DNA of 64,000 nucleotides from Cognatishimia maritima. Lineage in GTDB: Bacteria > Pseudomonadota > Alphaproteobacteria > Rhodobacterales > Rhodobacteraceae. This document shows, piece by piece, positions 1 through 64,000 of the stretch (position 1 is its first letter; each line of letters begins with the position of its first letter). The DNA is taken from positions 124,001-188,000 of the forward strand of contig NZ_FQWM01000001.1 of assembly GCF_900129685.1 (NCBI RefSeq). Reading direction: 5' to 3'. The notes below the pieces were generated by a model. That model searched no databases. It worked only from the letters and a program-made list of their open reading frames with translations, and was not told the origin of the DNA. The translations under genes were made by a program, and so were the position numbers.

Positions 1-35
1 CTATACCGCTTCAATATCGCGGCAAATACGGGGCG

Positions 36-950
36 TTAAGACTTGTGGTTCACCAACTCCGTGGCAATGGCAGCGGCAAGGCGGGCATTGTTTAAAACCA
101 AGGCGATATTTGCCTCAAGCGACTTCCCATCTGTCAGTTCAAGAATGCGACCGAGGAGGAAAGGCGTGACGCCTTTGCCGGTGATCCCTTGAGCCTCTGC
201 CTCGGCTGTCGCCTGCGCAATGATGGGGGCGAGTTGGTCAGCAGAAATTTCCGCCTCTTTGGGAATTGGGTTTGCAACCAGCTGCCCGCCGGGCAGACCC
301 ATACGCGCGCGCATGGCGTGGCTCGCGGCAATTTCAGCCGCTGTATCGAGCCGCAATGGGGCGGCCAATTCTGACGTCTGAGACCAGAACGCCGGGAAGC
401 TGTCTTGCCCATAGGCAATCACTGGCACGCCCTGGGTTTCCAGCACCTCAAGCGTTTTGGGCAGATCAAGGATCGCTTTGGCCCCGGCAGCCACAACGGT
501 AACCGGCGTTGCCGCAAGTTCGGTCAGGTCAGCGGAAATATCAAAACTGGTCTCCGCACCTTTGTGCACGCCGCCGATTCCGCCCGTCGCAAAAACCGAG
601 ATGCCCGCAAGATGCGCGCCGATCATAGTGGCGGCAACTGTTGTCGCGCCTGTGCGGCCTGTAGCCATGCAGACCGGCATATCAGCACGCGAGACCTTCA
701 TCACGTCTTTAGCTGTCGCCAGCGCGTTTAATTGTGCATCATCCAGACCAATGTGCAGCGTGCCGTTCAGTACAGCGATTGTTGCTGGCGTTGCTCCGCT
801 TTCGCGCACCGTGGCTTCGACCTGACGTGCGACCTCGACGTTTTGCGGGTAGGGCATACCATGGGTGATGATGGTGCTTTCCAGCGCCACGATGGGCGTG
901 CCTGCGTCCTTGGCGGCTGCAACTTCTGGGGACATCACAAACAGTGTCAT
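36..950 (-). CDS. psuG: Pseudouridine-5'-phosphate glycosidase
   Basis: PsuG reversibly splits pseudouridine 5'-phosphate into uracil and ribose 5-phosphate, the second step of pseudouridine salvage in the cytosol. The 304-residue protein has the usual family length. Visible family blocks are the N-terminal ALESTIITHGMPYPQ stretch (about residues 22-36, Glu24), KVSRAD (Lys86), the GGIGGVHKGAETSFD block (about 123-138) and AGAKAILD, whose Lys158 matches the Schiff-base lysine of the E. coli enzyme. Its ATG overlaps the end of the upstream kinase gene by 4 bases, so the two are very probably cotranscribed and translationally coupled. Assignment is firm. Confidence 0.95.
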   Translation of the reverse strand: MTLFVMSPEVAAAKDAGTPIVALESTIITHGMPYPQNVEVARQVEATVRESGATPATIAVLNGTLHIGLDDAQLNALATAKDVMKVSRADMPVCMATGRTGATTVAATMIGAHLAGISVFATGGIGGVHKGAETSFDISADLTELAATPVTVVAAGAKAILDLPKTLEVLETQGVPVIAYGQDSFPAFWSQTSELAAPLRLDTAAEIAASHAMRARMGLPGGQLVANPIPKEAEISADQLAPIIAQATAEAEAQGITGKGVTPFLLGRILELTDGKSLEANIALVLNNARLAAAIATELVNHKS

Positions 951-1840
951 TTCGGGCTTCCTCCGGACACATAGGTCGCAGCTGCGCGCAGGGCACGTTG
1001 CAGGCTTTCTTCGCGGTTGCTGCCTTCTTTCTCAGCGGCGATATGAGCGGCCATAAAGGTGTCGCCAGCACCGGTCACACGGGTGACCATGACCGAAGGC
1101 GGTGCCATCGTGATGACGCCATCTGCCGTTGCGTCGCTTGCGCTATTGCCGCCGTCCGTGACCAAAGCACGCCGCGCGCCGCGATCCAAAAGACCGGCTG
1201 CTGCGGCTTCAGATGACGTGAATTCTTTCTGGCAAAGCAATCCCGCTTCTTCGAGGTTCACATAAAGCGTGGCCCGGTCATGCACGAGGAACGGCAACAG
1301 CCGTTCGGCCTTGCCAGGACTTGCCGGTGCAACGCGCAGGTCAGCTTTGGCGAAGGCATCGCTGACCGCGATCTTTTCCAAAAGCCGCTGCGTGAGGTTG
1401 CCATCCAGCGCAATGAAGCCTTCATAGGGGGCGCTTTCGCTACCCAAGGTGCCATCGTTCAGCGCGCGCAGGATCTTGCTGCCTGCGGCCTCAAGCGAAT
1501 GGGCGTCGGCAATGGCCGCGATCAACCCATTGGCGCCTTCGACGGCCATGTAGCGGTCGGTGGGCAAGTCGTCAGAGCGATAGACATAGGCCGTGTCAAC
1601 GCCCAGTTCTTCGCAGGCTTCGATCAATTCATCGCCCTGCGTGTCGCGGCCAATGGCTGTCAGAAGCGACGGCTGCAGGCCAAAACGGGACAGCGTCATC
1701 GCGATGTTCATCGCAACCCCACCGGGGATACGCGTGATGCGTCCGGCCACATCGCTGCCTTGCCGCATGTGAACCGAAGATCGGCCGATGATGTCCCAAA
1801 GGACAGAGCCGATGCAAAGAATATCGTGTGATTTGGTCAT
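947..1840 (-). CDS. psuK: PfkB-family sugar kinase, probable pseudouridine kinase
   Basis: A ribokinase-fold kinase that probably phosphorylates pseudouridine at the 5' position to supply PsuG. The 297-residue protein shows the N-terminal GSVLWD start, the glycine-rich PGGVAMNIA substrate block (about residues 39-47) and the C-terminal PfkB signature with GAGD at 257-260, where the Asp is the catalytic base. The family alone does not fix the substrate, since PfkB includes ribokinase, fructokinase and adenosine kinase. The 4-base overlap with psuG makes pseudouridine the best guess. No pseudouridine transporter or nucleosidase regulator is adjacent. Confidence 0.85.
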   Translation of the reverse strand: MTKSHDILCIGSVLWDIIGRSSVHMRQGSDVAGRITRIPGGVAMNIAMTLSRFGLQPSLLTAIGRDTQGDELIEACEELGVDTAYVYRSDDLPTDRYMAVEGANGLIAAIADAHSLEAAGSKILRALNDGTLGSESAPYEGFIALDGNLTQRLLEKIAVSDAFAKADLRVAPASPGKAERLLPFLVHDRATLYVNLEEAGLLCQKEFTSSEAAAAGLLDRGARRALVTDGGNSASDATADGVITMAPPSVMVTRVTGAGDTFMAAHIAAEKEGSNREESLQRALRAAATYVSGGSPK

Positions 1841-1885
1841 GCCCTGCTTGTGGCGGGAAAGCGGGGCTAAGACAAGAGGCCCCCG

Positions 1886-2689
1886 CTATTCAGGGACGCC
1901 AAAAGTCAATGAGGCCCAGAGGCTTTCCCAATGCCAGCCTTGCTCCGTGGCAATGGCTGAGGTTGGACGCCGCAGCACGACCGCATCAATCAGGTAGTCA
2001 TAGCCGGGTTTGACCGGCAGGGTGACCTCGCCGTTTTGGTCAGTTCTGTACAGCTTGATGTCAACGGTGTCGTCTGGCGCGCGCTCAAACACCTCGACCT
2101 GCGCATTGGCCCGCGGCTGTCCTTTATACATCAGCCTAAGAGGCAGCCCACCGGATATGTCATCACGGTAGGGGTTTTTCAGGGCAACGAATTCGGTCAA
2201 CAGCCCGCTGTTGCTATCTGCACCGTCGCCTGTCCCAACGGCGAGAAGAGATTTGGCATAACGCGTATAGCCTTCGATCAGCGGATAAGTGGGGTCGGGC
2301 AGGGCAGTAGTGTCGAGGTCTTTATGAGACACAAAGGCCTGAAACTTTTCCGGGTCTTGGTAGGTCAGTTTTGACGGTTTGGTCTGATGTATTACCTTCA
2401 ACAATCCCTCGCCTTCGGGGGTCATCCTCAGCGCGGGTTGGTCGCCATCGCGGCCTGTGATTTGAAAAACGTCATCACCAAGAGAGAACTCTGTCCGTTC
2501 AATGCGATATTCAAACCAACTCAGTGCGCCACCGTTGAAGTTTTGGCCATTCACCAGATGCGCCTGCAAGATTTCACCCTTTTCAGCTTGAAAAGATCTA
2601 GGTTCGATCCAAAACTCATGGGCAAACAATGATTTGGCGGCCATAAGAGCCAAAAGTATTGGTACTGTGAGTATTAGGGGACGGCGCAT
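1886..2689 (-). CDS. DUF4198 periplasmic protein
   Basis: A 267-residue exported protein of the DUF4198 family, often found beside nickel/cobalt transport components. A Sec signal peptide (about residues 1-23, ending SLFA) is followed at once by HEFWIEP, the conserved start of the mature domain; a free N-terminal His suits metal binding. The C-terminal half contains a beta-rich region with NGEVTLPVKPGYDYLIDA, as in transthyretin-like folds. It lies 45 bases upstream of psuK on the same strand but is functionally more like the divergent HupE/UreJ-type gene. Its start codon shares the tetranucleotide CATG with that gene. A role in transition-metal handling is inferred, not shown. Confidence 0.75.
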   Translation of the reverse strand: MRRPLILTVPILLALMAAKSLFAHEFWIEPRSFQAEKGEILQAHLVNGQNFNGGALSWFEYRIERTEFSLGDDVFQITGRDGDQPALRMTPEGEGLLKVIHQTKPSKLTYQDPEKFQAFVSHKDLDTTALPDPTYPLIEGYTRYAKSLLAVGTGDGADSNSGLLTEFVALKNPYRDDISGGLPLRLMYKGQPRANAQVEVFERAPDDTVDIKLYRTDQNGEVTLPVKPGYDYLIDAVVLRRPTSAIATEQGWHWESLWASLTFGVPE

Positions 2690-3836
2690 GTTTAATTTTC
2701 CAATAATCTTTAGGTCTATGGTGGCGCGCTATTTGGTGATGTCAATCGCGGCACTTTGGCATTTTGCTGGTGTGGTCTCGGCGCACGAGTTGAATCCAAC
2801 CGTCGCGAACTTTGAAGTGGCGGGTCAAGTGCTTTCGCTTGAACTGCGCCTGAATGCCGAGGCTATCCTAACAGAAATCGATTTGGATGAGGTGACGGAC
2901 ACGGATGCCTCTGCAAAAGCAGAAGAATACGATGCCCTGCTTGCGCGGCCCGGCCCGGACATTGAGGCGCTCTTTGCGACGGAGAGTGATGCCTTCCTAA
3001 ACGACATCTCTCTGTTTGTCGGTGGGGCTCAAATCCCGCTTCAGTTTCTCAGCATTGAGACCCCCAGTGAAAGTGTTCCGGGGGTAGGTCGCCAGAGCAT
3101 AGCCTCTTTCATAGCAGAGCTGCCCTCACGTGCAGACAGTGTTTCCTTTGCTTGGGGCGACGGTATGGGGCCGCTGGTGATCAGGCAGTTTGGTGTGGAC
3201 GATCCGTTCACAGGTTTCATCAGCGGCGGTGACAGCACCGGGCCAATCAGCCTGATAGGCGGAATGGGCATGACACCGATGGAGGGCTTTGTTTCTTACA
3301 TTCCGGTTGGTTTTGATCACATCCTGCCCAAGGGGTTGGATCACATCCTTTTTGTGCTCGGGCTGTTTTTCTTGTCGCTGCGCTGGGGGTCATTGCTTTG
3401 GCAGGTCACGGCCTTTACGGCGGCGCATACTGTCACGCTGGCCCTTGGGGCGCTTGGTTACGTCAATCTTCCAGGGCATATTGTCGAGCCGATCATTGCT
3501 GCGTCGATTGTTTATGTCGGTGTCGAAAACATTCTGTCCAACGGGCTAAGCCGCTGGCGTCCCTATGTGGTGTTCCTGTTCGGGCTGTTGCACGGGCTTG
3601 GTTTTGCCTCGGTGCTTGGCGATTTTGGTCTGCCAACCGAACAATTCATTCCGGCGCTTTTGGGCTTCAATGTTGGTGTCGAACTGGGTCAACTGACCGT
3701 GATCGCCATCGCCTATCTGGTGGTCGGCTACAACTTCGGCAAGAAGCCATGGTATCGCAGCTATATCAGCAATCCGGCCTCAGCCTTAATTGCCTTTATT
3801 GGTGCATATTGGGTGATTGAGCGGGTGTTTTTGTAG
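2688..3836 (+). CDS. HupE/UreJ_2-family membrane protein
   Basis: A 382-residue polytopic protein of the HupE/UreJ_2 type, related to nickel/cobalt permeases. A signal-like N terminus ends VVSA before HELNP. A soluble periplasmic domain (about 35-205) precedes a block of six or seven membrane helices. The helices carry the family motifs FDHILPKGLDHILFVLG, TAAHTVTLAL, HGLGFASVLG and NVGVELGQ, with several His and Asp able to bind metal. Start 2688 is preferred because AGGGGA lies 6 bases upstream; an in-frame ATG at 2718 also gives a good signal peptide, while one at 2634 lies deep in the opposite gene. With DUF4198 it probably forms a metal-uptake pair; the ion is unknown. Confidence 0.8.
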   Translation: MFNFPIIFRSMVARYLVMSIAALWHFAGVVSAHELNPTVANFEVAGQVLSLELRLNAEAILTEIDLDEVTDTDASAKAEEYDALLARPGPDIEALFATESDAFLNDISLFVGGAQIPLQFLSIETPSESVPGVGRQSIASFIAELPSRADSVSFAWGDGMGPLVIRQFGVDDPFTGFISGGDSTGPISLIGGMGMTPMEGFVSYIPVGFDHILPKGLDHILFVLGLFFLSLRWGSLLWQVTAFTAAHTVTLALGALGYVNLPGHIVEPIIAASIVYVGVENILSNGLSRWRPYVVFLFGLLHGLGFASVLGDFGLPTEQFIPALLGFNVGVELGQLTVIAIAYLVVGYNFGKKPWYRSYISNPASALIAFIGAYWVIERVFL

Positions 3837-3892
3837 GGTTGGGTTTACCCCACCAAAAAACTGCGCGTCGGTGGAGTGAAACCCCACCCTAC
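3833..3892. repeat. REP-like imperfect inverted repeat, likely bidirectional terminator
   Basis: Two arms, 3833-3854 (starting GTAGGGTTGGGTTT) and 3870-3892 (ending AAACCCCACCCTAC), are near-perfect inverted copies around a short loop. The stop codon of the HupE-like gene lies inside the left arm, and the convergent ThiE-like gene ends 2 bases beyond the right arm. GTAGGGTGGGTTT-type palindromes are scattered through many Rhodobacteraceae genomes, so this may be a member of a dispersed repeat family that also acts as a transcription stop for both genes. Confidence 0.65.
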
Positions 3893-3894
3893 GA

Positions 3895-4515
3895 TCATTT
3901 CATCGCCGCGATGAACTGCTGAAGGCGCGCCAACGGATCGTCCTCGCGCCAGATTTCTTCGCCAATGGCAAAGAAGTCCGTCACGGGGGCCAGCTTGCGG
4001 ATTGTGTCTTCATGCAGCGCGCCTTCGGCGACCACAGGCACTTCGATCATCTGCGACCACCATTCAAACAACTCGTGCTCCGCGATGGTGCCATCCCCAA
4101 GCGGGGTCTCTGCGACCGGGCCGAAACACACATAGTCTGCGCCCATTTCGCCTGCGTTCATGCCGTCATGGCGCGAAGCACCGCAGTAGCTGCCAACAAT
4201 CGCGTCATCGCCTAAATCCTTGCGGATCTTGCGGACAGAACGAGAGCCATCGGTCAAATGCACGCCATCCAGACCCAAACGTTCTGCCAACAAAACATGC
4301 TCTGAAATCACCAAGGCAATGTCGCGAGGATAACAAACTTCGCGCACAGCGTCGGCTGCGCGACTTAGGCGGTCCTCATCACGTGTGGCCATGGCGACGC
4401 GCACACAGGCGACGTCAACGGCGTCCAAGACCCGCGCCAATTCCGTCGGGAAGGTGCTGAGTTCAAATTCTGGCGGTGTGATCAGGTAAATCTGTGGTTG
4501 CTCGATGTCGGACAT
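3895..4515 (-). CDS. Thiamine-phosphate synthase family protein (ThiE-like)
   Basis: A 206-residue TIM-barrel protein of the ThiE/TenI superfamily. The ThiE reaction joins HMP-pyrophosphate and thiazole phosphate to make thiamine phosphate. Visible family features are YLITPPEF at the N terminus, the central LGLDGVHLTDGSR block (about residues 78-90), IVGSYCGASRHDG (about 105-117) and GADYVCFGPVAET, the phosphate-binding region. Some catalytic motifs are loose: the pyrophosphate-binding RxK pattern is not obvious and the C-terminal glycine loop is degenerate (ALHEDTIRKL). No other thi genes are adjacent, so a paralogue with another role is possible. Confidence 0.75.
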   Translation of the reverse strand: MSDIEQPQIYLITPPEFELSTFPTELARVLDAVDVACVRVAMATRDEDRLSRAADAVREVCYPRDIALVISEHVLLAERLGLDGVHLTDGSRSVRKIRKDLGDDAIVGSYCGASRHDGMNAGEMGADYVCFGPVAETPLGDGTIAEHELFEWWSQMIEVPVVAEGALHEDTIRKLAPVTDFFAIGEEIWREDDPLARLQQFIAAMK

Positions 4516-4583
4516 GGTGCATTTCCCGGAACGTCTTTTGCGCTGCTATAACGCGGATCGCGCGTCTTGACCATCACCAAGCG

Positions 4584-4913
4584 TCACTTCGAGGGCATGG
4601 CGCCAACATAGGCTTTGGCAAGCGCAAGCATCTGCTGTCGCCGCGCGTCGTCTTCGAACAAATCTTCGTTGGCGTCGATGAACCCGGGCATAGGGCGTTT
4701 GGTAAAGGCCATTTCGCTCGCCCCTTCAATGGCAAGGGCCTCTGCTTCCAAATCTTTGCCGACCCGAAACATGCCGCCACCTTTGTGGACGCCACAGAGC
4801 ATATTGCCGTTCAACATAAAGCAGATGCCGCCGAACATTTTCTTCTCCACGATACCAGGTTCGTCCACCAGGTCATCTCGAAGCAATGCCAGATGCCCTT
4901 CATCATAGGCCAT
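4584..4913 (-). CDS. TfoX N-terminal domain protein
   Basis: A 109-residue protein consisting only of a TfoX-N domain, with the conserved KKMFGGICFMLNGNMLCGV block (residues about 24-42) and FTKRPMPGFI. Full-length TfoX/Sxy promotes competence in gammaproteobacteria, but stand-alone N-domain proteins are common in alphaproteobacteria and have no established role. A strong ribosome-binding site (AGGAGGG) sits 4 bases upstream of the ATG. It is monocistronic, between a convergently oriented intergenic gap and the divergent trmJ. Confidence 0.85.
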   Translation of the reverse strand: MAYDEGHLALLRDDLVDEPGIVEKKMFGGICFMLNGNMLCGVHKGGGMFRVGKDLEAEALAIEGASEMAFTKRPMPGFIDANEDLFEDDARRQQMLALAKAYVGAMPSK

Positions 4914-5015
4914 GCCGCCCTCCTATTTTACTTGTTAAATGCAAGTAAACTGCGAGATGACTTGTTTTGCAAGCACGCTATCGGTATGAGCCGCTGAATT
5001 CAGTCGGAGACCCTC

Positions 5016-5753
5016 ATGCCAAGCCCTCATCCCCAGCCTGCGATTGTTCTGGTGCGCCCGCAAATGGGTGAAAATATCGGCGGGGCCGCGCGTGCCATGT
5101 GGAATTTTGGGCTGGACCGGATGCGGATTGTAAACCCGCGGGATGGGTGGCCGAACCAAAAGGCCGTCGCGATGTCTTCGGGGGCAGGGCGTTTGCTGGA
5201 CGAGGCGCAGATTTGTGACTCTGTCGCCGACAGCATTGGCGATTGCACCTATGTCTTTGCGACCACGGCACGGGCTCGCGACCTAACCAAGCCCGTAATG
5301 ACACCGGAACACGCGATGAAAATCGCCCGCGAAAAGATCGCAGCGGGTGAAAAAGTTGCCGTGCTTTTTGGCCCAGAACGATCAGGGTTAGAGAATGACG
5401 ACATCGCCCATGCCAACGCGATCATCAATGTGCCGGTCAACCCTGAATATGCGTCACTTAATCTTGCGCAATGCGTTTTATTAACGGCTTACGAATGGAT
5501 GCGGGGTGATGTTCAAGTCGAACCTGAGCGTATGGAGCTTGCCAAAACAGAATGGGCCAATCAGGCCGAGGTCGAGGCATTGGCGCGCCACTATGAACAG
5601 CGTTTGGATGAAGCCGGTTTCTTTTTCCCTGAACCCAAAGCCGAAGGCATGAAAATCAATCTGCGCAATATGTGGTCGCGCCTGCCGCTGACCCGCGCCG
5701 ATGTACAGATGTTGCATGGCATGTTGCGCCAACTTTTACGTCGCAAGGACTGA
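5016..5753 (+). CDS. trmJ: tRNA (cytidine/uridine-2'-O-)-methyltransferase
   Basis: A SPOUT-class methyltransferase, probably TrmJ, which 2'-O-methylates position 32 of several tRNAs using S-adenosylmethionine. In the 245-residue protein the three SPOUT motifs are clear: NIGGAARAMWNFG (about 20-32), VLFGPERSGLEN (about 115-126) and VPVNPEYASLNLAQ (about 139-152), which together form the knotted cofactor site. The C-terminal extension fits TrmJ rather than the shorter TrmL. TrmL-like specificity cannot be excluded from motifs alone. It stands alone, 96 bases before the heme A synthase start. Confidence 0.88.
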   Translation: MPSPHPQPAIVLVRPQMGENIGGAARAMWNFGLDRMRIVNPRDGWPNQKAVAMSSGAGRLLDEAQICDSVADSIGDCTYVFATTARARDLTKPVMTPEHAMKIAREKIAAGEKVAVLFGPERSGLENDDIAHANAIINVPVNPEYASLNLAQCVLLTAYEWMRGDVQVEPERMELAKTEWANQAEVEALARHYEQRLDEAGFFFPEPKAEGMKINLRNMWSRLPLTRADVQMLHGMLRQLLRRKD

Positions 5754-5849
5754 CGGACCAACCGACGCACACAGGCATTTCCACCCTCCATAAGCTTGAA
5801 GATCAGCGGGCAGCGCCCTAGTCTCCGCCTAAATTGCAAGGACGATCCC

Positions 5850-6989
5850 ATGAGCCAGAAGCGCAGCATTTTCGAAGACGTTTCCCAGCCGCAGCAAAGC
5901 AAAACACCGAGCAAAGGCGCGATAGATGCCGCCCCAAAGGGCGCGCGGCGCGGCATTCGCCTGTGGTTGATGACACTCTTTGCGCTGGTTGTGGTGATGA
6001 TTGTTGTGGGTGGGCTGACCCGGCTAACAGACAGCGGATTGTCGATCACCGAATGGAAGCCGGTGACAGGCGCAGTGCCACCGACAAACGAAGCGGTGTG
6101 GCTTGAAGAATTTGAGAAATACAAAAAAATTCCGGAATACCAGTTGCAAAACCAAGGCATGAGTCTTGCAGAGTTCAAAACCATTTATTGGTGGGAATGG
6201 GGCCATCGTCAGCTTGGCCGAGCCATTGGCTTGGTCTGGGCGCTTGGGTTCCTTGGCTTTGCCGTGACCCGCAATATCCCAACAGGCTGGACAGGACGTC
6301 TGTTCCTGATCGGAGCCTTGGGCGGGCTACAAGGCGCGATTGGCTGGTGGATGGTGTCCTCTGGGCTTGAGGGCAGCCGGCTTGATGTTGCTTCTTATCG
6401 TTTGGCCACCCATCTGGGGCTGGCATTCGTGATTTTGGGCTTCATTGCTTGGTATATCTTTTTGTTGGGCCGCGAAGAACGCGCGCTTCTACAGGCCCGC
6501 CGAGGCAAAGAGGCAAAGCTGTTCTCTCTCTCAACCGGGCTGTTGCATGCGAGTTTCGCGCAAATCCTTCTGGGTGCCCTCGTGGCTGGCATTGATGCAG
6601 GCCGCAGCTTTACCGATTGGCCCATGATGGGTGGGAATGTCCTGCCCGAAGGCATGTTTGCCATGACACCCGTCTGGACGAACTTCTTTGAAAACGCAGG
6701 TACCGTGCAGTTCATGCACCGAATTTGGGCCTATCTTCTGCTGGCGTTCACCATTGTTGTTTGGCGTCGTTCCAAATCCTCTGCCCATGTCAAAACCCGC
6801 TTTGCATTCAACCTCGTCATGGCAGCTATGACGATTCAGGCGGTACTCGGGATTATGACAGTTTTGTATATCGCCCCTTGGCAGCTTGCGATTCTGCACC
6901 AGTTGACAGCAGTTGCCGTTTGGGTGTTGATCCTGCGGGCCCGTTTCCTCAGCCACTACCCAATCTCGACTGGGATTAAGGGAGGGTAA
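5850..6989 (+). CDS. ctaA: Heme A synthase
   Basis: COX15/CtaA-type integral membrane monooxygenase that converts heme O to heme A for aa3-type cytochrome oxidases. The 379-residue protein has about eight membrane helices. The four heme-ligand or catalytic His regions are visible as EWGHRQLGR, RLATHLGLA, FMHRIWAY and ILHQLTAV, and GGLTRLTDSGLS is the conserved first periplasmic loop. An in-frame ATG at 5796 is less likely: AAGGA lies 7 bases before the ATG at 5850, and the protein then begins MSQKRSIF. The next gene starts 6 bases after the stop, so the two may be cotranscribed. Confidence 0.93.
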   Translation: MSQKRSIFEDVSQPQQSKTPSKGAIDAAPKGARRGIRLWLMTLFALVVVMIVVGGLTRLTDSGLSITEWKPVTGAVPPTNEAVWLEEFEKYKKIPEYQLQNQGMSLAEFKTIYWWEWGHRQLGRAIGLVWALGFLGFAVTRNIPTGWTGRLFLIGALGGLQGAIGWWMVSSGLEGSRLDVASYRLATHLGLAFVILGFIAWYIFLLGREERALLQARRGKEAKLFSLSTGLLHASFAQILLGALVAGIDAGRSFTDWPMMGGNVLPEGMFAMTPVWTNFFENAGTVQFMHRIWAYLLLAFTIVVWRRSKSSAHVKTRFAFNLVMAAMTIQAVLGIMTVLYIAPWQLAILHQLTAVAVWVLILRARFLSHYPISTGIKGG

Positions 6990-6995
6990 GATTAT

Positions 6996-8471
6996 ATGAA
7001 TGCTTTCAATGATTTGATGGCGTTTCAAAAGGATACCGAGGCATTGGCCCAAGTGGCGGGTCGTCTGGGTTGGGATCAGGAAACGGTAATGCCTGCGGGC
7101 GCTGCGCCTCAGCGTGGCGAAGAAATGGCCGCGATGGAAAAGGTTCTCCATGCGCGCCGCATTGATCCAAAGATTGCTGATTGGCTTGCTGCGATTGATG
7201 TGCAGGCGCTGGATGCCGTAGGGCAAGCGCAGGTGCGGGAAATCCGTCGTTCGTACGAGCGGACGTCGAAAATTCCGGCTGATCTGGCTGCAGAGATTGC
7301 ACGTGTCACCAGCATGTCTCAGGGTATTTGGGCCAAGGCGCGTGCTGCTGAGGATGTGGCGGCGTTTTTGCCTGCCTTGGAAGAGGTCGTGCGTCTGAAG
7401 CGCGAAGAAGGTCAAGCCTTGGCGCAGGGCGGTGATGTCTATGACGCCATTTTGGATGACTATGAGCCAGAGATGACCGCACAGCGATTAGCGGAAATCT
7501 TTGACGCAATGCGCCCGCGTCTGGTTGATTTGCGCGCCAAGGTTCTAGACGCAAAAGCACCACGCGCTTTGACCGGCCTCTATCCCGAAAAAGCGCAGTT
7601 AGACGTTTCGAACCGGCTAGCAAAAGCCTTTGGCTATGGCTTTGACAATGGCCGTATCGACAAAGCAGTGCATCCCTTCAGCTCTGGGTCTGGTCTGGAT
7701 GTACGTATCACCACCCGCGTCAGCACCGATGATCCGTTCAATTGCTTCTATTCTACGATCCACGAAGTGGGCCATGCCTGCTATGAACAAGCCATTGATA
7801 ACGCATATCTTCTGACGCCACTGGGGCGTGGTGTGTCGATGGGTGTGCATGAAAGCCAAAGCCGCATTTATGAAAACCAACTGGGGCGCTCGCGTGCCTT
7901 TACCGGTTGGTTGTTTGACCTGATGCGCGACAGCTTTGATGAGTTTGACGTTTCTTCTGAAGAAGAATTCTACGCGACCGTCAACCGTGTGAACAAAGGT
8001 TATATCCGCACGGAAGCCGATGAAATCCAGTATAACCTGCACGTCATGCTGCGTTTTGATCTGGAACGCGCTTTGATGAGCGGTGATCTGGCTGTGGCTG
8101 ATCTGGAGGCCGCTTGGAATGACCGGTTTGCGGCTGATTTCGGTTATGCTGTCGACAAGCCAAGCAACGGAGTCCTTCAGGACGTGCATTGGTCTGTGGG
8201 TCTCTTTGGCTACTTCCCGACCTATGCATTGGGCAACGTTTATGCGGGCTGTCTGCATGAAGCGCTGCGCAAAGATGTTCCAAATCTGGATATGCAACTG
8301 CGCGATGGCAATACATCTGCGGCCACCGGTTGGTTGCGTGAAAAATTGCAGCAACATGGCGCGCTACGCGCTCCGCAGGAAACCATCGCGTTGGCAAGTG
8401 GCATGGAGCCGGGGCCGGAACCGATGTTGAGCTACCTTGAGAAGAAGTTCTCAGAAATATATGATATCTAA
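6996..8471 (+). CDS. Carboxypeptidase M32 (Taq-type)
   Basis: A 491-residue zinc metallocarboxypeptidase of family M32, removing C-terminal residues from peptides in the cytosol. The zinc motif HEVGH is at residues 256-260, and the third ligand and family signature appear as MGVHESQSRIYENQ about 25 residues later. The all-helical C-terminal region (ETIALASGMEPGPEPMLSYL) is also typical. It starts 6 bases after ctaA, preceded by AAGGGAGG, and ends in a terminator hairpin shared with convergent gyrA. Physiological substrates of this family are unknown. Confidence 0.92.
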   Translation: MNAFNDLMAFQKDTEALAQVAGRLGWDQETVMPAGAAPQRGEEMAAMEKVLHARRIDPKIADWLAAIDVQALDAVGQAQVREIRRSYERTSKIPADLAAEIARVTSMSQGIWAKARAAEDVAAFLPALEEVVRLKREEGQALAQGGDVYDAILDDYEPEMTAQRLAEIFDAMRPRLVDLRAKVLDAKAPRALTGLYPEKAQLDVSNRLAKAFGYGFDNGRIDKAVHPFSSGSGLDVRITTRVSTDDPFNCFYSTIHEVGHACYEQAIDNAYLLTPLGRGVSMGVHESQSRIYENQLGRSRAFTGWLFDLMRDSFDEFDVSSEEEFYATVNRVNKGYIRTEADEIQYNLHVMLRFDLERALMSGDLAVADLEAAWNDRFAADFGYAVDKPSNGVLQDVHWSVGLFGYFPTYALGNVYAGCLHEALRKDVPNLDMQLRDGNTSAATGWLREKLQQHGALRAPQETIALASGMEPGPEPMLSYLEKKFSEIYDI

Positions 8472-8475
8472 TGAA

Positions 8476-8506
8476 AAAGCCCACTTCTTAAAGCGGGCTT
8501 TATTCT
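8476..8506. terminator. Bidirectional terminator between M32 gene and gyrA
   Basis: Stem AAAGCCC (8476-8482) pairs with GGGCTTT (8495-8501) and is followed by a T-rich run. It lies 4 bases after the carboxypeptidase stop and about 20 bases from the gyrA stop; the A-run on the other side (8474-8478) lets it serve gyrA as well. Confidence 0.75.
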
Positions 8507-8525
8507 TGTTGTGGCGGACAGAAGA

Positions 8526-11273
8526 TTACTCTTCTGCAACGCCTTCTTCGTCTTCTTCATTCTGTTCCGCGATCCAAGCAACGGACACAACTTCTTCGCC
8601 TTTGCCGGTGTTAAAGACTTTCACGCCACCCGCAGACCGGCTGCGGAAGGAAATGCCATCCACCGGAACACGGATCGATTGCCCTTTTGAGGTCGCCAGC
8701 ATGATCTGATCGCCCAGTTCCACCGGGAAAGACGCGACCAACTCGCCGCCGCGCATGGCTTTGTCCATTGCAGCAACGCCCATACCGCCGCGACCGCGGA
8801 CCGGATAGTCATGTGAACTGGACAGCTTGCCCGCACCGCCAGAGGTGATAGTCAGGATCAGGTTTTCTGCAGCTGACATCTCTGCATAACGCTCCGGCGA
8901 AATCGTCGCGTTTTCATTGGCTTCTTCGTCGGTGACGCCATCGTCCTCGGTCGACCCGGCGACGGCGCGGCGCATTTTCAGATAAGCTGCGCGTTCATCC
9001 GGGGTTGCTTCAAAGTGGTGAATGATCGACATCGACACGACTTTGTCGTTTGCGCCCAGTTTGACACCACGCACACCGGTCGAGGCGCGCGAGTTAAAGA
9101 CACGTACATCGGTTGCCGGAAAACGGATGGCACGGCCAGAGGCGGTGACCAGCATCACGTCATCATCGTTTGAGGCGATGCGCGCATTGATCATCTTCCA
9201 GTCGGCGCTATCCCCTTCAAATTTCATCGCAATTTTGCCGTTTGATTTCACATTGGTGAAGTCAGACAGCTTGTTACGTCGCACGGTGCCGTGGTCGGTA
9301 CAGAAGACAACCTGCAGATCGTCCCATTCTTTCTCATCACGATCGACCGGCATAATGGCTGCAATCGATACACCCTGCGGGATCGGCAGGATATTCACAA
9401 TCGCTTTGCCTTTGGAGGTCCGGCCACCCAATGGCAAGCGCCAGGTTTTCAGTTTGTAGACCATGCCGTCGGTGGTGAAGAACAGAAGCTGCGTATGGGT
9501 GTTGGCCACGAAGAGCGTTGTGACAACGTCTTCTTCTTTGGTCTGCATCCCCGAAAGGCCCTTGCCGCCACGTTTCTGCGCACGGAAGTCGGCGAGGGCG
9601 GTGCGTTTGATGTAGCCGCCGGAGGTGACCGTCACCACCATATCTTCACGCTCGATCAGGTCCTCATCGTCCATGTCGCCTGACCAATCGACGATCTCTG
9701 TGCGACGCGGGACCGAGAATTTGTCTTTTACTTCCGTCAGTTCGTCCGAAATCAAGCCCATGATGCGTTCGCGGGAGGATAGGATTTCAAGGTATTCCTT
9801 TATCTTACCTGCCAGTTCTTCGAGTTCATCCGTCACTTCTTTAACGCCCAGTTGGGTCAGGCGCTGAAGCCGCAGATCTAGGATCGCGCGGGTTTGAATT
9901 TCCGAAAGGTAATAGGTGCCGTCCTCGTTGATCTTATGGGTCGGGTCGTCGATCAGGCGGATATAGGGCGCAATATCAGCGGCCGGCCAGCGACGTTCCA
10001 TCAGGCGCGCGCGCGCTTCGGCTGCGTCCGCGGACGACCGGATGGTTGCAACAATTTCGTCTACGTTGGATACGGCAACCGCCAAACCACACAGAACATG
10101 GCTCCGCTCACGCGCTTTGCGCAGTTCATAAGCCGTCCGACGCGCCACGACTTCCTCACGGAAGTCGATAAAGGCCGTCAGGAAGGCCCGCAGGGTCAGC
10201 TGTTCAGGCCGCCCGCCATTTAGCGCAAGCATGTTGCAGCCGAAATAGGTTTGCATCGGTGTAAAGCGGAAGAGTTGGTTCAGCACCACCTCGGCGGTAG
10301 CGTCGCGTTTCAGTTCGACAACGACCCGCACACCGTTACGGTCGGATTCGTCCTGTACGTGGGCGACGCCCTCGACCTTTTTCTCACGCACTTGCTCTGC
10401 GATTTTTTCAATCATCGCAGCCTTGTTTACTTGATAAGGAATCTCATCAATAACAATGGCGTAGCGGTCTTTCCTAATCTCCTCGACGCGGGTTTTCGCG
10501 CGGATAATGACAGACCCGCGACCTTCCAGATAGGCTTTGCGTGCGCCGGATCGGCCCAGCATAATGCCACCAGTCGGGAAGTCTGGACCCGGGATATATT
10601 GGATCAGTTCCTCACTTGAGAGGTCCGGGTTTTCAATCAGCGCCAGTGTGGCTTCGCAAACCTCACCCAAGTTGTGCGGCGGAATGTTCGTTGCCATACC
10701 CACCGCGATACCACCGGCGCCGTTAACCAGCATATTCGGGAAGCGCGAAGGCAGAACGGTTGGTTCACGGTCCTTGCCATCGTAGTTGTCTTGGAAATCA
10801 ACCGTGTCTTTTTCGATATCCGCCAGCACGAAGGCCGCCGGTTTGTCCATGCGAACCTCGGTATAGCGCATGGCCGCCGGGTTATCGCCGTCCATGGAGC
10901 CAAAGTTGCCCTGACCATCCAAGAGCGGCAAGGACATCGAGAAATCCTGTGCCATGCGGACCAAAGCGTCGTAAATCGCGCTGTCGCCGTGTGGGTGGTA
11001 TTTACCCATAACATCGCCCACGGGACGTGCCGACTTGCGGTAGGCTTTTTCATGCGTGTTGCCGGTTTCGTGCATCGCATAAAGGATGCGCCGGTGCACC
11101 GGTTTCAGGCCATCGCGTAGGTCCGGAATGGCACGGCTGACGATCACGCTCATGGCGTAATCGAGGTAGGACGTGCGCATTTCCTCTTCGATGGAAATAG
11201 AGGGACCTTCATGCGCCATGCGCACAACTGGTTTTTCTTCTTCGTTTTCAGGCGTTTCTGGCGTGTCGTTCAC
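8526..11273 (-). CDS. gyrA: DNA gyrase subunit A
   Basis: The breakage-reunion subunit of DNA gyrase, which introduces negative supercoils with GyrB. The 915-residue protein has the catalytic Tyr137 in AAMRYTE, equivalent to E. coli Tyr122. The quinolone-resistance region reads [10 protein letters not shown] with Ser98 and Asp102 at the Ser83/Asp87 positions, so no classic resistance substitution is present. The C-terminal beta-pinwheel carries the GyrA box as QKRGGKG, which marks it as gyrase rather than ParC, and the protein ends in an acidic tail. A good promoter lies 45-74 bases upstream. Confidence 0.98.
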
Positions 11274-11317
11274 GTAAAGTGCTCGCTTTTCTCAGACGTC
11301 AATATTTTGTTGCTGAG

Positions 11318-11347
11318 GTTATAACAGACCCCAGTTATAGGGTGCAA
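11318..11347 (-). promoter_or_regulatory. Putative gyrA promoter
   Basis: On the minus strand TTGCAC (11347-11342) and TATAAC (11323-11318) are separated by 18 bases, a good sigma-70-type match. The implied transcript would start near 11311, giving a leader of roughly 38 bases. Read from sequence only. Confidence 0.5.
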
Positions 11348-11354
11348 TGCCAGA

Positions 11355-11370
11355 GCAGGCGAAAGCCTGC
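11355..11370. other. Hairpin between radical SAM gene and gyrA
   Basis: GCAGGC and GCCTGC form a perfect 6-bp stem around a GAAA loop (UUUC on the other strand). It lies between the end of the radical SAM gene and the gyrA promoter, where a terminator for the radical SAM transcript is expected, but it has no T-run, so intrinsic termination is uncertain. Confidence 0.4.
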
Positions 11371-11438
11371 CGGTTTCGAAAGAAACACGCTAAGTCACTG
11401 ATATTACGCGTTGTTTAATGTGAACGATGTGCCGCCAC

Positions 11439-12380
11439 TTAGGCCGAACAACTTGCCCCGCCCAAAACGCAGAATTTCGCGCAATGCGGGTGGTTAAGTT
11501 GAACGGGTTTTTCGGCCTCTTCCAAACTGTACCCCATGTCAAATTCCGCCTCATAGGGCAAAAGCGTGCAGGCTATCACAGAGGTCTTTTCTGCCCCTTT
11601 GTGCTTCACCACCATCCGAGAGTTTGAGCACATGACTTGGGTCGGGGCCTTATCCAGAATACCCCAGCAAGCTGTGGTGATTTCCGGCACTTCCACAGTC
11701 TCGTCCATTTCCGGGAAAAGGACCGTCATCGACGGATCAAATGCGTCGATCTTAAAGTCATGGCTGCGATAGAATTCGGCATAGCCGGCACGCGATTGGG
11801 GATCGGTTTCGCCCCAAACGGTGCGGCCTGCGACCGCCATGGTGAATCCGTTGTCGCGCAGCCATTCCATGCCCATAACTGTTTTGGCAAAGCTGCCTTT
11901 GCCGCGCTCTTTGTCATGCAGGTCCGCAGACCAATGGTCGACTGAAATGCGCAGGGTCAATTTGCCGGGGTAAGCGTGTTGCAATTCCAACAGGCCCTCT
12001 TTGACCTTCTTGCGCTGCATGGGCAGCATCGCATTTGTCAGGATCAGCACGTCATAACCACGGTCCAGCGACCGGCGCGTCATCTCGATCATCTCTGGGT
12101 TCATGAAGGGCTCTCCGCCCGTAAAGGCGATCTCTCGGACGCCCCAGTTGCGGGCCTCAAGCTGATCAAGGTAGTCGGTGACCTCATCTGCTGTCAGATA
12201 AACAAGCGCATCGTTGCTCGGCGAACTCAGGATATAACAGTTTTCGCATTCGATATTGCACAGCGTGCCCGTGTTGAACCAAAGCGTTTGCGGATTGGAA
12301 AGAGCCACATGCGCGCGTTCTTCGCCTTTTGCGGTTGTAAAAGGATCCTCGAATTTTCCAAGATTCACGTTATCTTTCAT
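11439..12380 (-). CDS. Radical SAM protein of unknown function
   Basis: A 313-residue radical SAM enzyme. The cluster motif CNIECENCY (about residues 41-49) supplies the CxxxCxxC ligands of the 4Fe-4S cluster that cleaves S-adenosylmethionine. FTGGEPFMNPE follows as the SAM-binding GGE motif. A C-terminal cysteine set (a Cys in ACWGI, another in VMCSN, then CTLLPY and HCAKFCVLGGASC) could bind an auxiliary cluster, as in SPASM or twitch proteins. The substrate cannot be named and no precursor peptide is visible next to it. It is divergent from zwf and upstream of gyrA, with no clear pathway partner. Confidence 0.85.
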   Translation of the reverse strand: MKDNVNLGKFEDPFTTAKGEERAHVALSNPQTLWFNTGTLCNIECENCYILSSPSNDALVYLTADEVTDYLDQLEARNWGVREIAFTGGEPFMNPEMIEMTRRSLDRGYDVLILTNAMLPMQRKKVKEGLLELQHAYPGKLTLRISVDHWSADLHDKERGKGSFAKTVMGMEWLRDNGFTMAVAGRTVWGETDPQSRAGYAEFYRSHDFKIDAFDPSMTVLFPEMDETVEVPEITTACWGILDKAPTQVMCSNSRMVVKHKGAEKTSVIACTLLPYEAEFDMGYSLEEAEKPVQLNHPHCAKFCVLGGASCSA

Positions 12381-12516
12381 GGGCCTGTCATCCTGTTCTT
12401 TCTATTGTGCTATCGAAGAATATGACGCCTGAAAACCGGATTGAGTCGCCATGACACAGTTGTGATGGAAGGTGTGAATGCGGGCTTGTTTGAGGGTTCG
12501 GGGGTTGCTATGCCTT

Positions 12517-12530
12517 CGTTAGCGCTAACG
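12517..12530. promoter_or_regulatory. LacI-type palindromic operator upstream of zwf
   Basis: CGTTAGCGCTAACG is a perfect 14-bp palindrome of the form bound by LacI-family repressors. It sits about 40 bases before the zwf ATG, just after a weak -35/-10 pair (TTGTTT, 17 bases, TATGCC at 12509-12514). That places it over the likely start of transcription. A sugar-responsive LacI-type repressor controlling zwf-pgl-pgi is inferred; no regulator gene of this type is in the window. Confidence 0.5.
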
Positions 12531-12569
12531 GTCGGCATGTAGGGCCGGCAAGGGAGTTGAGGGGCTGAC

Positions 12570-14018
12570 ATGGTTTCACGCATTATTCCGGTTGAACAAT
12601 TCGACCTGATCATCTTTGGCGGCACCGGCGATCTTGCGCGACGTAAGATTTTACCGGGGCTTTTCAAACGCTTCGCAGATGGCCAGGTGCCCGAAGGGTC
12701 CCGGATTATCGGTGCTGCGCGCTCAGAGATGGACCAAGCGGCCTTTCTGACCTTTGCCGAAGAGGCGGTGCGCGATGCCGAAGGTGACAAGATCGATGCC
12801 ACCGTGCTGAAGGATTTTCTGGCGATCTTGGACTACGTCGCGATTGATGCTTTGGGCGAAGAGGGTTGGTCTGCACTCGCAGAGAAGATGCGCGAAGGGC
12901 CAGTGCGGGCGTTTTATTTCTCCGTTGGGCCAAGCCTGTTTGATGATCTGGCGCGCCGGTTGCAGCAATACGATCTGGTCAAACCCGATACGAGGATCGT
13001 GGTAGAAAAACCCTTTGGCCATGATCTGGAAACGGCGCGGGCTTTGAACAAAGTGCTGTCAGCGCATTTTGACGAAAGTCAGATCTACAGGATTGATCAT
13101 TACCTTGGCAAAGAAACCGTGCAAAACCTGATGGCGGTGCGCTTTGGCAATATGCTGTTCGAACCGCTCTGGAACAGCCAGTATATTGACCACGTACAGA
13201 TCACAGTCGCGGAAACCGTCGGTGTCGGTGGGCGCGGGGGCTATTACGACAAGTCCGGTGCCATGCGGGATATGGTTCAGAACCACTTGATGCAGCTCTT
13301 GTGTCTGACTGCGATGGAGCCGCCCGCGAAGTTTGACCCGGACGCGGTTCGGGATGAAAAACTCAAAGTGATCCGCGCGCTGGAGCCAGTAGAACCGCAC
13401 CAGATTGTGCGCGGTCAATACGATAAAACTGACAGTGAATCCAACTTCAGGGACGATGTCGAAAATCCTTCGTCCAAGACGGAAAGCTTTGTCGCGCTGA
13501 AATGCCATGTTGGCAACTGGCGATGGGCCGGAACGCCGTTTTATTTGCGCACAGGCAAACGGCTTGAGGCGCGCGATTCAGAGATCATTGTGGTTTTCAA
13601 ATCCACACCGCATTCGATCTTTGGCAGCGATGCAGGTGGTGGGCATAATGAATTGCGCATTCAATTGCAGCCGGATGAAGGGATCACGCTGAAGGTGACC
13701 ATTAAGGAACCGGGACCGGGCGGTATGCGTCTGATGGATGTGCCGTTGGATATGTCTTTTGCGGAAACGCTGGGTGAACATGCCGATACGCCGGATGCCT
13801 ATGAACGACTGATCATGGATGTGATCCGTGGCAATCAGACATTATTTATGCGCGACGATGAGGTCGAAGCTGCCTGGGCTTGGACCGATCCGATCATTCA
13901 GGGATGGGAGGCGGTGCATGACGTCCCCAAACCCTATGACAGCTATAGCCAGGGCCCAACGGATGCGACGTTGCTGATGCAACGAGACGGGCGCGAATGG
14001 AGGGAGATTGGCGCATGA
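12570..14018 (+). CDS. zwf: Glucose-6-phosphate 1-dehydrogenase
   Basis: Zwf oxidises glucose 6-phosphate to 6-phosphogluconolactone with reduction of NAD(P)+, opening the Entner-Doudoroff and oxidative pentose phosphate routes. The 482-residue protein has the nucleotide-binding GGTGDLA (17-23), VVEKPFGHD, and the active-site RIDHYLGKE with its catalytic His and Lys. It is the first gene of a three-gene operon with pgl and pgi; its TGA overlaps the pgl ATG. The upstream gap carries a LacI-type operator. No edd or eda is in the window. Confidence 0.97.
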   Translation: MVSRIIPVEQFDLIIFGGTGDLARRKILPGLFKRFADGQVPEGSRIIGAARSEMDQAAFLTFAEEAVRDAEGDKIDATVLKDFLAILDYVAIDALGEEGWSALAEKMREGPVRAFYFSVGPSLFDDLARRLQQYDLVKPDTRIVVEKPFGHDLETARALNKVLSAHFDESQIYRIDHYLGKETVQNLMAVRFGNMLFEPLWNSQYIDHVQITVAETVGVGGRGGYYDKSGAMRDMVQNHLMQLLCLTAMEPPAKFDPDAVRDEKLKVIRALEPVEPHQIVRGQYDKTDSESNFRDDVENPSSKTESFVALKCHVGNWRWAGTPFYLRTGKRLEARDSEIIVVFKSTPHSIFGSDAGGGHNELRIQLQPDEGITLKVTIKEPGPGGMRLMDVPLDMSFAETLGEHADTPDAYERLIMDVIRGNQTLFMRDDEVEAAWAWTDPIIQGWEAVHDVPKPYDSYSQGPTDATLLMQRDGREWREIGA

Positions 14019-14689
14019 AAATAGAGACTTATCCAGATTTCGATATGTTGACGCTGAATGTGGCGCAGCGCATCGCAGGCGATCTGAACGCGGCGCTGCT
14101 GCATCAGGATCGTGCGTTGTTGGCGGTACCGGGTGGCACAACGCCGGGTCCGATTTTTGATGACCTCTGCGCGGCCGACATCGAATGGTCGCGCGTCGAC
14201 ATTATCCTAACGGACGAACGTTGGGTGCCCGGTGACCACCCGCGCAGCAACACCAAACTTTTGAAAGAACGTTTGCTTGTCAATCGCGCGGCAGAGGCGT
14301 CACTGCTGCCGCTGCACGTTGCGACAGAAACGCCCGAAGAAGGCCTACCAAAGTTGATCCCTGGGCTAGAGGCGCGTCTGCCAATCTCTGTCGCTGTGCT
14401 GGGCATGGGCGCGGATATGCATACGGCGTCGCTCTTCCCAGATTCGGCGGAATTGACCTCAGCACTGGCGCAGGATGCGCCGGTCTTGATCCCTGTACGT
14501 CCCGCCAGCCAGCCAGAGGCGCGGGTGACGCTTGCGGCACATGTTCTGAATGGCGCACTGCACAAACACATTGTTTTTAAAGGAAAAGACAAGCGAGACG
14601 CCTTGGATGCCGCGCTGCATCTGCCCGCGCAAAAAGCCCCAATTCGCGCCGTTCTGGACGGGGCAACAGTTCATTATTCGGAGAGTTGA
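14015..14689 (+). CDS. pgl: 6-phosphogluconolactonase
   Basis: Pgl hydrolyses 6-phosphogluconolactone to 6-phosphogluconate. The 224-residue protein is DevB/SOL-type, with AVPGGTTPGPIFD near the N terminus and the catalytic-site ILTDERWVPGDHPRSN block (about residues 65-80). AVLGMGADMHTASLFP is also present. The ATG at 14015 overlaps the zwf stop as ATGA and follows GGAGGGAG, so translational coupling is likely; an ATG 18 bases upstream is less plausible. The position between zwf and pgi confirms the role. Confidence 0.95.
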   Translation: MKIETYPDFDMLTLNVAQRIAGDLNAALLHQDRALLAVPGGTTPGPIFDDLCAADIEWSRVDIILTDERWVPGDHPRSNTKLLKERLLVNRAAEASLLPLHVATETPEEGLPKLIPGLEARLPISVAVLGMGADMHTASLFPDSAELTSALAQDAPVLIPVRPASQPEARVTLAAHVLNGALHKHIVFKGKDKRDALDAALHLPAQKAPIRAVLDGATVHYSES

Positions 14690-14692
14690 TCG

Positions 14693-16297
14693 ATGTGGGA
14701 TCGTTTGAAAGCCGTGCATGCAAAAACAAAAGATCGCAGAATTGCGGACCTTTTTGATGGCAGCAGAGTCGCCGACTTTGGGATCGAAAGCGACGGCTTG
14801 TTCTTCGATTTCAGCAAAACAAACATAGATAAAGATACCTATGCCGATCTGATCGCGCTGGCGGCGGCGCAGGGCGTGGCGGAGAAACGCGACGCCATGT
14901 TTGCCGGGGAAAAAATCAACGAAACCGAAGAACGCGCCGTATTGCACACCGCTTTGCGCAATTTGGACGGCGGCCCGATCTTTGTTGACGGTGCAGATGT
15001 CATGCCCGGTGTCAAAGCCACGCTGGCCAAAATGTCAGACTTTGCAAATGCGGTTCGCAGCGGCGCGTTTCAGGGGCAGGGCGGCAAGATCACAGATGTG
15101 GTGAATATCGGCATCGGCGGGTCGGACCTTGGCCCAGCCATGGCCTATCCGGCGCTGAAACCGTTCGCAGTCGGGCCGCGCTGCCATTTTGTCAGCAACG
15201 TGGATGGCGCTGATCTGGCGGACAAGCTCGAAGGGCTTGATCCTGAAACCACGCTGGTTCTTGTGGCGTCCAAAACCTTTACGACGATGGAAACCATGAT
15301 GAACGCCCAAAGCGCACTGCGCTGGATGGAGGCAAAAGTCAAAGACCCTGCCAGCCAGTTCGCTGCGATTTCCACGGCAGAGAAAGAAACGGCGGCCTTT
15401 GGTATTCCTGCAGAACGCGTGTTCGGGTTCGAAGACTGGGTCGGCGGGCGGTACTCCATGTGGGGGCCGATTGGCCTGTCGATTATGTTGGCTGTTGGGC
15501 CAGAGGATTTCACAGACTTCCTGCGTGGCGGGCAAGCGATGGATCGCCATTTCTGTGAAGCGCCGCTGGAACAAAACATGCCGTTTGCCTTGGCGTTAAC
15601 GGGAATCTGGCATCATCAGGTCTGCGGCTACAGCACCCGCGCTGTGCTGCCATATGAGAACCGGCTGCTGCGCTTGCCGGCGTACCTGCAGCAGTTGGAA
15701 ATGGAATCAAACGGGAAAAGTGTCAGCCTGTCAGGCGATGCGCTGGATCAGGCGGTTGGTCCCATTGTCTGGGGGGAGCCGGGCACCAACGGGCAGCACG
15801 CCTTTTATCAATTGATCCACCAAGGCCGTCAGGTTGTGCCCTGTGAGTTTATCGTAGGGGCCGAAGGGCATGAGCCGCATCTGGCGCATCACCATCGTGC
15901 GCTATTGGCCAATTGCCTCGCACAGTCTGAGGCATTGATGATGGGTCGGGATTTTGCTGCTGCGGAAGCGATGATGGCCAAGAAGGGCTATACGGGCGAC
16001 GCGTTGAGGGCCCACGCCATGCAGCGGGTTTTCTCTGGCAATCGCCCGTCAACGACCTTGATGTACCAAAAACTGACGCCTTTTGTGCTCGGCCAGATCA
16101 TCGCGCTGTATGAACATCGTGTTTTTGTCGAAGGGGCTGTGATGGGCATCAACTCTTATGACCAATGGGGTGTGGAACTGGGCAAAGAACTTGCGCAGAA
16201 GCTGGGGCCAGCGGTGGAAGAGCATGGAAGCACTGAAGGGCTGCATGCCGGGACGGCAGCACTTGTAGAGCGCGCAAAGGCGATGCGCGGCGCGTAA
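14693..16297 (+). CDS. pgi: Glucose-6-phosphate isomerase
   Basis: Pgi interconverts glucose 6-phosphate and fructose 6-phosphate. The 534-residue protein shows NIGIGGSDLGP, SKTFTTMETMMNA (the phosphate-binding serine/threonine block), GGRYSMWGPIGLSI, the second PROSITE-type signature near the C terminus around GVELGKELAQ, and the expected total length. It starts 3 bases after pgl and ends the zwf-pgl-pgi operon, followed by a strong terminator. With zwf and pgl, it allows hexose phosphate made by gluconeogenesis to be fed back into 6-phosphogluconate. Confidence 0.97.
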   Translation: MWDRLKAVHAKTKDRRIADLFDGSRVADFGIESDGLFFDFSKTNIDKDTYADLIALAAAQGVAEKRDAMFAGEKINETEERAVLHTALRNLDGGPIFVDGADVMPGVKATLAKMSDFANAVRSGAFQGQGGKITDVVNIGIGGSDLGPAMAYPALKPFAVGPRCHFVSNVDGADLADKLEGLDPETTLVLVASKTFTTMETMMNAQSALRWMEAKVKDPASQFAAISTAEKETAAFGIPAERVFGFEDWVGGRYSMWGPIGLSIMLAVGPEDFTDFLRGGQAMDRHFCEAPLEQNMPFALALTGIWHHQVCGYSTRAVLPYENRLLRLPAYLQQLEMESNGKSVSLSGDALDQAVGPIVWGEPGTNGQHAFYQLIHQGRQVVPCEFIVGAEGHEPHLAHHHRALLANCLAQSEALMMGRDFAAAEAMMAKKGYTGDALRAHAMQRVFSGNRPSTTLMYQKLTPFVLGQIIALYEHRVFVEGAVMGINSYDQWGVELGKELAQKLGPAVEEHGSTEGLHAGTAALVERAKAMRGA

Positions 16298-16315
16298 TCG
16301 TTTACGTAAGAATAT

Positions 16316-16357
16316 CAAAAAAAGCCTCGCAAACAAATGCTTGCGAGGCTTTCTTTA
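16316..16357. terminator. Bidirectional terminator between pgi and the methyltransferase gene
   Basis: AAAGCCTCGCAA (16321-16332) and TTGCGAGGCTTT (16341-16352) form a perfect 12-bp stem with an 8-base loop. It is flanked by an A-run on the left and a T-rich run on the right, so it can stop the pgi transcript and the convergent methyltransferase transcript. Confidence 0.85.
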
Positions 16358-16373
16358 TTCTTTGCATTAGGCG

Positions 16374-17447
16374 TTACGCCCGGCGACGACGTCCACCGCC
16401 ACGACGGCCACGGCCACCTGCTTGATCCTCTGGCGAAGCGTTGAACTTGATCCACTCCGCACCACCATCATCATTGTTGGTCAGGAAGTTGGCCGCCCGG
16501 ATCGCTTCCATTTCTTTGCCCGCACGTGGCAGGGTTGATCCCATACCAAAAAGCTTCACAAAGGCCTCATCGTCCATGTCCGCAGGCAGGATGATCCCAG
16601 CCGCCTCGATTTCTGCTTTCTTCTCAGCAATCTTTTTGGGGCCGATTGGCAGCGCCACAGGGTTCATAATGGCAGATGTCATGCCCGCCGTCATCGCCAT
16701 TGGCAGGAACGCGTTGTTGATGCCATGACGGTTAGGCAGACCAAAGGAAATGTTAGACGCGCCGCAGGTGGTGTTCACACCCAGTTCTTCACGCAGGCGA
16801 CGAACTAGCGCAAAAACCTGTAGGCCAGCAGTGCCCATCGCGCCGATTGGCATGACCAGAGGGTCAACCACGATATCATGCGCCGGAATACCGAAATCAG
16901 CCGCGCGTTCGACAATCTTCTTGGCCACGGCAAAACGAACGTCCGGGTCTTCGGAAATGCCCGTGTCGTCGTTGGAAATCGCAACAACCGGTACGTTGTA
17001 TTTCTTGACCAGCGGCAAAACCAGTTCCAGACGTTCTTCTTCGCCTGTGACAGAGTTCAAAAGCGGGCGGCCATTTGCAGCCTCAAGGCCAGCCTCCAAA
17101 GCGCCGGGCACAGAGCTGTCGATGCACAGCGGCGTATCGGTGACTTCCTGAACTTTCTCGACCAGTTCTTTCATCAAAGATGGCTCAACAAAGTTGTTGT
17201 CCGCATAGCGCACGTCTTCGGCCATTTTGTTGGAAAAGACCGCGCCAGAGTTGATGTCAAGCACGGTTGCACCCGCCGCAACCTGCGCGATGGCATCGGC
17301 TTGCACACGAGAGAAATCGCCTTGCTCCAGTTCCGCGTTCAGGATCTTGCGACCTGTCGGGTTGATGCGTTCGCCAATGACGCAGAACGGTTGGTCAAAC
17401 CCGATGATCGCTGTTTTTGTATTTGATTCAATGACGGTACGGGTCAT
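16374..17447 (-). CDS. Methyltetrahydrofolate:corrinoid methyltransferase (pterin-binding)
   Basis: A 357-residue TIM-barrel protein of the dihydropteroate synthase/MetH pterin-binding family. It probably moves the methyl group between 5-methyltetrahydrofolate and a corrinoid protein. Visible blocks are VIGERINPTGRK (about 23-34), ATVLDINSGAV (about 58-68), CIDSSVPGALEAGL and TTCGASNISFGLPNRHGIN. The order with metF 9 bases upstream fits the split methionine synthase reported in Phaeobacter, where this domain is a separate protein. The last residues form an Arg/Gly-rich tail (GRGRRGGGRRRR) absent from textbook homologues. The homocysteine-binding and B12-binding subunits are not in the window. 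Confidence 0.85.
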   Translation of the reverse strand: MTRTVIESNTKTAIIGFDQPFCVIGERINPTGRKILNAELEQGDFSRVQADAIAQVAAGATVLDINSGAVFSNKMAEDVRYADNNFVEPSLMKELVEKVQEVTDTPLCIDSSVPGALEAGLEAANGRPLLNSVTGEEERLELVLPLVKKYNVPVVAISNDDTGISEDPDVRFAVAKKIVERAADFGIPAHDIVVDPLVMPIGAMGTAGLQVFALVRRLREELGVNTTCGASNISFGLPNRHGINNAFLPMAMTAGMTSAIMNPVALPIGPKKIAEKKAEIEAAGIILPADMDDEAFVKLFGMGSTLPRAGKEMEAIRAANFLTNNDDGGAEWIKFNASPEDQAGGRGRRGGGRRRRA

Positions 17448-17456
17448 GTCAGATCC

Positions 17457-18380
17457 TTAGTTGGAATGTGAAGCCGGTGCTTGGGCACCGTTGTCTTGTG
17501 CCCATTGGGCATTTGTCTTGATGCCACCAAGTGGGAAGAAATGCACGGATTCAATGTTGAAATCCGGGTTGGCCGCTTTGTGGTTGGCAAGCTCTGTCAC
17601 CACTTCTGTTGGCTCATAGGGCAACATCAGCTTGGTCACATCCATCGCGCGCTTTTGCAGCACGCGCAGGGACGGGCCGACGCCGCAGGCGATGGCGAAT
17701 TTGATCATGGTCTGCAGTTTCGCAGGCCCAGCAATGCCGATGTGGATCGGGAGCGTGATTCCCGCGTCAGACAGGGCGTTGGCCCATGCAATGATTGGCT
17801 TTGCCTCAAAGCAGAACTGCGTCGCAAGTGCCATTTTGGCATCCGTGCGCTCTGAAAATGCTTGTTTCCAACGCAGGGCGTCGTCGACATTTTTCATTGA
17901 CCCATCCGGGTCGATATCGCGGTTGCCCTCGGGGTGACCGGCGACGTGCAGGCGAGTGAAACCAGCTTTATCGAAAAGCCCGGTTTCCATCAGCTGCATT
18001 GAGCTTTCGAAGGCGCCTTGTGGCGCGTTCAATCCGCCCGCCAGCAACAGCGCCTGTTTCACACCGGCTTCGCCCTGATACATAGCGATCCAGTTTTCCA
18101 GCGTGGCGGCATCTTTGATAATGCGGGCCGGGAAATGCGGCATGACGTCAAAACCGTCCGCTGACAGACGCTTTGCCGTGGCAACCATATCCTCGATTGG
18201 TGTGCCATCGATATGAGCGATGTAAACGCGGGTCTGCGCAGGCAAGATGTCTTTGAAATCGTCGACCTTGGCGGCCGTGCGCGGCATCACCTCAATCGAA
18301 AACCCTTGCAGGAACTCTGCAACATTGGGATTCACGGACTCTGTCGTCTGAGTCTTGCGGGTGAAATTCAAAAGCGCCAT
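17457..18380 (-). CDS. metF: Methylenetetrahydrofolate reductase
   Basis: Reduces 5,10-methylenetetrahydrofolate to 5-methyltetrahydrofolate, the methyl donor for methionine synthesis. The 307-residue TIM-barrel flavoprotein shows FSIEVMPR near the N terminus (residues about 27-34), where the Glu is the expected catalytic residue, PHFPARII, AGGLNAPQG, VAGHPEGN and ATQFCFEA. The start at 18380 is chosen for its AAGGA ribosome-binding site; an in-frame ATG at 18428 would run into the preceding gene. It sits between a small conserved gene and the corrinoid methyltransferase gene in one operon. Confidence 0.9.
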   Translation of the reverse strand: MALLNFTRKTQTTESVNPNVAEFLQGFSIEVMPRTAAKVDDFKDILPAQTRVYIAHIDGTPIEDMVATAKRLSADGFDVMPHFPARIIKDAATLENWIAMYQGEAGVKQALLLAGGLNAPQGAFESSMQLMETGLFDKAGFTRLHVAGHPEGNRDIDPDGSMKNVDDALRWKQAFSERTDAKMALATQFCFEAKPIIAWANALSDAGITLPIHIGIAGPAKLQTMIKFAIACGVGPSLRVLQKRAMDVTKLMLPYEPTEVVTELANHKAANPDFNIESVHFFPLGGIKTNAQWAQDNGAQAPASHSN

Positions 18381-18405
18381 CAGCGTTGTCCTTATGCCGC
18401 GGGAT

Positions 18406-18702
18406 TTAGATCCGGCCATCGTTGTCAATCAGCGCTTTCAATCGCGCCTGGTCATAGTCTGCCTCAAGTTTCGCGGCCTCAGCCTCCGCGATGTCAGCAG
18501 GGTCTCCGTCCACAACATAAGGGGTCGCCTTGCGCCATTCGGCCAAGTAATCGTCGGTTTCCGCCGCGCCCGATTTCATGGCCGCCCGGTCAATCGCCTG
18601 TTCAAAGCGTTCCGACAATTGTTTCTTGGCTCCGCGACGGCCTTTGCCCACAATCACCTGCGCCGGGATATCGCGCCAGTAAACAATTGTGACGTCAGGC
18701 AT
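18406..18702 (-). CDS. Small conserved 'virulence factor' (PF13769-like) protein
   Basis: A 98-residue protein beginning MPDVTIVYWRDIPAQVIVGKGR, matching the small family labelled 'virulence factor' in alphaproteobacteria, a label that says little about function. The start at 18702 has AAAAGGAA 7 bases upstream. It is followed 25 bases later by metF and then the corrinoid methyltransferase gene, so it is likely part of methyl-transfer metabolism; the exact role is unknown. It has no signal peptide or membrane segment, and is rich in Lys, Arg and acidic residues. Confidence 0.75.
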   Translation of the reverse strand: MPDVTIVYWRDIPAQVIVGKGRRGAKKQLSERFEQAIDRAAMKSGAAETDDYLAEWRKATPYVVDGDPADIAEAEAAKLEADYDQARLKALIDNDGRI

Positions 18703-18942
18703 GACGTGATTCCTTTTTGTTGTCTGACCTTTGTTACAAGACGCAAAGATCGGCGCGTTGCGCATTTTCGACTTAATGGCCGCGTTCCGCGACGTGGGCC
18801 TTTGTAACGACCAATACCTCTTGGGGCGAGGGGGGCTGCGCTGAAAAATCTGCATGATGATGATGAGCGACGCTGTTTGCGGGATTGCGTGGGCGCAGTG
18901 AAATCACTAGGTTGGAGTTAACTCGAAATGGAGGGCGTGATC

Positions 18943-20055
18943 ATGGCGCCCAAGCGTCCCAATGGTGCGGGCGCATTCCCGAAAGCGGTCGAAAGCCCCG
19001 CGCCGAAAACGCCTGATCCCAGTGAGCTTTACGCTGCGCTGGATCTAGGTACCAACAGTTGCCGCATGTTGATTGCCCAGCCGAAGGGGAGTCAGTTTCA
19101 TGTGGTCGATAGCTTCTCGAAATCCGTGCAGCTTGGCGCGGGTTTGGAAAAGACTGGCCGTCTGTCCCGTGGGTCCATGCGACGCACGATTCAGGCGCTG
19201 CGCATCTGTCAGCAAAAGCTAAAGCGGCATCGCGTGAAACACATGCGTCTTGTGGCAACCGAGGCTTGCCGACGTGCGCATAACGCCAAGGATTTTATCA
19301 AACAAGTCCGCCGTGAAACTGGCCTGCAGCTGGAAATCATTCCCCCAGAAGAAGAAGCGCGTTTGGCAGTCATCAGCTGCGCGCCACTTGTGTCGACCAA
19401 GACGGAACAGCTGCTTGTCGTTGATATTGGCGGCGGGTCGACCGAACTTGTGTGGATTGATCTTTCGCGGGTCGATCGCATTGAACGCCCCAAGGCCATC
19501 ATGCGCATGCATCATGGGCTGCAGAACATCGATAGCCTCTTTCCGACGGCACGGGTGGTGGATTGGATATCGGTCCCATTGGGTGTCGCCACGCTGCGGG
19601 ATCAGTTTAATGATGTCGAAGACGACGCCGCGCGCTTTGCCTTGATGAGCTGGTTTTTCGAAGAAAACCTTGCCGAATTCGCGCCTTACAAAGACGAACA
19701 ACCCCGCGAAGGCTTTCAGATCGTTGGCACCTCTGGCACTGTCACAACGGTTGCCGCCAGCCATTTGGGGCTGCGCCGCTATGATCGCACCAAGGTTGAT
19801 GGGCTGCGCATGACCTCTGAACAGATCGATACGGTCATCAATAGCTATCTGCGCCTTGGGCCTGCAGGGCGTCGCAAAGACCCTCGGATTGGTCAGGATC
19901 GTCATGCGCTCATCATGTCCGGCTCCGCTATTTTGCAGGCGCTGCTGCGCTGCTGGCCCACGGATCGCCTGTCTGTTGCCGACCGCGGTTTGCGCGAAGG
20001 TCTGCTTTACGCGCAGATGTCAGCCGATGGCGTCTTGGAAGACGGGCCGTTTTAG
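18943..20055 (+). CDS. Ppx/GppA family phosphatase
   Basis: A 370-residue protein of the exopolyphosphatase/guanosine pentaphosphatase family, an ASKHA-fold enzyme acting on polyphosphate or pppGpp. [15 protein letters not shown] (about residues 30-44) is the phosphate-1 loop and [13 protein letters not shown] is the phosphate-2 loop. [11 protein letters not shown] is the adenosine-type motif. ATG 18943 is preferred to 18928 because GGAGGG lies 6 bases before it. The short length fits the single-module subtype without the C-terminal HD domain. Which substrate is used cannot be told. The next gene, rlmE, starts 37 bases after the stop. Confidence 0.9.
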
Positions 20056-20092
20056 GGCATACCCGCGACCTGCAAAGCATTTGGAAACTGAA

Positions 20093-20800
20093 ATGCCTGA
20101 AAAGAAAAACACATCCGGTCGCGGGCAACGTGATCTGAAGGTCAAAGTCAAAACCGCTCGTGGGCGCAGCATCAGTTCGACGCGCTGGCTGCAGCGTCAG
20201 TTGAACGATCCTTACGTCAAACGTGCGCAGGCCGAAGGGTACCGGGGCAGGGCGGCGTTTAAGATTCTGGAACTGGATGAGAAATTCCGCTTCCTGGTGC
20301 CCGGCGCGCGTGTGGTTGACCTTGGCTGTGCACCCGGTGGGTGGCTGCAAGTCGCGGTCAAACGCGTGAATGCCTTGGGCGAAAAGCCCGGCAAGAAAAT
20401 TGGCACGGTGCTGGGCGTGGACCTGCAAGAGGTCGAACCCCTTGCCGGGGCTGAGGTCCATCAGCTGGATTTCATGGAAGATGACGCGGATCAAAAGGTT
20501 AAGGACTGGTTGGGCGGCAACGCCGATGTTGTCATGTCAGATATGGCGGCAGCGTCTTCAGGTCACAAGCAAACCGACCACCTGCGGATCATCGCTTTGT
20601 GTGAGGCTGCGGCCTATCTGGCCTTTGACGTGCTGGAAGAGGGCGGCACATTTGTCGCCAAGGTGCTGGCCGGTGGGGCCGAGGGCGATCTGCAGAAGCT
20701 GCTGAAGCAGAAGTTCACCAAGGTTGTGAACGTGAAACCACCGTCATCACGGGCGGACTCGTCGGAAAAATTTGTCGTAGCGACTGGGTTCCGGGGCTAA
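20093..20800 (+). CDS. rlmE: 23S rRNA (uridine-2552-2'-O)-methyltransferase
   Basis: FtsJ/RrmJ-type enzyme that 2'-O-methylates U2552 of 23S rRNA late in 50S assembly. The 235-residue protein carries the SAM-binding [15 protein letters not shown] and the K-D-K-E catalytic set (Lys57 in AAFKILE, Asp in VVMSDMAAA, Lys in [10 protein letters not shown], and a Glu near the C-terminal SSEKFVVA). A basic N-terminal extension (about 25 residues) is typical of alphaproteobacteria. Its stop overlaps the end of the convergent marR gene by 4 bases. The Ppx/GppA gene just upstream is on the same strand, so an operon is likely. Confidence 0.94.
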
Positions 20801-21315
20801 TCCGCTTTTGGCGAATAGCCTACGTGGACAGCGCCATCCACAAGATCGCCATCTTTGATCGTGTGCGCCACATAGCGCGCAGGATTTGGGGTGACGGCCT
20901 CAAGCGCATCAGCAAAGCGTTCAAATGCGGCGATCAACATCGCGCGCTCCCAGTCTTGCAGATGTTGCAGGGCTTCATCGAATTTCTGCTGCATCGGGTC
21001 AGGGGCCATACGGATGGCGTGTTCGCCGACATCGGTCAACAAAATGCGCTTCTGGCGTCTGTCGCTGTCTGACACTTTGCGTGTCACCAATCCCCGCATC
21101 TCTAACCTGTCCAGCAAAGCTGTCATTGTGGCTTGCGACACGCCCATCTGATCCGCCAATGATTTCGCCGTACTGCAGCCGCTTTCCTGCGCCAGTTTTA
21201 ACAACCGTAGTTGTACCGGCGTTAGGCCTACCGCACGTGCGGCGTCTCCCATGTGCTGATCTGACAGGCACATGATGCGATTTAGGGCAGAGAGGGTTGC
21301 TTTGGTGCGGTCCAC
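20797..21315 (-). CDS. MarR-family transcriptional regulator
   Basis: A 172-residue winged-helix regulator with the MarR pattern: [13 protein letters not shown], then the recognition helix [30 protein letters not shown] (split here by function, about residues 48-77) and the wing [11 protein letters not shown]. It is divergent from a glycine betaine-type ABC transporter operon, separated by about 215 bases. MarR-type proteins such as GbsR, OpcR and EctR control osmolyte genes elsewhere, so control of this transporter is likely but inferred. A short ACAATTGT palindrome lies upstream of the transporter gene. Confidence 0.85.
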
Positions 21316-21531
21316 GGCAGAAAGCCTTGTAACAGGATTGTGAAAACGTGCTGGAGTTTGCTCCCGTATCTTAGAGACGAGAAACTTCGCAGAGCAAAGC
21401 GATTTTCAGCCGCGTTTGAAGTTGACGTTACGGAAGCTTTTGTTTTTGCTGTAGATGTCACAAATATTTTGATTAGCGTAGCGAAACAATTGTCGCGTAA
21501 ACAACAGTGCGATTACAGCAGGGGAGAAAAG

Positions 21532-22500
21532 ATGAAAACCAAACTTATGGCGGCAGCCTTTGGTGCTGCGATGATGCCCGGTCTTGCCAGTGCAAGCGAC
21601 TGTGGCGAAGTGTCGATTACAGAAATGAACTGGGCGTCTTCGGCGATCATCACCGAAATTGCAAAGTTCATCATGGAAAACGGGTATGGCTGCACGGTAC
21701 AAAAGGTGCCGTCTTCAACCACGCCGTCTTTGGTGTCAGTTGCAGAGACCGGTAAGCCTGACATCGTTACAGAACTTTGGATCAATGGCGCACCAGCCTA
21801 TCAAGAGCTGCAGGATGCAGGCAAAATCACAACCGCCGCAGATGTTCTGGCCGACGGTGGCCTCGAGGGCTGGTGGGTGCCGCGCTATATGGTGGACGAA
21901 ACACCTGAGCTGGCAACCGTCGAAGGCCTGAAAGCCAATGTCGAACTGATGGGCGGTCGTTTCCACAACTGCCCTGATGGATGGGCCTGCAAAAACACCA
22001 ACAACGACCTCGCACAAAACTTTGGGCTTGTAGATGCCGGGTATGAAATCTTTGTGCACGGCTCAGGTGAGACTCTCGCGACGTCCATCGGTGCTGCCTA
22101 TGAAAACAAAGAGCCATGGCTGGGCTACTACTGGTCACCCGATCCGCTTTTGGCGAAATACGACATGGTCAAGGTCGATTTGGGCGTGCCGTATGACCAT
22201 GAGGTCTTCCAATGCGCAGCTAATGCGGAATGTACAGCAGAGGGTGTTTCAGCTTGGCCGGTTGGTCCGGTGAAAACCGTGGTCACCACCGACTTCGCAG
22301 AGCGAGAGCCTGCGGTTGCTGAGTTTATGACAAAGATGTCCTATGACAACGATACCGTTCTGGGCTTCCTGTCTTGGATGGATGAAAACAAAGCCACTTA
22401 CGAAGAAGCGGCGGTTTACTTCCTGCTGAACAACAAGGACATGTGGTCCGGTTGGGTCAGCGATGAAGCCAACGAAAGCCTCGCGGCCTTCTTCGAATAA
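21532..22500 (+). CDS. Glycine betaine/quaternary amine ABC transporter substrate-binding protein
   Basis: A 322-residue OpuAC-family periplasmic binding protein. The signal peptide is residues 1-21, ending LASA before SDCGE. Ligand sites of this family are aromatic cages; candidate Trp clusters are visible at TELWING, EGWWVPRY and EPWLGYYWSPDP. Ten or so residues apart, paired Cys (NCPDGWAC and QCAANAEC) may form disulfides. ATG 21532 has GGGGAGAAAAG just before it. It is first in an operon with permease and ATPase, but a terminator separates it from them. Choline, proline betaine or dimethylsulfoniopropionate are possible alternatives to glycine betaine. Confidence 0.9.
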   Translation: MKTKLMAAAFGAAMMPGLASASDCGEVSITEMNWASSAIITEIAKFIMENGYGCTVQKVPSSTTPSLVSVAETGKPDIVTELWINGAPAYQELQDAGKITTAADVLADGGLEGWWVPRYMVDETPELATVEGLKANVELMGGRFHNCPDGWACKNTNNDLAQNFGLVDAGYEIFVHGSGETLATSIGAAYENKEPWLGYYWSPDPLLAKYDMVKVDLGVPYDHEVFQCAANAECTAEGVSAWPVGPVKTVVTTDFAEREPAVAEFMTKMSYDNDTVLGFLSWMDENKATYEEAAVYFLLNNKDMWSGWVSDEANESLAAFFE

Positions 22501-22513
22501 AACACACTCCGAC

Positions 22514-22541
22514 AGGCCCGCAGAAGTTCTGCGGGCCTTTT
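22514..22541 (+). terminator. Intra-operon terminator/attenuator after the binding-protein gene
   Basis: AGGCCCGCAGAA and TTCTGCGGGCCT form a 12-bp perfect inverted repeat with a T-run, 14 bases after the stop codon. The permease follows 42 bases later on the same strand. The usual role is partial termination, so that much more binding protein is made than membrane complex. Confidence 0.8.
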
Positions 22542-22582
22542 GGTATTTGCAATAAGCACAATGACGACTGCGGGGGCGGGCA

Positions 22583-23614
22583 ATGGCGACCTATGATTTT
22601 CTCTTTGAAAACCTTGGTTTAAAAGACTGGTGCAGCGATGGCGGCGGCGACAGGCCGGTTTCCATGGCAGACCTGCTGGCCCGCAAAAAGGGCGGTGCCG
22701 CGGAAACCTCTGTTTGGGACACGCCTTTCCCGTCGATGGACGCGCTGAACGAAGCCTGCAGCAAGTTCCCAAAGTCGCGCGATCTGACCATCGGGTTGGA
22801 AGATGGCTTTTTGGCTATCAAAGACGCGCTGCGCTTTGTGCTTGACCCAATCACCGAACCACTGAGCTGGATGCTTGATGGCGCGATGTGGCTGGCTGAG
22901 GCGACGCCATGGTGGATCGTAATCCCAGTTCTGCTGCTGATCACCTATTTCGTGTCGCGGTCTTGGTCGATTGTCTTTTCGGTAGGTGCGTCCATCCTTG
23001 GGCTGGCCTTCATTGATCACTACCTGCCTGCGATCCAAACCCTGTCGATCGTGTTTGTCTGTGCCGCCATATGCGTGGCGCTTGGGGTGCCGATAGGCAT
23101 CGCCATGTCACGTTCAAACCGACTGCAGCGCGCGGTACTGCCGGTGTTGGACATGCTGCAAACCCTGCCGACCTTTGTGTATCTGATCCCGCTGATCTTT
23201 CTGTTCAGCGTCACGGAATCTAAACTCTACGGCATTGCGATCATCTTATACGCCATCGTCCCGGTCATTCGTCTGACGGACCTTGGCATTCGCATGGTGG
23301 ACAAAGATGTGCTTGAGGCTGCGCAAGCCTTTGGCATGACCCCGCGCCAGAAACTCTACCAAGTGCAGATCCCGCTAGCGCTTCCGAACATTATGGCGGG
23401 CGTCAACCAGACCATTATGATGAGCCTTGCGATGGTGGTCATTGCCTCGCTGGTCTCTGCGCCGGGTCTTGGCGTGCTTGTACTGCGCGGCATCCGCAAC
23501 TTGGAACTAGGTGTTGGGCTTGTTGCCGGCCTTGGCATTGTGATCCTCGCGATCATCCTGGATCGCGTCACCAAATCCGCACTCGCGCGCGTCAATGCCG
23601 CACAACATCACTAA
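22583..23614 (+). CDS. Glycine betaine/quaternary amine ABC transporter permease (ProW-like)
   Basis: A 343-residue inner-membrane subunit. A soluble N-terminal segment of about 90 residues precedes about seven membrane helices. The EAA loop that contacts the ATPase reads EAAQAFGMTPRQKLYQVQIP (about residues 252-271). The pattern IALPNIMAGVNQTIMMSLAMVVIA is characteristic of ProW/OpuAB permeases. It is cotranscribed with the ATPase gene, which starts 12 bases later. It would form a homodimer in the transporter. Confidence 0.92.
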   Translation: MATYDFLFENLGLKDWCSDGGGDRPVSMADLLARKKGGAAETSVWDTPFPSMDALNEACSKFPKSRDLTIGLEDGFLAIKDALRFVLDPITEPLSWMLDGAMWLAEATPWWIVIPVLLLITYFVSRSWSIVFSVGASILGLAFIDHYLPAIQTLSIVFVCAAICVALGVPIGIAMSRSNRLQRAVLPVLDMLQTLPTFVYLIPLIFLFSVTESKLYGIAIILYAIVPVIRLTDLGIRMVDKDVLEAAQAFGMTPRQKLYQVQIPLALPNIMAGVNQTIMMSLAMVVIASLVSAPGLGVLVLRGIRNLELGVGLVAGLGIVILAIILDRVTKSALARVNAAQHH

Positions 23615-23626
23615 GGGCCCGACGAC

Positions 23627-24661
23627 ATGAGCGCACCAATGATCTCCATCCGCAATCTTTACAAGATTTTCGGAGCAAATCCCGCCGCTGCCATGGCCAA
23701 AGTCCGAGAGGGTATGGGCAAAGAAGAGCTGAACGCAGACTACGGCCATGTGCTTGGCCTGAAGGACATCAATGTCGACCTGATGGAGGGGGAGATCACC
23801 GTGATCATGGGCCTTTCCGGGTCTGGAAAATCTACCCTGGTGCGGCATATCAATCGGCTGATCGACCCGACCTCTGGCGAGGTATTGGTGCAGGGCGAAA
23901 ATGTTCTGGACTACGGCGAAGAAACGCTGCGCGACATGCGGCGCAAAACCATGTCGATGGTGTTCCAGCATTTCGCCCTGTTGCCCCACCGCAGCGTCCT
24001 GCAAAACACGGCGACCGCTCCAATTGTCCGAGGCGAGGACAAAGCCGTCTATGAACCCGAGGCCCGGAAGTGGCTGGAACGGGTTGGCCTTGCGGGCTAC
24101 GAAGACAGCTACCCGCATCAACTGTCCGGCGGCATGAAACAGCGCGTCGGGATCGCGCGCGCGCTAACGTCAAACGCCCCGATCATGTTGATGGACGAAG
24201 CTTTCTCTGCCCTTGATCCATTGATCCGCACGGACATGCAGGACCTTTTGCTGGAACTGCAGGTGGAGCTTAACAAAACCATCGTCTTTATCAGCCATGA
24301 TCTGGATGAGGCGCTGAAACTGGCCGATCACCTTGTGATCCTGAAAGATGGCGAGGTCGTGCAGCAGGGCGAACCCCAGCACATTCTTTTGAACCCAGAA
24401 GACGACTACATTGTCGACTTTATTTCCGACATCAATCGCGCACGTGTTCTGCGCGTGCGCTCGATCATGGAGCCGGTCAAACAGGACGTTTCACATGTCG
24501 GAGAGGTGCAACGTGAAGCCACGCTGGAACAGGTCATCGCGCAAACCGGCGGCGAATCCATTGGTGCCTATTTGGTGAAGCACGAAGGCGACGTTGTCGG
24601 TGAATTGAACATGAGCACTCTGGTGCGGTCATTGGTGCCGCAGAAGCGCAGCGGGCAATAG
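23627..24661 (+). CDS. Glycine betaine/quaternary amine ABC transporter ATPase (ProV-like)
   Basis: A 344-residue ATP-binding subunit of the ProV/OpuAA type. Walker A is GLSGSGKST (about 63-71), the signature LSGGMKQR, Walker B IMLMDEAFSALD, and the H-loop FISHDLDEAL. The N-terminal extension before Walker A and the C-terminal region after about residue 265 are as in ProV, although the second half of the CBS module that senses ionic strength seems short. This is the last gene of the transporter operon; only a bulged hairpin without a T-run (24686-24708) follows. Confidence 0.93.
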   Translation: MSAPMISIRNLYKIFGANPAAAMAKVREGMGKEELNADYGHVLGLKDINVDLMEGEITVIMGLSGSGKSTLVRHINRLIDPTSGEVLVQGENVLDYGEETLRDMRRKTMSMVFQHFALLPHRSVLQNTATAPIVRGEDKAVYEPEARKWLERVGLAGYEDSYPHQLSGGMKQRVGIARALTSNAPIMLMDEAFSALDPLIRTDMQDLLLELQVELNKTIVFISHDLDEALKLADHLVILKDGEVVQQGEPQHILLNPEDDYIVDFISDINRARVLRVRSIMEPVKQDVSHVGEVQREATLEQVIAQTGGESIGAYLVKHEGDVVGELNMSTLVRSLVPQKRSGQ

Positions 24662-24685
24662 GACGTCCAATCAAATATATTGTCG

Positions 24686-24708
24686 GTTGCTGTCTTGCGA
24701 CAGGCAAC
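24686..24708. other. Hairpin downstream of the betaine transporter operon
   Basis: GTTGCTGTC and GACAGGCAAC pair with one bulged G around a TTGC loop, 25 bases after the ATPase stop. There is no T-run, so it may protect the mRNA 3' end or act as a weak stop rather than an intrinsic terminator. Confidence 0.4.
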
Positions 24709-24741
24709 AAGTGGCCTACGGGTTCAAATTATTGCTCGAAT

Positions 24742-25668
24742 CTAATGATTTTCGACTGGCAACTGAACCGGTAAATCAGAGAAGAACCTTTCATTGAGCC
24801 AGGCGTTGCCGTCCGAGATCTCCAACAGAATACCGTCGTCGTTGTCACTTGGGAACGGCAGCCTCGGCGCTAAAGTGCGTGCCAAGAGTAGGACCGCACC
24901 GCGTATCTTCCGAAGAATCCAAGGCAAATGCCCGTGAAGCCCAAGCATGTTGAGATGCCGTTGAATGACGAGCTCCGAATAACAGGGGGATGCGTTGGCG
25001 ACGCGACACTGGGCACTTGCGGGTTGTGTTGCCAAGGATAGACCTGCCCTTGAGCAGAAATCCTCAATCAGATCTCCATTTGAAAAGTTGCGTCGATCAA
25101 ATACGGTAGCGCTGATGCGGTCAAAACCAAAGACATCTGTCCAAAGCTTTATCTGCGTTGCGTAGTCCACCAGGAAGTCGGCGTAGGATCGTTCAGTCAT
25201 AAATTTCTGAAAGGCCTGTGTTTCAGCGGTGGTTCCGGTAACCATCTGAGAGTAAACACTTCTTGTATAGTCTAGTTGATTCCGGAAATAGAGTATGATT
25301 TTCACCTCCCCAAATATTCTTATTAGATTCCGCTTTAGTTGTAGGATGTCATTTTCTCTTTGGACCAGTTGGTAGATGAATTCGCTTGAGGCGACGAAAT
25401 TGGTGTAGTCCGAAGTTTCGACCTCTGCCTCAACCTTTGCCCAGAAGACCTGTTTAAGTTTCAAAAATTCGTCTTCGCTAAGCAGTTTGATTTTCTCAAC
25501 AAAGTATTTCTTTGCTTCTGGTGTCCCTGTCGAAGCTGCTATTTTCCAAGAGTTTCCGATTTCAAGAGCGTCAAGCTGACCGTGGCTAATATTAGCCCGT
25601 TGAGATTTAATGAAACTCTGGATCGACGTACTGCCGGCCTTCCCCGTACCAATATGAATGCACAGCAT
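24742..25668 (-). CDS. Sulfotransferase-like protein
   Basis: A roughly 308-residue protein with sulfotransferase motifs: the PAPS 5'-phosphosulfate loop near the start (HIGTGKAGSTSIQSF) and a 3'-phosphate-type block, ILYFRNQLDYTRSVYSQ. It would move sulfate from PAPS to a carbohydrate or other acceptor, but could equally act in surface polysaccharide decoration. Start 25668 is preferred for AAGGGTGG just upstream; an ATG at 25710 adds 14 residues. The gene is visibly AT-richer than its neighbours and lies just past the 3' end of two tRNA-Val genes, a common place for acquired DNA. No integrase accompanies it. Confidence 0.7.
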   Translation of the reverse strand: MLCIHIGTGKAGSTSIQSFIKSQRANISHGQLDALEIGNSWKIAASTGTPEAKKYFVEKIKLLSEDEFLKLKQVFWAKVEAEVETSDYTNFVASSEFIYQLVQRENDILQLKRNLIRIFGEVKIILYFRNQLDYTRSVYSQMVTGTTAETQAFQKFMTERSYADFLVDYATQIKLWTDVFGFDRISATVFDRRNFSNGDLIEDFCSRAGLSLATQPASAQCRVANASPCYSELVIQRHLNMLGLHGHLPWILRKIRGAVLLLARTLAPRLPFPSDNDDGILLEISDGNAWLNERFFSDLPVQLPVENH

Positions 25669-25871
25669 TAGGCCACCCTTTACAGTTGATTGCAAACTTG
25701 AATTGTCCAAGATTGTATTCGAAGGCTTGGGTTTGGCGAAGAGGTTAGTCGAAGAAATTTGTTTTTCGACAGTTGGTTATCTTAGCCGTCGCAACTGCAG
25801 AGCTCCAACATCTTGGATGTCGTCCGATGTTCATTCAGGCTGGGACTGTTTAGCTGAAAAATCGGTAGTAC

Positions 25872-25947
<76 letters not shown>

Positions 25948-25980
25948 ATCTCGGCCACCGTGCGAAACACAGTGAGAGAA

Positions 25981-26056
<76 letters not shown>

Positions 26057-26390
26057 GGTGACGCAGCTTTTAATCCTTTAGCCCCGGGGAGGGCAAGGGC
26101 AAATCTCAACTTTTTTAGCAAAAATGGTCGGTGCGCCGGCCGTGCTTATTTTCCTAATCTTTCCATAGGGTTCGCCTGTAAATATATTAGGGTGCTTGGG
26201 GCGTTGGCCGAATGAATTAGAATTTTTTCGGCGGAAAATACTCAGCAAACAAGGGGCTATGGCAGAGCGGTTTCTGATCGGTGAAAAAAATGTAATTTTG
26301 TTTTCGCAAACCGCTTGACGATGTGAACGCCTACGCATAAACCACCTCTCACCGCAGCGACGGCAACGCAGCTACGGTGATTTTCAGAGA
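26057..26390. other. Gene-free AT-rich gap between tRNA-Val and tRNA-Asp
   Basis: This 334-base gap holds no convincing gene; an 86-codon minus-strand frame here has no ribosome-binding site or family look. It should contain promoters in both directions. Toward tRNA-Asp there is TTGACG at 26315-26320 with CATAAA 15 bases later, a plausible but short-spaced promoter about 50 bases before the tRNA. Confidence 0.5.
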
Positions 26391-26467
26391 GCGGTTGTAG
26401 CTCAGTTGGTTAGAGTACCGGCCTGTCACGCCGGGGGTCGCGGGTTCGAGCCCCGTCAACCGCGCCA
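26391..26467 (+). tRNA. tRNA-Asp (GTC)
   Basis: A 77-base cloverleaf with encoded CCA. The acceptor stem GCGGTTG pairs with CAACCGC, the anticodon stem-loop CCGGCCTGTCACGCCGG gives anticodon GTC, and the T arm contains GGTTCGAGCC. A terminator follows 16 bases later. Confidence 0.97.
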
Positions 26468-26483
26468 CTTTCGATTTAGACAC

Positions 26484-26507
26484 AAAGCGCCCCAAGGGGC
26501 GCTTTTT
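26484..26507 (+). terminator. Terminator after tRNA-Asp
   Basis: AAAGCGCCCC faces GGGGCGCTTT across two bases and is followed by further T residues, a compact intrinsic terminator. It may also stop the convergent LysR-family gene, which ends 30 bases further on. Confidence 0.75.
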
Positions 26508-26536
26508 GCATTTCTGAGTTCGATGTTTTCAACCGC

Positions 26537-27433
26537 TTAGTCGTCAAAATGCGCTTTGTATCTGGGTGCAAAGAAAGATGTGAAGGCTTTCACTTCCGGT
26601 CGACGGTAGGCTGATTGGCTCACCAAGAGCCAGCAGGTGTTGTAGGTTTCGGGGGGCAGTTCAAAACAAGGGACAAATGTGTCGCTTGTTTTGAGGTAGG
26701 TACATGGCATCGGCCCAATGCCAGCGCCCATTTTCACGGCCGAAATAAGCGTTTCAATATCCGAGCAAGTCATCGCGATCTGGCTTGGATCAATGCGATC
26801 CAGCACCCAATTGTTTATGAGCCTTGGTATGTTCTTGCCGCGATAGACCACAAACTTGTGGCCACTGAGGTCGTTCTCAGACGTCGGATGCCCGTGTTTG
26901 GCAACATAGCTGTTTGAGGCGACCAACGCGCCTTTGATGTCAGTGATCTTACGACAAATCAAAGTTTCATCATCAATCACCCTGTCGAAACGGATCGCGA
27001 CATCGGCTTCGCCAGCGGAGAGATCGACGAAGTCGTAGCGGCGAATGAATTCAAATTGGACGTTGCCGTAGCTCTCAACAAAGTCTTCCAAAATGGCAGA
27101 GAATTGGCCGGTGAATACGGAATCGGGTGCCGTGAGGCGGATAACTCCCCTTGTGGCCGCGTGCAGCGTCGATGCTTTTTCATGGAAAGCCCTTGCTGCG
27201 GTTTCGATCTCTTCCGCGCCTTGGATGAGCGCTTCGGCCTCAGGCGTGGGCTGAAACCCTCGAGTGTTTCTCTCAAACAGGGTGAGGCCCAACGCATGTT
27301 CCAAAACATCAATACGGCGCGCCACAGTTGGTTGGGCCATGCCCAACTCTTTGGACGCAGCCAAAGTGGAGCCGGTTCTAAGCACCGAAAGGAACACCCG
27401 AACATCTGACCAATTCCGAAAAGCGTTCTTCAT
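26537..27433 (-). CDS. LysR-family transcriptional regulator
   Basis: A regulator of about 298 residues. The N-terminal helix-turn-helix reads GSTLAASKELGMAQPTVARR (about residues 22-41), followed by the linker helix and a C-terminal effector-binding domain with the PBP2 fold (GADVAIRFDR-type block is seen as EADVAIRFDR). The ATG at 27433 is preferred over an upstream TTG at 27451. A small gene starts 87 bases away in the divergent direction, the usual target arrangement for LysR proteins. The effector is not deducible. Confidence 0.88.
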   Translation of the reverse strand: MKNAFRNWSDVRVFLSVLRTGSTLAASKELGMAQPTVARRIDVLEHALGLTLFERNTRGFQPTPEAEALIQGAEEIETAARAFHEKASTLHAATRGVIRLTAPDSVFTGQFSAILEDFVESYGNVQFEFIRRYDFVDLSAGEADVAIRFDRVIDDETLICRKITDIKGALVASNSYVAKHGHPTSENDLSGHKFVVYRGKNIPRLINNWVLDRIDPSQIAMTCSDIETLISAVKMGAGIGPMPCTYLKTSDTFVPCFELPPETYNTCWLLVSQSAYRRPEVKAFTSFFAPRYKAHFDD

Positions 27434-27520
27434 TTTTGAAGAACAGCACAATGTTGCGGCGGATACCAGTATTTTGCCGGGGCGCCTACGGTGGACCTAT
27501 CTCAACCCGGAGGCAAACCG

Positions 27521-27742
27521 ATGACACTAACGCAATCATGGTTCACACTGTTCATCCCGAAGCGGACATCTAAAGACCTGAATGAAATCAGCGCCTCAGA
27601 TTGCACTCCACGGGAAGAGAGTTTGGAGGCCTCCAACGAAGAACGCGCATTCCTGCGCGATCTGATATGCGAGCATTCGGAGGCAGTCCAAAGCGAACTC
27701 GGTGTCATGGCCCTCATGAGCCAATACCCAAGTCGTTTCTGA
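27521..27742 (+). CDS. Small protein of unknown function, divergent from LysR regulator
   Basis: A 73-residue reading frame starting MTLTQSWFTLFIPKR. A near-consensus ribosome-binding site (CGGAGG) lies 7 bases before the ATG, which is the main reason to call it. The N terminus is hydrophobic-aromatic, the middle acidic (REESLEASNEERAFLRDL), with one predicted amphipathic helix. No family is recognised. Its position suggests control by the adjacent LysR protein. It ends 15 bases before the convergent end of galE. Confidence 0.55.
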   Translation: MTLTQSWFTLFIPKRTSKDLNEISASDCTPREESLEASNEERAFLRDLICEHSEAVQSELGVMALMSQYPSRF

Positions 27743-27756
27743 TAGTTCTTACGTAA

Positions 27757-28761
27757 TCAAACAGTCTTGCTGTACTGCAACCAGGCCCAGCTTGAGTCAC
27801 ACATATCCTGCAGTGTTTTGGTTGCTGAGAACCCAAGAACCTCTTTGGCAAGCGATGGGTCCGCGTAGCATGCAGCTATGTCTCCGGCACGGCGCGGTGC
27901 GATCTTGTAGGGCAGGGGGCGGCCGCAGGCTTCGGAATAGGCATTGATCATTTCCAGTACGGAAACACCCTGACCGGTGCCAAGATTGACCACATGGCCC
28001 GTGCCATCGCGCTCTAAGGCCTCCAGTGACAAAACATGTCCCTGTGCCAAGTCGCTGACGTGAATATAGTCGCGGACACCGGTGCCATCCTCTGTCTGAT
28101 AGTCATCGCCAAAAACCTGAACTTCAGGCAGCTCACCCGCCGCCACTTTGGCAATATAAGGCATCAGGTTGTTTGGGATATCTTTTGGGTCTTCGCCAAT
28201 CATCGCGCTTTCGTCGGCTCCGACGGGGTTAAAATACCGTAAGACTCCGCAAATCCAACGCGGGTCCGCCGCCGACATCGCCTCGATCATTTCTTCGCAG
28301 ACGAGCTTGGTCATCCCGTAGGGGTTTGTATGACCACGCGTGGCAGTTTCCGTGATGGGCAACTGATCCGGTTCGCCATAGACCGTGGCCGAGGACGAAA
28401 AGACCAGTTTGAAAATACCCAATTCGGCCATGGCGCGGGTCAATGTGACGAAGCCGCCGATATTGTGATCAAAATACTCAAGCGGCTTTTGCGTAGATTC
28501 ACCGACAGCTTTCTTCGCTGCAAAGTGGATCACGGCGTCAATTTCGTGGTCTTTAAGGACTCTGCGCACGAAGTCTGCGTCGCGGACGTCGCCGGTTTCG
28601 ACCGCCGGAACTGTGCCAGTGATTTGCGCCAGTCGTTCAGGTACAGAGGGGGCGGCGTTCGAAAAATTATCCAGAATAACCGCCGTATGGCCGGCCGCAC
28701 AAAGTGCCACATAAGTATGCGACCCAATGTAGCCCGCGCCGCCTGTCAACAAAATGCGCAT
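27757..28761 (-). CDS. galE: UDP-glucose 4-epimerase
   Basis: Extended short-chain dehydrogenase that interconverts UDP-glucose and UDP-galactose with tightly bound NAD. The 334-residue protein has the Rossmann motif TGGAGYIGSH (7-16), the catalytic SSSATVYG serine block and the Tyr-Lys pair in NPYGMTKLVCE. GVRDYIHVSDLA is also typical. It supplies UDP-galactose for surface polysaccharide and sits beside a divergent family 2 glycosyltransferase, so the pair may serve the same glycan. UDP-GlcNAc or uronic acid epimerisation cannot be excluded from sequence alone. Confidence 0.93.
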   Translation of the reverse strand: MRILLTGGAGYIGSHTYVALCAAGHTAVILDNFSNAAPSVPERLAQITGTVPAVETGDVRDADFVRRVLKDHEIDAVIHFAAKKAVGESTQKPLEYFDHNIGGFVTLTRAMAELGIFKLVFSSSATVYGEPDQLPITETATRGHTNPYGMTKLVCEEMIEAMSAADPRWICGVLRYFNPVGADESAMIGEDPKDIPNNLMPYIAKVAAGELPEVQVFGDDYQTEDGTGVRDYIHVSDLAQGHVLSLEALERDGTGHVVNLGTGQGVSVLEMINAYSEACGRPLPYKIAPRRAGDIAACYADPSLAKEVLGFSATKTLQDMCDSSWAWLQYSKTV

Positions 28762-28936
28762 GTGAACCTTTCCCCAATGCCGATAATGCCTTAGGACCTA
28801 GCCGTTCCAAAACTTAAGGGCAACTTCTGTCCTTTGTTATGTTAGAGAAAGAGTCGCGACAGATCTGAGATACGTCAATCGGTATCGTTTTGTGATCCGT
28901 CAGAAACTGTATGAAGGCGAAAGAGCGGGCGCAGAT

Positions 28937-30004
28937 ATGATAACCGATTCCAACAGTTTAAGCTGGACATTGGCGATTTGTACCTACAACCGACCGCAAC
29001 ACCTTTTACCGACATTAGGGTTCATTGCCACACAGCACCGCCTTCCGCTTGAAATTGTCGTCGTGGATGCTTCTGACGATTGGGAAAAGACGCGTGCAGA
29101 GGTTCGTGAGACTTACCCAGATTTGTGGGACAAGGTCGCGTTGCGTTATGAGCCGGCAGACGTCCGATCATTGACCGCGCAACGCAATCAGGCACTCCGG
29201 TTGGCGCAAGGCGATATTGTTTTTTCTTTGGATGATGACATCCATCTTTTTCCAGACACGGCCGAAAAGATCATGCAGGCCTATGAGGCCGACCAAAACG
29301 AGGACATCAGCATGATCGGTGCGTTTTTTGTGGAGCCGGGACCAGATGCCGTCGCTGATACGTCTGATGCAGGGCCCCTCGCGCCTGTTGAACATGGCAG
29401 TTTCAAGCAGCGGGTTGAGGCGTGGCTCAGGTCCCAATTCACTTTGGATAAGCATTTTGTGCCCTACTGGGCACCGTTGACCGAAGCTCCATTGCCGGAT
29501 CTAGCGATAAGCGAGGGTCTTTTGGCCGGGGGGTTGATCAACGGCGGGCGCACCACGTTCCGACGCAAGTTTGCGCTGAATGCGGGCTGGTCCGAATTCC
29601 TACGCTACTACGCGACACATGAAGACTCAGATTTTTCCTACCGTATGGCGCAAATGGGTCGACTTGCGGTGATGCCAGCGGCGCGCTTGTTCCATGCCGA
29701 CGGCAATGAGGGACTTTATCGTCGATACCGTGTGAATGTGATCCGCGTCAGAAATCTGATGGCGCTTCACCGCGTGCATTCGGACAATCGACAACGATCT
29801 GCTTTTCGCCTGGCGACATCGTTCCTTTTCTTTGCCGCCCTATATGCACTGATTGATCCGATGCAGAAACGGCTCACATTCCCGACCATGCGCGCCTATC
29901 TCGCGGGGTTCGTACAAATTCCATGGGTCTTGTACAAACCAACGCGCGATTTCAAGAAATGGTATATCGACCTGCAAGAACGCATGTATCAACTCAAAGA
30001 CTAA
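28937..30004 (+). CDS. Family 2 (GT-A) glycosyltransferase
   Basis: A 355-residue inverting-type glycosyltransferase. WTLAICTYNRPQHLLPTL is the GT-A N-terminal nucleotide-binding strand, FSLDDDIHLFP contains the metal-binding DxD-type motif (about residue 98), and THEDSDFSYRMAQMG is the catalytic ED-type block (about residues 231-245). A hydrophobic C-terminal segment may attach it to the membrane. ATG 28937 is used; a GTG at 28892 would add 15 residues, and neither has a strong ribosome-binding site. It is divergent from galE. Donor and acceptor are unknown. Confidence 0.85.
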   Translation: MITDSNSLSWTLAICTYNRPQHLLPTLGFIATQHRLPLEIVVVDASDDWEKTRAEVRETYPDLWDKVALRYEPADVRSLTAQRNQALRLAQGDIVFSLDDDIHLFPDTAEKIMQAYEADQNEDISMIGAFFVEPGPDAVADTSDAGPLAPVEHGSFKQRVEAWLRSQFTLDKHFVPYWAPLTEAPLPDLAISEGLLAGGLINGGRTTFRRKFALNAGWSEFLRYYATHEDSDFSYRMAQMGRLAVMPAARLFHADGNEGLYRRYRVNVIRVRNLMALHRVHSDNRQRSAFRLATSFLFFAALYALIDPMQKRLTFPTMRAYLAGFVQIPWVLYKPTRDFKKWYIDLQERMYQLKD

Positions 30005-30049
30005 TTCTTTTCGGCTAGCCGTTTAGAAGCGTTTGCAAAATTGGGGTAA

Positions 30050-30139
30050 TGGCGGAGAGACAGGGATTCGAACCCTGGGTCCCCGTGAAGGGACAACGGT
30101 TTTCGAGACCGCCCCGTTCGACCACTCCGGCACCTCTCC
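30050..30139 (-). tRNA. tRNA-Ser (CGA)
   Basis: A 90-base class II tRNA on the minus strand with encoded CCA. The acceptor stem GGAGAGG pairs with TCTCTCC, the anticodon stem-loop GCGGTCTCGAAAACCG gives anticodon CGA, a long variable arm (TGTCCCTTCACGGGGAC) follows, and the T arm is GGTTCGAATCC. Confidence 0.97.
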
Positions 30140-30277
30140 GCTGAGGTCAGATGTGGGTCTGGTGGCGGCGGATGTATCGCGGAAAAATGAGCACTGCAAG
30201 GGGCTTTGCACGGTTTGCCATTGTTTGTCGGCCGATCAGCTTTAAATTGGTTGGAAACACAATTTGGAGGCTTCGTT

Positions 30278-31108
30278 TTGCTGAAATCCGCTTTTTCTTT
30301 TGTCGCCATGTCCCTGACGGCGGTCAGTCTTTCCTTTTCCAGCGCCGCCGCAGCGGATCGAGAGGATGTGCGGGGCTTTCTGGAAACCACCGGATTTGAC
30401 GTCGCCATTGAGTCCATCGCCGTAGGCGCTGGTGGTGCGCCTGCGATGTTGGGGCTTGAAGGCAATGATTTCGGCAAAGCCTGGACGGATCTGACAGAAG
30501 AAACCTTCGTCCCCGAAGACATGGTAGAGCGTGCGCTTGATCTACTCGAAGAACGTCTTGACCAAGACCTGCTGGAACATGCAGCAGATTTCTATGGCAG
30601 CGACCTTGGGCAGCGCCTCGTGCAAGCCGAGAACCTGTCGCATATGGATGACGACGAGCTGAAACAAATTGCGGGCCGCCAGTTGGTCGCCGGCATGGTT
30701 GAAGAGGGCAGCCCGAAGCTTGACTATTTTCAACGCATGCATGTCGCGATTGACCCAGAGGGGCTTGGCCTAAAGGCCATTCAAGCGATCCAAGTGCGAT
30801 TTCTTTTGGCGGCCTCGCGTGCTGGCGTGATCCAGATGGATCTGGATGAAGGCATGCTTTGGGCGCAGATTGAAGAAAATGAATCGGCCACACGGCTTGC
30901 CATTTTGGAAGGCGCCATCGCAGGCGCGGCGTATACATATCAGGACTTCTCCGACGATGAGTTGGAGGCCTATACGATCGCTCTGGAAGACAGCCGTATG
31001 CAAACCGTCTATCAGATTATGAACGCGGTCCATTACCAGATCCTCAGCGAACGGATGGATGTTCTGGCGGTTAATCTGGAAAAACTGATGCCGGTTGAGG
31101 AGCTATGA
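30278..31108 (+). CDS. DUF2059 exported protein
   Basis: A 276-residue protein with an N-terminal signal peptide (MLKSAFSFVAMSLTAVSLSF, cleavage after AAAA) and a helical DUF2059-like region around residues 85-150 and again toward the C terminus. Function is unknown; family members are periplasmic. The start is taken as TTG at 30278 because GGAGG lies 7 bases before it and the signal peptide then starts correctly; an upstream ATG at 30206 would overlap the region next to tRNA-Ser. It is monocistronic. Confidence 0.75.
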   Translation: MLKSAFSFVAMSLTAVSLSFSSAAAADREDVRGFLETTGFDVAIESIAVGAGGAPAMLGLEGNDFGKAWTDLTEETFVPEDMVERALDLLEERLDQDLLEHAADFYGSDLGQRLVQAENLSHMDDDELKQIAGRQLVAGMVEEGSPKLDYFQRMHVAIDPEGLGLKAIQAIQVRFLLAASRAGVIQMDLDEGMLWAQIEENESATRLAILEGAIAGAAYTYQDFSDDELEAYTIALEDSRMQTVYQIMNAVHYQILSERMDVLAVNLEKLMPVEEL

Positions 31109-31173
31109 GACGCAAAACCGCCGGAAATTCACGAAAATAGGTGAAATTAGCCGTGGATTCCCCGATGCGCTGC

Positions 31174-31202
31174 TTGACTTGATTTCATGATGGGACCATA
31201 AG
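31174..31202 (+). promoter_or_regulatory. Putative rplU promoter
   Basis: TTGACT (31174-31179) and CATAAG (31197-31202) are separated by 17 bases, 5/6 and 4/6 matches to the sigma-70 consensus. Transcription would start near 31209, leaving a leader of about 140 bases before rplU. Confidence 0.5.
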
Positions 31203-31209
31203 CGCGCAT

Positions 31210-31241
31210 CGGCGTAAGGATTCCTTGCGCCGTGTTTTGTT
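31210..31241 (+). promoter_or_regulatory. Hairpin in the rplU leader
   Basis: CGGCGTAAGGA and TTCCTTGCGCCG pair almost perfectly (31210-31232) and are followed by TGTTTTGTT. It would form right at the 5' end of the rplU-rpmA transcript. It could be an attenuator or a protein-binding autoregulatory site; neither is established. Confidence 0.4.
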
Positions 31242-31350
31242 GTAACAACGCCTCGTGAGGGGCGCGCAGTTCGAGGCGGCCCATCTTATATTCGGGTCAC
31301 AACTCCCAATACGGGGGCCACAGAACGCGGTCATATGAAGGAAAAGGGAC

Positions 31351-31992
31351 ATGTTCGCAGTCCTGAAAACCGGTGGCAAACAGTATAAAGTACAGGCAGG
31401 CGATGTTCTGCGTGTCGAAAAACTGGCAGCCGCTGCGGGTGAAAAAATTCAATTCAACGAGATCCTGATGCTCGGCGGTGACAAAACCGTTGTGGGCGCA
31501 CCTCTCGTTGATGGCGCTGCTGTTCAAGCGGACGTAATCGACCAGATCAAAGGCGAAAAGCTGATCAAGTTCGTGAAACGTCGTCGTAAGCACAGCTCTA
31601 AGCGTACCGTTGGCCACCGTCAGAAACTGACGCTGGTTCGCGTAACAGACATTCTGGCATCTGGCGCAGACAAATCCGGCGTGAAAGCCGCGATTGGTTC
31701 TGGTTCCGTTTCCGGCGCAGCTGTGGAAGCAGCGGCACCAGCGAAAAAGGCAGCTCCTAAGAAAGCAGCAAAAGCAGCAGCACCTGCTGCTGAAGGCGCT
31801 GACGATCTGAAGAAACTGTCTGGCGTTGGTCCAGCTCTGGAAAAGAAACTGCTGGAAGCAGGCGTCACCACATTCGCGCAGATCGCGGCATGGGGTGAAG
31901 CAGAGATCGCAGAATTCGACGAGAAGCTGTCTTTCAAAGGCCGCATCGAGCGCGAAGGCTGGGTTGAACAAGCCAAAGAACTGGCGAAGTAA
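31351..31992 (+). CDS. rplU: 50S ribosomal protein L21 with C-terminal extension
   Basis: L21 binds 23S rRNA in the large subunit. Residues 1-103 are a standard L21 (start [32 protein letters not shown] near the end). The remaining 110 residues are an Ala/Lys-rich linker ([20 protein letters not shown]) and a small domain, [20 protein letters not shown] followed by [10 protein letters not shown], which has the helix-hairpin-helix pattern of nucleic-acid-binding proteins. Total length is twice the usual. rpmA follows 23 bases later. The extension may bind rRNA or DNA; its role is unknown. Confidence 0.93.
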
Positions 31993-32015
31993 GCGAAGTA
32001 TAGGAGACACACGAT

Positions 32016-32285
32016 ATGGCACATAAAAAAGCTGGTGGTAGTTCCCGTAACGGTCGCGACTCCGCGGGTCGTCGTCTGGGCGTCAAGAAATACGGTGGCG
32101 AATCCGTCATCGCAGGCAACATCATCATGCGTCAGCGTGGCACAAAGATGTGGCCGGGCGAGAACGTAGGCATGGGCAAAGATCACACCATCTTTGCAAC
32201 CACCGACGGTAACGTGAAGTTCCACAAAGGCCTGAAAGGCCGCACCTTTATTTCGGTTCTCCCGGTGGCGGAGGCCGCTGAGTAA
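32016..32285 (+). CDS. rpmA: 50S ribosomal protein L27
   Basis: L27, whose N terminus reaches the peptidyl transferase centre. The 89-residue protein begins [20 protein letters not shown] and contains [19 protein letters not shown], both diagnostic. There is no N-terminal processing extension of the Firmicutes type. It is the second gene of rplU-rpmA, with AGGAGAC before the ATG, and is followed by a terminator. Confidence 0.97.
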
Positions 32286-32314
32286 GCCGACCTTAAGGTT
32301 TTGAAAACAATAGG

Positions 32315-32346
32315 GGGATCGGCTGTAGGGTCGGTCCCTTTTTCGT
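32315..32346 (+). terminator. Terminator after rpmA
   Basis: GGGATCGGC (32315-32323) pairs, using G-T pairs, with GTCGGTCCC (32330-32338), followed by TTTTT. It lies about 30 bases after the rpmA stop and closes the rplU-rpmA operon. Confidence 0.75.
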
Positions 32347-32575
32347 TTTGGGGCAGAGAATATTGTCAAAGCTTCGCCACAAAGGGTGGCTAGTCTTGGG
32401 CGCTCTCCTGTCTTGAAGTAGAGTGGTGGCGCATCCATTTAGGATGCAGGAAAGATGAGACCAGCATTTGGTTTTGGGAGGAACCATGTGCACCAAAGGG
32501 ATCACGTTCCTTGCCCACAGGTAACGGAAGGCGCGTTTTTGCCTTCTGATTGGGTAAAATTGGAGGATAGCGCAG

Positions 32576-33115
32576 ATGATGCTTGATAAAATTGTGAATC
32601 AGCCGGTGATCGAAGCCGAGCGCTTCACGCTGCGCCCCCTGCGTCGATCAGACCAGGGACTGATTGAGCACTACGCCAGCAACAAAGATCTGGCCCGGAT
32701 GACCACATCCATTCCGCACCCGCTGCCACCCGGCGCGACAGAGGCGTTTATCGCCCGGTCGCATGCGGATGACCGGATTGAAGAAATCTGGGCGATGGAT
32801 GGCACCAAGGATGGTAATTCTGAAATCATGGGGCTGATCTCTTTGGATCGCGTCTCGGAGTCTCAGGCCGAAATTGGCTATTGGGTCGCGCCGCCTTATT
32901 GGAACACGGGCGTTGCATCAGAAGCCGTGCGCACACTGATTGCGGCCAACCCGCTTGGCTCTAAAACCCTGTTCGCCAGCGTCTTTCAGGACAACCCGGC
33001 CTCGGCCCGTGTGCTGACCAATTCCGGCTTTCAATATCTTGGTGACGCCGAGAGTTTCTCGGTCGCCCGGAACGCACCGGTACCGACATGGACCTATAGT
33101 CTCAAGCTGGATTGA
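32576..33115 (+). CDS. GNAT-family N-acetyltransferase (RimJ/RimL-like), first of a pair
   Basis: A 179-residue acetyltransferase of the RimJ/RimL branch, which acetylates N-terminal or small-molecule amines using acetyl-CoA. FTLRPLRRSD opens the fold, AEIGYWVAPPYWNTGVASEAVRTLI carries the acetyl-CoA-binding V/A-site, and FQDNPASARVLTNSGFQYLG is the C-terminal family signature. GGAGGA precedes the ATG. A second GNAT gene starts 3 bases after its stop and then obgE follows, so they are probably cotranscribed. Substrate unknown. Confidence 0.88.
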   Translation: MMLDKIVNQPVIEAERFTLRPLRRSDQGLIEHYASNKDLARMTTSIPHPLPPGATEAFIARSHADDRIEEIWAMDGTKDGNSEIMGLISLDRVSESQAEIGYWVAPPYWNTGVASEAVRTLIAANPLGSKTLFASVFQDNPASARVLTNSGFQYLGDAESFSVARNAPVPTWTYSLKLD

Positions 33116-33118
33116 CCA

Positions 33119-33643
33119 ATGCGCCTGAAAACCGAACGGCTTGTCCTGCGGATGCTCCGGCCCGCAGATGCCGAGTGGATTGCGCGCGAGATCGCCAATC
33201 CCGATGTTCATAAGTGGCTGACCTCTGTGCCCTACCCATATGGGCGCAGGGACGGCGACTTTTTCGTCGATAAGTTCAAAGACAATCCCGGTGTTCGCGC
33301 CATCCTCAAGGAAGATGAACCGCTTGGGGTTATCTCTATTATTTCCGCGGCGAGACTGGATGCGTCGCGACCGGATGCTTTAGAACTTGGGTATTGGCTC
33401 AGGGCGAAAGCATGGGGAAAGGGATATATGACCGAGGCCTGCCGACGCATGATCCTCTGGTATTCAGAGACCGGCAGCGGCACGCTGAATTCAGGCTGGA
33501 TTGAGGGCAATGAACGGTCATCACATGTTCTGCGCAAACTCGGCTTTCAGGAAACGGGTGAAACACACGCGCGCAGGTCGCATTTTCACGGGAAAGACGT
33601 GCCTGTTATCCGCGTGAGCCTGCCAGAGCCGCGAGTGGCCTGA
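33119..33643 (+). CDS. GNAT-family N-acetyltransferase, second of a pair
   Basis: A 174-residue paralogue of the preceding gene, with LVLRMLRPADAEWIARE at the N terminus, LELGYWLRAKAWGKGYMTEACRRMI as the acetyl-CoA site and EGNERSSHVLRKLGFQETGE as the C-terminal signature. It begins 3 bases after its partner. The two may act on different targets or as a heteromer; nothing in the sequence decides. obgE starts 66 bases later. Confidence 0.87.
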   Translation: MRLKTERLVLRMLRPADAEWIAREIANPDVHKWLTSVPYPYGRRDGDFFVDKFKDNPGVRAILKEDEPLGVISIISAARLDASRPDALELGYWLRAKAWGKGYMTEACRRMILWYSETGSGTLNSGWIEGNERSSHVLRKLGFQETGETHARRSHFHGKDVPVIRVSLPEPRVA

Positions 33644-33655
33644 CTACCGGCTTGA

Positions 33656-35853
<2,198 letters not shown>

Positions 35854-35868
35854 CTTTCTTCTTGGCAT

Positions 35869-35887
35869 AAATACCTCCGCCGGAGGC
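35869..35887 (+). repeat. Rhodobacteraceae-type AAATACCTCC intergenic element
   Basis: AAATACCTCCGCCGGAGGC, including the overlapping palindrome CCTCCG/CGGAGG, sits between proB and proA. It resembles the short AAATACTCC-type motifs common just after genes in this family. A related copy (AAATACTCTGGGG) lies at 58547. Function unknown, possibly an mRNA end or transcript-processing signal. Confidence 0.4.
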
Positions 35888-35921
35888 TCCTCCGGTTCAA
35901 CCAACGCAAAGGACAGATCTG

Positions 35922-37187
35922 ATGAACGACATCACAGATATCGCCGCCCTGATGAGTGACATTGGCCAACGCGCCAAAGCCGCAAGCGCAGAGCTGGCCT
36001 TTGCCCCGCCGGAACAGAAAACCCAGGCGCTGAACGCCGCTGCGGACGCCGTCTGGGCGCGCCGGGCCGACATCATCGCCGCCAACGCCAAGGATTTGGA
36101 CTACGGTCGCGACAAGGGCCTGAGCCCCGCGATGATGGATCGATTGATGCTGGATGAAGCCCGCATTCAGGGCATCTGCAATGGTCTGCGCGCTGTTGCA
36201 GCCCAAGACGACCCCGTCGGAGAGGTTTTGGCCGAATGGGATCGTCCAACTGGCCTGAATATCAAACGTGTGCGCACACCTTTGGGCGTGATCGGCGTGA
36301 TCTATGAAAGCCGCCCGAACGTGACGGCGGATGCAGGCGCGCTATGCCTGAAATCCGGCAACGCCGTGATCCTGCGCGGTGGCTCCGAGAGCTTCCATTC
36401 GTCTGGTGCCATTCACGCCTGTCTTGTGGAGGGCTTGAAAGCCGCAGGCCTGCCTGAGGACGCCGTGCAATTGGTGCCCACCCGCGATCGAGCGGCTGTC
36501 CAAGAGCTGTTGACCATGGTTGATACCGTGGACGTCATCGTGCCTCGCGGCGGCAAGGGCCTTGTTGGTCTTGTGCAGCGCGAAGCCCGCGTTCCGGTTT
36601 TTGCCCACCTTGAAGGCATTGTGCACATCTATCTGGACAAAGCGGCCGATCCGCAGAAAGCCATGGATGTGATCCTAAACGCCAAAACGCGTCGTACCGG
36701 GATTTGTGGCGCGGCAGAGTGCCTGTTGATCCACGAAGACCTTAAGGACTCGCTGGGTAAAGAGGTGATCTCCATGCTGTCAGAGGCAGGCGTGCGCATT
36801 CATGCGGATGAGACGCTGCAGGCGATTGCCGGGACCGTCGCGGCCACAGAGGAAGATTGGGGTAAAGAATATCTTGATATGGATATTGCTGCGAAAACAG
36901 TGACTTCTGTGGATGATGCGATTTCCCATATTCGTCAGTACGGGTCCAATCACACCGATTGCATCATTACCGAAGACGATGCGGCTGCAGAACGGTTCTT
37001 CCAACGTCTGGACAGCGCGATTTTGATGCGCAACGCCTCGACCCAGTTTGCGGATGGTGGCGAGTTTGGCATGGGTGCGGAAATTGGCATCGCGACCGGC
37101 AAGATGCACGCCCGCGGCCCGGTGGGCGCAGCACAATTGACCAGTTTTAAGTATCTGGTCGTCGGCGACGGCACCACCCGCGCCTGA
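35922..37187 (+). CDS. proA: Glutamate-5-semialdehyde dehydrogenase
   Basis: NADPH-dependent reduction of glutamyl 5-phosphate to glutamate-5-semialdehyde, the second step of proline synthesis. The 421-residue aldehyde dehydrogenase-fold protein has [30 protein letters not shown] and the catalytic cysteine in [13 protein letters not shown]. Downstream of proB by 68 bases on the same strand. Its stop codon directly abuts the end of convergent chpT, with no spacer, forming TGATCA across the boundary. Confidence 0.96.
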
Positions 37188-37772
37188 TCAAAACACGATC
37201 CGTATCCGCCGCTCTTCCAAGTGGATACGGATGGTGCGCCCCATGCCCGACACCAGATCTGGCAAGAGCCCAAACTGGACGGTCGACGCCTGCAGATCCT
37301 CGGGGGCCTGCCCTTTGGTCAACGGTCCCCAAAGGTCTTCGTCAATTTGCAGATCCGGGCCTTCTGCGATGATCTCAAACACTTCAGCATTTTTGGAAAT
37401 GCCAATCTCCCCACCTCGTGGCAGCGCAGCTTGCAGACAAAGCACCGAAATAAACGCGGCTTTGGCCTCTGTTCTTTGTATCGTATCATCGATGTGCCAC
37501 AGCAGTTTCACGCGCTCCCGCGCTTGCAGTGACAGCATCGCTTTGACTTCTGCAGAGCCAATCGTTTGACCGCGCGCCGCCGGCCCGAAGGTAACGCGCA
37601 ATAACTGGAGTTTCGCGCTGGCGTCTTGGGCGCTTTGTGCGATCAAGGCTGTTTCCTCGGCACCGCCGCCAAGCGACAGCAGTTCCGCGCCGTTGACGCA
37701 GGCTCCGACGGGGCTGATCAGGTCATGGCAGATACGTGCGGCGACAAGTTCATGCAAATTGGGGGTACTCAT
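37188..37772 (-). CDS. chpT: Histidine phosphotransferase ChpT
   Basis: ChpT relays phosphate from CckA to CtrA and CpdR in the alphaproteobacterial cell-cycle and motility phosphorelay. The 194-residue protein starts MSTPNLHELVAARICHDLISPVGACVNGAELL; the His in ARICHDLISP (residue 16) is the acceptor. The C-terminal part resembles a degenerate GHKL ATPase domain that does not bind ATP. The start at 37772 is chosen over an upstream ATG at 37883 because homologues begin at MSTPNL-like sequence and the longer frame overlaps the divergent DUF3553 gene. Confidence 0.85.
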   Translation of the reverse strand: MSTPNLHELVAARICHDLISPVGACVNGAELLSLGGGAEETALIAQSAQDASAKLQLLRVTFGPAARGQTIGSAEVKAMLSLQARERVKLLWHIDDTIQRTEAKAAFISVLCLQAALPRGGEIGISKNAEVFEIIAEGPDLQIDEDLWGPLTKGQAPEDLQASTVQFGLLPDLVSGMGRTIRIHLEERRIRIVF

Positions 37773-37799
37773 TGGCGCAATTCCCGATAGATATGGCCT

Positions 37800-37991
37800 A
37801 TGGATGATCTGAACAGCTTTCTTGAACCAGGCATGATTGTGCGCCACCCGGACCAACCGGATTGGGGGCTGGGACAGGTGCAATCCAATATTGGCGGCAA
37901 GATCACGGTCAATTTCCAGGAGGCGGGGAAGGTTGTGCTGGATAGCCGTCGGGTGGGGTTGATGCCTGCCATGGACGAAAATGAACCATAA
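37800..37991 (+). CDS. DUF3553 protein
   Basis: A 63-residue protein of the DUF3553 family, with the beta-rich GMIVRHPDQPDWGLGQVQS core (about residues 11-29) and VDSRRVGL-like VLDSRRVGLMPA tail, resembling the RNA polymerase-interacting fold of Mfd/UvrD C-terminal segments. Function is unknown. It is divergent from chpT with 27 bases between starts, so the two promoters must overlap the opposite coding regions. Confidence 0.85.
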   Translation: MDDLNSFLEPGMIVRHPDQPDWGLGQVQSNIGGKITVNFQEAGKVVLDSRRVGLMPAMDENEP

Positions 37992-38115
37992 AGTCGTTAA
38001 AATCTGAATAACACAACGTTAGATTGAAACGCAGCCCAGTGGCAACAGCCAGCTATCACAGAGTTGCAAAGCCGCTGTGTGACGCCTAAAAGCGCAAAAA
38101 AACATAGCTTTGGAC

Positions 38116-38892
38116 ATGATGCTCGCAGCGACTGACACTTTTGACCTGAGACTGGCCCAGACCGAGGAAGACATCCGCGCGGCGCAGCATTTGCGTTATC
38201 AGGTCTTTGTCAAAGAGCTGGGCGGGCAGGGTGATCTGGTGGATCACGATGCAGAGCTAGAGCAAGACGAATACGACCCGCATTTTGATCATCTGATGCT
38301 GCTGGATACCGCGCGTGGAGAGACCGTTCGGGACCAAATCGTTGGCGTCTATCGATTGCTGCGCGACGACATGATGCCGCGGGTTGGCCGCTACTACACC
38401 GAAGGCGAATACGACCTGAGTGTTTTGAAAGACAGCGGTCGTAAGCTATTGGAATTAGGGCGGTCTTGCCTGCACCCAGATTATCGCGGCGGCGCGGCGA
38501 TGTACCTGCTGTGGAATGGTCTGGCTGACTACGTGAACCGCCATGGCGTCGAAATCCTGTTCGGCACGGCAAGTTTCCATGGGACAGATATCGAAGTGCT
38601 CCAAGAGTCGCTCTCCCTTCTGTATCATCGCCATCTTGCCCCGGAAAACCTGCGTGTGCGGGCGGTTGCGGGTCATTTCCAAGACATGAACCTAGTGCCC
38701 GAGGCTGATATCAACCGCGTGGCGGCGATGCGGCAAGTGCCTGCATTGATCAAGGGCTATCTGCGCCTTGGTGGCTTCATTGGCGACGGCGCCTTTGTCG
38801 ACCACGATTTCAACACCACAGACGTTTGCCTTGTGATGGACACCGAGAAATTGAACGCGACCCAGCGCAGTATCTACACGCGGGGCACCTAG
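38116..38892 (+). CDS. olsB: Ornithine acyl-ACP N-acyltransferase (OlsB-like)
   Basis: Adds a 3-hydroxyacyl chain to ornithine, giving lyso-ornithine lipid, a phosphorus-free membrane lipid. The 258-residue GNAT-fold protein has RLAQTEEDIRAAQHLRYQVF, LELGRSCLHPDYRGGAAMYLLW and DVCLVMD at the end, as in OlsB. Two ATGs (38116 and 38119) or a TTG at 38110 are possible starts; none has a strong ribosome-binding site. It is 1 base upstream of olsA, so the pair forms an operon. Confidence 0.87.
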   Translation: MMLAATDTFDLRLAQTEEDIRAAQHLRYQVFVKELGGQGDLVDHDAELEQDEYDPHFDHLMLLDTARGETVRDQIVGVYRLLRDDMMPRVGRYYTEGEYDLSVLKDSGRKLLELGRSCLHPDYRGGAAMYLLWNGLADYVNRHGVEILFGTASFHGTDIEVLQESLSLLYHRHLAPENLRVRAVAGHFQDMNLVPEADINRVAAMRQVPALIKGYLRLGGFIGDGAFVDHDFNTTDVCLVMDTEKLNATQRSIYTRGT

Positions 38893-38893
38893 G

Positions 38894-39724
38894 ATGACGT
38901 CGCCGACTTGGACAGGCGAGGCGGATTATCCAACCGCACAAAAGATCAGCCTTTTCGGGTGGTTACGCGTCGCCTTGCGCGGAAGCCTCATCGCAGCGGT
39001 TCTGGTTCTTGGCATTGTCACACTCACTCTTATACGCCTGATCGAAAAACCCATCTTTGGGCTGCGGCGACCGGTTGGCGGCTATGTTCCAGCCTTAGTT
39101 TGTCGGATCAGCCTGTTTTTGATGGGCATTCGATTTCACACAAGCGGCACGCCGATGCGCGGCGGAGGCGCGGCTGTCGCCAATCATTCATCGTGGTTGG
39201 ATATTTTCACGCTGAACGCCAAGAACCCGGTGTTTTTTGTTTCTAAATCCGAAGTCGCGCGTTGGCCGGGCATTGGGTTTCTGGCCAAGATCGCGGGTAC
39301 GGTTTTTATTGCGCGGGACCGGAAAGAGGCCCAAGCGCAGAAGGACCTTTTTGAAAACAACCTCGCCGCGGGACAGAAGCTGTTGTTCTTTCCCGAAGGC
39401 ACATCCACTGACTCTCTTCGCGTGTTGCCCTTCAAACCCACGCTTTTTGCGGCCTTTTTTGCAGAGTCACTGCGAGAGTCGATCCAAGTGCAACCGGTCA
39501 CCGTGAACTACCACGCCCCCGAAGGGGCAGATCCAAGGTTTTATGGCTGGTGGGGCGATATGGAATTTGGCGCGCATCTCTTGCAAATGCTGGCCGCCCG
39601 CAGTCATGGCCGGGTCGAAGTGATCTATCACCCGCCGTTGTCTGTGCGTGATTTTCAAAACCGCAAGGCGCTGGCCGCCGCCGCGGAATCGCAAGTCAGG
39701 GCAGGGCACTTTCGCACGCAATAA
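38894..39724 (+). CDS. olsA: Lyso-ornithine lipid O-acyltransferase (OlsA-like)
   Basis: A 1-acyl-glycerol-3-phosphate acyltransferase-family enzyme that esterifies lyso-ornithine lipid to finish ornithine lipid. The 276-residue protein has an N-terminal membrane helix (about 30-52), the catalytic NHSSWLD (HX4D) and FPEGTSTDSLRVLPFKPTLF with the EGTS motif. It follows olsB by 1 base. Action on phosphatidic acid precursors (PlsC-like) is the alternative, but the olsB pairing favours OlsA. Confidence 0.87.
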   Translation: MTSPTWTGEADYPTAQKISLFGWLRVALRGSLIAAVLVLGIVTLTLIRLIEKPIFGLRRPVGGYVPALVCRISLFLMGIRFHTSGTPMRGGGAAVANHSSWLDIFTLNAKNPVFFVSKSEVARWPGIGFLAKIAGTVFIARDRKEAQAQKDLFENNLAAGQKLLFFPEGTSTDSLRVLPFKPTLFAAFFAESLRESIQVQPVTVNYHAPEGADPRFYGWWGDMEFGAHLLQMLAARSHGRVEVIYHPPLSVRDFQNRKALAAAAESQVRAGHFRTQ

Positions 39725-39765
39725 GTCCGCTGAGCCGTTTTCCTTAGAAAATCGCGGCCTAGCCC

Positions 39766-39792
39766 TTGAATGCCATCGAAAACCCATGTAAA
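39766..39792 (+). promoter_or_regulatory. Putative rpsB promoter
   Basis: TTGAAT (39766-39771) and TGTAAA (39787-39792) with a 15-base spacer, or TAAAGC with 17, are the best match in the 195 bases before rpsB. A transcript starting near 39800 would have a leader of about 120 bases containing a hairpin. Confidence 0.35.
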
Positions 39793-39829
39793 GCGCGCGC
39801 ATTCAATCCCGCAGGTGGGGGTTGGTCCA

Positions 39830-39850
39830 TTTGGGGGAGACATCCCCAAA
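39830..39850 (+). promoter_or_regulatory. Hairpin in the rpsB leader
   Basis: TTTGGGG (39830-39836) and CCCCAAA (39844-39850) pair around a GAGACAT loop, about 70 bases before rpsB. Because S2 autoregulates rpsB-tsf in other proteobacteria through a leader RNA, an autoregulatory role is plausible; no known RNA family is recognised. Confidence 0.35.
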
Positions 39851-39919
39851 GGTCCGCCGGTTGGAGCTTCCGCTCTCACTTTCCCCCGCTCAGGCGTAAA
39901 CCGGAAAAGGAAGAAATGC

Positions 39920-40693
39920 ATGGCTCAAGTTGAGTTCACCATGCGCCAGCTGCTTGAAGCAGGCGTACACTTTGGTCACCAGACACAGCGCTGGAACCCA
40001 CGCATGGGCGAGTTTATTTATGGCTCGCGTAACGGCATCCACATCATGGACCTGACACAGACCGTTCCAATGCTGGACGCGGCTCTGAAAGCAATCAGCG
40101 ACACCGTTGCAAAGGGTGGCCGCGTTCTATTCGTTGGCACCAAACGTCAAGCGGCCGCACCGATTGCAGACGCAGCAGAGAAGTCTGCTCAGTATTTCAT
40201 GAACCACCGCTGGCTCGGCGGCACGCTGACCAACTGGAAAACTGTTTCCCAATCCATCAACCGCCTGAAAGAGATCGACGAAAAGATCGCATCCGGCGGC
40301 GAAGGCCTCACCAAGAAAGAGCGCCTGAACATGGAACGTGACCAGCAGAAACTGCAAGCATCCCTCGGCGGTATCCGCGAGATGGGTGGCGTGCCTGACC
40401 TGCTGTTCGTCATCGACGTGAAAAAAGAAGCACTGGCCATCGCAGAAGCCAACAAACTGGGCATCCCAGTTGTGGCGGTTGTCGACACCAACTGCTCTCC
40501 AGATGGCGTTGACTACATCATCCCAGGCAACGACGACGCATCCCGCGCAATCGCTCTGTACTGTGATCTCGCATCCCGCGCAGCTCTGGAAGGCATGACC
40601 GCACAGATGGGCGCAGCAGGTGTTGATCTGGGTGCATTCGAAGAAGCACCGGTTGAAGAAGCCGTTGCCGAAGAAGCCGCTGCAGACGCTTAA
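39920..40693 (+). CDS. rpsB: 30S ribosomal protein S2
   Basis: S2 is a late-binding small-subunit protein needed for S1 recruitment. The 257-residue protein starts [29 protein letters not shown] and contains [15 protein letters not shown] and [24 protein letters not shown], all diagnostic. It ends in an acidic-alanine tail. The start is at 39920 (AAAAGGAAG before the ATG); an upstream frame extension to 39770 is non-coding leader. It is first in the rpsB-tsf operon. Confidence 0.97.
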
Positions 40694-40719
40694 GTACGCT
40701 TAAGCGTTACCTAATTGAC

Positions 40720-40745
40720 ATGGGGGCAGGGTAAGCCGCCCCCAT
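40720..40745 (+). other. Intercistronic hairpin between rpsB and tsf
   Basis: ATGGGGGC (40720-40727) pairs with GCCCCCAT (40738-40745), an 8-bp stem with a 10-base loop. It has no T-run, so it is more likely a processing or attenuating hairpin that sets the S2 to EF-Ts ratio than a full terminator. Confidence 0.45.
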
Positions 40746-40775
40746 TAGACTTCTCAAATTCCTAGGAGAACCACG

Positions 40776-41651
40776 ATGGCGATTACAGCCGCAATGGTGA
40801 AAGAACTGCGCGAGATGACCGGCGCAGGCATGATGGACGCGAAAAAAGCGCTGACCGAAACCGATGGTGATCAAGAAGCGGCAATCGACTGGCTGCGCAC
40901 CAAGGGTCTGGCAAAAGCGGCCAAGAAATCCGGCCGTACCGCCGCAGAAGGTCTGGTTGCTGTCAAAGTTGAAGGCGGCAAAGGTGTTGCCGTTGAAGTG
41001 AACTCTGAAACCGACTTCGTTGGCAAAAACGCTGACTTCCAGAAAATGGTGGCAGGCATCGCAAACGTGGCGCTGACTGTGTCTGACGTTGACGCGCTGA
41101 ACGCTGCCGAACTGAACGGCAAGCCCGTTTCCGCAGTGATCACCGACGCAATTGCAACCATCGGCGAGAACATGTCTCTGCGCCGTATGGCATCCGTGGA
41201 AGGTGACGTTGTTGCGTCCTACATCCACAACCCAGCCACTGACGGCATGGGCAACATCGGTGTTCTGGTTGCACTGAAAGGCGGCGACGAAGCCTTTGGT
41301 AAGCAGGTTGCAATGCACATCGCAGCGGCAGCGCCACAGTCCCTGTCCGAAGCGGACCTGGACCCAGCGGTTGTTGAAAAAGAGAAAAACGTTCAAATCG
41401 AAATCGCACGTGAATCTGGCAAGCCAGAGCAGGTGATCGAAAAAATGATCGTGGGTCGCATGAAGAAATTCATGGCTGAAGTGACTTTGCTGGGCCAGAA
41501 CTTCGTGATCAACCCAGACCTGACCGTTGAAGCGGCAGCCAAAGAAGCCGGTGCGGAAATCGTTGGCTACGTGCGTATGCAGGTTGGCGAAGGCATCGAG
41601 AAGAAATCCGAAGACTTCGCAGCAGAAGTTGCAAAGGCCGCTCAAGGCTAA
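40776..41651 (+). CDS. tsf: Translation elongation factor Ts
   Basis: Guanine-nucleotide exchange factor for EF-Tu. The 291-residue protein begins [26 protein letters not shown] and has the conserved [10 protein letters not shown] block and two dimerisation-domain repeats. It follows rpsB in the standard order with AGGAGA before the ATG. Confidence 0.97.
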
Positions 41652-41678
41652 GGTCTACTGACAGTCTCAGATACAAAG

Positions 41679-41713
41679 CACCGCTTGGGCAACTAGGCGG
41701 TGTTTTCTTTTTC
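41679..41713 (+). terminator. Terminator after tsf
   Basis: CACCGC (41679-41684) and GCGGTG (41697-41702) form the stem of a hairpin followed by TTTTCTTTTT, 28 bases after the tsf stop. It closes the rpsB-tsf operon. Confidence 0.75.
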
Positions 41714-42051
41714 TGGTTGAATTGAGTTTCCCAGGTTGCATCACATCGCAAAAAAGAAACGGTGCCAAAACCGCTAAGTTTCAGCACCGCTCTGGGACAG
41801 GCCATGTCATTGGGGATGGTGGCCTGAAAACAAAATTTATTATTAAATCAAGATATTACATGAACTAAGTCGCGCGGCCTCCGCGAGAATTTACAAAGAG
41901 CGCAGAGCCCAGAAATCGCTGGGGTTGCGCCCTAGTTGTCCCAGGCCCAATAGCCACACTCTCGGAACGTGTTAACTTTTACAACGTATCCGAGTGAGAC
42001 CAAGGTATGGAATTCCTTACCTTTTGCAATTTTCTTTACCTTAGGTTGCAG
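41714..42051. other. Gene-free gap between tsf and the LuxR-family gene
   Basis: No protein-coding frame in these 338 bases has a ribosome-binding site or family character. It is AT-rich in the middle (about 41828-41865). It contains a second CGGTG/CACCG inverted pair (41761-41790 region), an AGGCC/GGCCT pair (about 41800-41826) and a 22-base imperfect palindrome at 42002-42023. A small RNA cannot be excluded. Confidence 0.5.
42002..42023. promoter_or_regulatory. Near-perfect 22-base palindrome downstream of the LuxR gene
   Basis: Arms AAGGTATGGAA and TTCCTTACCTT are inverted copies with one mismatched pair, centred on an EcoRI-like GAATTC core. A further TACCTT copy lies 19 bases away at 42037-42042. 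It could be an operator or the stem of a stop signal for the luxR transcript, but there is no T-run in either direction. Confidence 0.35.
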
Positions 42052-42813
42052 CTAAAGGTCAGAGATAAAGATTTGGTTGAGAAAAGCCGCTTTAAGAACC
42101 GCCTGTGCCGTGGTTTCCACACCCAAAGATTCCCGTGCAAGGCGTAAATGTTTCTCTACCGTTGCCGCTTTGCGTCCCATCAGCGTGGCAATATCCTGAA
42201 TCGTTTTCCCGTCAGAAACCCATTCCAAAACCTCGCGCTGGCGGCTGGTCAGGGCGCGGCGCGCATTCTGGTAGGGCAGGTTCATCAGCTTGAGGTGCAG
42301 CACATTGTTCATCAAGGTCAAAACCTCGCCGTGCTCTTGCCAGATCGCATCCAGATCACTTTGCGGAACACCGGCTGGCCCAATTAAGCTGATTGCGCCC
42401 TTTGTGCGCAGTGAAACCGACTTGAAACTGATCGTATAGCCCGCTGTGACATCATACGCTTGGTTGAATTCCAAAAGCGCCATTTCTTCGCGATTTGGGT
42501 CGCGGCCCGAATAACTGCCCAGAATATGCGCCCAGCTTTGCGCGCCGACATTTTCCAGCGCCCAACGGATCATTGGGCCGTTCTGAAACATACGCTCTGA
42601 AAAGAAACGGTTCAGATAGGCCTGATCCAAGTTCGAAAGCACAACGAAATCGTCCGGGTCGCCAAGGTTCTGATCGACGCGAAAATTTGTGTAACCATAA
42701 AGCAGGCGGTCAAAGCCAAACTCCGCCATCTTTTCCAAATGCATGGACCAGATGGCGGCCTGAGAATTTGCGTTTGTGATTTCAGATATATAACGCAGCG
42801 TGGCGTCGTTCAT
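42052..42813 (-). CDS. LuxR-family regulator with autoinducer-binding-like domain (solo)
   Basis: A 253-residue regulator. Residues about 15-165 match the autoinducer-binding domain and residues about 190-250 form the LuxR helix-turn-helix (LTSRQREVLEWVSDGKTIQDIA, then MGRKAATVEKHL). No luxI synthase is nearby. Several positions that contact acyl-homoserine lactone in TraR seem changed: the Asp-Pro pair is Gly-Pro (FQNGPMIRWA) and the invariant Trp before it is not evident. It starts 3 bases after aroQ ends, so it is cotranscribed with it. A ligand other than an acyl-homoserine lactone, or none, is possible. Confidence 0.85.
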   Translation of the reverse strand: MNDATLRYISEITNANSQAAIWSMHLEKMAEFGFDRLLYGYTNFRVDQNLGDPDDFVVLSNLDQAYLNRFFSERMFQNGPMIRWALENVGAQSWAHILGSYSGRDPNREEMALLEFNQAYDVTAGYTISFKSVSLRTKGAISLIGPAGVPQSDLDAIWQEHGEVLTLMNNVLHLKLMNLPYQNARRALTSRQREVLEWVSDGKTIQDIATLMGRKAATVEKHLRLARESLGVETTAQAVLKAAFLNQIFISDL

Positions 42814-42816
42814 AAT

Positions 42817-43251
42817 TTACCTGACGTGGTCTAACAGCGCCTCAATCGCCAGACGATAGCCAATGGCACCAAATCCGCAGATCTGGCCGACCGCAACGGG
42901 GGCAATAAATGATTTGTGCCGGTAAGCTTCCCGGGCGTGAATATTTGAAAGATGCACTTCGATCACAGGCAATTCGACCGAAGCAATCGCATCCATAATG
43001 GCAATTGACGTATGGGTGTAAGCACCGGCGTTCAGGACAATCCCGTCATGATCACCTTTGGCATCATGGATAGCATCTATCAATTCGCCTTCGTGGTTGG
43101 ATTGTTTGCAGACAATGCCGACACCAAGTGCGCGACCATGGGCTTCGCAGGTATCTTCGATGTCCTGCAATGTGGTGGTGCCATAGACCTCGGGCTGGCG
43201 CGTGCCAAGCAGGTTGAGGTTTGGACCATTCAGGATCAAAAGCGAGGCCAT
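42817..43251 (-). CDS. aroQ: 3-dehydroquinate dehydratase, type II
   Basis: Third step of the shikimate pathway, dehydrating 3-dehydroquinate. The 144-residue protein has ILNGPNLNLLGTRQPEVYG (residues 6-24; the Tyr in the flexible loop is catalytic), LNAGAYTHTSIA and EVHLSNIHAREAYRH with the catalytic His. The start at 43251 has AAGGAA upstream and is preferred over an ATG 18 bases earlier. It is upstream of the LuxR-type gene in one transcription unit. Confidence 0.95.
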   Translation of the reverse strand: MASLLILNGPNLNLLGTRQPEVYGTTTLQDIEDTCEAHGRALGVGIVCKQSNHEGELIDAIHDAKGDHDGIVLNAGAYTHTSIAIMDAIASVELPVIEVHLSNIHAREAYRHKSFIAPVAVGQICGFGAIGYRLAIEALLDHVR

Positions 43252-43454
43252 ACGGAAATTCCTTTGCAATACAGACTGTTTAGCGCGAAGAATTTCACGA
43301 AGTCTACCGCTAAGAGGCAGGAATTGGCGTCTGGGTGGCGTTTTGGGCGTTTCTGGTCATGTTGATTATTTACATAATTACCATTATGCGAGTATTGTAT
43401 TGGGCAGTGGATACTTTGAAACTCCTTCAATTACAGTGCCCTAGCGGTGTTTCC

Positions 43455-45890
43455 TTAAGCGCGTAACAATGTGAACTGCGGGTCATAAGGTACGTCTGGC
43501 AACGTGGTCGCTCTGCAATGATTGCCGCAGATATCAACTGTCAGCTTGGTCGTTGGTGTTGCGTGCTCTGCATCGATGAAAGCAAACGCCAGGTTCATGT
43601 CGGTACGATGACCCCATGCGCCGGACGTTACACTGCCGACAACTTGATCGTTCAACAAGACGGCTGCGCCGGCATGGGCTGGCGCCGATGCGCAGTCGAC
43701 TTGCATCAAGCACAGCGTGCGTTTTGGGCCATTCGTATGCCGCTCAGTTAGCGCCGCCTGCCCTATGAACTCGGATTTCCCCAAATCCACAAAGCGCTGA
43801 AGGCCGGTTTCAAAGGGATCATATTCGGTGATCAATTCCGCTTTCCAATGCAGGAAACCTTTCTCAAGCCGCATGGAGTCGACCGCGCGTGCGCCAAAAA
43901 GCGACAGACCGTGTTTTTGACCGGCCGAACGCAGCGCAAGGTATGCAGCGTAAAGCGATTGGTTGGGCACATGGATTTCATAGGCCAGCTCGCCTGAAAA
44001 GCTGACGGCCATGACTGTCGCTGGGGCAAAACCGATGCAGCATTCGCGTACAAAGAGCCAAGGGAAGGCTTCGCGGCTCCAGTCGCCACGGGCGCAGGCC
44101 GACAGAACAGCGCGAGAATTTGGCCCGGCGAGCAACAGGATTGTCATCTCGTTGGTCAGGCTGCGGATCTGAACGTCTTCGTCCGCGTGTTTGTGCGCTG
44201 TGAGCCAATCGAGATCATGCAACTCGCTTGCCGCGGCAGAGCCGTACCACACCCGTTCTGGTCCACGGTCTGACTTCGGGAGATTGGCGAGCGTCGCCTC
44301 GGCCTTCACCATGCCATGATGGTTCAGCAGATAGGCCAGACCGACGCGCCCGTCCCCTTTGGGCAGCCTGCCGCAGATCATCCGGTCCAAAAACCTGTGC
44401 CGGTCCGCGCCGGTGATCTCCAGGCGATTGAAGCCGTTGACCTCTGTCAGACCAACGTTGGTTTGCACATTTTTGACCTCTGCCGCAACCAGATCAAAGG
44501 TTTCGTCAAAATCAAAGCTAAGCGTAGGATGAAAGTCGGCTGAGGGCTTGATGTAATCCACGCGCTCCCAGCCGTTCACCACGGAAAACGCCGCGCCTTC
44601 GGCAGCAAACACCGGTGTCAGCGGAGTGGTTTTGGCGGGTCGTCCCGCTGGGCGATGTTCATGCGGAAAGTGAAAGCGGAATTCGTTCTGATAGTCTTCG
44701 GTGGCTTTCAGCGCGGTCAATTCGACCGTCGCATGCGGCGCAAAGCGGCGTGGGTCAAGGCACCAAGTGTCAAAGCAGGCGTCGCCATGCACAATTTGCT
44801 GCGCCAAGAGCCAGCCGTGGCCCCCACCCTCCCCAAGACCTGCGCGCAAGCCTATGATACAAAACGCATTTCGCTTTCGGGGGATCGGCCCAACAAGCGG
44901 CGCGCCGTCGGTTGTATAGGTGATCGGCCCATTGACCACACGTTTGATCCCGACCTCCTGCAGGACCGGCATCCTTTCAAACGCGCCTTCCAGAACGTCC
45001 ATGATCCGGTCCAGATCATCCGGGCACAGCGCATTCGTAAAGCCCGGATCAATGCCATCCATGCCCCAAGTTTTGCAGTCCTGTTCATAGAACCCGACGA
45101 GCAGCCCGTTCTTTTCTTGGCGGCAGTAGTAATCAGAAATCGGGCAGCGCAGCAAAGGCATGCGGCGGTCAGCCGAGACAATCTCTGGGATGTCTTCGGT
45201 GACAAAATATTGGTGTTCCATCGAGGCCACCGGGTGCATCACACCCATCATGGCGGCGACTTCATTAACGCGGTAACCACAGGCATTCACGACGATGTCC
45301 GCGTCGATGTTGCCAGCGGTAGTTTCCACCGTCCAAGTATCATCACGGTGTTGCTTAAGGGCGGTGACCGCCGTGTGACGATAGACCTCGGCCCCTGCCC
45401 TGCGCGCGTGAAACGCCAGCGCCTGACACAGCTGCGCCGGGTCGATGTCGCCGTCCTGACCGTCCCAAAGCCCGCCCAATAGGTTGTCGGTTGAGATCAA
45501 AGGATGCCGTTTGGCGCATTCCTCTGCGTCGATGATCTCATAATCCACGCCCATCCCGCGGGCCATGGAGGCGAAATGGCGATAGCCTTGCATCTGCGCT
45601 TCGGTATTGGCGAGTCGGATGCCGCCATCGCCGTGGTGGTAGCCGACGGGATAATCCGTGTCGTCGCGCAGTTTCTTATACAGCGCGATGGAATGGGACT
45701 TCAGACCAACCATGGTCTGGTTCATCCCAAAGTTCGTCACCTGCGCCGCCGAATGCCATGTGGTGCCAGAGGTCAGCTCATCCCGTTCGATCAAAACGAC
45801 ATCGGTCCAGCCCTCTTGCACAAGGTGATAGAGCGTCGAGCAGCCCGCAATGCCGCCGCCGATAATCGCCACTTTGGTCCGAGATTTCAT
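43455..45890 (-). CDS. Dimethylglycine/sarcosine dehydrogenase-like flavoprotein
   Basis: An 811-residue two-part enzyme. The N-terminal half is a FAD-dependent DAO-type oxidase, with the dinucleotide motif VAIIGGGIAGCSTLYHL (about residues 7-23), the covalent-flavin-type TSGTTWHSAAQ block and a TDGAPLVGPIP near 360. The C-terminal half is GcvT-like, folate-binding (FNRLEITGADRHRFLDRM, GELAYEIHVPN, DSMRLEKGFLHWKAELITEYDP). The combination fits dimethylglycine or sarcosine dehydrogenases, which pass formaldehyde units to tetrahydrofolate. Start 45890 is chosen for its AGGAGGG; longer frames to 45986 are unsupported. Paralogues of this fold are many, so substrate is uncertain. Confidence 0.8.
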   Translation of the reverse strand: MKSRTKVAIIGGGIAGCSTLYHLVQEGWTDVVLIERDELTSGTTWHSAAQVTNFGMNQTMVGLKSHSIALYKKLRDDTDYPVGYHHGDGGIRLANTEAQMQGYRHFASMARGMGVDYEIIDAEECAKRHPLISTDNLLGGLWDGQDGDIDPAQLCQALAFHARRAGAEVYRHTAVTALKQHRDDTWTVETTAGNIDADIVVNACGYRVNEVAAMMGVMHPVASMEHQYFVTEDIPEIVSADRRMPLLRCPISDYYCRQEKNGLLVGFYEQDCKTWGMDGIDPGFTNALCPDDLDRIMDVLEGAFERMPVLQEVGIKRVVNGPITYTTDGAPLVGPIPRKRNAFCIIGLRAGLGEGGGHGWLLAQQIVHGDACFDTWCLDPRRFAPHATVELTALKATEDYQNEFRFHFPHEHRPAGRPAKTTPLTPVFAAEGAAFSVVNGWERVDYIKPSADFHPTLSFDFDETFDLVAAEVKNVQTNVGLTEVNGFNRLEITGADRHRFLDRMICGRLPKGDGRVGLAYLLNHHGMVKAEATLANLPKSDRGPERVWYGSAAASELHDLDWLTAHKHADEDVQIRSLTNEMTILLLAGPNSRAVLSACARGDWSREAFPWLFVRECCIGFAPATVMAVSFSGELAYEIHVPNQSLYAAYLALRSAGQKHGLSLFGARAVDSMRLEKGFLHWKAELITEYDPFETGLQRFVDLGKSEFIGQAALTERHTNGPKRTLCLMQVDCASAPAHAGAAVLLNDQVVGSVTSGAWGHRTDMNLAFAFIDAEHATPTTKLTVDICGNHCRATTLPDVPYDPQFTLLRA

Positions 45891-46102
45891 ATCGCCCTCC
45901 TTCATGCGCAGGCCTACCGCCCTGCCCCGCTTTAGGATCGATTGCGTCCGCTGTCCGACACTGATTTTCAGTTTTGCGAAAGGCAATTCCGCGATTTCAT
46001 GTTTTGAAAACCAGATTTTGGACGTTTACAGGGTGGATTTAGGTCGAAAAATTCAGAAAATTTTCCGGCTAACCTATTGAAATATATACATCAAGAAAGA
46101 AA

Positions 46103-46125
46103 ATGTAAAAAACATTCACATTAAC
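46103..46125. promoter_or_regulatory. Operator copy 1 upstream of the DUF2852 gene
   Basis: ATGTAAA and TTCACAT form an inverted repeat with a 5-base spacer, followed by TAAC (46103-46125). It is an imperfect copy of the perfect dyad at 46161-46179, and lies just upstream of the likely -35 region of the next gene. Confidence 0.6.
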
Positions 46126-46131
46126 TCTTGT

Positions 46132-46160
46132 TTGGTCGGCCTGGTTTCCCACATTGTATG
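46132..46160 (+). promoter_or_regulatory. Putative DUF2852 gene promoter
   Basis: TTGGTC (46132-46137) and TGTATG (46155-46160) with a 17-base spacer. It lies between the two operator copies and would start transcription near 46167, inside operator copy 2. Confidence 0.4.
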
Positions 46161-46183
46161 ATGTGAAAGACATTCACATTAAC
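46161..46183. promoter_or_regulatory. Operator copy 2 over the DUF2852 start of transcription
   Basis: ATGTGAA and TTCACAT are a perfect 7-bp inverted repeat with a 5-base spacer (46161-46179), followed by TAAC as in copy 1. Copies are 58 bases apart centre to centre. The spacer is one base longer than the 6 required by Crp, and no regulator gene is adjacent, so the factor is unknown. Confidence 0.6.
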
Positions 46184-46202
46184 CCAAACCACGGAGACCC
46201 CA

Positions 46203-46631
46203 ATGACACCAGTTGCCACAGCCAACCCTAACACCGATCACATGGGTTGGTTTTCCCGGAGCGAGGCATGGTTGGACAGCAAAGGCAAAGGTGCCTGGAT
46301 TGCCGCCATGGTCCTCGGTTTCATCTTCTTCTGGCCTGTCGGACTGGCCCTTCTCTTCTACATGATCTGGAGCAAAAAAGGTATGTTCGGAAAATCCTGC
46401 CGCAGCAAAAAATCACGTCATCGCATGCATGTGATGTCCTCGTCCGGCAACTCTGCTTTTGACGCCTATCGCGATGAAACCATCGCGCGTCTGGAAGAAG
46501 AGCAGGCGAACTTTGAAGCCTTCCTAGAGCGTTTGCGCGAAGCGAAGGACAAGTCAGAGTTTGACCAGTTCATGGATGAGCGTTCTAAGAAAGCGGCCAA
46601 AGACCGCGACGCGCAGACCGAAGAGGCTTAA
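46203..46631 (+). CDS. DUF2852 membrane protein
   Basis: A 142-residue protein with a single central membrane stretch (AAMVLGFIFFWPVGLALLFYMIW, about residues 34-56, shown here in two parts: AAMVLGFIFFWP and VGLALLFYMIW). A basic loop follows (KSCRSKKSRHRMH) and then a charged helical tail that may form a coiled coil (RLEEEQANFEAFLERLREAKDK). It matches DUF2852, which is known from alphaproteobacteria and has no assigned role. A dyad operator pair and promoter precede it. It is followed by a terminator and an RDD gene. Confidence 0.8.
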   Translation: MTPVATANPNTDHMGWFSRSEAWLDSKGKGAWIAAMVLGFIFFWPVGLALLFYMIWSKKGMFGKSCRSKKSRHRMHVMSSSGNSAFDAYRDETIARLEEEQANFEAFLERLREAKDKSEFDQFMDERSKKAAKDRDAQTEEA

Positions 46632-46660
46632 GTCAGCCCGCCGGTCCAAAACCAAGGCAA

Positions 46661-46690
46661 GGCCCCCATTAGACCGGGGGCCGCGTTTTA
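46661..46690 (+). terminator. Terminator after the DUF2852 gene
   Basis: GGCCCCC (46661-46667) and GGGGGCC (46676-46682) form a strong stem, followed by GCGTTTTA. It lies 30 bases after the stop and separates this gene from the RDD gene. Confidence 0.7.
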
Positions 46691-46744
46691 CGATATACCC
46701 AATCAACAACCCAAAATAACCCAACCAAGAGAGACACCGAAGAG

Positions 46745-47194
46745 ATGACATCCCGCGCTTACGCCCTTCCTGACCCGGTTTCACAGCCAGAGTTTTATGC
46801 GGACGTGCCCGTCAAACGCTTGATCGCCTGGATCGTTGACATGATCCTGATCGGCATTATCAGCGCATTGATCCTGCCGTTGACCTTGTTCACCGGGATT
46901 TTCTTCTTTGGTGCGATTTTCCTGACGGTCAGCTTCATCTACCGCGTTGTGACCCTGACCAATGGGTCGGCGACCTTGGGCATGCGGTTTGTCGGGATCG
47001 AATTCCGCACGCAGCATGGCGACCGCTTTGATCTGGGCCACGCTTTCTTGCACACGCTCGGCTATAGTGTCTCAATCGCCTTCTTTGTCCTGCAGCTGAT
47101 CTCTATCGTTCTGATGCTGACATCATCGCGTTCGCAGGGTTTGACCGACCATGTGATGGGATCGGTCGCCATCAACCGGGCCGCACGCTATTAA
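46745..47194 (+). CDS. RDD-family membrane protein
   Basis: A 149-residue polytopic protein of the RDD family. PVKRLIAWIVDMILIGI (about residues 23-39) holds the Arg and Asp that give the family its name, NGSATLGMRFVGIEF is the second conserved block, and three or four membrane helices are apparent. Transport of small osmolytes or Na+ has been proposed for some relatives. AGAGAGACACCGAAGAG precedes the ATG. It is separated from the DUF2852 gene by a terminator. Confidence 0.85.
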   Translation: MTSRAYALPDPVSQPEFYADVPVKRLIAWIVDMILIGIISALILPLTLFTGIFFFGAIFLTVSFIYRVVTLTNGSATLGMRFVGIEFRTQHGDRFDLGHAFLHTLGYSVSIAFFVLQLISIVLMLTSSRSQGLTDHVMGSVAINRAARY

Positions 47195-47299
47195 GCGGCC
47201 CGAACCCTTCGACGCAGATACATACAGGTTTTTCTATGCTTGGCGGGGCCGCAAACCGTTGTTAAGGTTGCTCTGATCTGAAACAGCCCGCGGTCCCGA

Positions 47300-48106
47300 A
47301 TGCGCCATTCCCTGCCTCTTGCCCCCCAGTTTTATGTGACGGCGCCACAGCCCTGTCCGTATCTGCCCGGGCGGATGGAACGGAAGCTGTTTACGGCCTT
47401 GCAAGGGGACAATGCGCAGGAACTGAATGACGCGCTGTCTCATCAAGGCTTCCGCCGCTCTCAGAACGTGCTGTATCGCCCGACCTGCGCCGATTGTGGG
47501 GCCTGCTTGTCTGCCCGCATCAGCGTGGCTGACTTTACTTTGACGCGCAGCCAAAAACGCATCTTGCGGCGCAATCGGGGGATCGAACGCAAGGCAAACT
47601 CCCCTTGGGCCACTGAAGAACAGTATGACCTGTTCCGCACCTATCTGGACGCGCGTCATGCGGATGGCGGTATGGCCGACATGGATGTGTTTGAATTCGC
47701 CGCGATGATCGAAGAAACGCCCATACGCTCTCGCGTGGTCGAATATATGGATCAAGAACCGCAGCAGTTGATCGCGACCAGCCTGACCGATGTCCTCGCC
47801 GATGGGGTCAGCATGGTCTATAGCTTTTTTAGCCCCGACCATCAGCGCAATTCACTTGGCACCTTCCTGATCCTTGACCATATCCGCATCGCTCAAGAGG
47901 CCGGTTTGCCATATGTCTATCTGGGCTATTGGGTGCCGGGCAGTGAGAAGATGGGCTATAAAGCCAAGTTTTCAGGCCTAGAGGTTTATGCAAAGGATCA
48001 ATGGCAGCCTGTCACCGACGCAAGTACCTGTGACATCGAGGCAATGACGCAGGCCAAGGAACCGATTTCTGAGCAAGTGGCGAATATTCAGTTGCCGCAG
48101 CGGTAA
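47300..48106 (+). CDS. bpt: Aspartate/glutamate leucyltransferase
   Basis: Transfers Leu from leucyl-tRNA to N-terminal Asp or Glu of proteins, tagging them for ClpS/ClpAP degradation. The 268-residue protein has the Cys-rich N-terminal block ([29 protein letters not shown]) and the C-terminal GNAT-like fold with [14 protein letters not shown] and [18 protein letters not shown]. This matches bacterial Bpt rather than the eukaryotic Ate1, although both are called arginyltransferase-like in databases. A terminator follows. Confidence 0.93.
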
Positions 48107-48142
48107 GACCAACGCATCTCTTCCTTTGATCAAACGACATGA

Positions 48143-48175
48143 AAAAGGGGCCTTGGAAGGCCCCTTTTCTTTTTG
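48143..48175. terminator. Bidirectional terminator between bpt and dctM
   Basis: AAAAGGGGCCTT (48143-48154) and AAGGCCCCTTTT (48157-48168) form a nearly perfect hairpin with a two-base gap (in practice a GGAAGG-type loop), flanked by A and T runs. It serves both the bpt gene and the convergent TRAP operon. Confidence 0.85.
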
Positions 48176-48190
48176 GTGTTTCGGGTTTGA

Positions 48191-50545
48191 TCATCCACCC
48201 ATGATGTTGGGCAGGATCGTCACAATCGATGGGAAGAACCATAGGATCGCCAGACCAACCACTTGGATCAGCACGAACGGTGCCACGCCACGGTAGATAT
48301 GGCTGGTTGTGACGCTCGCCGGGGCCACGCCGCGCAGGTAGAAGAGCGCGAAGCCGAAAGGCGGTGTCAAGAACGAGGTCTGCAAGTTCACCGCGACCAT
48401 GATCGTCACCCATTTCGGATCAAAGGTGCCGCCGTAGATGACCGGCCCAACAATTGGGATCACGATGTAGATGATCTCAAGGAAGTCGAGCACAAAGCCC
48501 AGCACGAACAGAACCAGCATCACGATCAAGAACACCGTGAACTCATTGTCAAACGAGCGCAGGAATTGCTGGATGTAATGTTCACCGCCGAAGGAGATCA
48601 CAACCAGGTTCAGGATCTGCGAGCCGATCAGGATGGTGAAAACCATCGAGGTGACTTTGGCCGTTTCCCTGACAACCGGTGCCAAGACCGAACTGCGGAA
48701 CAGAACCCAGCAGCTGTAAAGGATGCCGAACATTGCAAAGAGGTAAGCCGCATAGGCAAAGAAGAAGGCAATCCAGCTTTCGGTCGAGACCTCTGGCAGG
48801 TTCACCCGCAGGTCAAAGTTCACACCGATCAACAGCATGATTACGATGGCGAAGGCCGCTTGCAGGATCACTTTGCCGGATTTCTCCTCATCCTGCAGCT
48901 TACGATAGGCCGCCAGAAGGATCGCGCCCCCTGCCCCCAAGGCTGCTGCCGGGGTTGGGTTTGTGATCCCGCCAAGGATCGAACCAAGCACCGCGACGAT
49001 CAGAACCAGCGGCGGGAAAACCACGCGCAAAAGTTCATTGCGTCCAAGCAAGCCCGCTGCGTATTTCGCGCCGTAAAGCGTGATGACAATCGGGATGGCC
49101 ATCAAGACCAGCGCCGTACCCGGTGTTGTTGTCGGTGCAACCCAGATCGCATTGACCAGCAATGTCAGCGCAACGCCTGCAAGACCAATCCACAGCGGAC
49201 GCGGGTCGGCACTAGGTGCAATGCCGCGCGCGGTGGTGATGACAAGCGCAAGGAAGATCATGCCAATCGCCAGACCAGTGCCAATTGGCGCGGCGTTCGC
49301 GATCTTTTCAAGGCGCAGGCCCTCTTGCTCTTCAGCAGTCAGTGCGCGGCTTTCTTGCGCACCGCCAGCGTCGTCAATCGCTTGTTGTTCAGCGATTGCT
49401 TCATCCCATGCTGATTGACCATGCAGTTCAATCATCGAGGCTTGGCATTCGGCACTGACGTTCGTGCGCAGGCTGGCTGTCGCTCCGCTGTCGGTAAAGC
49501 TGCTGACGGTTGTCGACTGGCTGCCAATCACATTGGCCGAGGACAACAGGAAGAACCCGCCAATCAGCACAACCGGTGCCACAGCAAACCAGATCAGGCG
49601 CTCATTGCGTGTGACGATTTCGCCGGTCGATTTGCTTAGGTTCACGGCAGGCGCTTTTGTTGGGTTCATCATGGCGTAGCCAAAGGCATAAAGCCCATAA
49701 AGCCCTGCCAGCATGATCCCCGGTATCAGCGCCGCTTGGAACAATGTGCCAACCGAAACAACAGCCGGTTCGCCCAGATAGGTCAGAGCATCCGTACAGC
49801 CCGCCAGTTGCGCACGCGCTTCCTGTGCGGACGAATACAGGTCGCCGGCCAGCGTTCCGAGAAGAACAATCACGATGGATGGCGGAATGATCTGCCCCAA
49901 AGTGCCCGATGCCGCGATCACACCTGTCGCCAGTTCTGGCGAATAGTTGTTGCGCAACATGGTTGGCAGGCTCAACAGTCCCATGGTGACAACTGTCGCG
50001 CCCACGATCCCTGTCGAGGCCGCCAAGAATGCGCCCACAACAACAACCGACACTGCCAGACCGCCGGGCAACGGGCCAAAGACACGTGCCATTGTGGTCA
50101 ACAGATCATTCGCAATCTTAGAACGTTCCAGCGTGATGCCCATCAGGACGAACATCAGAACCGCCAGCAGCGTTTCAATGGACTGACCTGCAAGAACACG
50201 CTCGTTGATGCGGTTCACGATGAAGCTCAGGTTGCGGTCCAGTGCGGTTTCCCAGCCGCTGACGAACACCGGCTCTGCGATGCGCGGAAGGTCTGGGTAT
50301 CTGAACACCGATATCTTATCGGCGTTCACACCGTTGGATATCAGTTCATTATAGGCGTTTGACGCCGTGTCGATCGCTTGGTGGATCAACAATCCCGCGC
50401 TATCCAGTGCGGCGATGATGCCAAAAGCGATGATGCCAGCGCCACCGATGGCAAAGGCGACGGGAAAGCCCGATAGGATGCCTCCAAAGAGGCAAAGGAA
50501 GACGATAATCAGGCCGATTTCGACCCCATCTAGTCCGAATAACAT
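48191..50545 (-). CDS. dctM: TRAP transporter large permease subunit, oversized DctM
   Basis: The membrane ion-transport subunit of a TRAP carboxylate transporter, driven by Na+ or H+. The protein has 784 residues, against roughly 430 for a normal DctM. Residues about 1-300 resemble the N-terminal half (LIIVFLCLFGGILSGFPVAFAIG, SGTLGQIIPPSIVIVLLG) and about 600-784 the C-terminal half (VVISFGGEHYIQ, LQTSFLTPPFGFALFYLRGVAP). Between them is about 300 residues with a soluble acidic loop and several extra membrane helices. Similar long DctMs exist in other Roseobacter genomes, so this is a clade form. It is the last gene of dctP-dctQ-dctM. Confidence 0.9.
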   Translation of the reverse strand: MLFGLDGVEIGLIIVFLCLFGGILSGFPVAFAIGGAGIIAFGIIAALDSAGLLIHQAIDTASNAYNELISNGVNADKISVFRYPDLPRIAEPVFVSGWETALDRNLSFIVNRINERVLAGQSIETLLAVLMFVLMGITLERSKIANDLLTTMARVFGPLPGGLAVSVVVVGAFLAASTGIVGATVVTMGLLSLPTMLRNNYSPELATGVIAASGTLGQIIPPSIVIVLLGTLAGDLYSSAQEARAQLAGCTDALTYLGEPAVVSVGTLFQAALIPGIMLAGLYGLYAFGYAMMNPTKAPAVNLSKSTGEIVTRNERLIWFAVAPVVLIGGFFLLSSANVIGSQSTTVSSFTDSGATASLRTNVSAECQASMIELHGQSAWDEAIAEQQAIDDAGGAQESRALTAEEQEGLRLEKIANAAPIGTGLAIGMIFLALVITTARGIAPSADPRPLWIGLAGVALTLLVNAIWVAPTTTPGTALVLMAIPIVITLYGAKYAAGLLGRNELLRVVFPPLVLIVAVLGSILGGITNPTPAAALGAGGAILLAAYRKLQDEEKSGKVILQAAFAIVIMLLIGVNFDLRVNLPEVSTESWIAFFFAYAAYLFAMFGILYSCWVLFRSSVLAPVVRETAKVTSMVFTILIGSQILNLVVISFGGEHYIQQFLRSFDNEFTVFLIVMLVLFVLGFVLDFLEIIYIVIPIVGPVIYGGTFDPKWVTIMVAVNLQTSFLTPPFGFALFYLRGVAPASVTTSHIYRGVAPFVLIQVVGLAILWFFPSIVTILPNIMGG

Positions 50546-50562
50546 AGTCTTGTTTCCTTACC

Positions 50563-51498
50563 TCAGTGTGTGCCTTCGTAGGCTTCTTCGCCTTCGCCCA
50601 GCGTATCGCGATCCAGATATTTGCCTTCGCTTTCAGGGCCTTCTTTCATCTCAAGGTATGAGCGATAGAAGAACGCGATAGCGTGGATAAAGACCAGACC
50701 AGCAAAGGCCACGAGAAGGATCTTGAACAGGAAGTAGGCGGTAAAGCCGTTGGGCGAGAAACCGATGGTTTCAATGTTCCAGCGCAGGGCCCGAGACTTG
50801 GTCAACAGGCGGTCCAGCGTGTCACTTGCCGAAGGTTTCGGCACGATCAAATGGCGCCACATGAAGTACCAGCCATACATCCAGACCATGACGGCAATCG
50901 GCATCATGAAAAGGATGGAGCCGCACATATCGATGATCTTTTTGGTGCGATAGCTGACGGATGCATAAAGCAAGTCAACACGCACATGGCCGCCCTGCAC
51001 AAAGGTGTAGGTGGCACATAGGGTCACGACGAGGGCATTGTAGAATTTCAGTTCTTCGGCATACCAGCTGATGTCAAACTGCAGCGGGACGCCAAACCCA
51101 AAGACAATGTCAGGTCGGGTAAAGATACGCTGCATGAAAACGATGATGATTTGCTGCAGCACCATCAATAGCCCGGCCCATGCAAAGAACCGGCCCAAGG
51201 TGTTGGCAAGCCCCTCAAAGGCGCGCACCACAAACCACAAGACGCTGTTTTTCCACAGCCCGATGGCAGTCACCACCAGGAAAGCCGTGAAAGCAACGAA
51301 GAAGAATTCGACCGAGCCGCCGTAATAAACGAAGCGCATTATCGCTTCTTTATTAGACCAATCCAGCCAGAGCGACGGATTGAAAACGGCGTAGGCGAAA
51401 TTTGAAAAGGCCGAAAGGATGTTTAAGCCAAACCAGGCAACACCCTCCCCCAGAGCAGAGATGATCTGCCCAAAACTGGCCGACCCAGTATCCTGCAT
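50563..51498 (-). CDS. dctQ: TRAP transporter small permease subunit, DctQ
   Basis: The small integral membrane partner of DctM. The 311-residue protein is longer than the usual 160-200 residues, with four or more helices: FNPSLWLDW region, AFTAFLVVTAIGLW, YNALVVTLCATYTFVQGGHVRVDLLYA (the DctQ signature block) and a C-terminal VAFAGLVFIHAIAFFYRSYLEMKEG. The N-terminal and C-terminal extra parts match the oversized DctM next to it, 17 bases away. A hairpin region separates it from dctP. Confidence 0.88.
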   Translation of the reverse strand: MQDTGSASFGQIISALGEGVAWFGLNILSAFSNFAYAVFNPSLWLDWSNKEAIMRFVYYGGSVEFFFVAFTAFLVVTAIGLWKNSVLWFVVRAFEGLANTLGRFFAWAGLLMVLQQIIIVFMQRIFTRPDIVFGFGVPLQFDISWYAEELKFYNALVVTLCATYTFVQGGHVRVDLLYASVSYRTKKIIDMCGSILFMMPIAVMVWMYGWYFMWRHLIVPKPSASDTLDRLLTKSRALRWNIETIGFSPNGFTAYFLFKILLVAFAGLVFIHAIAFFYRSYLEMKEGPESEGKYLDRDTLGEGEEAYEGTH

Positions 51499-51522
51499 AA
51501 TGTCCCCCTAAAAGGTAGATGT

Positions 51523-51553
51523 CGATCCGGCCATTTGGATGCGGGCCGGATCG
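51523..51553. repeat. Inverted repeat between dctP and dctQ
   Basis: CGATCCGGCC (51523-51532) and GGCCGGATCG (51544-51553) are perfect 10-base inverted copies with an 11-base loop. Transcription runs from dctP to dctQ, so this hairpin sits between binding-protein and permease. It lacks a T-run on the sense strand and probably protects or ends the dctP message partially. Confidence 0.65.
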
Positions 51554-51602
51554 AAAGGGGCCCCGAAGTTTTTCTCCGGGACCGCTTGTCTGCGCCCGTG
51601 GC

Positions 51603-52688
51603 TTAACCGCCCAGAACGCGAACGCGCTGCTCGACGTAGTAACCGTCGGATTTGTTGATCCAGCTTGCAGAAGTTGCCAGCGACTCTTCGAAAGAGGTGC
51701 GGACGCGGGCGTAAAGCTCGTCATCCATATACTGGTCTTTGACTTCTGCTGCGGCTTTACCGAAGGCATCCCAAACATCGTCAGAGAACTGCAGAACCTT
51801 CACACCCTGTGCTTGCAGACGTGCCAGAGCCGCACCGTTGTTTGCAAGTGTCTCAGACAGTTGCAGATAGGTGGTCGCCATGGATGCGTAACGCAGGATC
51901 GCTTTGTGCTGGTCAGACAGTTCGTTCCAGACATCAAGGTTCACAGAGGAAGACAATGCAGAGCCCGGCTCGTGGAAGCCCGCTGCGTAGTAGACCTTTG
52001 CAACTTCTTGGAAGCCGGCGCGTTCGTCAGCCATTGGGCCAACCCACTCCAGTCCGTCCAGCGCGCCAGAAGACAGCGCTTGGTAAAGTTCACCACCTGG
52101 AATGTTCTGAACGGATGCGCCCAGTTTACCCAGAACTTCACCACCTTGACCCGGCATACGGAATTTCAGGCCGTTGAAGTCAGCAGCGGATTTGATTTCA
52201 TTGCGGAACCAACCACCGGACTGAGAGCCGGAGTTACCAGCCAGCAGGCCCTTCAGGTTGAAGATTTCACCAAGCTCGTCATGTAACTGCTCACCACCGC
52301 CATGGTAGTACCAGTTGGTGACTTCTTGCGCTGTGCCGCCAAATGGAACGGCGGTAAAGTAGGAATAGGCTGGGTGCTGACCACCGAAATAGTAATCGGC
52401 AGAGTGATACATATCGGCCTGACCAGAGGTCACAGCGTCAAAGACCTCTAGCGCACCGACCAATTCGCCCGGTGCTTTTTTGTCGATGGTCAAAGAGCCA
52501 CCAGACATTTCACCAACCATTTGTGCCATATAGCTTGCTGCGTCATCCAGCACCGCGAAACCGCGCGGCCATGATGTCACCATGGTCAACGTGCGATTGC
52601 CTTGCGCATACGCCGGTGCCGCCAAGGTTGTGGCTGCTGCAGCGGTGCCGCCAAGTGCAGATGTTTTTAGAAATGAGCGACGATCCAT
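51603..52688 (-). CDS. dctP: TRAP transporter substrate-binding protein, DctP
   Basis: Periplasmic ligand-binding subunit. The 361-residue precursor begins with a twin-arginine signal, MDRRSFLKTSALGGTAAAAT, with cleavage near PAYAQ. Mature motifs include MVTSWPRGF, ADMYHSADYYFGGQHPAYSYF, GLKFRMPGQGGEVLGKLGA and LDGLEWVGPMADERAGF, closest in pattern to TakP-type proteins that bind pyruvate or other 2-oxo acids. Start 52688 has GGAGGAAC before it. It is divergent from a Cache histidine kinase and leads dctP-dctQ-dctM. The exact ligand is unproven. Confidence 0.88.
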   Translation of the reverse strand: MDRRSFLKTSALGGTAAAATTLAAPAYAQGNRTLTMVTSWPRGFAVLDDAASYMAQMVGEMSGGSLTIDKKAPGELVGALEVFDAVTSGQADMYHSADYYFGGQHPAYSYFTAVPFGGTAQEVTNWYYHGGGEQLHDELGEIFNLKGLLAGNSGSQSGGWFRNEIKSAADFNGLKFRMPGQGGEVLGKLGASVQNIPGGELYQALSSGALDGLEWVGPMADERAGFQEVAKVYYAAGFHEPGSALSSSVNLDVWNELSDQHKAILRYASMATTYLQLSETLANNGAALARLQAQGVKVLQFSDDVWDAFGKAAAEVKDQYMDDELYARVRTSFEESLATSASWINKSDGYYVEQRVRVLGG

Positions 52689-52819
52689 TAAGGTTCCTCC
52701 CAAATAAGATTGCGAATCTGTCCCATACCAGACGGACTCGCGGACCGTTTAAAGTGTGTTGACCGTAACCCTGCCCCCAATTTCTTGAAATACCGACAAC
52801 TACGTAGAGAGGTCAGGAT

Positions 52820-52837
52820 TTCCGGTATATACCCGAA
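52820..52837. promoter_or_regulatory. 18-base palindrome between dctP and the histidine kinase gene
   Basis: TTCCGGTATATACCCGAA is a palindrome with only one mismatched pair, placed in the 211-base gap between the divergent dctP and sensor kinase genes. A second short palindrome CTACGTAG is at 52800-52807. Likely operator for the adjacent LuxR/NarL-type response regulator, by position only. Confidence 0.5.
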
Positions 52838-52899
52838 AAATCGGCCATTTTTTTTGTCCAATTCCCCTGAGTCGCGGCGCTAACAGTAAAAATTGCGCT

Positions 52900-54363
52900 A
52901 TGATTCGAGGCAAAGAGGTTCTATTCGATTCGAATATGACGGCAGTTTTGAAAACTCTGCGGCTGTCCTACGGGCAAAAGCTGTTTTTGCTCGCCACCTT
53001 GCCTTTGATCCTGGCGGTGGCAGCGATTTCTGTGCTTGTTGCCAACCAATCGCGCCAACTCGCGGAAAAGGAGATCAACGCGCTTGAGATGCAGTTGATC
53101 GAAGCGAAAAAAGCCGAGCTGAAGAACTATGTGACTCAGGCGCGGAACGGCTTCTATTTTATATACGGCAATGCCGCCCCCAATGACGAAGACGCCAAAC
53201 AGCAGGTGAAACAAATCCTTGCCGCTATGATCTATGGCGATGAAGGTTTCTTTTTTGTCTATGACTACGACGGTGTGAACCTTGTTTCGCCGCGACAGAC
53301 GGACCTGATCAATGAAAACCTCACTGATCTAAGGGATTCGCAGGGCAATCCAGTAGTCCAAGCCTTTATTGAAACCGCACGCGATGGTGCCGGGTATGTC
53401 GAACATCTGTGGCCAAAGCCCTCAAGCGGTGAAGAGGCAGAGATGATCTCTTATGTGACCAGCTTCCCGAGTTGGCGGTGGGCGGTGGGAACCGGTGTCT
53501 TTATTGACGATATCCTTGGCTCCGTCGCTGCTGCGCGAGCAGAAGTCGAAGCACGGGTTCAACGCACATTTGTCTATATCAGCGGCATCACACTTAGCGC
53601 GGTGCTTCTGGTGTTTTGTTCCGGTCTGATGATCAATATTCGCGAACGTCGCCTTGCGGATGTCAAACTCAAGGAACTGACACAGCGCGTGTTTGATGCC
53701 CAAGAAGAAGAGCGCGGTCGCGTCGCAAGAGAATTGCACGACGGTATTTCACAAATCCTTGTTGGGGTGCGTTATGCTTTGGATACGGCGCGCCGCCGGG
53801 TCAAGGTGGGCGACGAACGCGCCGAAGACACGTTGGAGCGCGGGATGGAGCACCTTAACACTGCGATCCATGAGGTGCGCCGCATTTCGCGCGACCTGCG
53901 CCCGGGTGTTCTGGATGACCTGGGCCTTGGCCCTGCTCTGCGCGCCCTAACGGATGAATTCCGCGAACGCACCGGGATTGAGACAGAGTTTGAAACAGTT
54001 GTCTTCCGCAATCGTTTGAACCCCGATGCCAAGTTCTCGCTTTACCGCATTGCGCAGGAGGCCCTGACCAATATTGAGCGCCACGCCAATGCCACCAAGG
54101 TGACGATCGATCTGCGCGGACACAAACGCGGGGCAACGATGCGGATCAGTGACAATGGATCAGGTTTTGTCCAAGGCACTTCGCGGCATGACACGGTGGG
54201 CGGTTTGGGACTGCGCAATATGCAAGAGCGTGTCGAACAGCTAAACGGAACGCTGCGTGTTTTTTCCAGCAAAGGCGGCACCGTGATCGTCGCAGAACTT
54301 CCCCTGAGCAACCTCTTGTCCCCCGGTGAGGACGGAGAGCCAGCACGAGAGGCAAACGCATGA
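52900..54363 (+). CDS. Sensor histidine kinase with Cache domain (HisKA_3)
   Basis: A 487-residue membrane kinase. Helix 1 is about residues 27-49, an extracytoplasmic single Cache domain follows (GFFFVYDYDGVNLVSPRQTD and FPSWRWAVGTGVFIDDI, about residues 120-210), then a second helix (about 225-247). The HisKA_3 block EERGRVARELHDGISQILVG places the phospho-His at 280, and the ATPase domain has ALTNIERHA and DNGSGF. Single Cache domains of this type often bind small carboxylates, matching the divergent TRAP operon. ATGs at 52900 and 52936 are both possible starts, with weak ribosome-binding sites. The response regulator overlaps by 4 bases. Confidence 0.9.
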   Translation: MIRGKEVLFDSNMTAVLKTLRLSYGQKLFLLATLPLILAVAAISVLVANQSRQLAEKEINALEMQLIEAKKAELKNYVTQARNGFYFIYGNAAPNDEDAKQQVKQILAAMIYGDEGFFFVYDYDGVNLVSPRQTDLINENLTDLRDSQGNPVVQAFIETARDGAGYVEHLWPKPSSGEEAEMISYVTSFPSWRWAVGTGVFIDDILGSVAAARAEVEARVQRTFVYISGITLSAVLLVFCSGLMINIRERRLADVKLKELTQRVFDAQEEERGRVARELHDGISQILVGVRYALDTARRRVKVGDERAEDTLERGMEHLNTAIHEVRRISRDLRPGVLDDLGLGPALRALTDEFRERTGIETEFETVVFRNRLNPDAKFSLYRIAQEALTNIERHANATKVTIDLRGHKRGATMRISDNGSGFVQGTSRHDTVGGLGLRNMQERVEQLNGTLRVFSSKGGTVIVAELPLSNLLSPGEDGEPAREANA

Positions 54364-55004
54364 GCGAGCAAATTTCAGTTGTGATCGTGGATGACCACCC
54401 GATGGTGGCCGAAGGCATTCAATCGATCCTTGAAAGCTATGACGACATCGAGGTCCGCGCGACACTGACCAATGGGGCCGAAGCGGTGGCTTATCTCAAG
54501 GGGAATGACGTCGATGTTGTCCTGATGGACCTGAATATGCCGAATATTGGCGGGCTGACCGCGACCGAAATGGTGTTGGAAAGCAAACCCGACATGCGCA
54601 TTCTGATCCTATCGATGCATGATAGCCCGGAATATATCTCAACCGCACTCAGCCATGGGGCTCGGGGCTATGTGCTGAAAGATGTCCCCACCGAAGAAAT
54701 CAAAACCGCCATCGACACCGTCATGCGCGGTGAACGTTACCTTTGCACTGGCGCGGAAGGATCGCTGGAACCCGAAGGCGATGACGAACGCGAAGCGTTA
54801 ACAAGCCGAGAGCAAACGGTGCTGCTGCAACTGGCGCAGGGCAAGTCCAACAAAGAGGTGGCCAATGCGCTGAATATCTCTGTGCGGACAGTGGAAACGC
54901 ACCGCAAAAATATTAAGCGAAAGCTGGGCATCAGTTCAACTGCCGGGCTGACGCGCTACGCGATTGAACACGGCGTTTTGCAGGGCACGGGTGTGCAACT
55001 CTGA
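54360..55004 (+). CDS. Response regulator, LuxR/NarL family
   Basis: A 214-residue DNA-binding response regulator and partner of the preceding kinase. The receiver domain has VVIVDDHPMVAEG, phospho-acceptor Asp57 in VVLMDLNMP, and Lys in GYVLKDVPTEE. The output domain is LTSREQTVLLQLAQGKSNKEVA, with RTVETHRKNIKRKLG as the recognition helix. The ATG overlaps the kinase stop as ATGA. Its targets are probably the TRAP operon on the other side of the kinase gene, which carries a palindrome in its promoter region. Confidence 0.93.
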   Translation: MSEQISVVIVDDHPMVAEGIQSILESYDDIEVRATLTNGAEAVAYLKGNDVDVVLMDLNMPNIGGLTATEMVLESKPDMRILILSMHDSPEYISTALSHGARGYVLKDVPTEEIKTAIDTVMRGERYLCTGAEGSLEPEGDDEREALTSREQTVLLQLAQGKSNKEVANALNISVRTVETHRKNIKRKLGISSTAGLTRYAIEHGVLQGTGVQL

Positions 55005-55107
55005 CATTTAACCGATTCTTTACGAAAAAATCGCTAAGGCGGGCGCTCCGCGCAACATTTGGAAAGAATTTTCCGCCTATTTGGTCATAAAATTCTACTT
55101 TTGGCGG

Positions 55108-55136
55108 TTGACGCCCCTTTTTAGGACTCATAATGT
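55108..55136 (+). promoter_or_regulatory. Putative ilvB leader promoter
   Basis: TTGACG (55108-55113) is followed by CATAAT after 15 bases or TAATGT after 17. Transcription would start near 55141, so the leader peptide begins about 25 bases into the RNA. Confidence 0.4.
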
Positions 55137-55164
55137 CCGCTGCAACGCAAAAAGGACCCGACGC

Positions 55165-55212
55165 ATGTCAGAGCTAGTCGTCATCGTAGGAAATAGGCGC
55201 ATGGGCCGGTAA
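55165..55212 (+). CDS. ilvL: ilvB leader peptide
   Basis: A 15-codon reading frame, MSELVVIVGNRRMGR, preceded by AAGGA 9 bases upstream and ending in TAA. Residues 4-8 are Leu-Val-Val-Ile-Val, five consecutive branched-chain codons, the hallmark of attenuator leader peptides. Ribosome stalling on them would leave bases 55196-55205 free. It is immediately followed by alternative hairpins before ilvB. The symbol ilvL is used by analogy with enterobacteria. Confidence 0.85.
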   Translation: MSELVVIVGNRRMGR

Positions 55213-55262
55213 CGGTTTTCCAGAATGGACCCCATGCGCCCCCGAAAATCGGGGGCTTTTTT
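55196..55262 (+). terminator. ilvB attenuator: antiterminator and terminator hairpins
   Basis: GGCGCATGGG (55196-55205), at the end of the leader-peptide frame, is perfectly complementary to CCCATGCGCC (55231-55240). The terminator GCCCCCGA/TCGGGGGC (55238-55245 and 55249-55256) with a TTTTTT run overlaps the second arm, so the structures exclude each other. When charged branched-chain tRNAs are plentiful, a ribosome reaching the TAA covers the first arm and the terminator forms; stalling at the Leu/Val/Ile codons favours the antiterminator. Confidence 0.85.
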
Positions 55263-55293
55263 GTCGCAAAAGACGTTGCAAGCGGAGAGTGAA

Positions 55294-57048
55294 ATGACAC
55301 GCAACATGACCGGAGCGAAAATGGTCGTTCAAGCCCTGAAAGATCAGGGCGTGGACACAGTCTTTGGCTATCCCGGCGGTGCCGTGCTGCCGATCTACGA
55401 TGAGATTTTCCAGCAGAATGACATCCGGCACATTCTGGTGCGCCACGAACAAGGTGCTGTGCACGCCGCCGAAGGATACGCACGTTCCACCGGCAAAGTT
55501 GGTGTTGCGCTGGTGACGTCCGGCCCAGGTGCCACCAACGCAGTCACCGGTTTGACCGACGCTTTGCTGGATTCGATCCCAATTGTTGTCATTTCAGGTC
55601 AGGTTCCAACCTTTATGATCGGCTCTGACGCCTTTCAAGAGGCCGACACGGTGGGCATCACCCGCCCCTGTACCAAACACAATTGGCTGGCCAAAGACAC
55701 CGCAAAGCTGTCAGAGACGCTGCATCAGGCATTCCATGTTGCGCGCTCTGGTCGTCCGGGTCCGGTGCTGGTGGATATCCCAAAAGACACGCAGTTTGCC
55801 TCTGCTGGCTACACCGAACCCCGCGCCGCGCGGGTCGATCATTACCAGCCGCAGCTTAAGGGTGACATTACAGAAATCACCGAACTTGTTGAATTGATGG
55901 AAAAAGCCAAGCGTCCGGTTTTCTATACCGGCGGTGGCGTCATCAATTCTGGCACTGCGGCAAGCCAGCTGCTGCGCGAACTGGTCGAAAGCACAGATTT
56001 CCCGATCACCTCAACCTTGATGGGTCTGGGCGCCTACCCTGCGTCTGGCAAAAACTGGCTGGGGATGCTGGGGATGCACGGGCTTTATGAGGCCAATATG
56101 GCGATGCATGACTGCGATCTGATGATCAACGTCGGCGCGCGCTTTGATGACCGGATTACGGGCCTGATCTCTGCCTTCTCGCCCAAGTCGAAGAAGGCGC
56201 ATATCGACATTGATCCAAGTTCGATCAACAAGGTGATCCGCGTCGATGTGCCCATCGTTGGTGACGTGGCTCATGTGCTTGAAGATCTACTAAAGGTCTG
56301 GAAAGCACGCGGTCGCAAAACTAACAAAGAAGCACTGCAGAAATGGCATGCGCAAATTGCCGAGTGGAAAACCGTCCGCTGCCTCGATTTTACGCAAGAA
56401 GGGCCCACTATCAAACCGCAATACGCGCTTGAACGGCTTGAGGCTCTGACCAAAGACAAAGATCGCTATATCACCACCGAAGTGGGCCAACACCAAATGT
56501 GGGCGGCGCAATACCTTGGCTTTGAAGACCCGAACCGCTTTATGACCTCAGGCGGTCTGGGCACCATGGGCTATGGTTTCCCTGCTTCTATCGGAGTGCA
56601 GATGGCGCATCCGGATGGCCTTGTGATCAACGTGGCGGGCGAAGCCTCGTGGTTGATGAACATGCAGGAAATGGGCACCGCAGTGCAATTCCGCCTTCCT
56701 GTAAAGCAGTTCATCCTGAACAACGAGCGTCTGGGCATGGTGCGCCAGTGGCAGGAACTTCTGCATGGCGAACGCTATTCCCACAGCTGGTCCGAGGCCC
56801 TGCCCGACTTCGTGAAACTCGCCGAGGCCTTTGGTGCCAAAGGCATTCTTTGCTCAGACCCGAAAGATCTGGACGATGCGATCATGGAAATGATCAATCA
56901 CGATGGGCCGGTGATTTTTGATTGCTTGGTTGAGAAACACGAAAACTGCTTCCCGATGATCCCGTCGGGCAAACCGCACAATGAAATGCTTCTGGGCGAA
57001 GCCTCCACCCAAGGTGCCATCGAAGCTGGCGGCGCGGTACTGGTGTAA
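55294..57048 (+). CDS. ilvB: Acetolactate synthase large subunit
   Basis: Thiamine diphosphate-dependent synthesis of acetolactate from pyruvate, first common step of branched-chain amino acid synthesis. The 584-residue protein has the catalytic Glu in HEQGAVHAAEGYARSTG, the FAD-region GARFDDRITG and the ThDP-binding segment. There the usual GDGS is GEAS (VAGEASWLMNMQEM), a form shared by alphaproteobacterial homologues, so not a defect. ATG 55294 is preferred over an in-frame ATG at 55225 inside the attenuator. ilvH follows 10 bases later. Confidence 0.97.
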   Translation: MTRNMTGAKMVVQALKDQGVDTVFGYPGGAVLPIYDEIFQQNDIRHILVRHEQGAVHAAEGYARSTGKVGVALVTSGPGATNAVTGLTDALLDSIPIVVISGQVPTFMIGSDAFQEADTVGITRPCTKHNWLAKDTAKLSETLHQAFHVARSGRPGPVLVDIPKDTQFASAGYTEPRAARVDHYQPQLKGDITEITELVELMEKAKRPVFYTGGGVINSGTAASQLLRELVESTDFPITSTLMGLGAYPASGKNWLGMLGMHGLYEANMAMHDCDLMINVGARFDDRITGLISAFSPKSKKAHIDIDPSSINKVIRVDVPIVGDVAHVLEDLLKVWKARGRKTNKEALQKWHAQIAEWKTVRCLDFTQEGPTIKPQYALERLEALTKDKDRYITTEVGQHQMWAAQYLGFEDPNRFMTSGGLGTMGYGFPASIGVQMAHPDGLVINVAGEASWLMNMQEMGTAVQFRLPVKQFILNNERLGMVRQWQELLHGERYSHSWSEALPDFVKLAEAFGAKGILCSDPKDLDDAIMEMINHDGPVIFDCLVEKHENCFPMIPSGKPHNEMLLGEASTQGAIEAGGAVLV

Positions 57049-57058
57049 GGAAAAGATC

Positions 57059-57622
57059 ATGGCTGCTTTGAAAATCAAAAAGGGCTCCACGAGTCATTCC
57101 GCCTATAACCTGCGCCCGGATTTCTCCGACGTGGAAGAACGACATACGCTTGCGGTGGTTGTGGACAACGAACCGGGCGTTCTGGCGCGCGTCGTTGGGC
57201 TGTTCTCTGGTCGTGGCTACAACATCGAAAGCCTGACCGTGGCTGAGGTCGATCACACTGGTCACCAGTCCCGTATCACCATTGTCACCACAGGCACGCC
57301 GCAGGTGATTGAGCAGATCAAAGCGCAGTTGGGCCGCATTGTGCCGGTGCATGATGTGCATGACCTGACAGTCGAAGGCCCGTCGGTCGAACGCGAGTTG
57401 GGCCTATTCAAGGTTGCGGGCGAAGGCGAAAAGCGCGTCGAAGCGATGCGCATGGCAGAGATTTTCCGAGCCAATGTTGTGGACACCACGCTCGATAGTT
57501 TTGTGTTTGAAATCACCGGCGCGCCAGAAAAGATCGACGCATTCGCGGAACTGATGCGCCCACTGGGCCTGCAAGAGGTGGCGCGCACCGGCGTTGCGGC
57601 GTTGTCTCGCGGGAAACTTTAA
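57059..57622 (+). CDS. ilvH: Acetolactate synthase small (regulatory) subunit
   Basis: Regulatory subunit conferring valine feedback inhibition. The 187-residue protein has an N-terminal ACT domain (TLAVVVDNEPGVLARVVGLFSGRGYNIESL across about residues 31-60, given here as TLAVVVDNEPGVLARV and VGLFSGRGYNIESL) and the C-terminal domain with FRANVVDTTLDSFVFEITG. Start 57059 follows AAGGAAAAG. The gene name ilvN is used as an alternative. It closes the ilvB-ilvH operon with a terminator. Confidence 0.96.
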   Translation: MAALKIKKGSTSHSAYNLRPDFSDVEERHTLAVVVDNEPGVLARVVGLFSGRGYNIESLTVAEVDHTGHQSRITIVTTGTPQVIEQIKAQLGRIVPVHDVHDLTVEGPSVERELGLFKVAGEGEKRVEAMRMAEIFRANVVDTTLDSFVFEITGAPEKIDAFAELMRPLGLQEVARTGVAALSRGKL

Positions 57623-57647
57623 CTCCGCCAATATATCTTTTGATTCA

Positions 57648-57669
57648 GGGGGCTTAGGCCCCCTTTTTT
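57648..57669 (+). terminator. Terminator after ilvH
   Basis: GGGGGC (57648-57653) and GCCCCC (57658-57663) form a short strong stem with a TTAG loop and a TTTTTT run, 25 bases after the ilvH stop. The convergent DUF2189 gene ends inside the T-run. Confidence 0.8.
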
Positions 57670-58453
57670 ATGTCCTAATCAACGCATATAGATGCCAGCT
57701 TGCATGCCCCAGAACGGGCAGTACAACAAATAACCCCAAAAATCCGGGCAGCATCGCCAAAAACAGCGCGACGGAAATTATGATGCCCCACACCACCATG
57801 GGTACGAAATTCGCGGTCACTGTTTGAAAGCTAGTGATCATCGCAGTCACAAAATCAACCTCCCGATCCAGCAACAGCGGTATCGAGATCACCACCAGCA
57901 TATAAAGCAGCAGCGCAAATGCGCCTCCGACGGCAGAGCCAAACGCCAGCATCATTAGCCCATTTGCGCTTAGGTAGACCTCAAAACTGCTAGAGACATT
58001 GGTCATGGTCGATAGGCCCAGAAACAGCGCAAAGATCATATGCGCCAGGAAAAACCAAAACAGAAAGACAATAATGATCACGGCGCAAAGCGACGGCAAT
58101 TGCCGCCGCCCTTGGTCCAGCACCACGCCAAAAATGCGCCGTGGCGAGGGCAGCCGCCCTTTCTGCCGCTGGCGCGATGCCTCGTACAGACCTGTGGCCG
58201 CAAAGGGGCCCAGCAAAGGAAAGCCGATGGCTGCAAACACCAGCCAATAGGTCTGCCCGGTGGCCAGCGTGATCCAAGTGATGATCCAACCGCCCACGAC
58301 ATACACCGCCGCAAAAATCAGCCCGTAGATCGGCAATGCGCGAAAATCCTGCCATCCCAGCCTGACGGCTTCTTTCAAAGTGGAAAATCCCACGGCGCCC
58401 AATTCGGGCACCCCCAATGGCTTATCTAATGGCCGCTCAGGTGCCTCGTTCAT
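57668..58453 (-). CDS. DUF2189 membrane protein
   Basis: A 261-residue integral membrane protein with about six helices, matching DUF2189, an alphaproteobacterial-rich family of unknown role. GWQDFRALPIYGLIFAAVYVVGG-type sequence (given as GWQDFRALPIYGLIFA) opens the membrane part and IPLLLDREVDFVTAMITS is a conserved loop. It lies alone, convergent to ilvH. An AAATACTCTGGGG element follows its promoter side about 90 bases away. Confidence 0.75.
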   Translation of the reverse strand: MNEAPERPLDKPLGVPELGAVGFSTLKEAVRLGWQDFRALPIYGLIFAAVYVVGGWIITWITLATGQTYWLVFAAIGFPLLGPFAATGLYEASRQRQKGRLPSPRRIFGVVLDQGRRQLPSLCAVIIIVFLFWFFLAHMIFALFLGLSTMTNVSSSFEVYLSANGLMMLAFGSAVGGAFALLLYMLVVISIPLLLDREVDFVTAMITSFQTVTANFVPMVVWGIIISVALFLAMLPGFLGLFVVLPVLGHASWHLYALIRT

Positions 58454-58544
58454 ACAACTCCTCCAGTGTATGTTCGCGCAATGCCATCAAACGCAAAAGC
58501 GCCCCGCAATGCAAGCGGAGCGCACAGCCCATTTTCATCTTTCC

Positions 58545-58567
58545 AAAAATACTCTGGGGTGAATTGG
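58545..58567. repeat. Second AAATACTC-type intergenic element
   Basis: AAATACTCTGGGGTGAATT (58547-58565) resembles the element at 35869, being a 3'-flanking motif frequent in Rhodobacteraceae. It lies about 50 bases from the end of prfB. Function unknown. Confidence 0.35.
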
Positions 58568-58616
58568 CGATCAGTCAAGACGGGCAAAGCCCCTCCTGAC
58601 ATCAAACGAACATTAT

Positions 58617-59741
58617 TTATTCACCTTGTGCGTCAGCCCGGCTTTTGCCCGCCACATCCATTGCCAAAGTCGCTGCCATGAACCCGTCAAGGTCGCCGTC
58701 CAGCACACCCTTGGTGTCCGAGGTTTCGTGGTTTGTGCGCAGGTCTTTCACCATCTGGTAAGGCTGCAACACATATGACCGGATCTGGTTGCCCCAGCCT
58801 GCGTCACCCTTGTTTTCATGCGCTTCGTTGATGGCGGCGTTACGGCGATCTAACTCTTGTTGATAAAGCCGCGATTTCAGAGCCTTCATCGCGATGTCGC
58901 GGTTTTGGTGCTGCGACTTCTCGGAGGAGGTCACGACGATCCCGGTTGGGATGTGGGTGATCCGAACAGCGGAGTCGGTGGTGTTCACGTGCTGACCACC
59001 CGCACCGGATGACCGGTAGGTGTCGACACGAATATCAGACGGGTTCACCTCAATCTCGATATTGTCGTCGACCACCGGATAGACCCAGACCGAACTGAAA
59101 GAGGTGTGCCGTTTGGCGGCGCTGTCATAAGGCGAAATACGAACCAGCCGGTGCACGCCGCTTTCAGATTTCAGCCAGCCATAGGCGTTGTGGCCGGTGA
59201 TTTTGTAAGCCGCCGATTTGATGCCCGCTTCTTCGCCCGGCGTCATGGATTGCAGCTCGACCGTATAGCCTCGCTTCTCGGCCCAGCGGACATACATACG
59301 CGCCAGCATTGACGCCCAGTCGCAACTTTCGGTGCCGCCCGCGCCAGAGTTGATTTCAAGGAACGTGTCGTTGCTGTCGGCTTCACCATCCAGCAACGCC
59401 TCCAGTTCTTTTTCTGCTGCCGTTTCTTTCAGGGCAAAAATCGCCTGTTCTGCGTCTTTGACGACTTCGGCGTCTTCTTCCATTTCGCCGAGTTCGATCA
59501 TCTCGATGTTGTCGGAAAGATCGGTCATCAGTGCTTTCACGCCGTCAATGGCATCCACCAGCAACTGCCGGTCGCGCATCAATTTTTGCGCCGCCTCTGC
59601 GGCATCCCACAGGTTAGGGTCTTCGACGCGGGCATTGAACTCTTCCAGCCGGAATTCAGCCGTCTCCCAATCCAGACGCTGTTTCAAAAGCTCAATGGAT
59701 TTCTCGATCTCAGCCACTGTGTTCTGAACTTCTGCGCGCAT
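58617..59741 (-). CDS. prfB: Peptide chain release factor 2
   Basis: RF2 terminates translation at UGA and UAA. The 374-residue protein has the GGQ peptidyl-hydrolysis motif in [19 protein letters not shown] and the codon-recognition region [21 protein letters not shown], in which the usual SPF tripeptide is SPY. The reading frame is continuous, without the programmed +1 frameshift of enterobacterial prfB, as expected for this lineage. It is in the same direction as mrcA and the amidase, upstream-to-downstream amiC-mrcA-prfB. Confidence 0.96.
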
Positions 59742-59838
59742 GGGAGGTCCTGTTTTTCGTTATGAGATCGGGTGATAAACCACCCCGAAGGCGCGAGCAA
59801 GATCGCCCTGCCCGTCGCCCTGAAATTAAAGCGGATTG

Positions 59839-62442
59839 TCAGTAAAGACCGCCAGAACTGACGGTGCCAAAGGTGGCGTCTGGCCCAACAACTGTGGTTT
59901 CACCGGTCGAGGTGGTCACCGCCTGCGGGCGCTCGATCACATCTTCAAACAGCGGTAGATTTGACCCCATGGCAAAGCCACCGTCAAAGCTGACACCAAA
60001 GATCGGTTCTTCGCCCAAACGGAAATACTCTGCCACGACACTTGGCCCAGAGGCGTCATCCGGCAGCCGCGCGCCAGTGAAACGGTCGATCTTGATGAAT
60101 TGACCGCCGGGCGGGACGCGGAACTTGCCTGCACCGTATTTCTCAATCGCGGCGGACATGAATTCTTGGAAGACCGGACCACAGGTGTTGCCACCATAGG
60201 TGCCGCGCCCAAGGGGGCGTGGCTGGTCGTAACCAATATAGCAGCCTGCGACCATGGTGTTCGTGAACCCGATGAACCAAACATCGCGCGCGTCATTGGT
60301 TGTCCCGGTTTTACCGGCGACAGGAACGGGCAGGTTGATCGCCCCTGAAGCTGTTCCGCGATCCACAACGCCGCGCATCATAGAGGTCAGCTGATAGGCG
60401 GTTATCGCATTCATTACGCGTTCGCGGTTGCTGGTGATTTCAGGCGCGCGATCCGGCGCGATGCCGGGATTGGCACATTCCACACAGTCACGCTGATCAT
60501 GGCGATAGATGGTTTGACCTTCGCGGTCCTGCACACGGTCCACCAGCGTTGGTTCTACGCGTTCGCCACCATTGGCAAACATCGCATAGGCCGAAACCAT
60601 GTTGAACAGAGTGGTTTCCTCGGACCCGAGCGAGTTCGCAAGGTATGGTCCCATATCCTCATAGACACCAAATCGGCGGGCATAGTCGGCGATGACCTCC
60701 ATGCCGACCTCTTGCGCCAATCGGATGGTCATCAGGTTCCGCGATTGTTCAATTCCGGTACGCAGGGGCGTCGGGCCGTAGAACTTGTTTGATGAGTTAC
60801 GCGGTCGCCACAGGCCCTGCGGTGTGTTGATCTCAATCGGGGCGTCGATCACGATGGTCGCGGGTGAATATCCGCTGTCGAGGGCTGAGGCATAGACGAA
60901 GGGTTTGAAACTTGACCCCGGCTGGCGGCGCGCTTGCGTTGCCCGGTTAAAGACCGAATGCTGGTAGGAAAAGCCGCCCTGCAATGCAATCACGCGGCCA
61001 TTGTTCACGTCCATCGCCATGAAGCCGCCCTGCACTTCGGGAATTTGGCGCAGCGACCAGCGCTGAAAATCACCATTCTCGTCGCGCAGCGCGCGGACCA
61101 GAACGACGTCGCCACGTTCCAAGATATGACCGGCCACCCGCGCCTGACGTCCAAGTGCCCCGTCTTCGAGTTGCTTCTTCGCCCAGGTCACATCGGCAGC
61201 GGAAATGAAATGCCCATCGGCATCGTCTTCGATATCCTCAATGCCGATCCGCGCATCGTTGTCCCCGACTTGCAAAACCACGGCCGGGTGCCATTTTCCA
61301 TCAAGGTCGACGTCTCTTGGGATATCGACTCTGGCCAGTTCCGCGCGCCAAGTTGTTTCTTCGGCCAAGGCGTCTTCGGGCAGCTTCAACCCGGTTCCGC
61401 GCCAGACACCCTGCGCGCGGTCGTATTTTTCCAAGGCATGGCGCAACGCCGTCTCCGCAACATCTTGAAGTTCTGGATCAAAAGTGGCGCGTACCGCCAT
61501 GCCACCCGTAAAGAATTCCTCTTCGCCAAAGTCGCGGCTGAGCTGGCGGCGGATTTCATCGGTGAAATAATCGCGCGGCGGCAGCGCAGCACGGAAACTG
61601 GTGTAATCGCCACCCTGAACTGAAAGTAATGGTTGAGATATAGCGATTTCATAATCGTTTTCAGGAAGATATCCGTTTTCCTTCATCTCTTTCAAAACAA
61701 AGTTCCGCCGACTGATGGCTTCGTCTTTATTGCGAACAGGATGCAGGTTCGATGGCTTCTTGGGCAGGGTCGCCAGATAGGCCGCTTCGTGCGGTAGCAA
61801 CTCTGCAAGTGTTTTGTTGAAATAGGTCTGGGCAGCAGCGGCAACGCCATAGGAATTCTGCCCAAGGAAGATTTCATTTAGGTAAAGTTCCAAGATTTCT
61901 TCTTTATCCAGCACGCTTTCCACGCGGCTCGACAGGATCAATTCCTTAATTTTGCGTTCCGCCGAACGATCCCCGGACAAAAGGAAGTTCTTCATCACCT
62001 GCTGCGTGATGGTCGACGCGCCGCGGCACCCGGACCCACCAGATTGGGCGCATTGGAACGCAGCAATCGCAATGCCGCGCATATCGTAGCCATCGTGGGT
62101 GTAGTAATTTTTGTCTTCCGCAGAAATAAACGCCTGTTTTACCAGATCGGGAATGTCATCGGCTGGGACAAACAGACGACGTTCGCGCGCGAACTCATCG
62201 ATGATCTTGCCTTCGCTGGAATAAATCCGGCTGATTGTCGGAGGGCTGTATTTGGCCAATGCTTCGGTGCTGGGAAGGTCTTTGCCATACACATAGAACA
62301 CCGCGCCGATGGACAAGGCGACAACAGCCGCGCCCATGGTAATGAGCGTGAAGATGCTGCCGAGAAAGGACAGAATAAAGCGTGTCACCGGGGCCCCCAC
62401 GTGGTCTAGCCACCTTATAGTCTGTCCCAATCTATGGGTCAA
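59839..62442 (-). CDS. mrcA: Penicillin-binding protein 1A
   Basis: Bifunctional peptidoglycan synthase of the cytoplasmic membrane with a large periplasmic part. Membrane helix about residues 22-48. The GT51 transglycosylase part has FISAEDKNYYTHDGYD (catalytic Glu), GASTITQQ, KIKELILS and ELYLNEIFLGQNSYG. The transpeptidase part has the SxxK serine in GSSFKPF, an SRN motif and KTGTTNDARDVWFIG. The 867-residue length is normal for PBP1A. It follows amiC by 39 bases and precedes prfB on the same strand. Confidence 0.95.
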   Translation of the reverse strand: MTHRLGQTIRWLDHVGAPVTRFILSFLGSIFTLITMGAAVVALSIGAVFYVYGKDLPSTEALAKYSPPTISRIYSSEGKIIDEFARERRLFVPADDIPDLVKQAFISAEDKNYYTHDGYDMRGIAIAAFQCAQSGGSGCRGASTITQQVMKNFLLSGDRSAERKIKELILSSRVESVLDKEEILELYLNEIFLGQNSYGVAAAAQTYFNKTLAELLPHEAAYLATLPKKPSNLHPVRNKDEAISRRNFVLKEMKENGYLPENDYEIAISQPLLSVQGGDYTSFRAALPPRDYFTDEIRRQLSRDFGEEEFFTGGMAVRATFDPELQDVAETALRHALEKYDRAQGVWRGTGLKLPEDALAEETTWRAELARVDIPRDVDLDGKWHPAVVLQVGDNDARIGIEDIEDDADGHFISAADVTWAKKQLEDGALGRQARVAGHILERGDVVLVRALRDENGDFQRWSLRQIPEVQGGFMAMDVNNGRVIALQGGFSYQHSVFNRATQARRQPGSSFKPFVYASALDSGYSPATIVIDAPIEINTPQGLWRPRNSSNKFYGPTPLRTGIEQSRNLMTIRLAQEVGMEVIADYARRFGVYEDMGPYLANSLGSEETTLFNMVSAYAMFANGGERVEPTLVDRVQDREGQTIYRHDQRDCVECANPGIAPDRAPEITSNRERVMNAITAYQLTSMMRGVVDRGTASGAINLPVPVAGKTGTTNDARDVWFIGFTNTMVAGCYIGYDQPRPLGRGTYGGNTCGPVFQEFMSAAIEKYGAGKFRVPPGGQFIKIDRFTGARLPDDASGPSVVAEYFRLGEEPIFGVSFDGGFAMGSNLPLFEDVIERPQAVTTSTGETTVVGPDATFGTVSSGGLY

Positions 62443-62481
62443 AACACTTGGCAGTGAAATTCGGGCAAATTTCCGCTGTTT

Positions 62482-63708
62482 TTATTGCCTTACAAGGTCC
62501 CGCGCGGCTTTGTCGGCGATCACCCAGGCCTGCAACCCATCGCGAATGCCCTCGGCGACGCGACTGCGCCAATCGGAATCACGCAGGTTTTCAAGATCAC
62601 GATCCGAGGACATAAACCCCACTTCGATCAGGACCGAGGGGATGTCAGCGGCCTTCAAGACCGAAAATCCGCCTTGCCGATAAGGCTTGTTGTTCAACGT
62701 TCCGATGGTGCCTTTCATGCCCAAGACCATCGCCTGCGCCAGTCGTTCAGACCGGGGCGCAGTTTCCTGCCGAACCAGATCAAGCAGCACATTTGCGATC
62801 AGGTCGTCCGTGCCTGTGAGGTCGACGCCAGCCAAGACATCGGACCTGTCGTGCCGTTCAGCGAGATATTGCGAGGCCGCGTCAGAGGCTTCATCGGAGA
62901 GCGTATAGACCGTTGCGCCATGGGCATGGCCCTGTTGCACAGTGTCGGCATGCAACGAGATGAAAACATCCGCGCCAACCTCATGTGCCATCGCGACGCG
63001 GCCTTCCAGCGAAACAAACATGTCCTCATTGCGGGTCAGGATCACCTCGAATCCGCCTGAACGGCGCAACGTGTCACGAATTTCGCGCGCCAAGGTCAGC
63101 ATCAACGTCTTTTCCTGCACCTCTCCGCGCTCTGCCCCCGGGTCGACGCCGCCATGGCCGGGATCAAGCACAACCACTATTGGCGCCCAATCCGGTTTCG
63201 GTTTGCGTTTGGTGTCTGTTGTTACGGCAGGCGGCAGGTCCCAACGCGGGTCGCGCGGGGCACCGGCATTTGCGGCGAAGTCTGCTGCATTTGTTGCGAA
63301 CATTTTTACGGACAAATGTGCCTGACCGCTCACCTCATCGACAGTCATCCCGGCGCTGTCGATGGCCATGGGCCGGCTGAGGTCGGCCACGAGGCGGCTC
63401 CACCCCGGGCGGTAGCTGCCAACGCGCACGTTTGAAACCGCCTCACCCTGTCGCAGGGTTTCACCGCTTATCCCGCCCCAATCAACTTCGCGGAAGTCGA
63501 CCACCAGACGGCGCGGTTCATCCAAGGTGAAGACACGCCAAGGGATGCCCTGTGACAAAGACAAGTCAATGTCCGCCCCATTGCCGCTGTCGGTGATGGC
63601 GCTACGGTCGACATTCAGGCGGGCGAGGCCACTAAATTCCTGCGCAGAGGCGGTTTGCACCCAAATCCCCGCGATCACGATGGCCGCTGCCTTAACGAAA
63701 CTGTTCAT
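62482..63708 (-). CDS. N-acetylmuramoyl-L-alanine amidase (AmiC-like)
   Basis: Zinc amidase that cuts the lactyl-Ala bond in peptidoglycan during cell separation. The 408-residue protein has a signal peptide (residues 1-22, ending TASA), an N-terminal AMIN domain (about 28-140) that localises it to the envelope, and the Amidase_3 catalytic domain from about 172. Zinc ligands are seen as His in LDPGHGG, Glu in GEVQEKTL, His in FISLHADT, and catalytic Glu in VLIEVGFMSS. The order amiC-mrcA-prfB is a usual Rhodobacteraceae neighbourhood. Confidence 0.94.
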   Translation of the reverse strand: MNSFVKAAAIVIAGIWVQTASAQEFSGLARLNVDRSAITDSGNGADIDLSLSQGIPWRVFTLDEPRRLVVDFREVDWGGISGETLRQGEAVSNVRVGSYRPGWSRLVADLSRPMAIDSAGMTVDEVSGQAHLSVKMFATNAADFAANAGAPRDPRWDLPPAVTTDTKRKPKPDWAPIVVVLDPGHGGVDPGAERGEVQEKTLMLTLAREIRDTLRRSGGFEVILTRNEDMFVSLEGRVAMAHEVGADVFISLHADTVQQGHAHGATVYTLSDEASDAASQYLAERHDRSDVLAGVDLTGTDDLIANVLLDLVRQETAPRSERLAQAMVLGMKGTIGTLNNKPYRQGGFSVLKAADIPSVLIEVGFMSSDRDLENLRDSDWRSRVAEGIRDGLQAWVIADKAARDLVRQ

Positions 63709-63883
63709 TCACCTGCTCTTATTCTTATTGGCCACAACGGGACCTCTGTTCAGCAGAGTGTAACCGCTGCGGCGACGCCAGAAAACTGTGATCTTACGAA
63801 AGGTCGGCGGGCCTTTGCTGCCCGGCCCGGCCTTCACGGGGTTGTTGGTTGATTTCCTTGGGGATTTCTCGCTTAGTGGCACC

Positions 63884-64000
63884 ATGATGGGCAAGGTAAA
63901 TTACCGGTATGTGACGACCGGGCTGCGACAGTTCACGTTTGGCGTTGTGTGTGTGACAATGTTGGCGCTCGTGGCGGCCCCTGCCCGCGCGGTGTCATTG
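63884..64000 (+). CDS. Partial exported protein, cut by the window edge
   Basis: The first 39 codons of a gene divergent from the amidase. Translation from 63884 gives a basic N terminus, a hydrophobic stretch (FTFGVVCVTMLALVAA) and a likely cleavage site at ARA before VSL, so a Sec signal peptide. A second ATG follows at once at 63887. The reading frame stays open upstream, but the signal peptide favours these ATGs. No family can be named from this stub; an M48-type metalloprotease would fit the ARAVSL end but is a guess. Confidence 0.5.
   Translation, partial: MMGKVNYRYVTTGLRQFTFGVVCVTMLALVAAPARAVSL

Follow-up and report, generated by a model that had tools for sequence, protein, structure and literature searches.

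A probable leader-peptide attenuator upstream of ilvB-ilvH in Cognatishimia maritima, and related elements preceding a Bcr/CflA-type transporter

Architecture of the region upstream of ilvB-ilvH

The window analysed here comprises 64,000 nucleotides of Cognatishimia maritima contig NZ_FQWM01000001.1 (positions 124,001 to 188,000). Its plus strand encodes the large and the small subunit of acetolactate synthase, ilvB (55294–57048; NCBIfam NF006581, 1129.6 bits at a cut-off of 974) and ilvH (57059–57622; NCBIfam NF008864, 224 bits at a cut-off of 119). Directly in front of ilvB-ilvH, the 187-base region 55108–55294 of the same strand holds every named part of an attenuator. Two promoter-like boxes with 17-base spacing, TTGACG (55108–55113) and TAATGT (55131–55136), are followed by the ribosome-binding site AAGGA (55152–55156, read by eye) and by a leader ORF encoding MSELVVIVGNRRMGR, which extends from the ATG at 55165–55167 to the TAA at 55210–55212. 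Codons 4 to 8 of the leader (CTA GTC GTC ATC GTA, 55174–55188) specify Leu-Val-Val-Ile-Val and represent the putative control codons.

The final leader codons contain the 5′ arm of helix P0, the candidate antiterminator (GGCGCATGGG, 55196–55205). It pairs exactly with the 3′ arm CCCATGCGCC (55231–55240), and the two arms form the sole exact inverted repeat of at least 9 bp within 55108–55294. Nested inside P0 is a hairpin, P1 (CCG-GTAA-CGG, 55206–55215), whose loop contains the stop codon of the leader, followed by a possible small second hairpin, P2 (55219–55229). The intrinsic terminator is composed of GCCCCCGA/TCGGGGGC (55238–55256) and TTTTTT (55257–55262), with a minimum energy of −16.9 kcal/mol. 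Its first three bases, 55238–55240, are shared with P0. A sequence-only reading of this DNA had described leader, arms, terminator and T-run as an attenuator of ilvB-ilvH; all of its coordinates proved exact to the base on re-reading, including the ribosome-binding site, the 15-codon leader with its codon run and the 10-bp pairing of the P0 arms. P1 did not feature in that reading.

By DNA similarity as well as by covariance model at E 0.01, the element is found once in the source genome (3.28 Mb, 14 contigs). At the gathering score, Rfam gives no match in 55108–55294 and four in the whole window, all of them tRNAs; a known riboswitch or T-box at the element was rejected on this ground. Relaxing the threshold brings up four below-cut-off matches at the element, among them Atu_C8 with 15.9 bits and an E-value of 2.1. 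Upstream of the region lies a two-component pair (52900–55004) with MctS/MctR as best match, both under the curated cut-off, and the adjoining minus-strand genes (50563–52703) resemble, by eye, parts of a TRAP transporter.

Conservation of the leader, its codon run and the helices

All 100 genomes examined from the family contain IlvB, one of them in two copies, and among the 101 ilvB upstream regions read from these genomes leader and terminator were recognised in 95. In the genome with two copies (G022), each copy (L005 and L103) has a leader and a terminator of its own. Together with L104 from the same family and L114 from another family, the 95 regions form a set of 97 loci, which includes the duplicates L001, L032 and L033. 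Left out were L077, L085, L095, L101 and L185, which show no recognisable leader, and L068, in which the chosen ORF stops early, though a terminator and a possible P0 are visible. At L085 (genome G021, genus g22) neither leader nor terminator precedes ilvB.

Stem and T-run of the terminator are present in all 97 loci. The leader is 15 codons long in 70 of them, with the consensus M-x-x-L-V-V-I-V-G-x-x-R-M-G-R. The leader of L083 is cut to 10 codons by an in-frame TAG, which lies ahead of an otherwise intact P0 arm. The run of branched-chain amino acid codons is likewise conserved, as the sequence-only reading had suggested should be looked for: the best five-codon stretch contains at least four Leu, Ile or Val codons in 87 of the 97 leaders, and all three amino acids occur in 82, counts that are biased upwards by a leader choice favouring Leu/Ile/Val and RMG. 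Counting against an attenuator are the ten leaders with three or fewer such codons in any five (three in 8, two in 2). The use of rare codons is independent of how the leaders were chosen. Among 245 leader Val codons 52% are GTA, versus 6% of 1482 in ilvB, and among 145 leader Leu codons 30% are CTA, versus 2% of 1612, with the ilvB segments of 30 loci as reference. This enrichment is in keeping with a leader in which the rate of decoding is important. The promoter-like boxes are marked by the conservation line and by the enrichment of TTGAC, which 94 of the 97 loci have 30–75 nt upstream of the leader start, compared with 8 of 421 45-nt windows of background sequence; the promoter-to-leader region is otherwise poorly conserved.

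In alignment A1, P0 pairs in 89.6% of cells with both-side changes in 8 of 10 pairs; for the six pairs of the terminator, the values are 94.8% of cells and 5 of 6 pairs. The whole-structure measures were reached by none of 500 shuffles, which leave the relatedness among the loci in place. Of 96 aligned relatives, 50 form the outermost of the shared pairs, 55196–55240. Both leader frame and alternative pairing are kept among the relatives, the opposite of the outcome that the sequence-only reading had named as speaking against it, and changes on both sides of pairs are found in P0 as well as in the terminator, where it had proposed to look for covariation. P2 is weak (42.1% of cells paired) and was not retained as a conserved hairpin. 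Some single folds showed an outer helix joining the terminator arm to the Gly codon that follows the codon run. This helix was rejected as well, since it did not rise above shuffles in the 83 loci in which P0 and terminator overlap, nor among the loci without overlap, 6 of 14 of which were usable.

P1 was assessed with the stop codon as the sole anchor. The counts for its three pairs are 82, 73 and 78 of the 97 loci, values reached by 0, 2 and 0 of 1000 shuffles, respectively; in shifted controls single slid pairs reach 0.77–0.82, and all three are high in no slid version. Among 40 loci without the CCG/CGG form, 35 lie above a low score versus 23.7 expected from shuffles. It is therefore mainly the anchored test that argues for P1, which may with moderate confidence be regarded as a conserved hairpin. 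RNAalifold, run on the full alignment A1, returned 3 pairs and recovered neither P0 nor P1, presumably owing to gaps and to the two competing folds. Among the 16 loci lacking the GCGCATGG core, the best P0 was reached by at most 17 of 500 shuffles in 6 and by at least 39 in 10.

The terminator sits 3′ of a response-regulator gene ending at 55004 and could in principle be a plain terminator between this gene and ilvB, preceded by a chance ORF. However, a conserved promoter-like box separates the response-regulator gene from the leader, and leader, codon bias and P0 are all conserved, so that comparison renders this explanation highly improbable. The region is best read, by a wide margin, as a leader-peptide attenuator of ilvBH, with frame, codon run, P0, terminator, spacing and promoter all conserved in the family.

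A scan for the core motif in one genome per species yielded at least 118 stretches; ilvB follows in 79 of the 80 loci read, and the 80th has just 108 bases downstream. The covariance model R1, built from the 97 rows and therefore matching those genomes partly by construction, finds the element at E 0.01 in 268 of the 292 genomes searched within the order, a number that may include a few chance matches, as those between E 1e-4 and 1e-2 can be. Genus g22 accounts for 15 of the 20 misses listed among the 24 genomes without a match, and a loss of the attenuator in this genus is suggested. In the class, R1 matches 22 of 288 genomes. Directly before ilvB of other families, leader and terminator were found in 1 of 80 regions (L114) and later at L383 from the same family as L114. 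This survey covered 80 of the 81 genomes with an ilvB match (G139 was left out) and did not knowingly include Caulobacter; it allowed terminator loops of 3–9 and at least 4 T, the remainder being judged by eye, and two of its regions, L116 and L136, have less than 100 nt upstream.

Proposed mechanism and the overlap of P0 with the terminator

The leader with its codon run, the pairing of P0, the terminator, the promoter-like boxes and the downstream gene are supported by sequence as well as by comparison, P1 moderately so, and the element is very probably a ribosome-mediated transcription attenuator of ilvBH. How the ribosome stalls, in which order the RNA folds, and how the switch turns ON or OFF with the supply of each amino acid is inferred as follows. 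Transcription would begin shortly upstream of the leader. With ample charged Leu-, Val- and Ile-tRNA, the ribosome would get to the stop codon at 55210 and cover both the P0 5′ arm and P1, allowing the terminator to fold and the RNA to end near 55262. Shortage of any one of the three tRNAs would stall the ribosome on codons 4–7, and the RNA from 55196 onwards could then fold into P0, closed over P1, ahead of completion of the terminator. By keeping the bottom bases of the terminator (55238–55240), located by the U-tract, P0 would let RNA polymerase continue into ilvBH. Since inspection of the promoter-to-leader region revealed no conserved upstream helix competing with P0, the operon is predicted to be ON if the leader is not translated.

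According to the sequence-only reading, a ribosome stalled at 55174–55188 leaves the first antiterminator arm uncovered. This would hold for codons 4–7, which leave the arm fully free. At the last Val codon (55186–55188), however, the usual footprint puts a stalled ribosome out to about 55198 and hence into the P0 5′ arm. The nested position of the stop-codon hairpin sets the element apart from the E. coli trp attenuator, in which the hairpin at the stop codon is a competitor of the antiterminator.

The overlap between antiterminator and terminator, likewise part of the sequence-only reading, is present in the window with three bases, and 83 of 97 loci share 1–4 bases, whereas 14 share none. 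Twelve of these 14 were tested by shuffling, and P0 was well above shuffles in four (L006, L056, L094 and L102). Because the P0 assignment exceeds shuffles in just 4 of the 12, the gap in the remaining no-overlap loci may be misjudged. In the window, the energy of the fold with complete P0 and shortened terminator (−32.3 kcal/mol) nearly equals that of the fold with shortened P0 and complete terminator (−33.6 kcal/mol); therefore the switch would have to be kinetic, with P0 forming first and holding the U-tract-adjacent pairs. For loci without overlap, this explanation fails. P0 is accordingly best described as a candidate alternative to the terminator, and exclusion of the terminator by P0 is not fully established.

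The overlap might also be incidental, the attenuation being real and P0 working otherwise than by taking bases from the terminator. An abutting P0 helix could, for instance, hinder the last terminator pairs sterically from closing inside the RNA exit channel. The four no-overlap loci with a P0 above shuffles would agree with this, as would three leaders of the Atu_C8 type described below (L315, L400 and L401), in which the gap between P0 and terminator is 7. We nevertheless consider it unlikely, given that 83 of 97 loci do share bases and that the P0 assignment does not rise above shuffles for most of the 14 loci without overlap.

Attenuation of ilv operons is known in general, as the sequence-only reading stated, and two of the known systems, both accessible through citing papers, come close to the element that we regard as an attenuator of ilvBH. 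In Caulobacter crescentus, the ilvBN attenuator contains tandem Ile/Val codons, and starvation blocks its terminator (Tarleton 1994, as cited in PMC4117421); set beside the window element by this description, it shares the alphaproteobacterial host, the ilvB operon, the leader codons and the terminator. An ilvB leader peptide of alphaproteobacteria, thus of the same class, was predicted earlier (Vitreschak 2004, as cited in PMC1273637), and this prediction, as far as the citing paper conveys it, may already cover the present lineage. The same order, Rhodobacterales, also has the motif uORFC-8-2, a leader-peptide attenuator before cysS, which differs by its cysteine codons and its downstream gene (PMC8632094). 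The E. coli trp and leu and the C. glutamicum ilvBNC attenuators have leader codons, a stop codon near a hairpin and a terminator in common.

Related elements upstream of a transporter and the Rfam family Atu_C8

Although R1 was built from ilvB elements, all 15 of its strong matches away from ilvB (L308–L315, L376–L381 and L426) precede a Bcr/CflA-type MFS transporter and display the same architecture. Outside the own family, the class search at E ≤1e-4 gave eight matches (L308–L315), each in front of an MFS transporter. Within the order, 34 genomes have at least two matches; rescanning 24 of them gave seven second matches with E <4e-6, all before the same transporter family. Seven weaker second matches that were read (E 1e-4 to 1e-2) lie neither at ilvB nor at the transporter, and eleven class-wide matches (E 6.5e-4 to 9.2e-3) were judged by eye to be chance, all but L322 having been viewed.

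The three transporters tested all pass the TIGR00710 Bcr/CflA cut-off. Homologues of the transporter, 21 in total, are found in 20 of 288 genomes, and the R1 element lies upstream of 8, all of which fall among the 13 with at least 54% identity to the query. By R1, no element was detected upstream of the other 5 of these 13, nor of the 8 less similar homologues, including the one in the own genome (44%). The transporter leaders are valine-rich, as in MHILIVVVGERRLDR and MKQIVIVVGRMRMGR, and Val, with 68 occurrences in 20 leaders, is their most frequent residue; some, such as MYLSNTAGVGARRPGR, are poor in Leu, Ile and Val. In alignment A2, which combines the window element with 20 transporter elements, 84.6% of the P0 and P1 cells are paired, with mid-helix mismatches in several members, and of five measures the percentage paired alone was reached by no shuffle. 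Control of the transporter by amino acids would follow by inference.

One of the transporter elements, L315, matches the Rfam family Atu_C8 (RF02502), a Rhizobiales sRNA family, with 98.8 bits at a gathering score of 50, and in the family of L315 this score is exceeded in 6 of 36 genomes. A member of the same transporter family lies downstream in all six Atu_C8 loci read (L382 and L400–L404). The ilvB elements fall short of the gathering score (15.9 bits for the one in the window, up to 32.2 elsewhere), as do the other transporter elements tested, and for this reason neither group is classed as Atu_C8. The Atu_C8 model resembles the ilvB element in its closing helix, a UAA hairpin, a second small hairpin and a downstream terminator; the second small hairpin has a weak counterpart in the ilvB set. 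The two differ in that the Atu_C8 loci precede a transporter, whereas the window element precedes ilvB. In the Atu_C8-type leaders TTGAC is located 36 nt upstream of the ATG, a spacing that would suit a leaderless ORF. At L006, L114 and L400–L404, TTGAC lies just about 36–40 nt upstream of the leader ATG, and these leader ORFs may be leaderless. In the open-licence literature, as represented by listings and passages, nothing was found that names Atu_C8 an attenuator or describes the transporter leader reported here.

The cataloguing of the related Atu_C8 family as sRNA raises the question of whether the terminated leader also acts in trans, as an sRNA or via its peptide, in the manner of Sinorhizobium trpL; rnTrpL is described as an attenuator sRNA of dual function whose peptide has 14 aa (PMC10117765). 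In L006, L056, L094 and L102, however, the end of the peptide is altered and the RNA pairing is kept, which disfavours a conserved role of the peptide, and we regard an additional function in trans as unlikely.

For attenuation in cis, an extension to both targets has about an even chance of being correct: the elements would form one alphaproteobacterial attenuator class, placed before ilvB in Rhodobacterales and, in several other families as well as in some Rhodobacterales, before a Bcr/CflA-type efflux transporter. Atu_C8 would then be a terminated transporter leader, and a shortage of charged Val-, Ile- or Leu-tRNA would switch the transporter on. If true, the triggers of the transporter would be starvation or natural inhibitors of the Val, Ile and Leu tRNA synthetases.

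The ilvB attenuator itself belongs to a known kind, of which it is a variant by its nested stop-codon hairpin, its minimal or absent overlap and its shared use with a transporter, and it enlarges this type of control by a large and well-defined set. With an overlap between P0 and terminator of several, few or no bases, the loci provide a natural series in which the need for overlap in antitermination becomes testable. More interesting is its link to Atu_C8 and to an efflux-type transporter, since this suggests how an RNA family listed solely as sRNA could work and predicts that the transporter responds to the supply of branched-chain amino acids.
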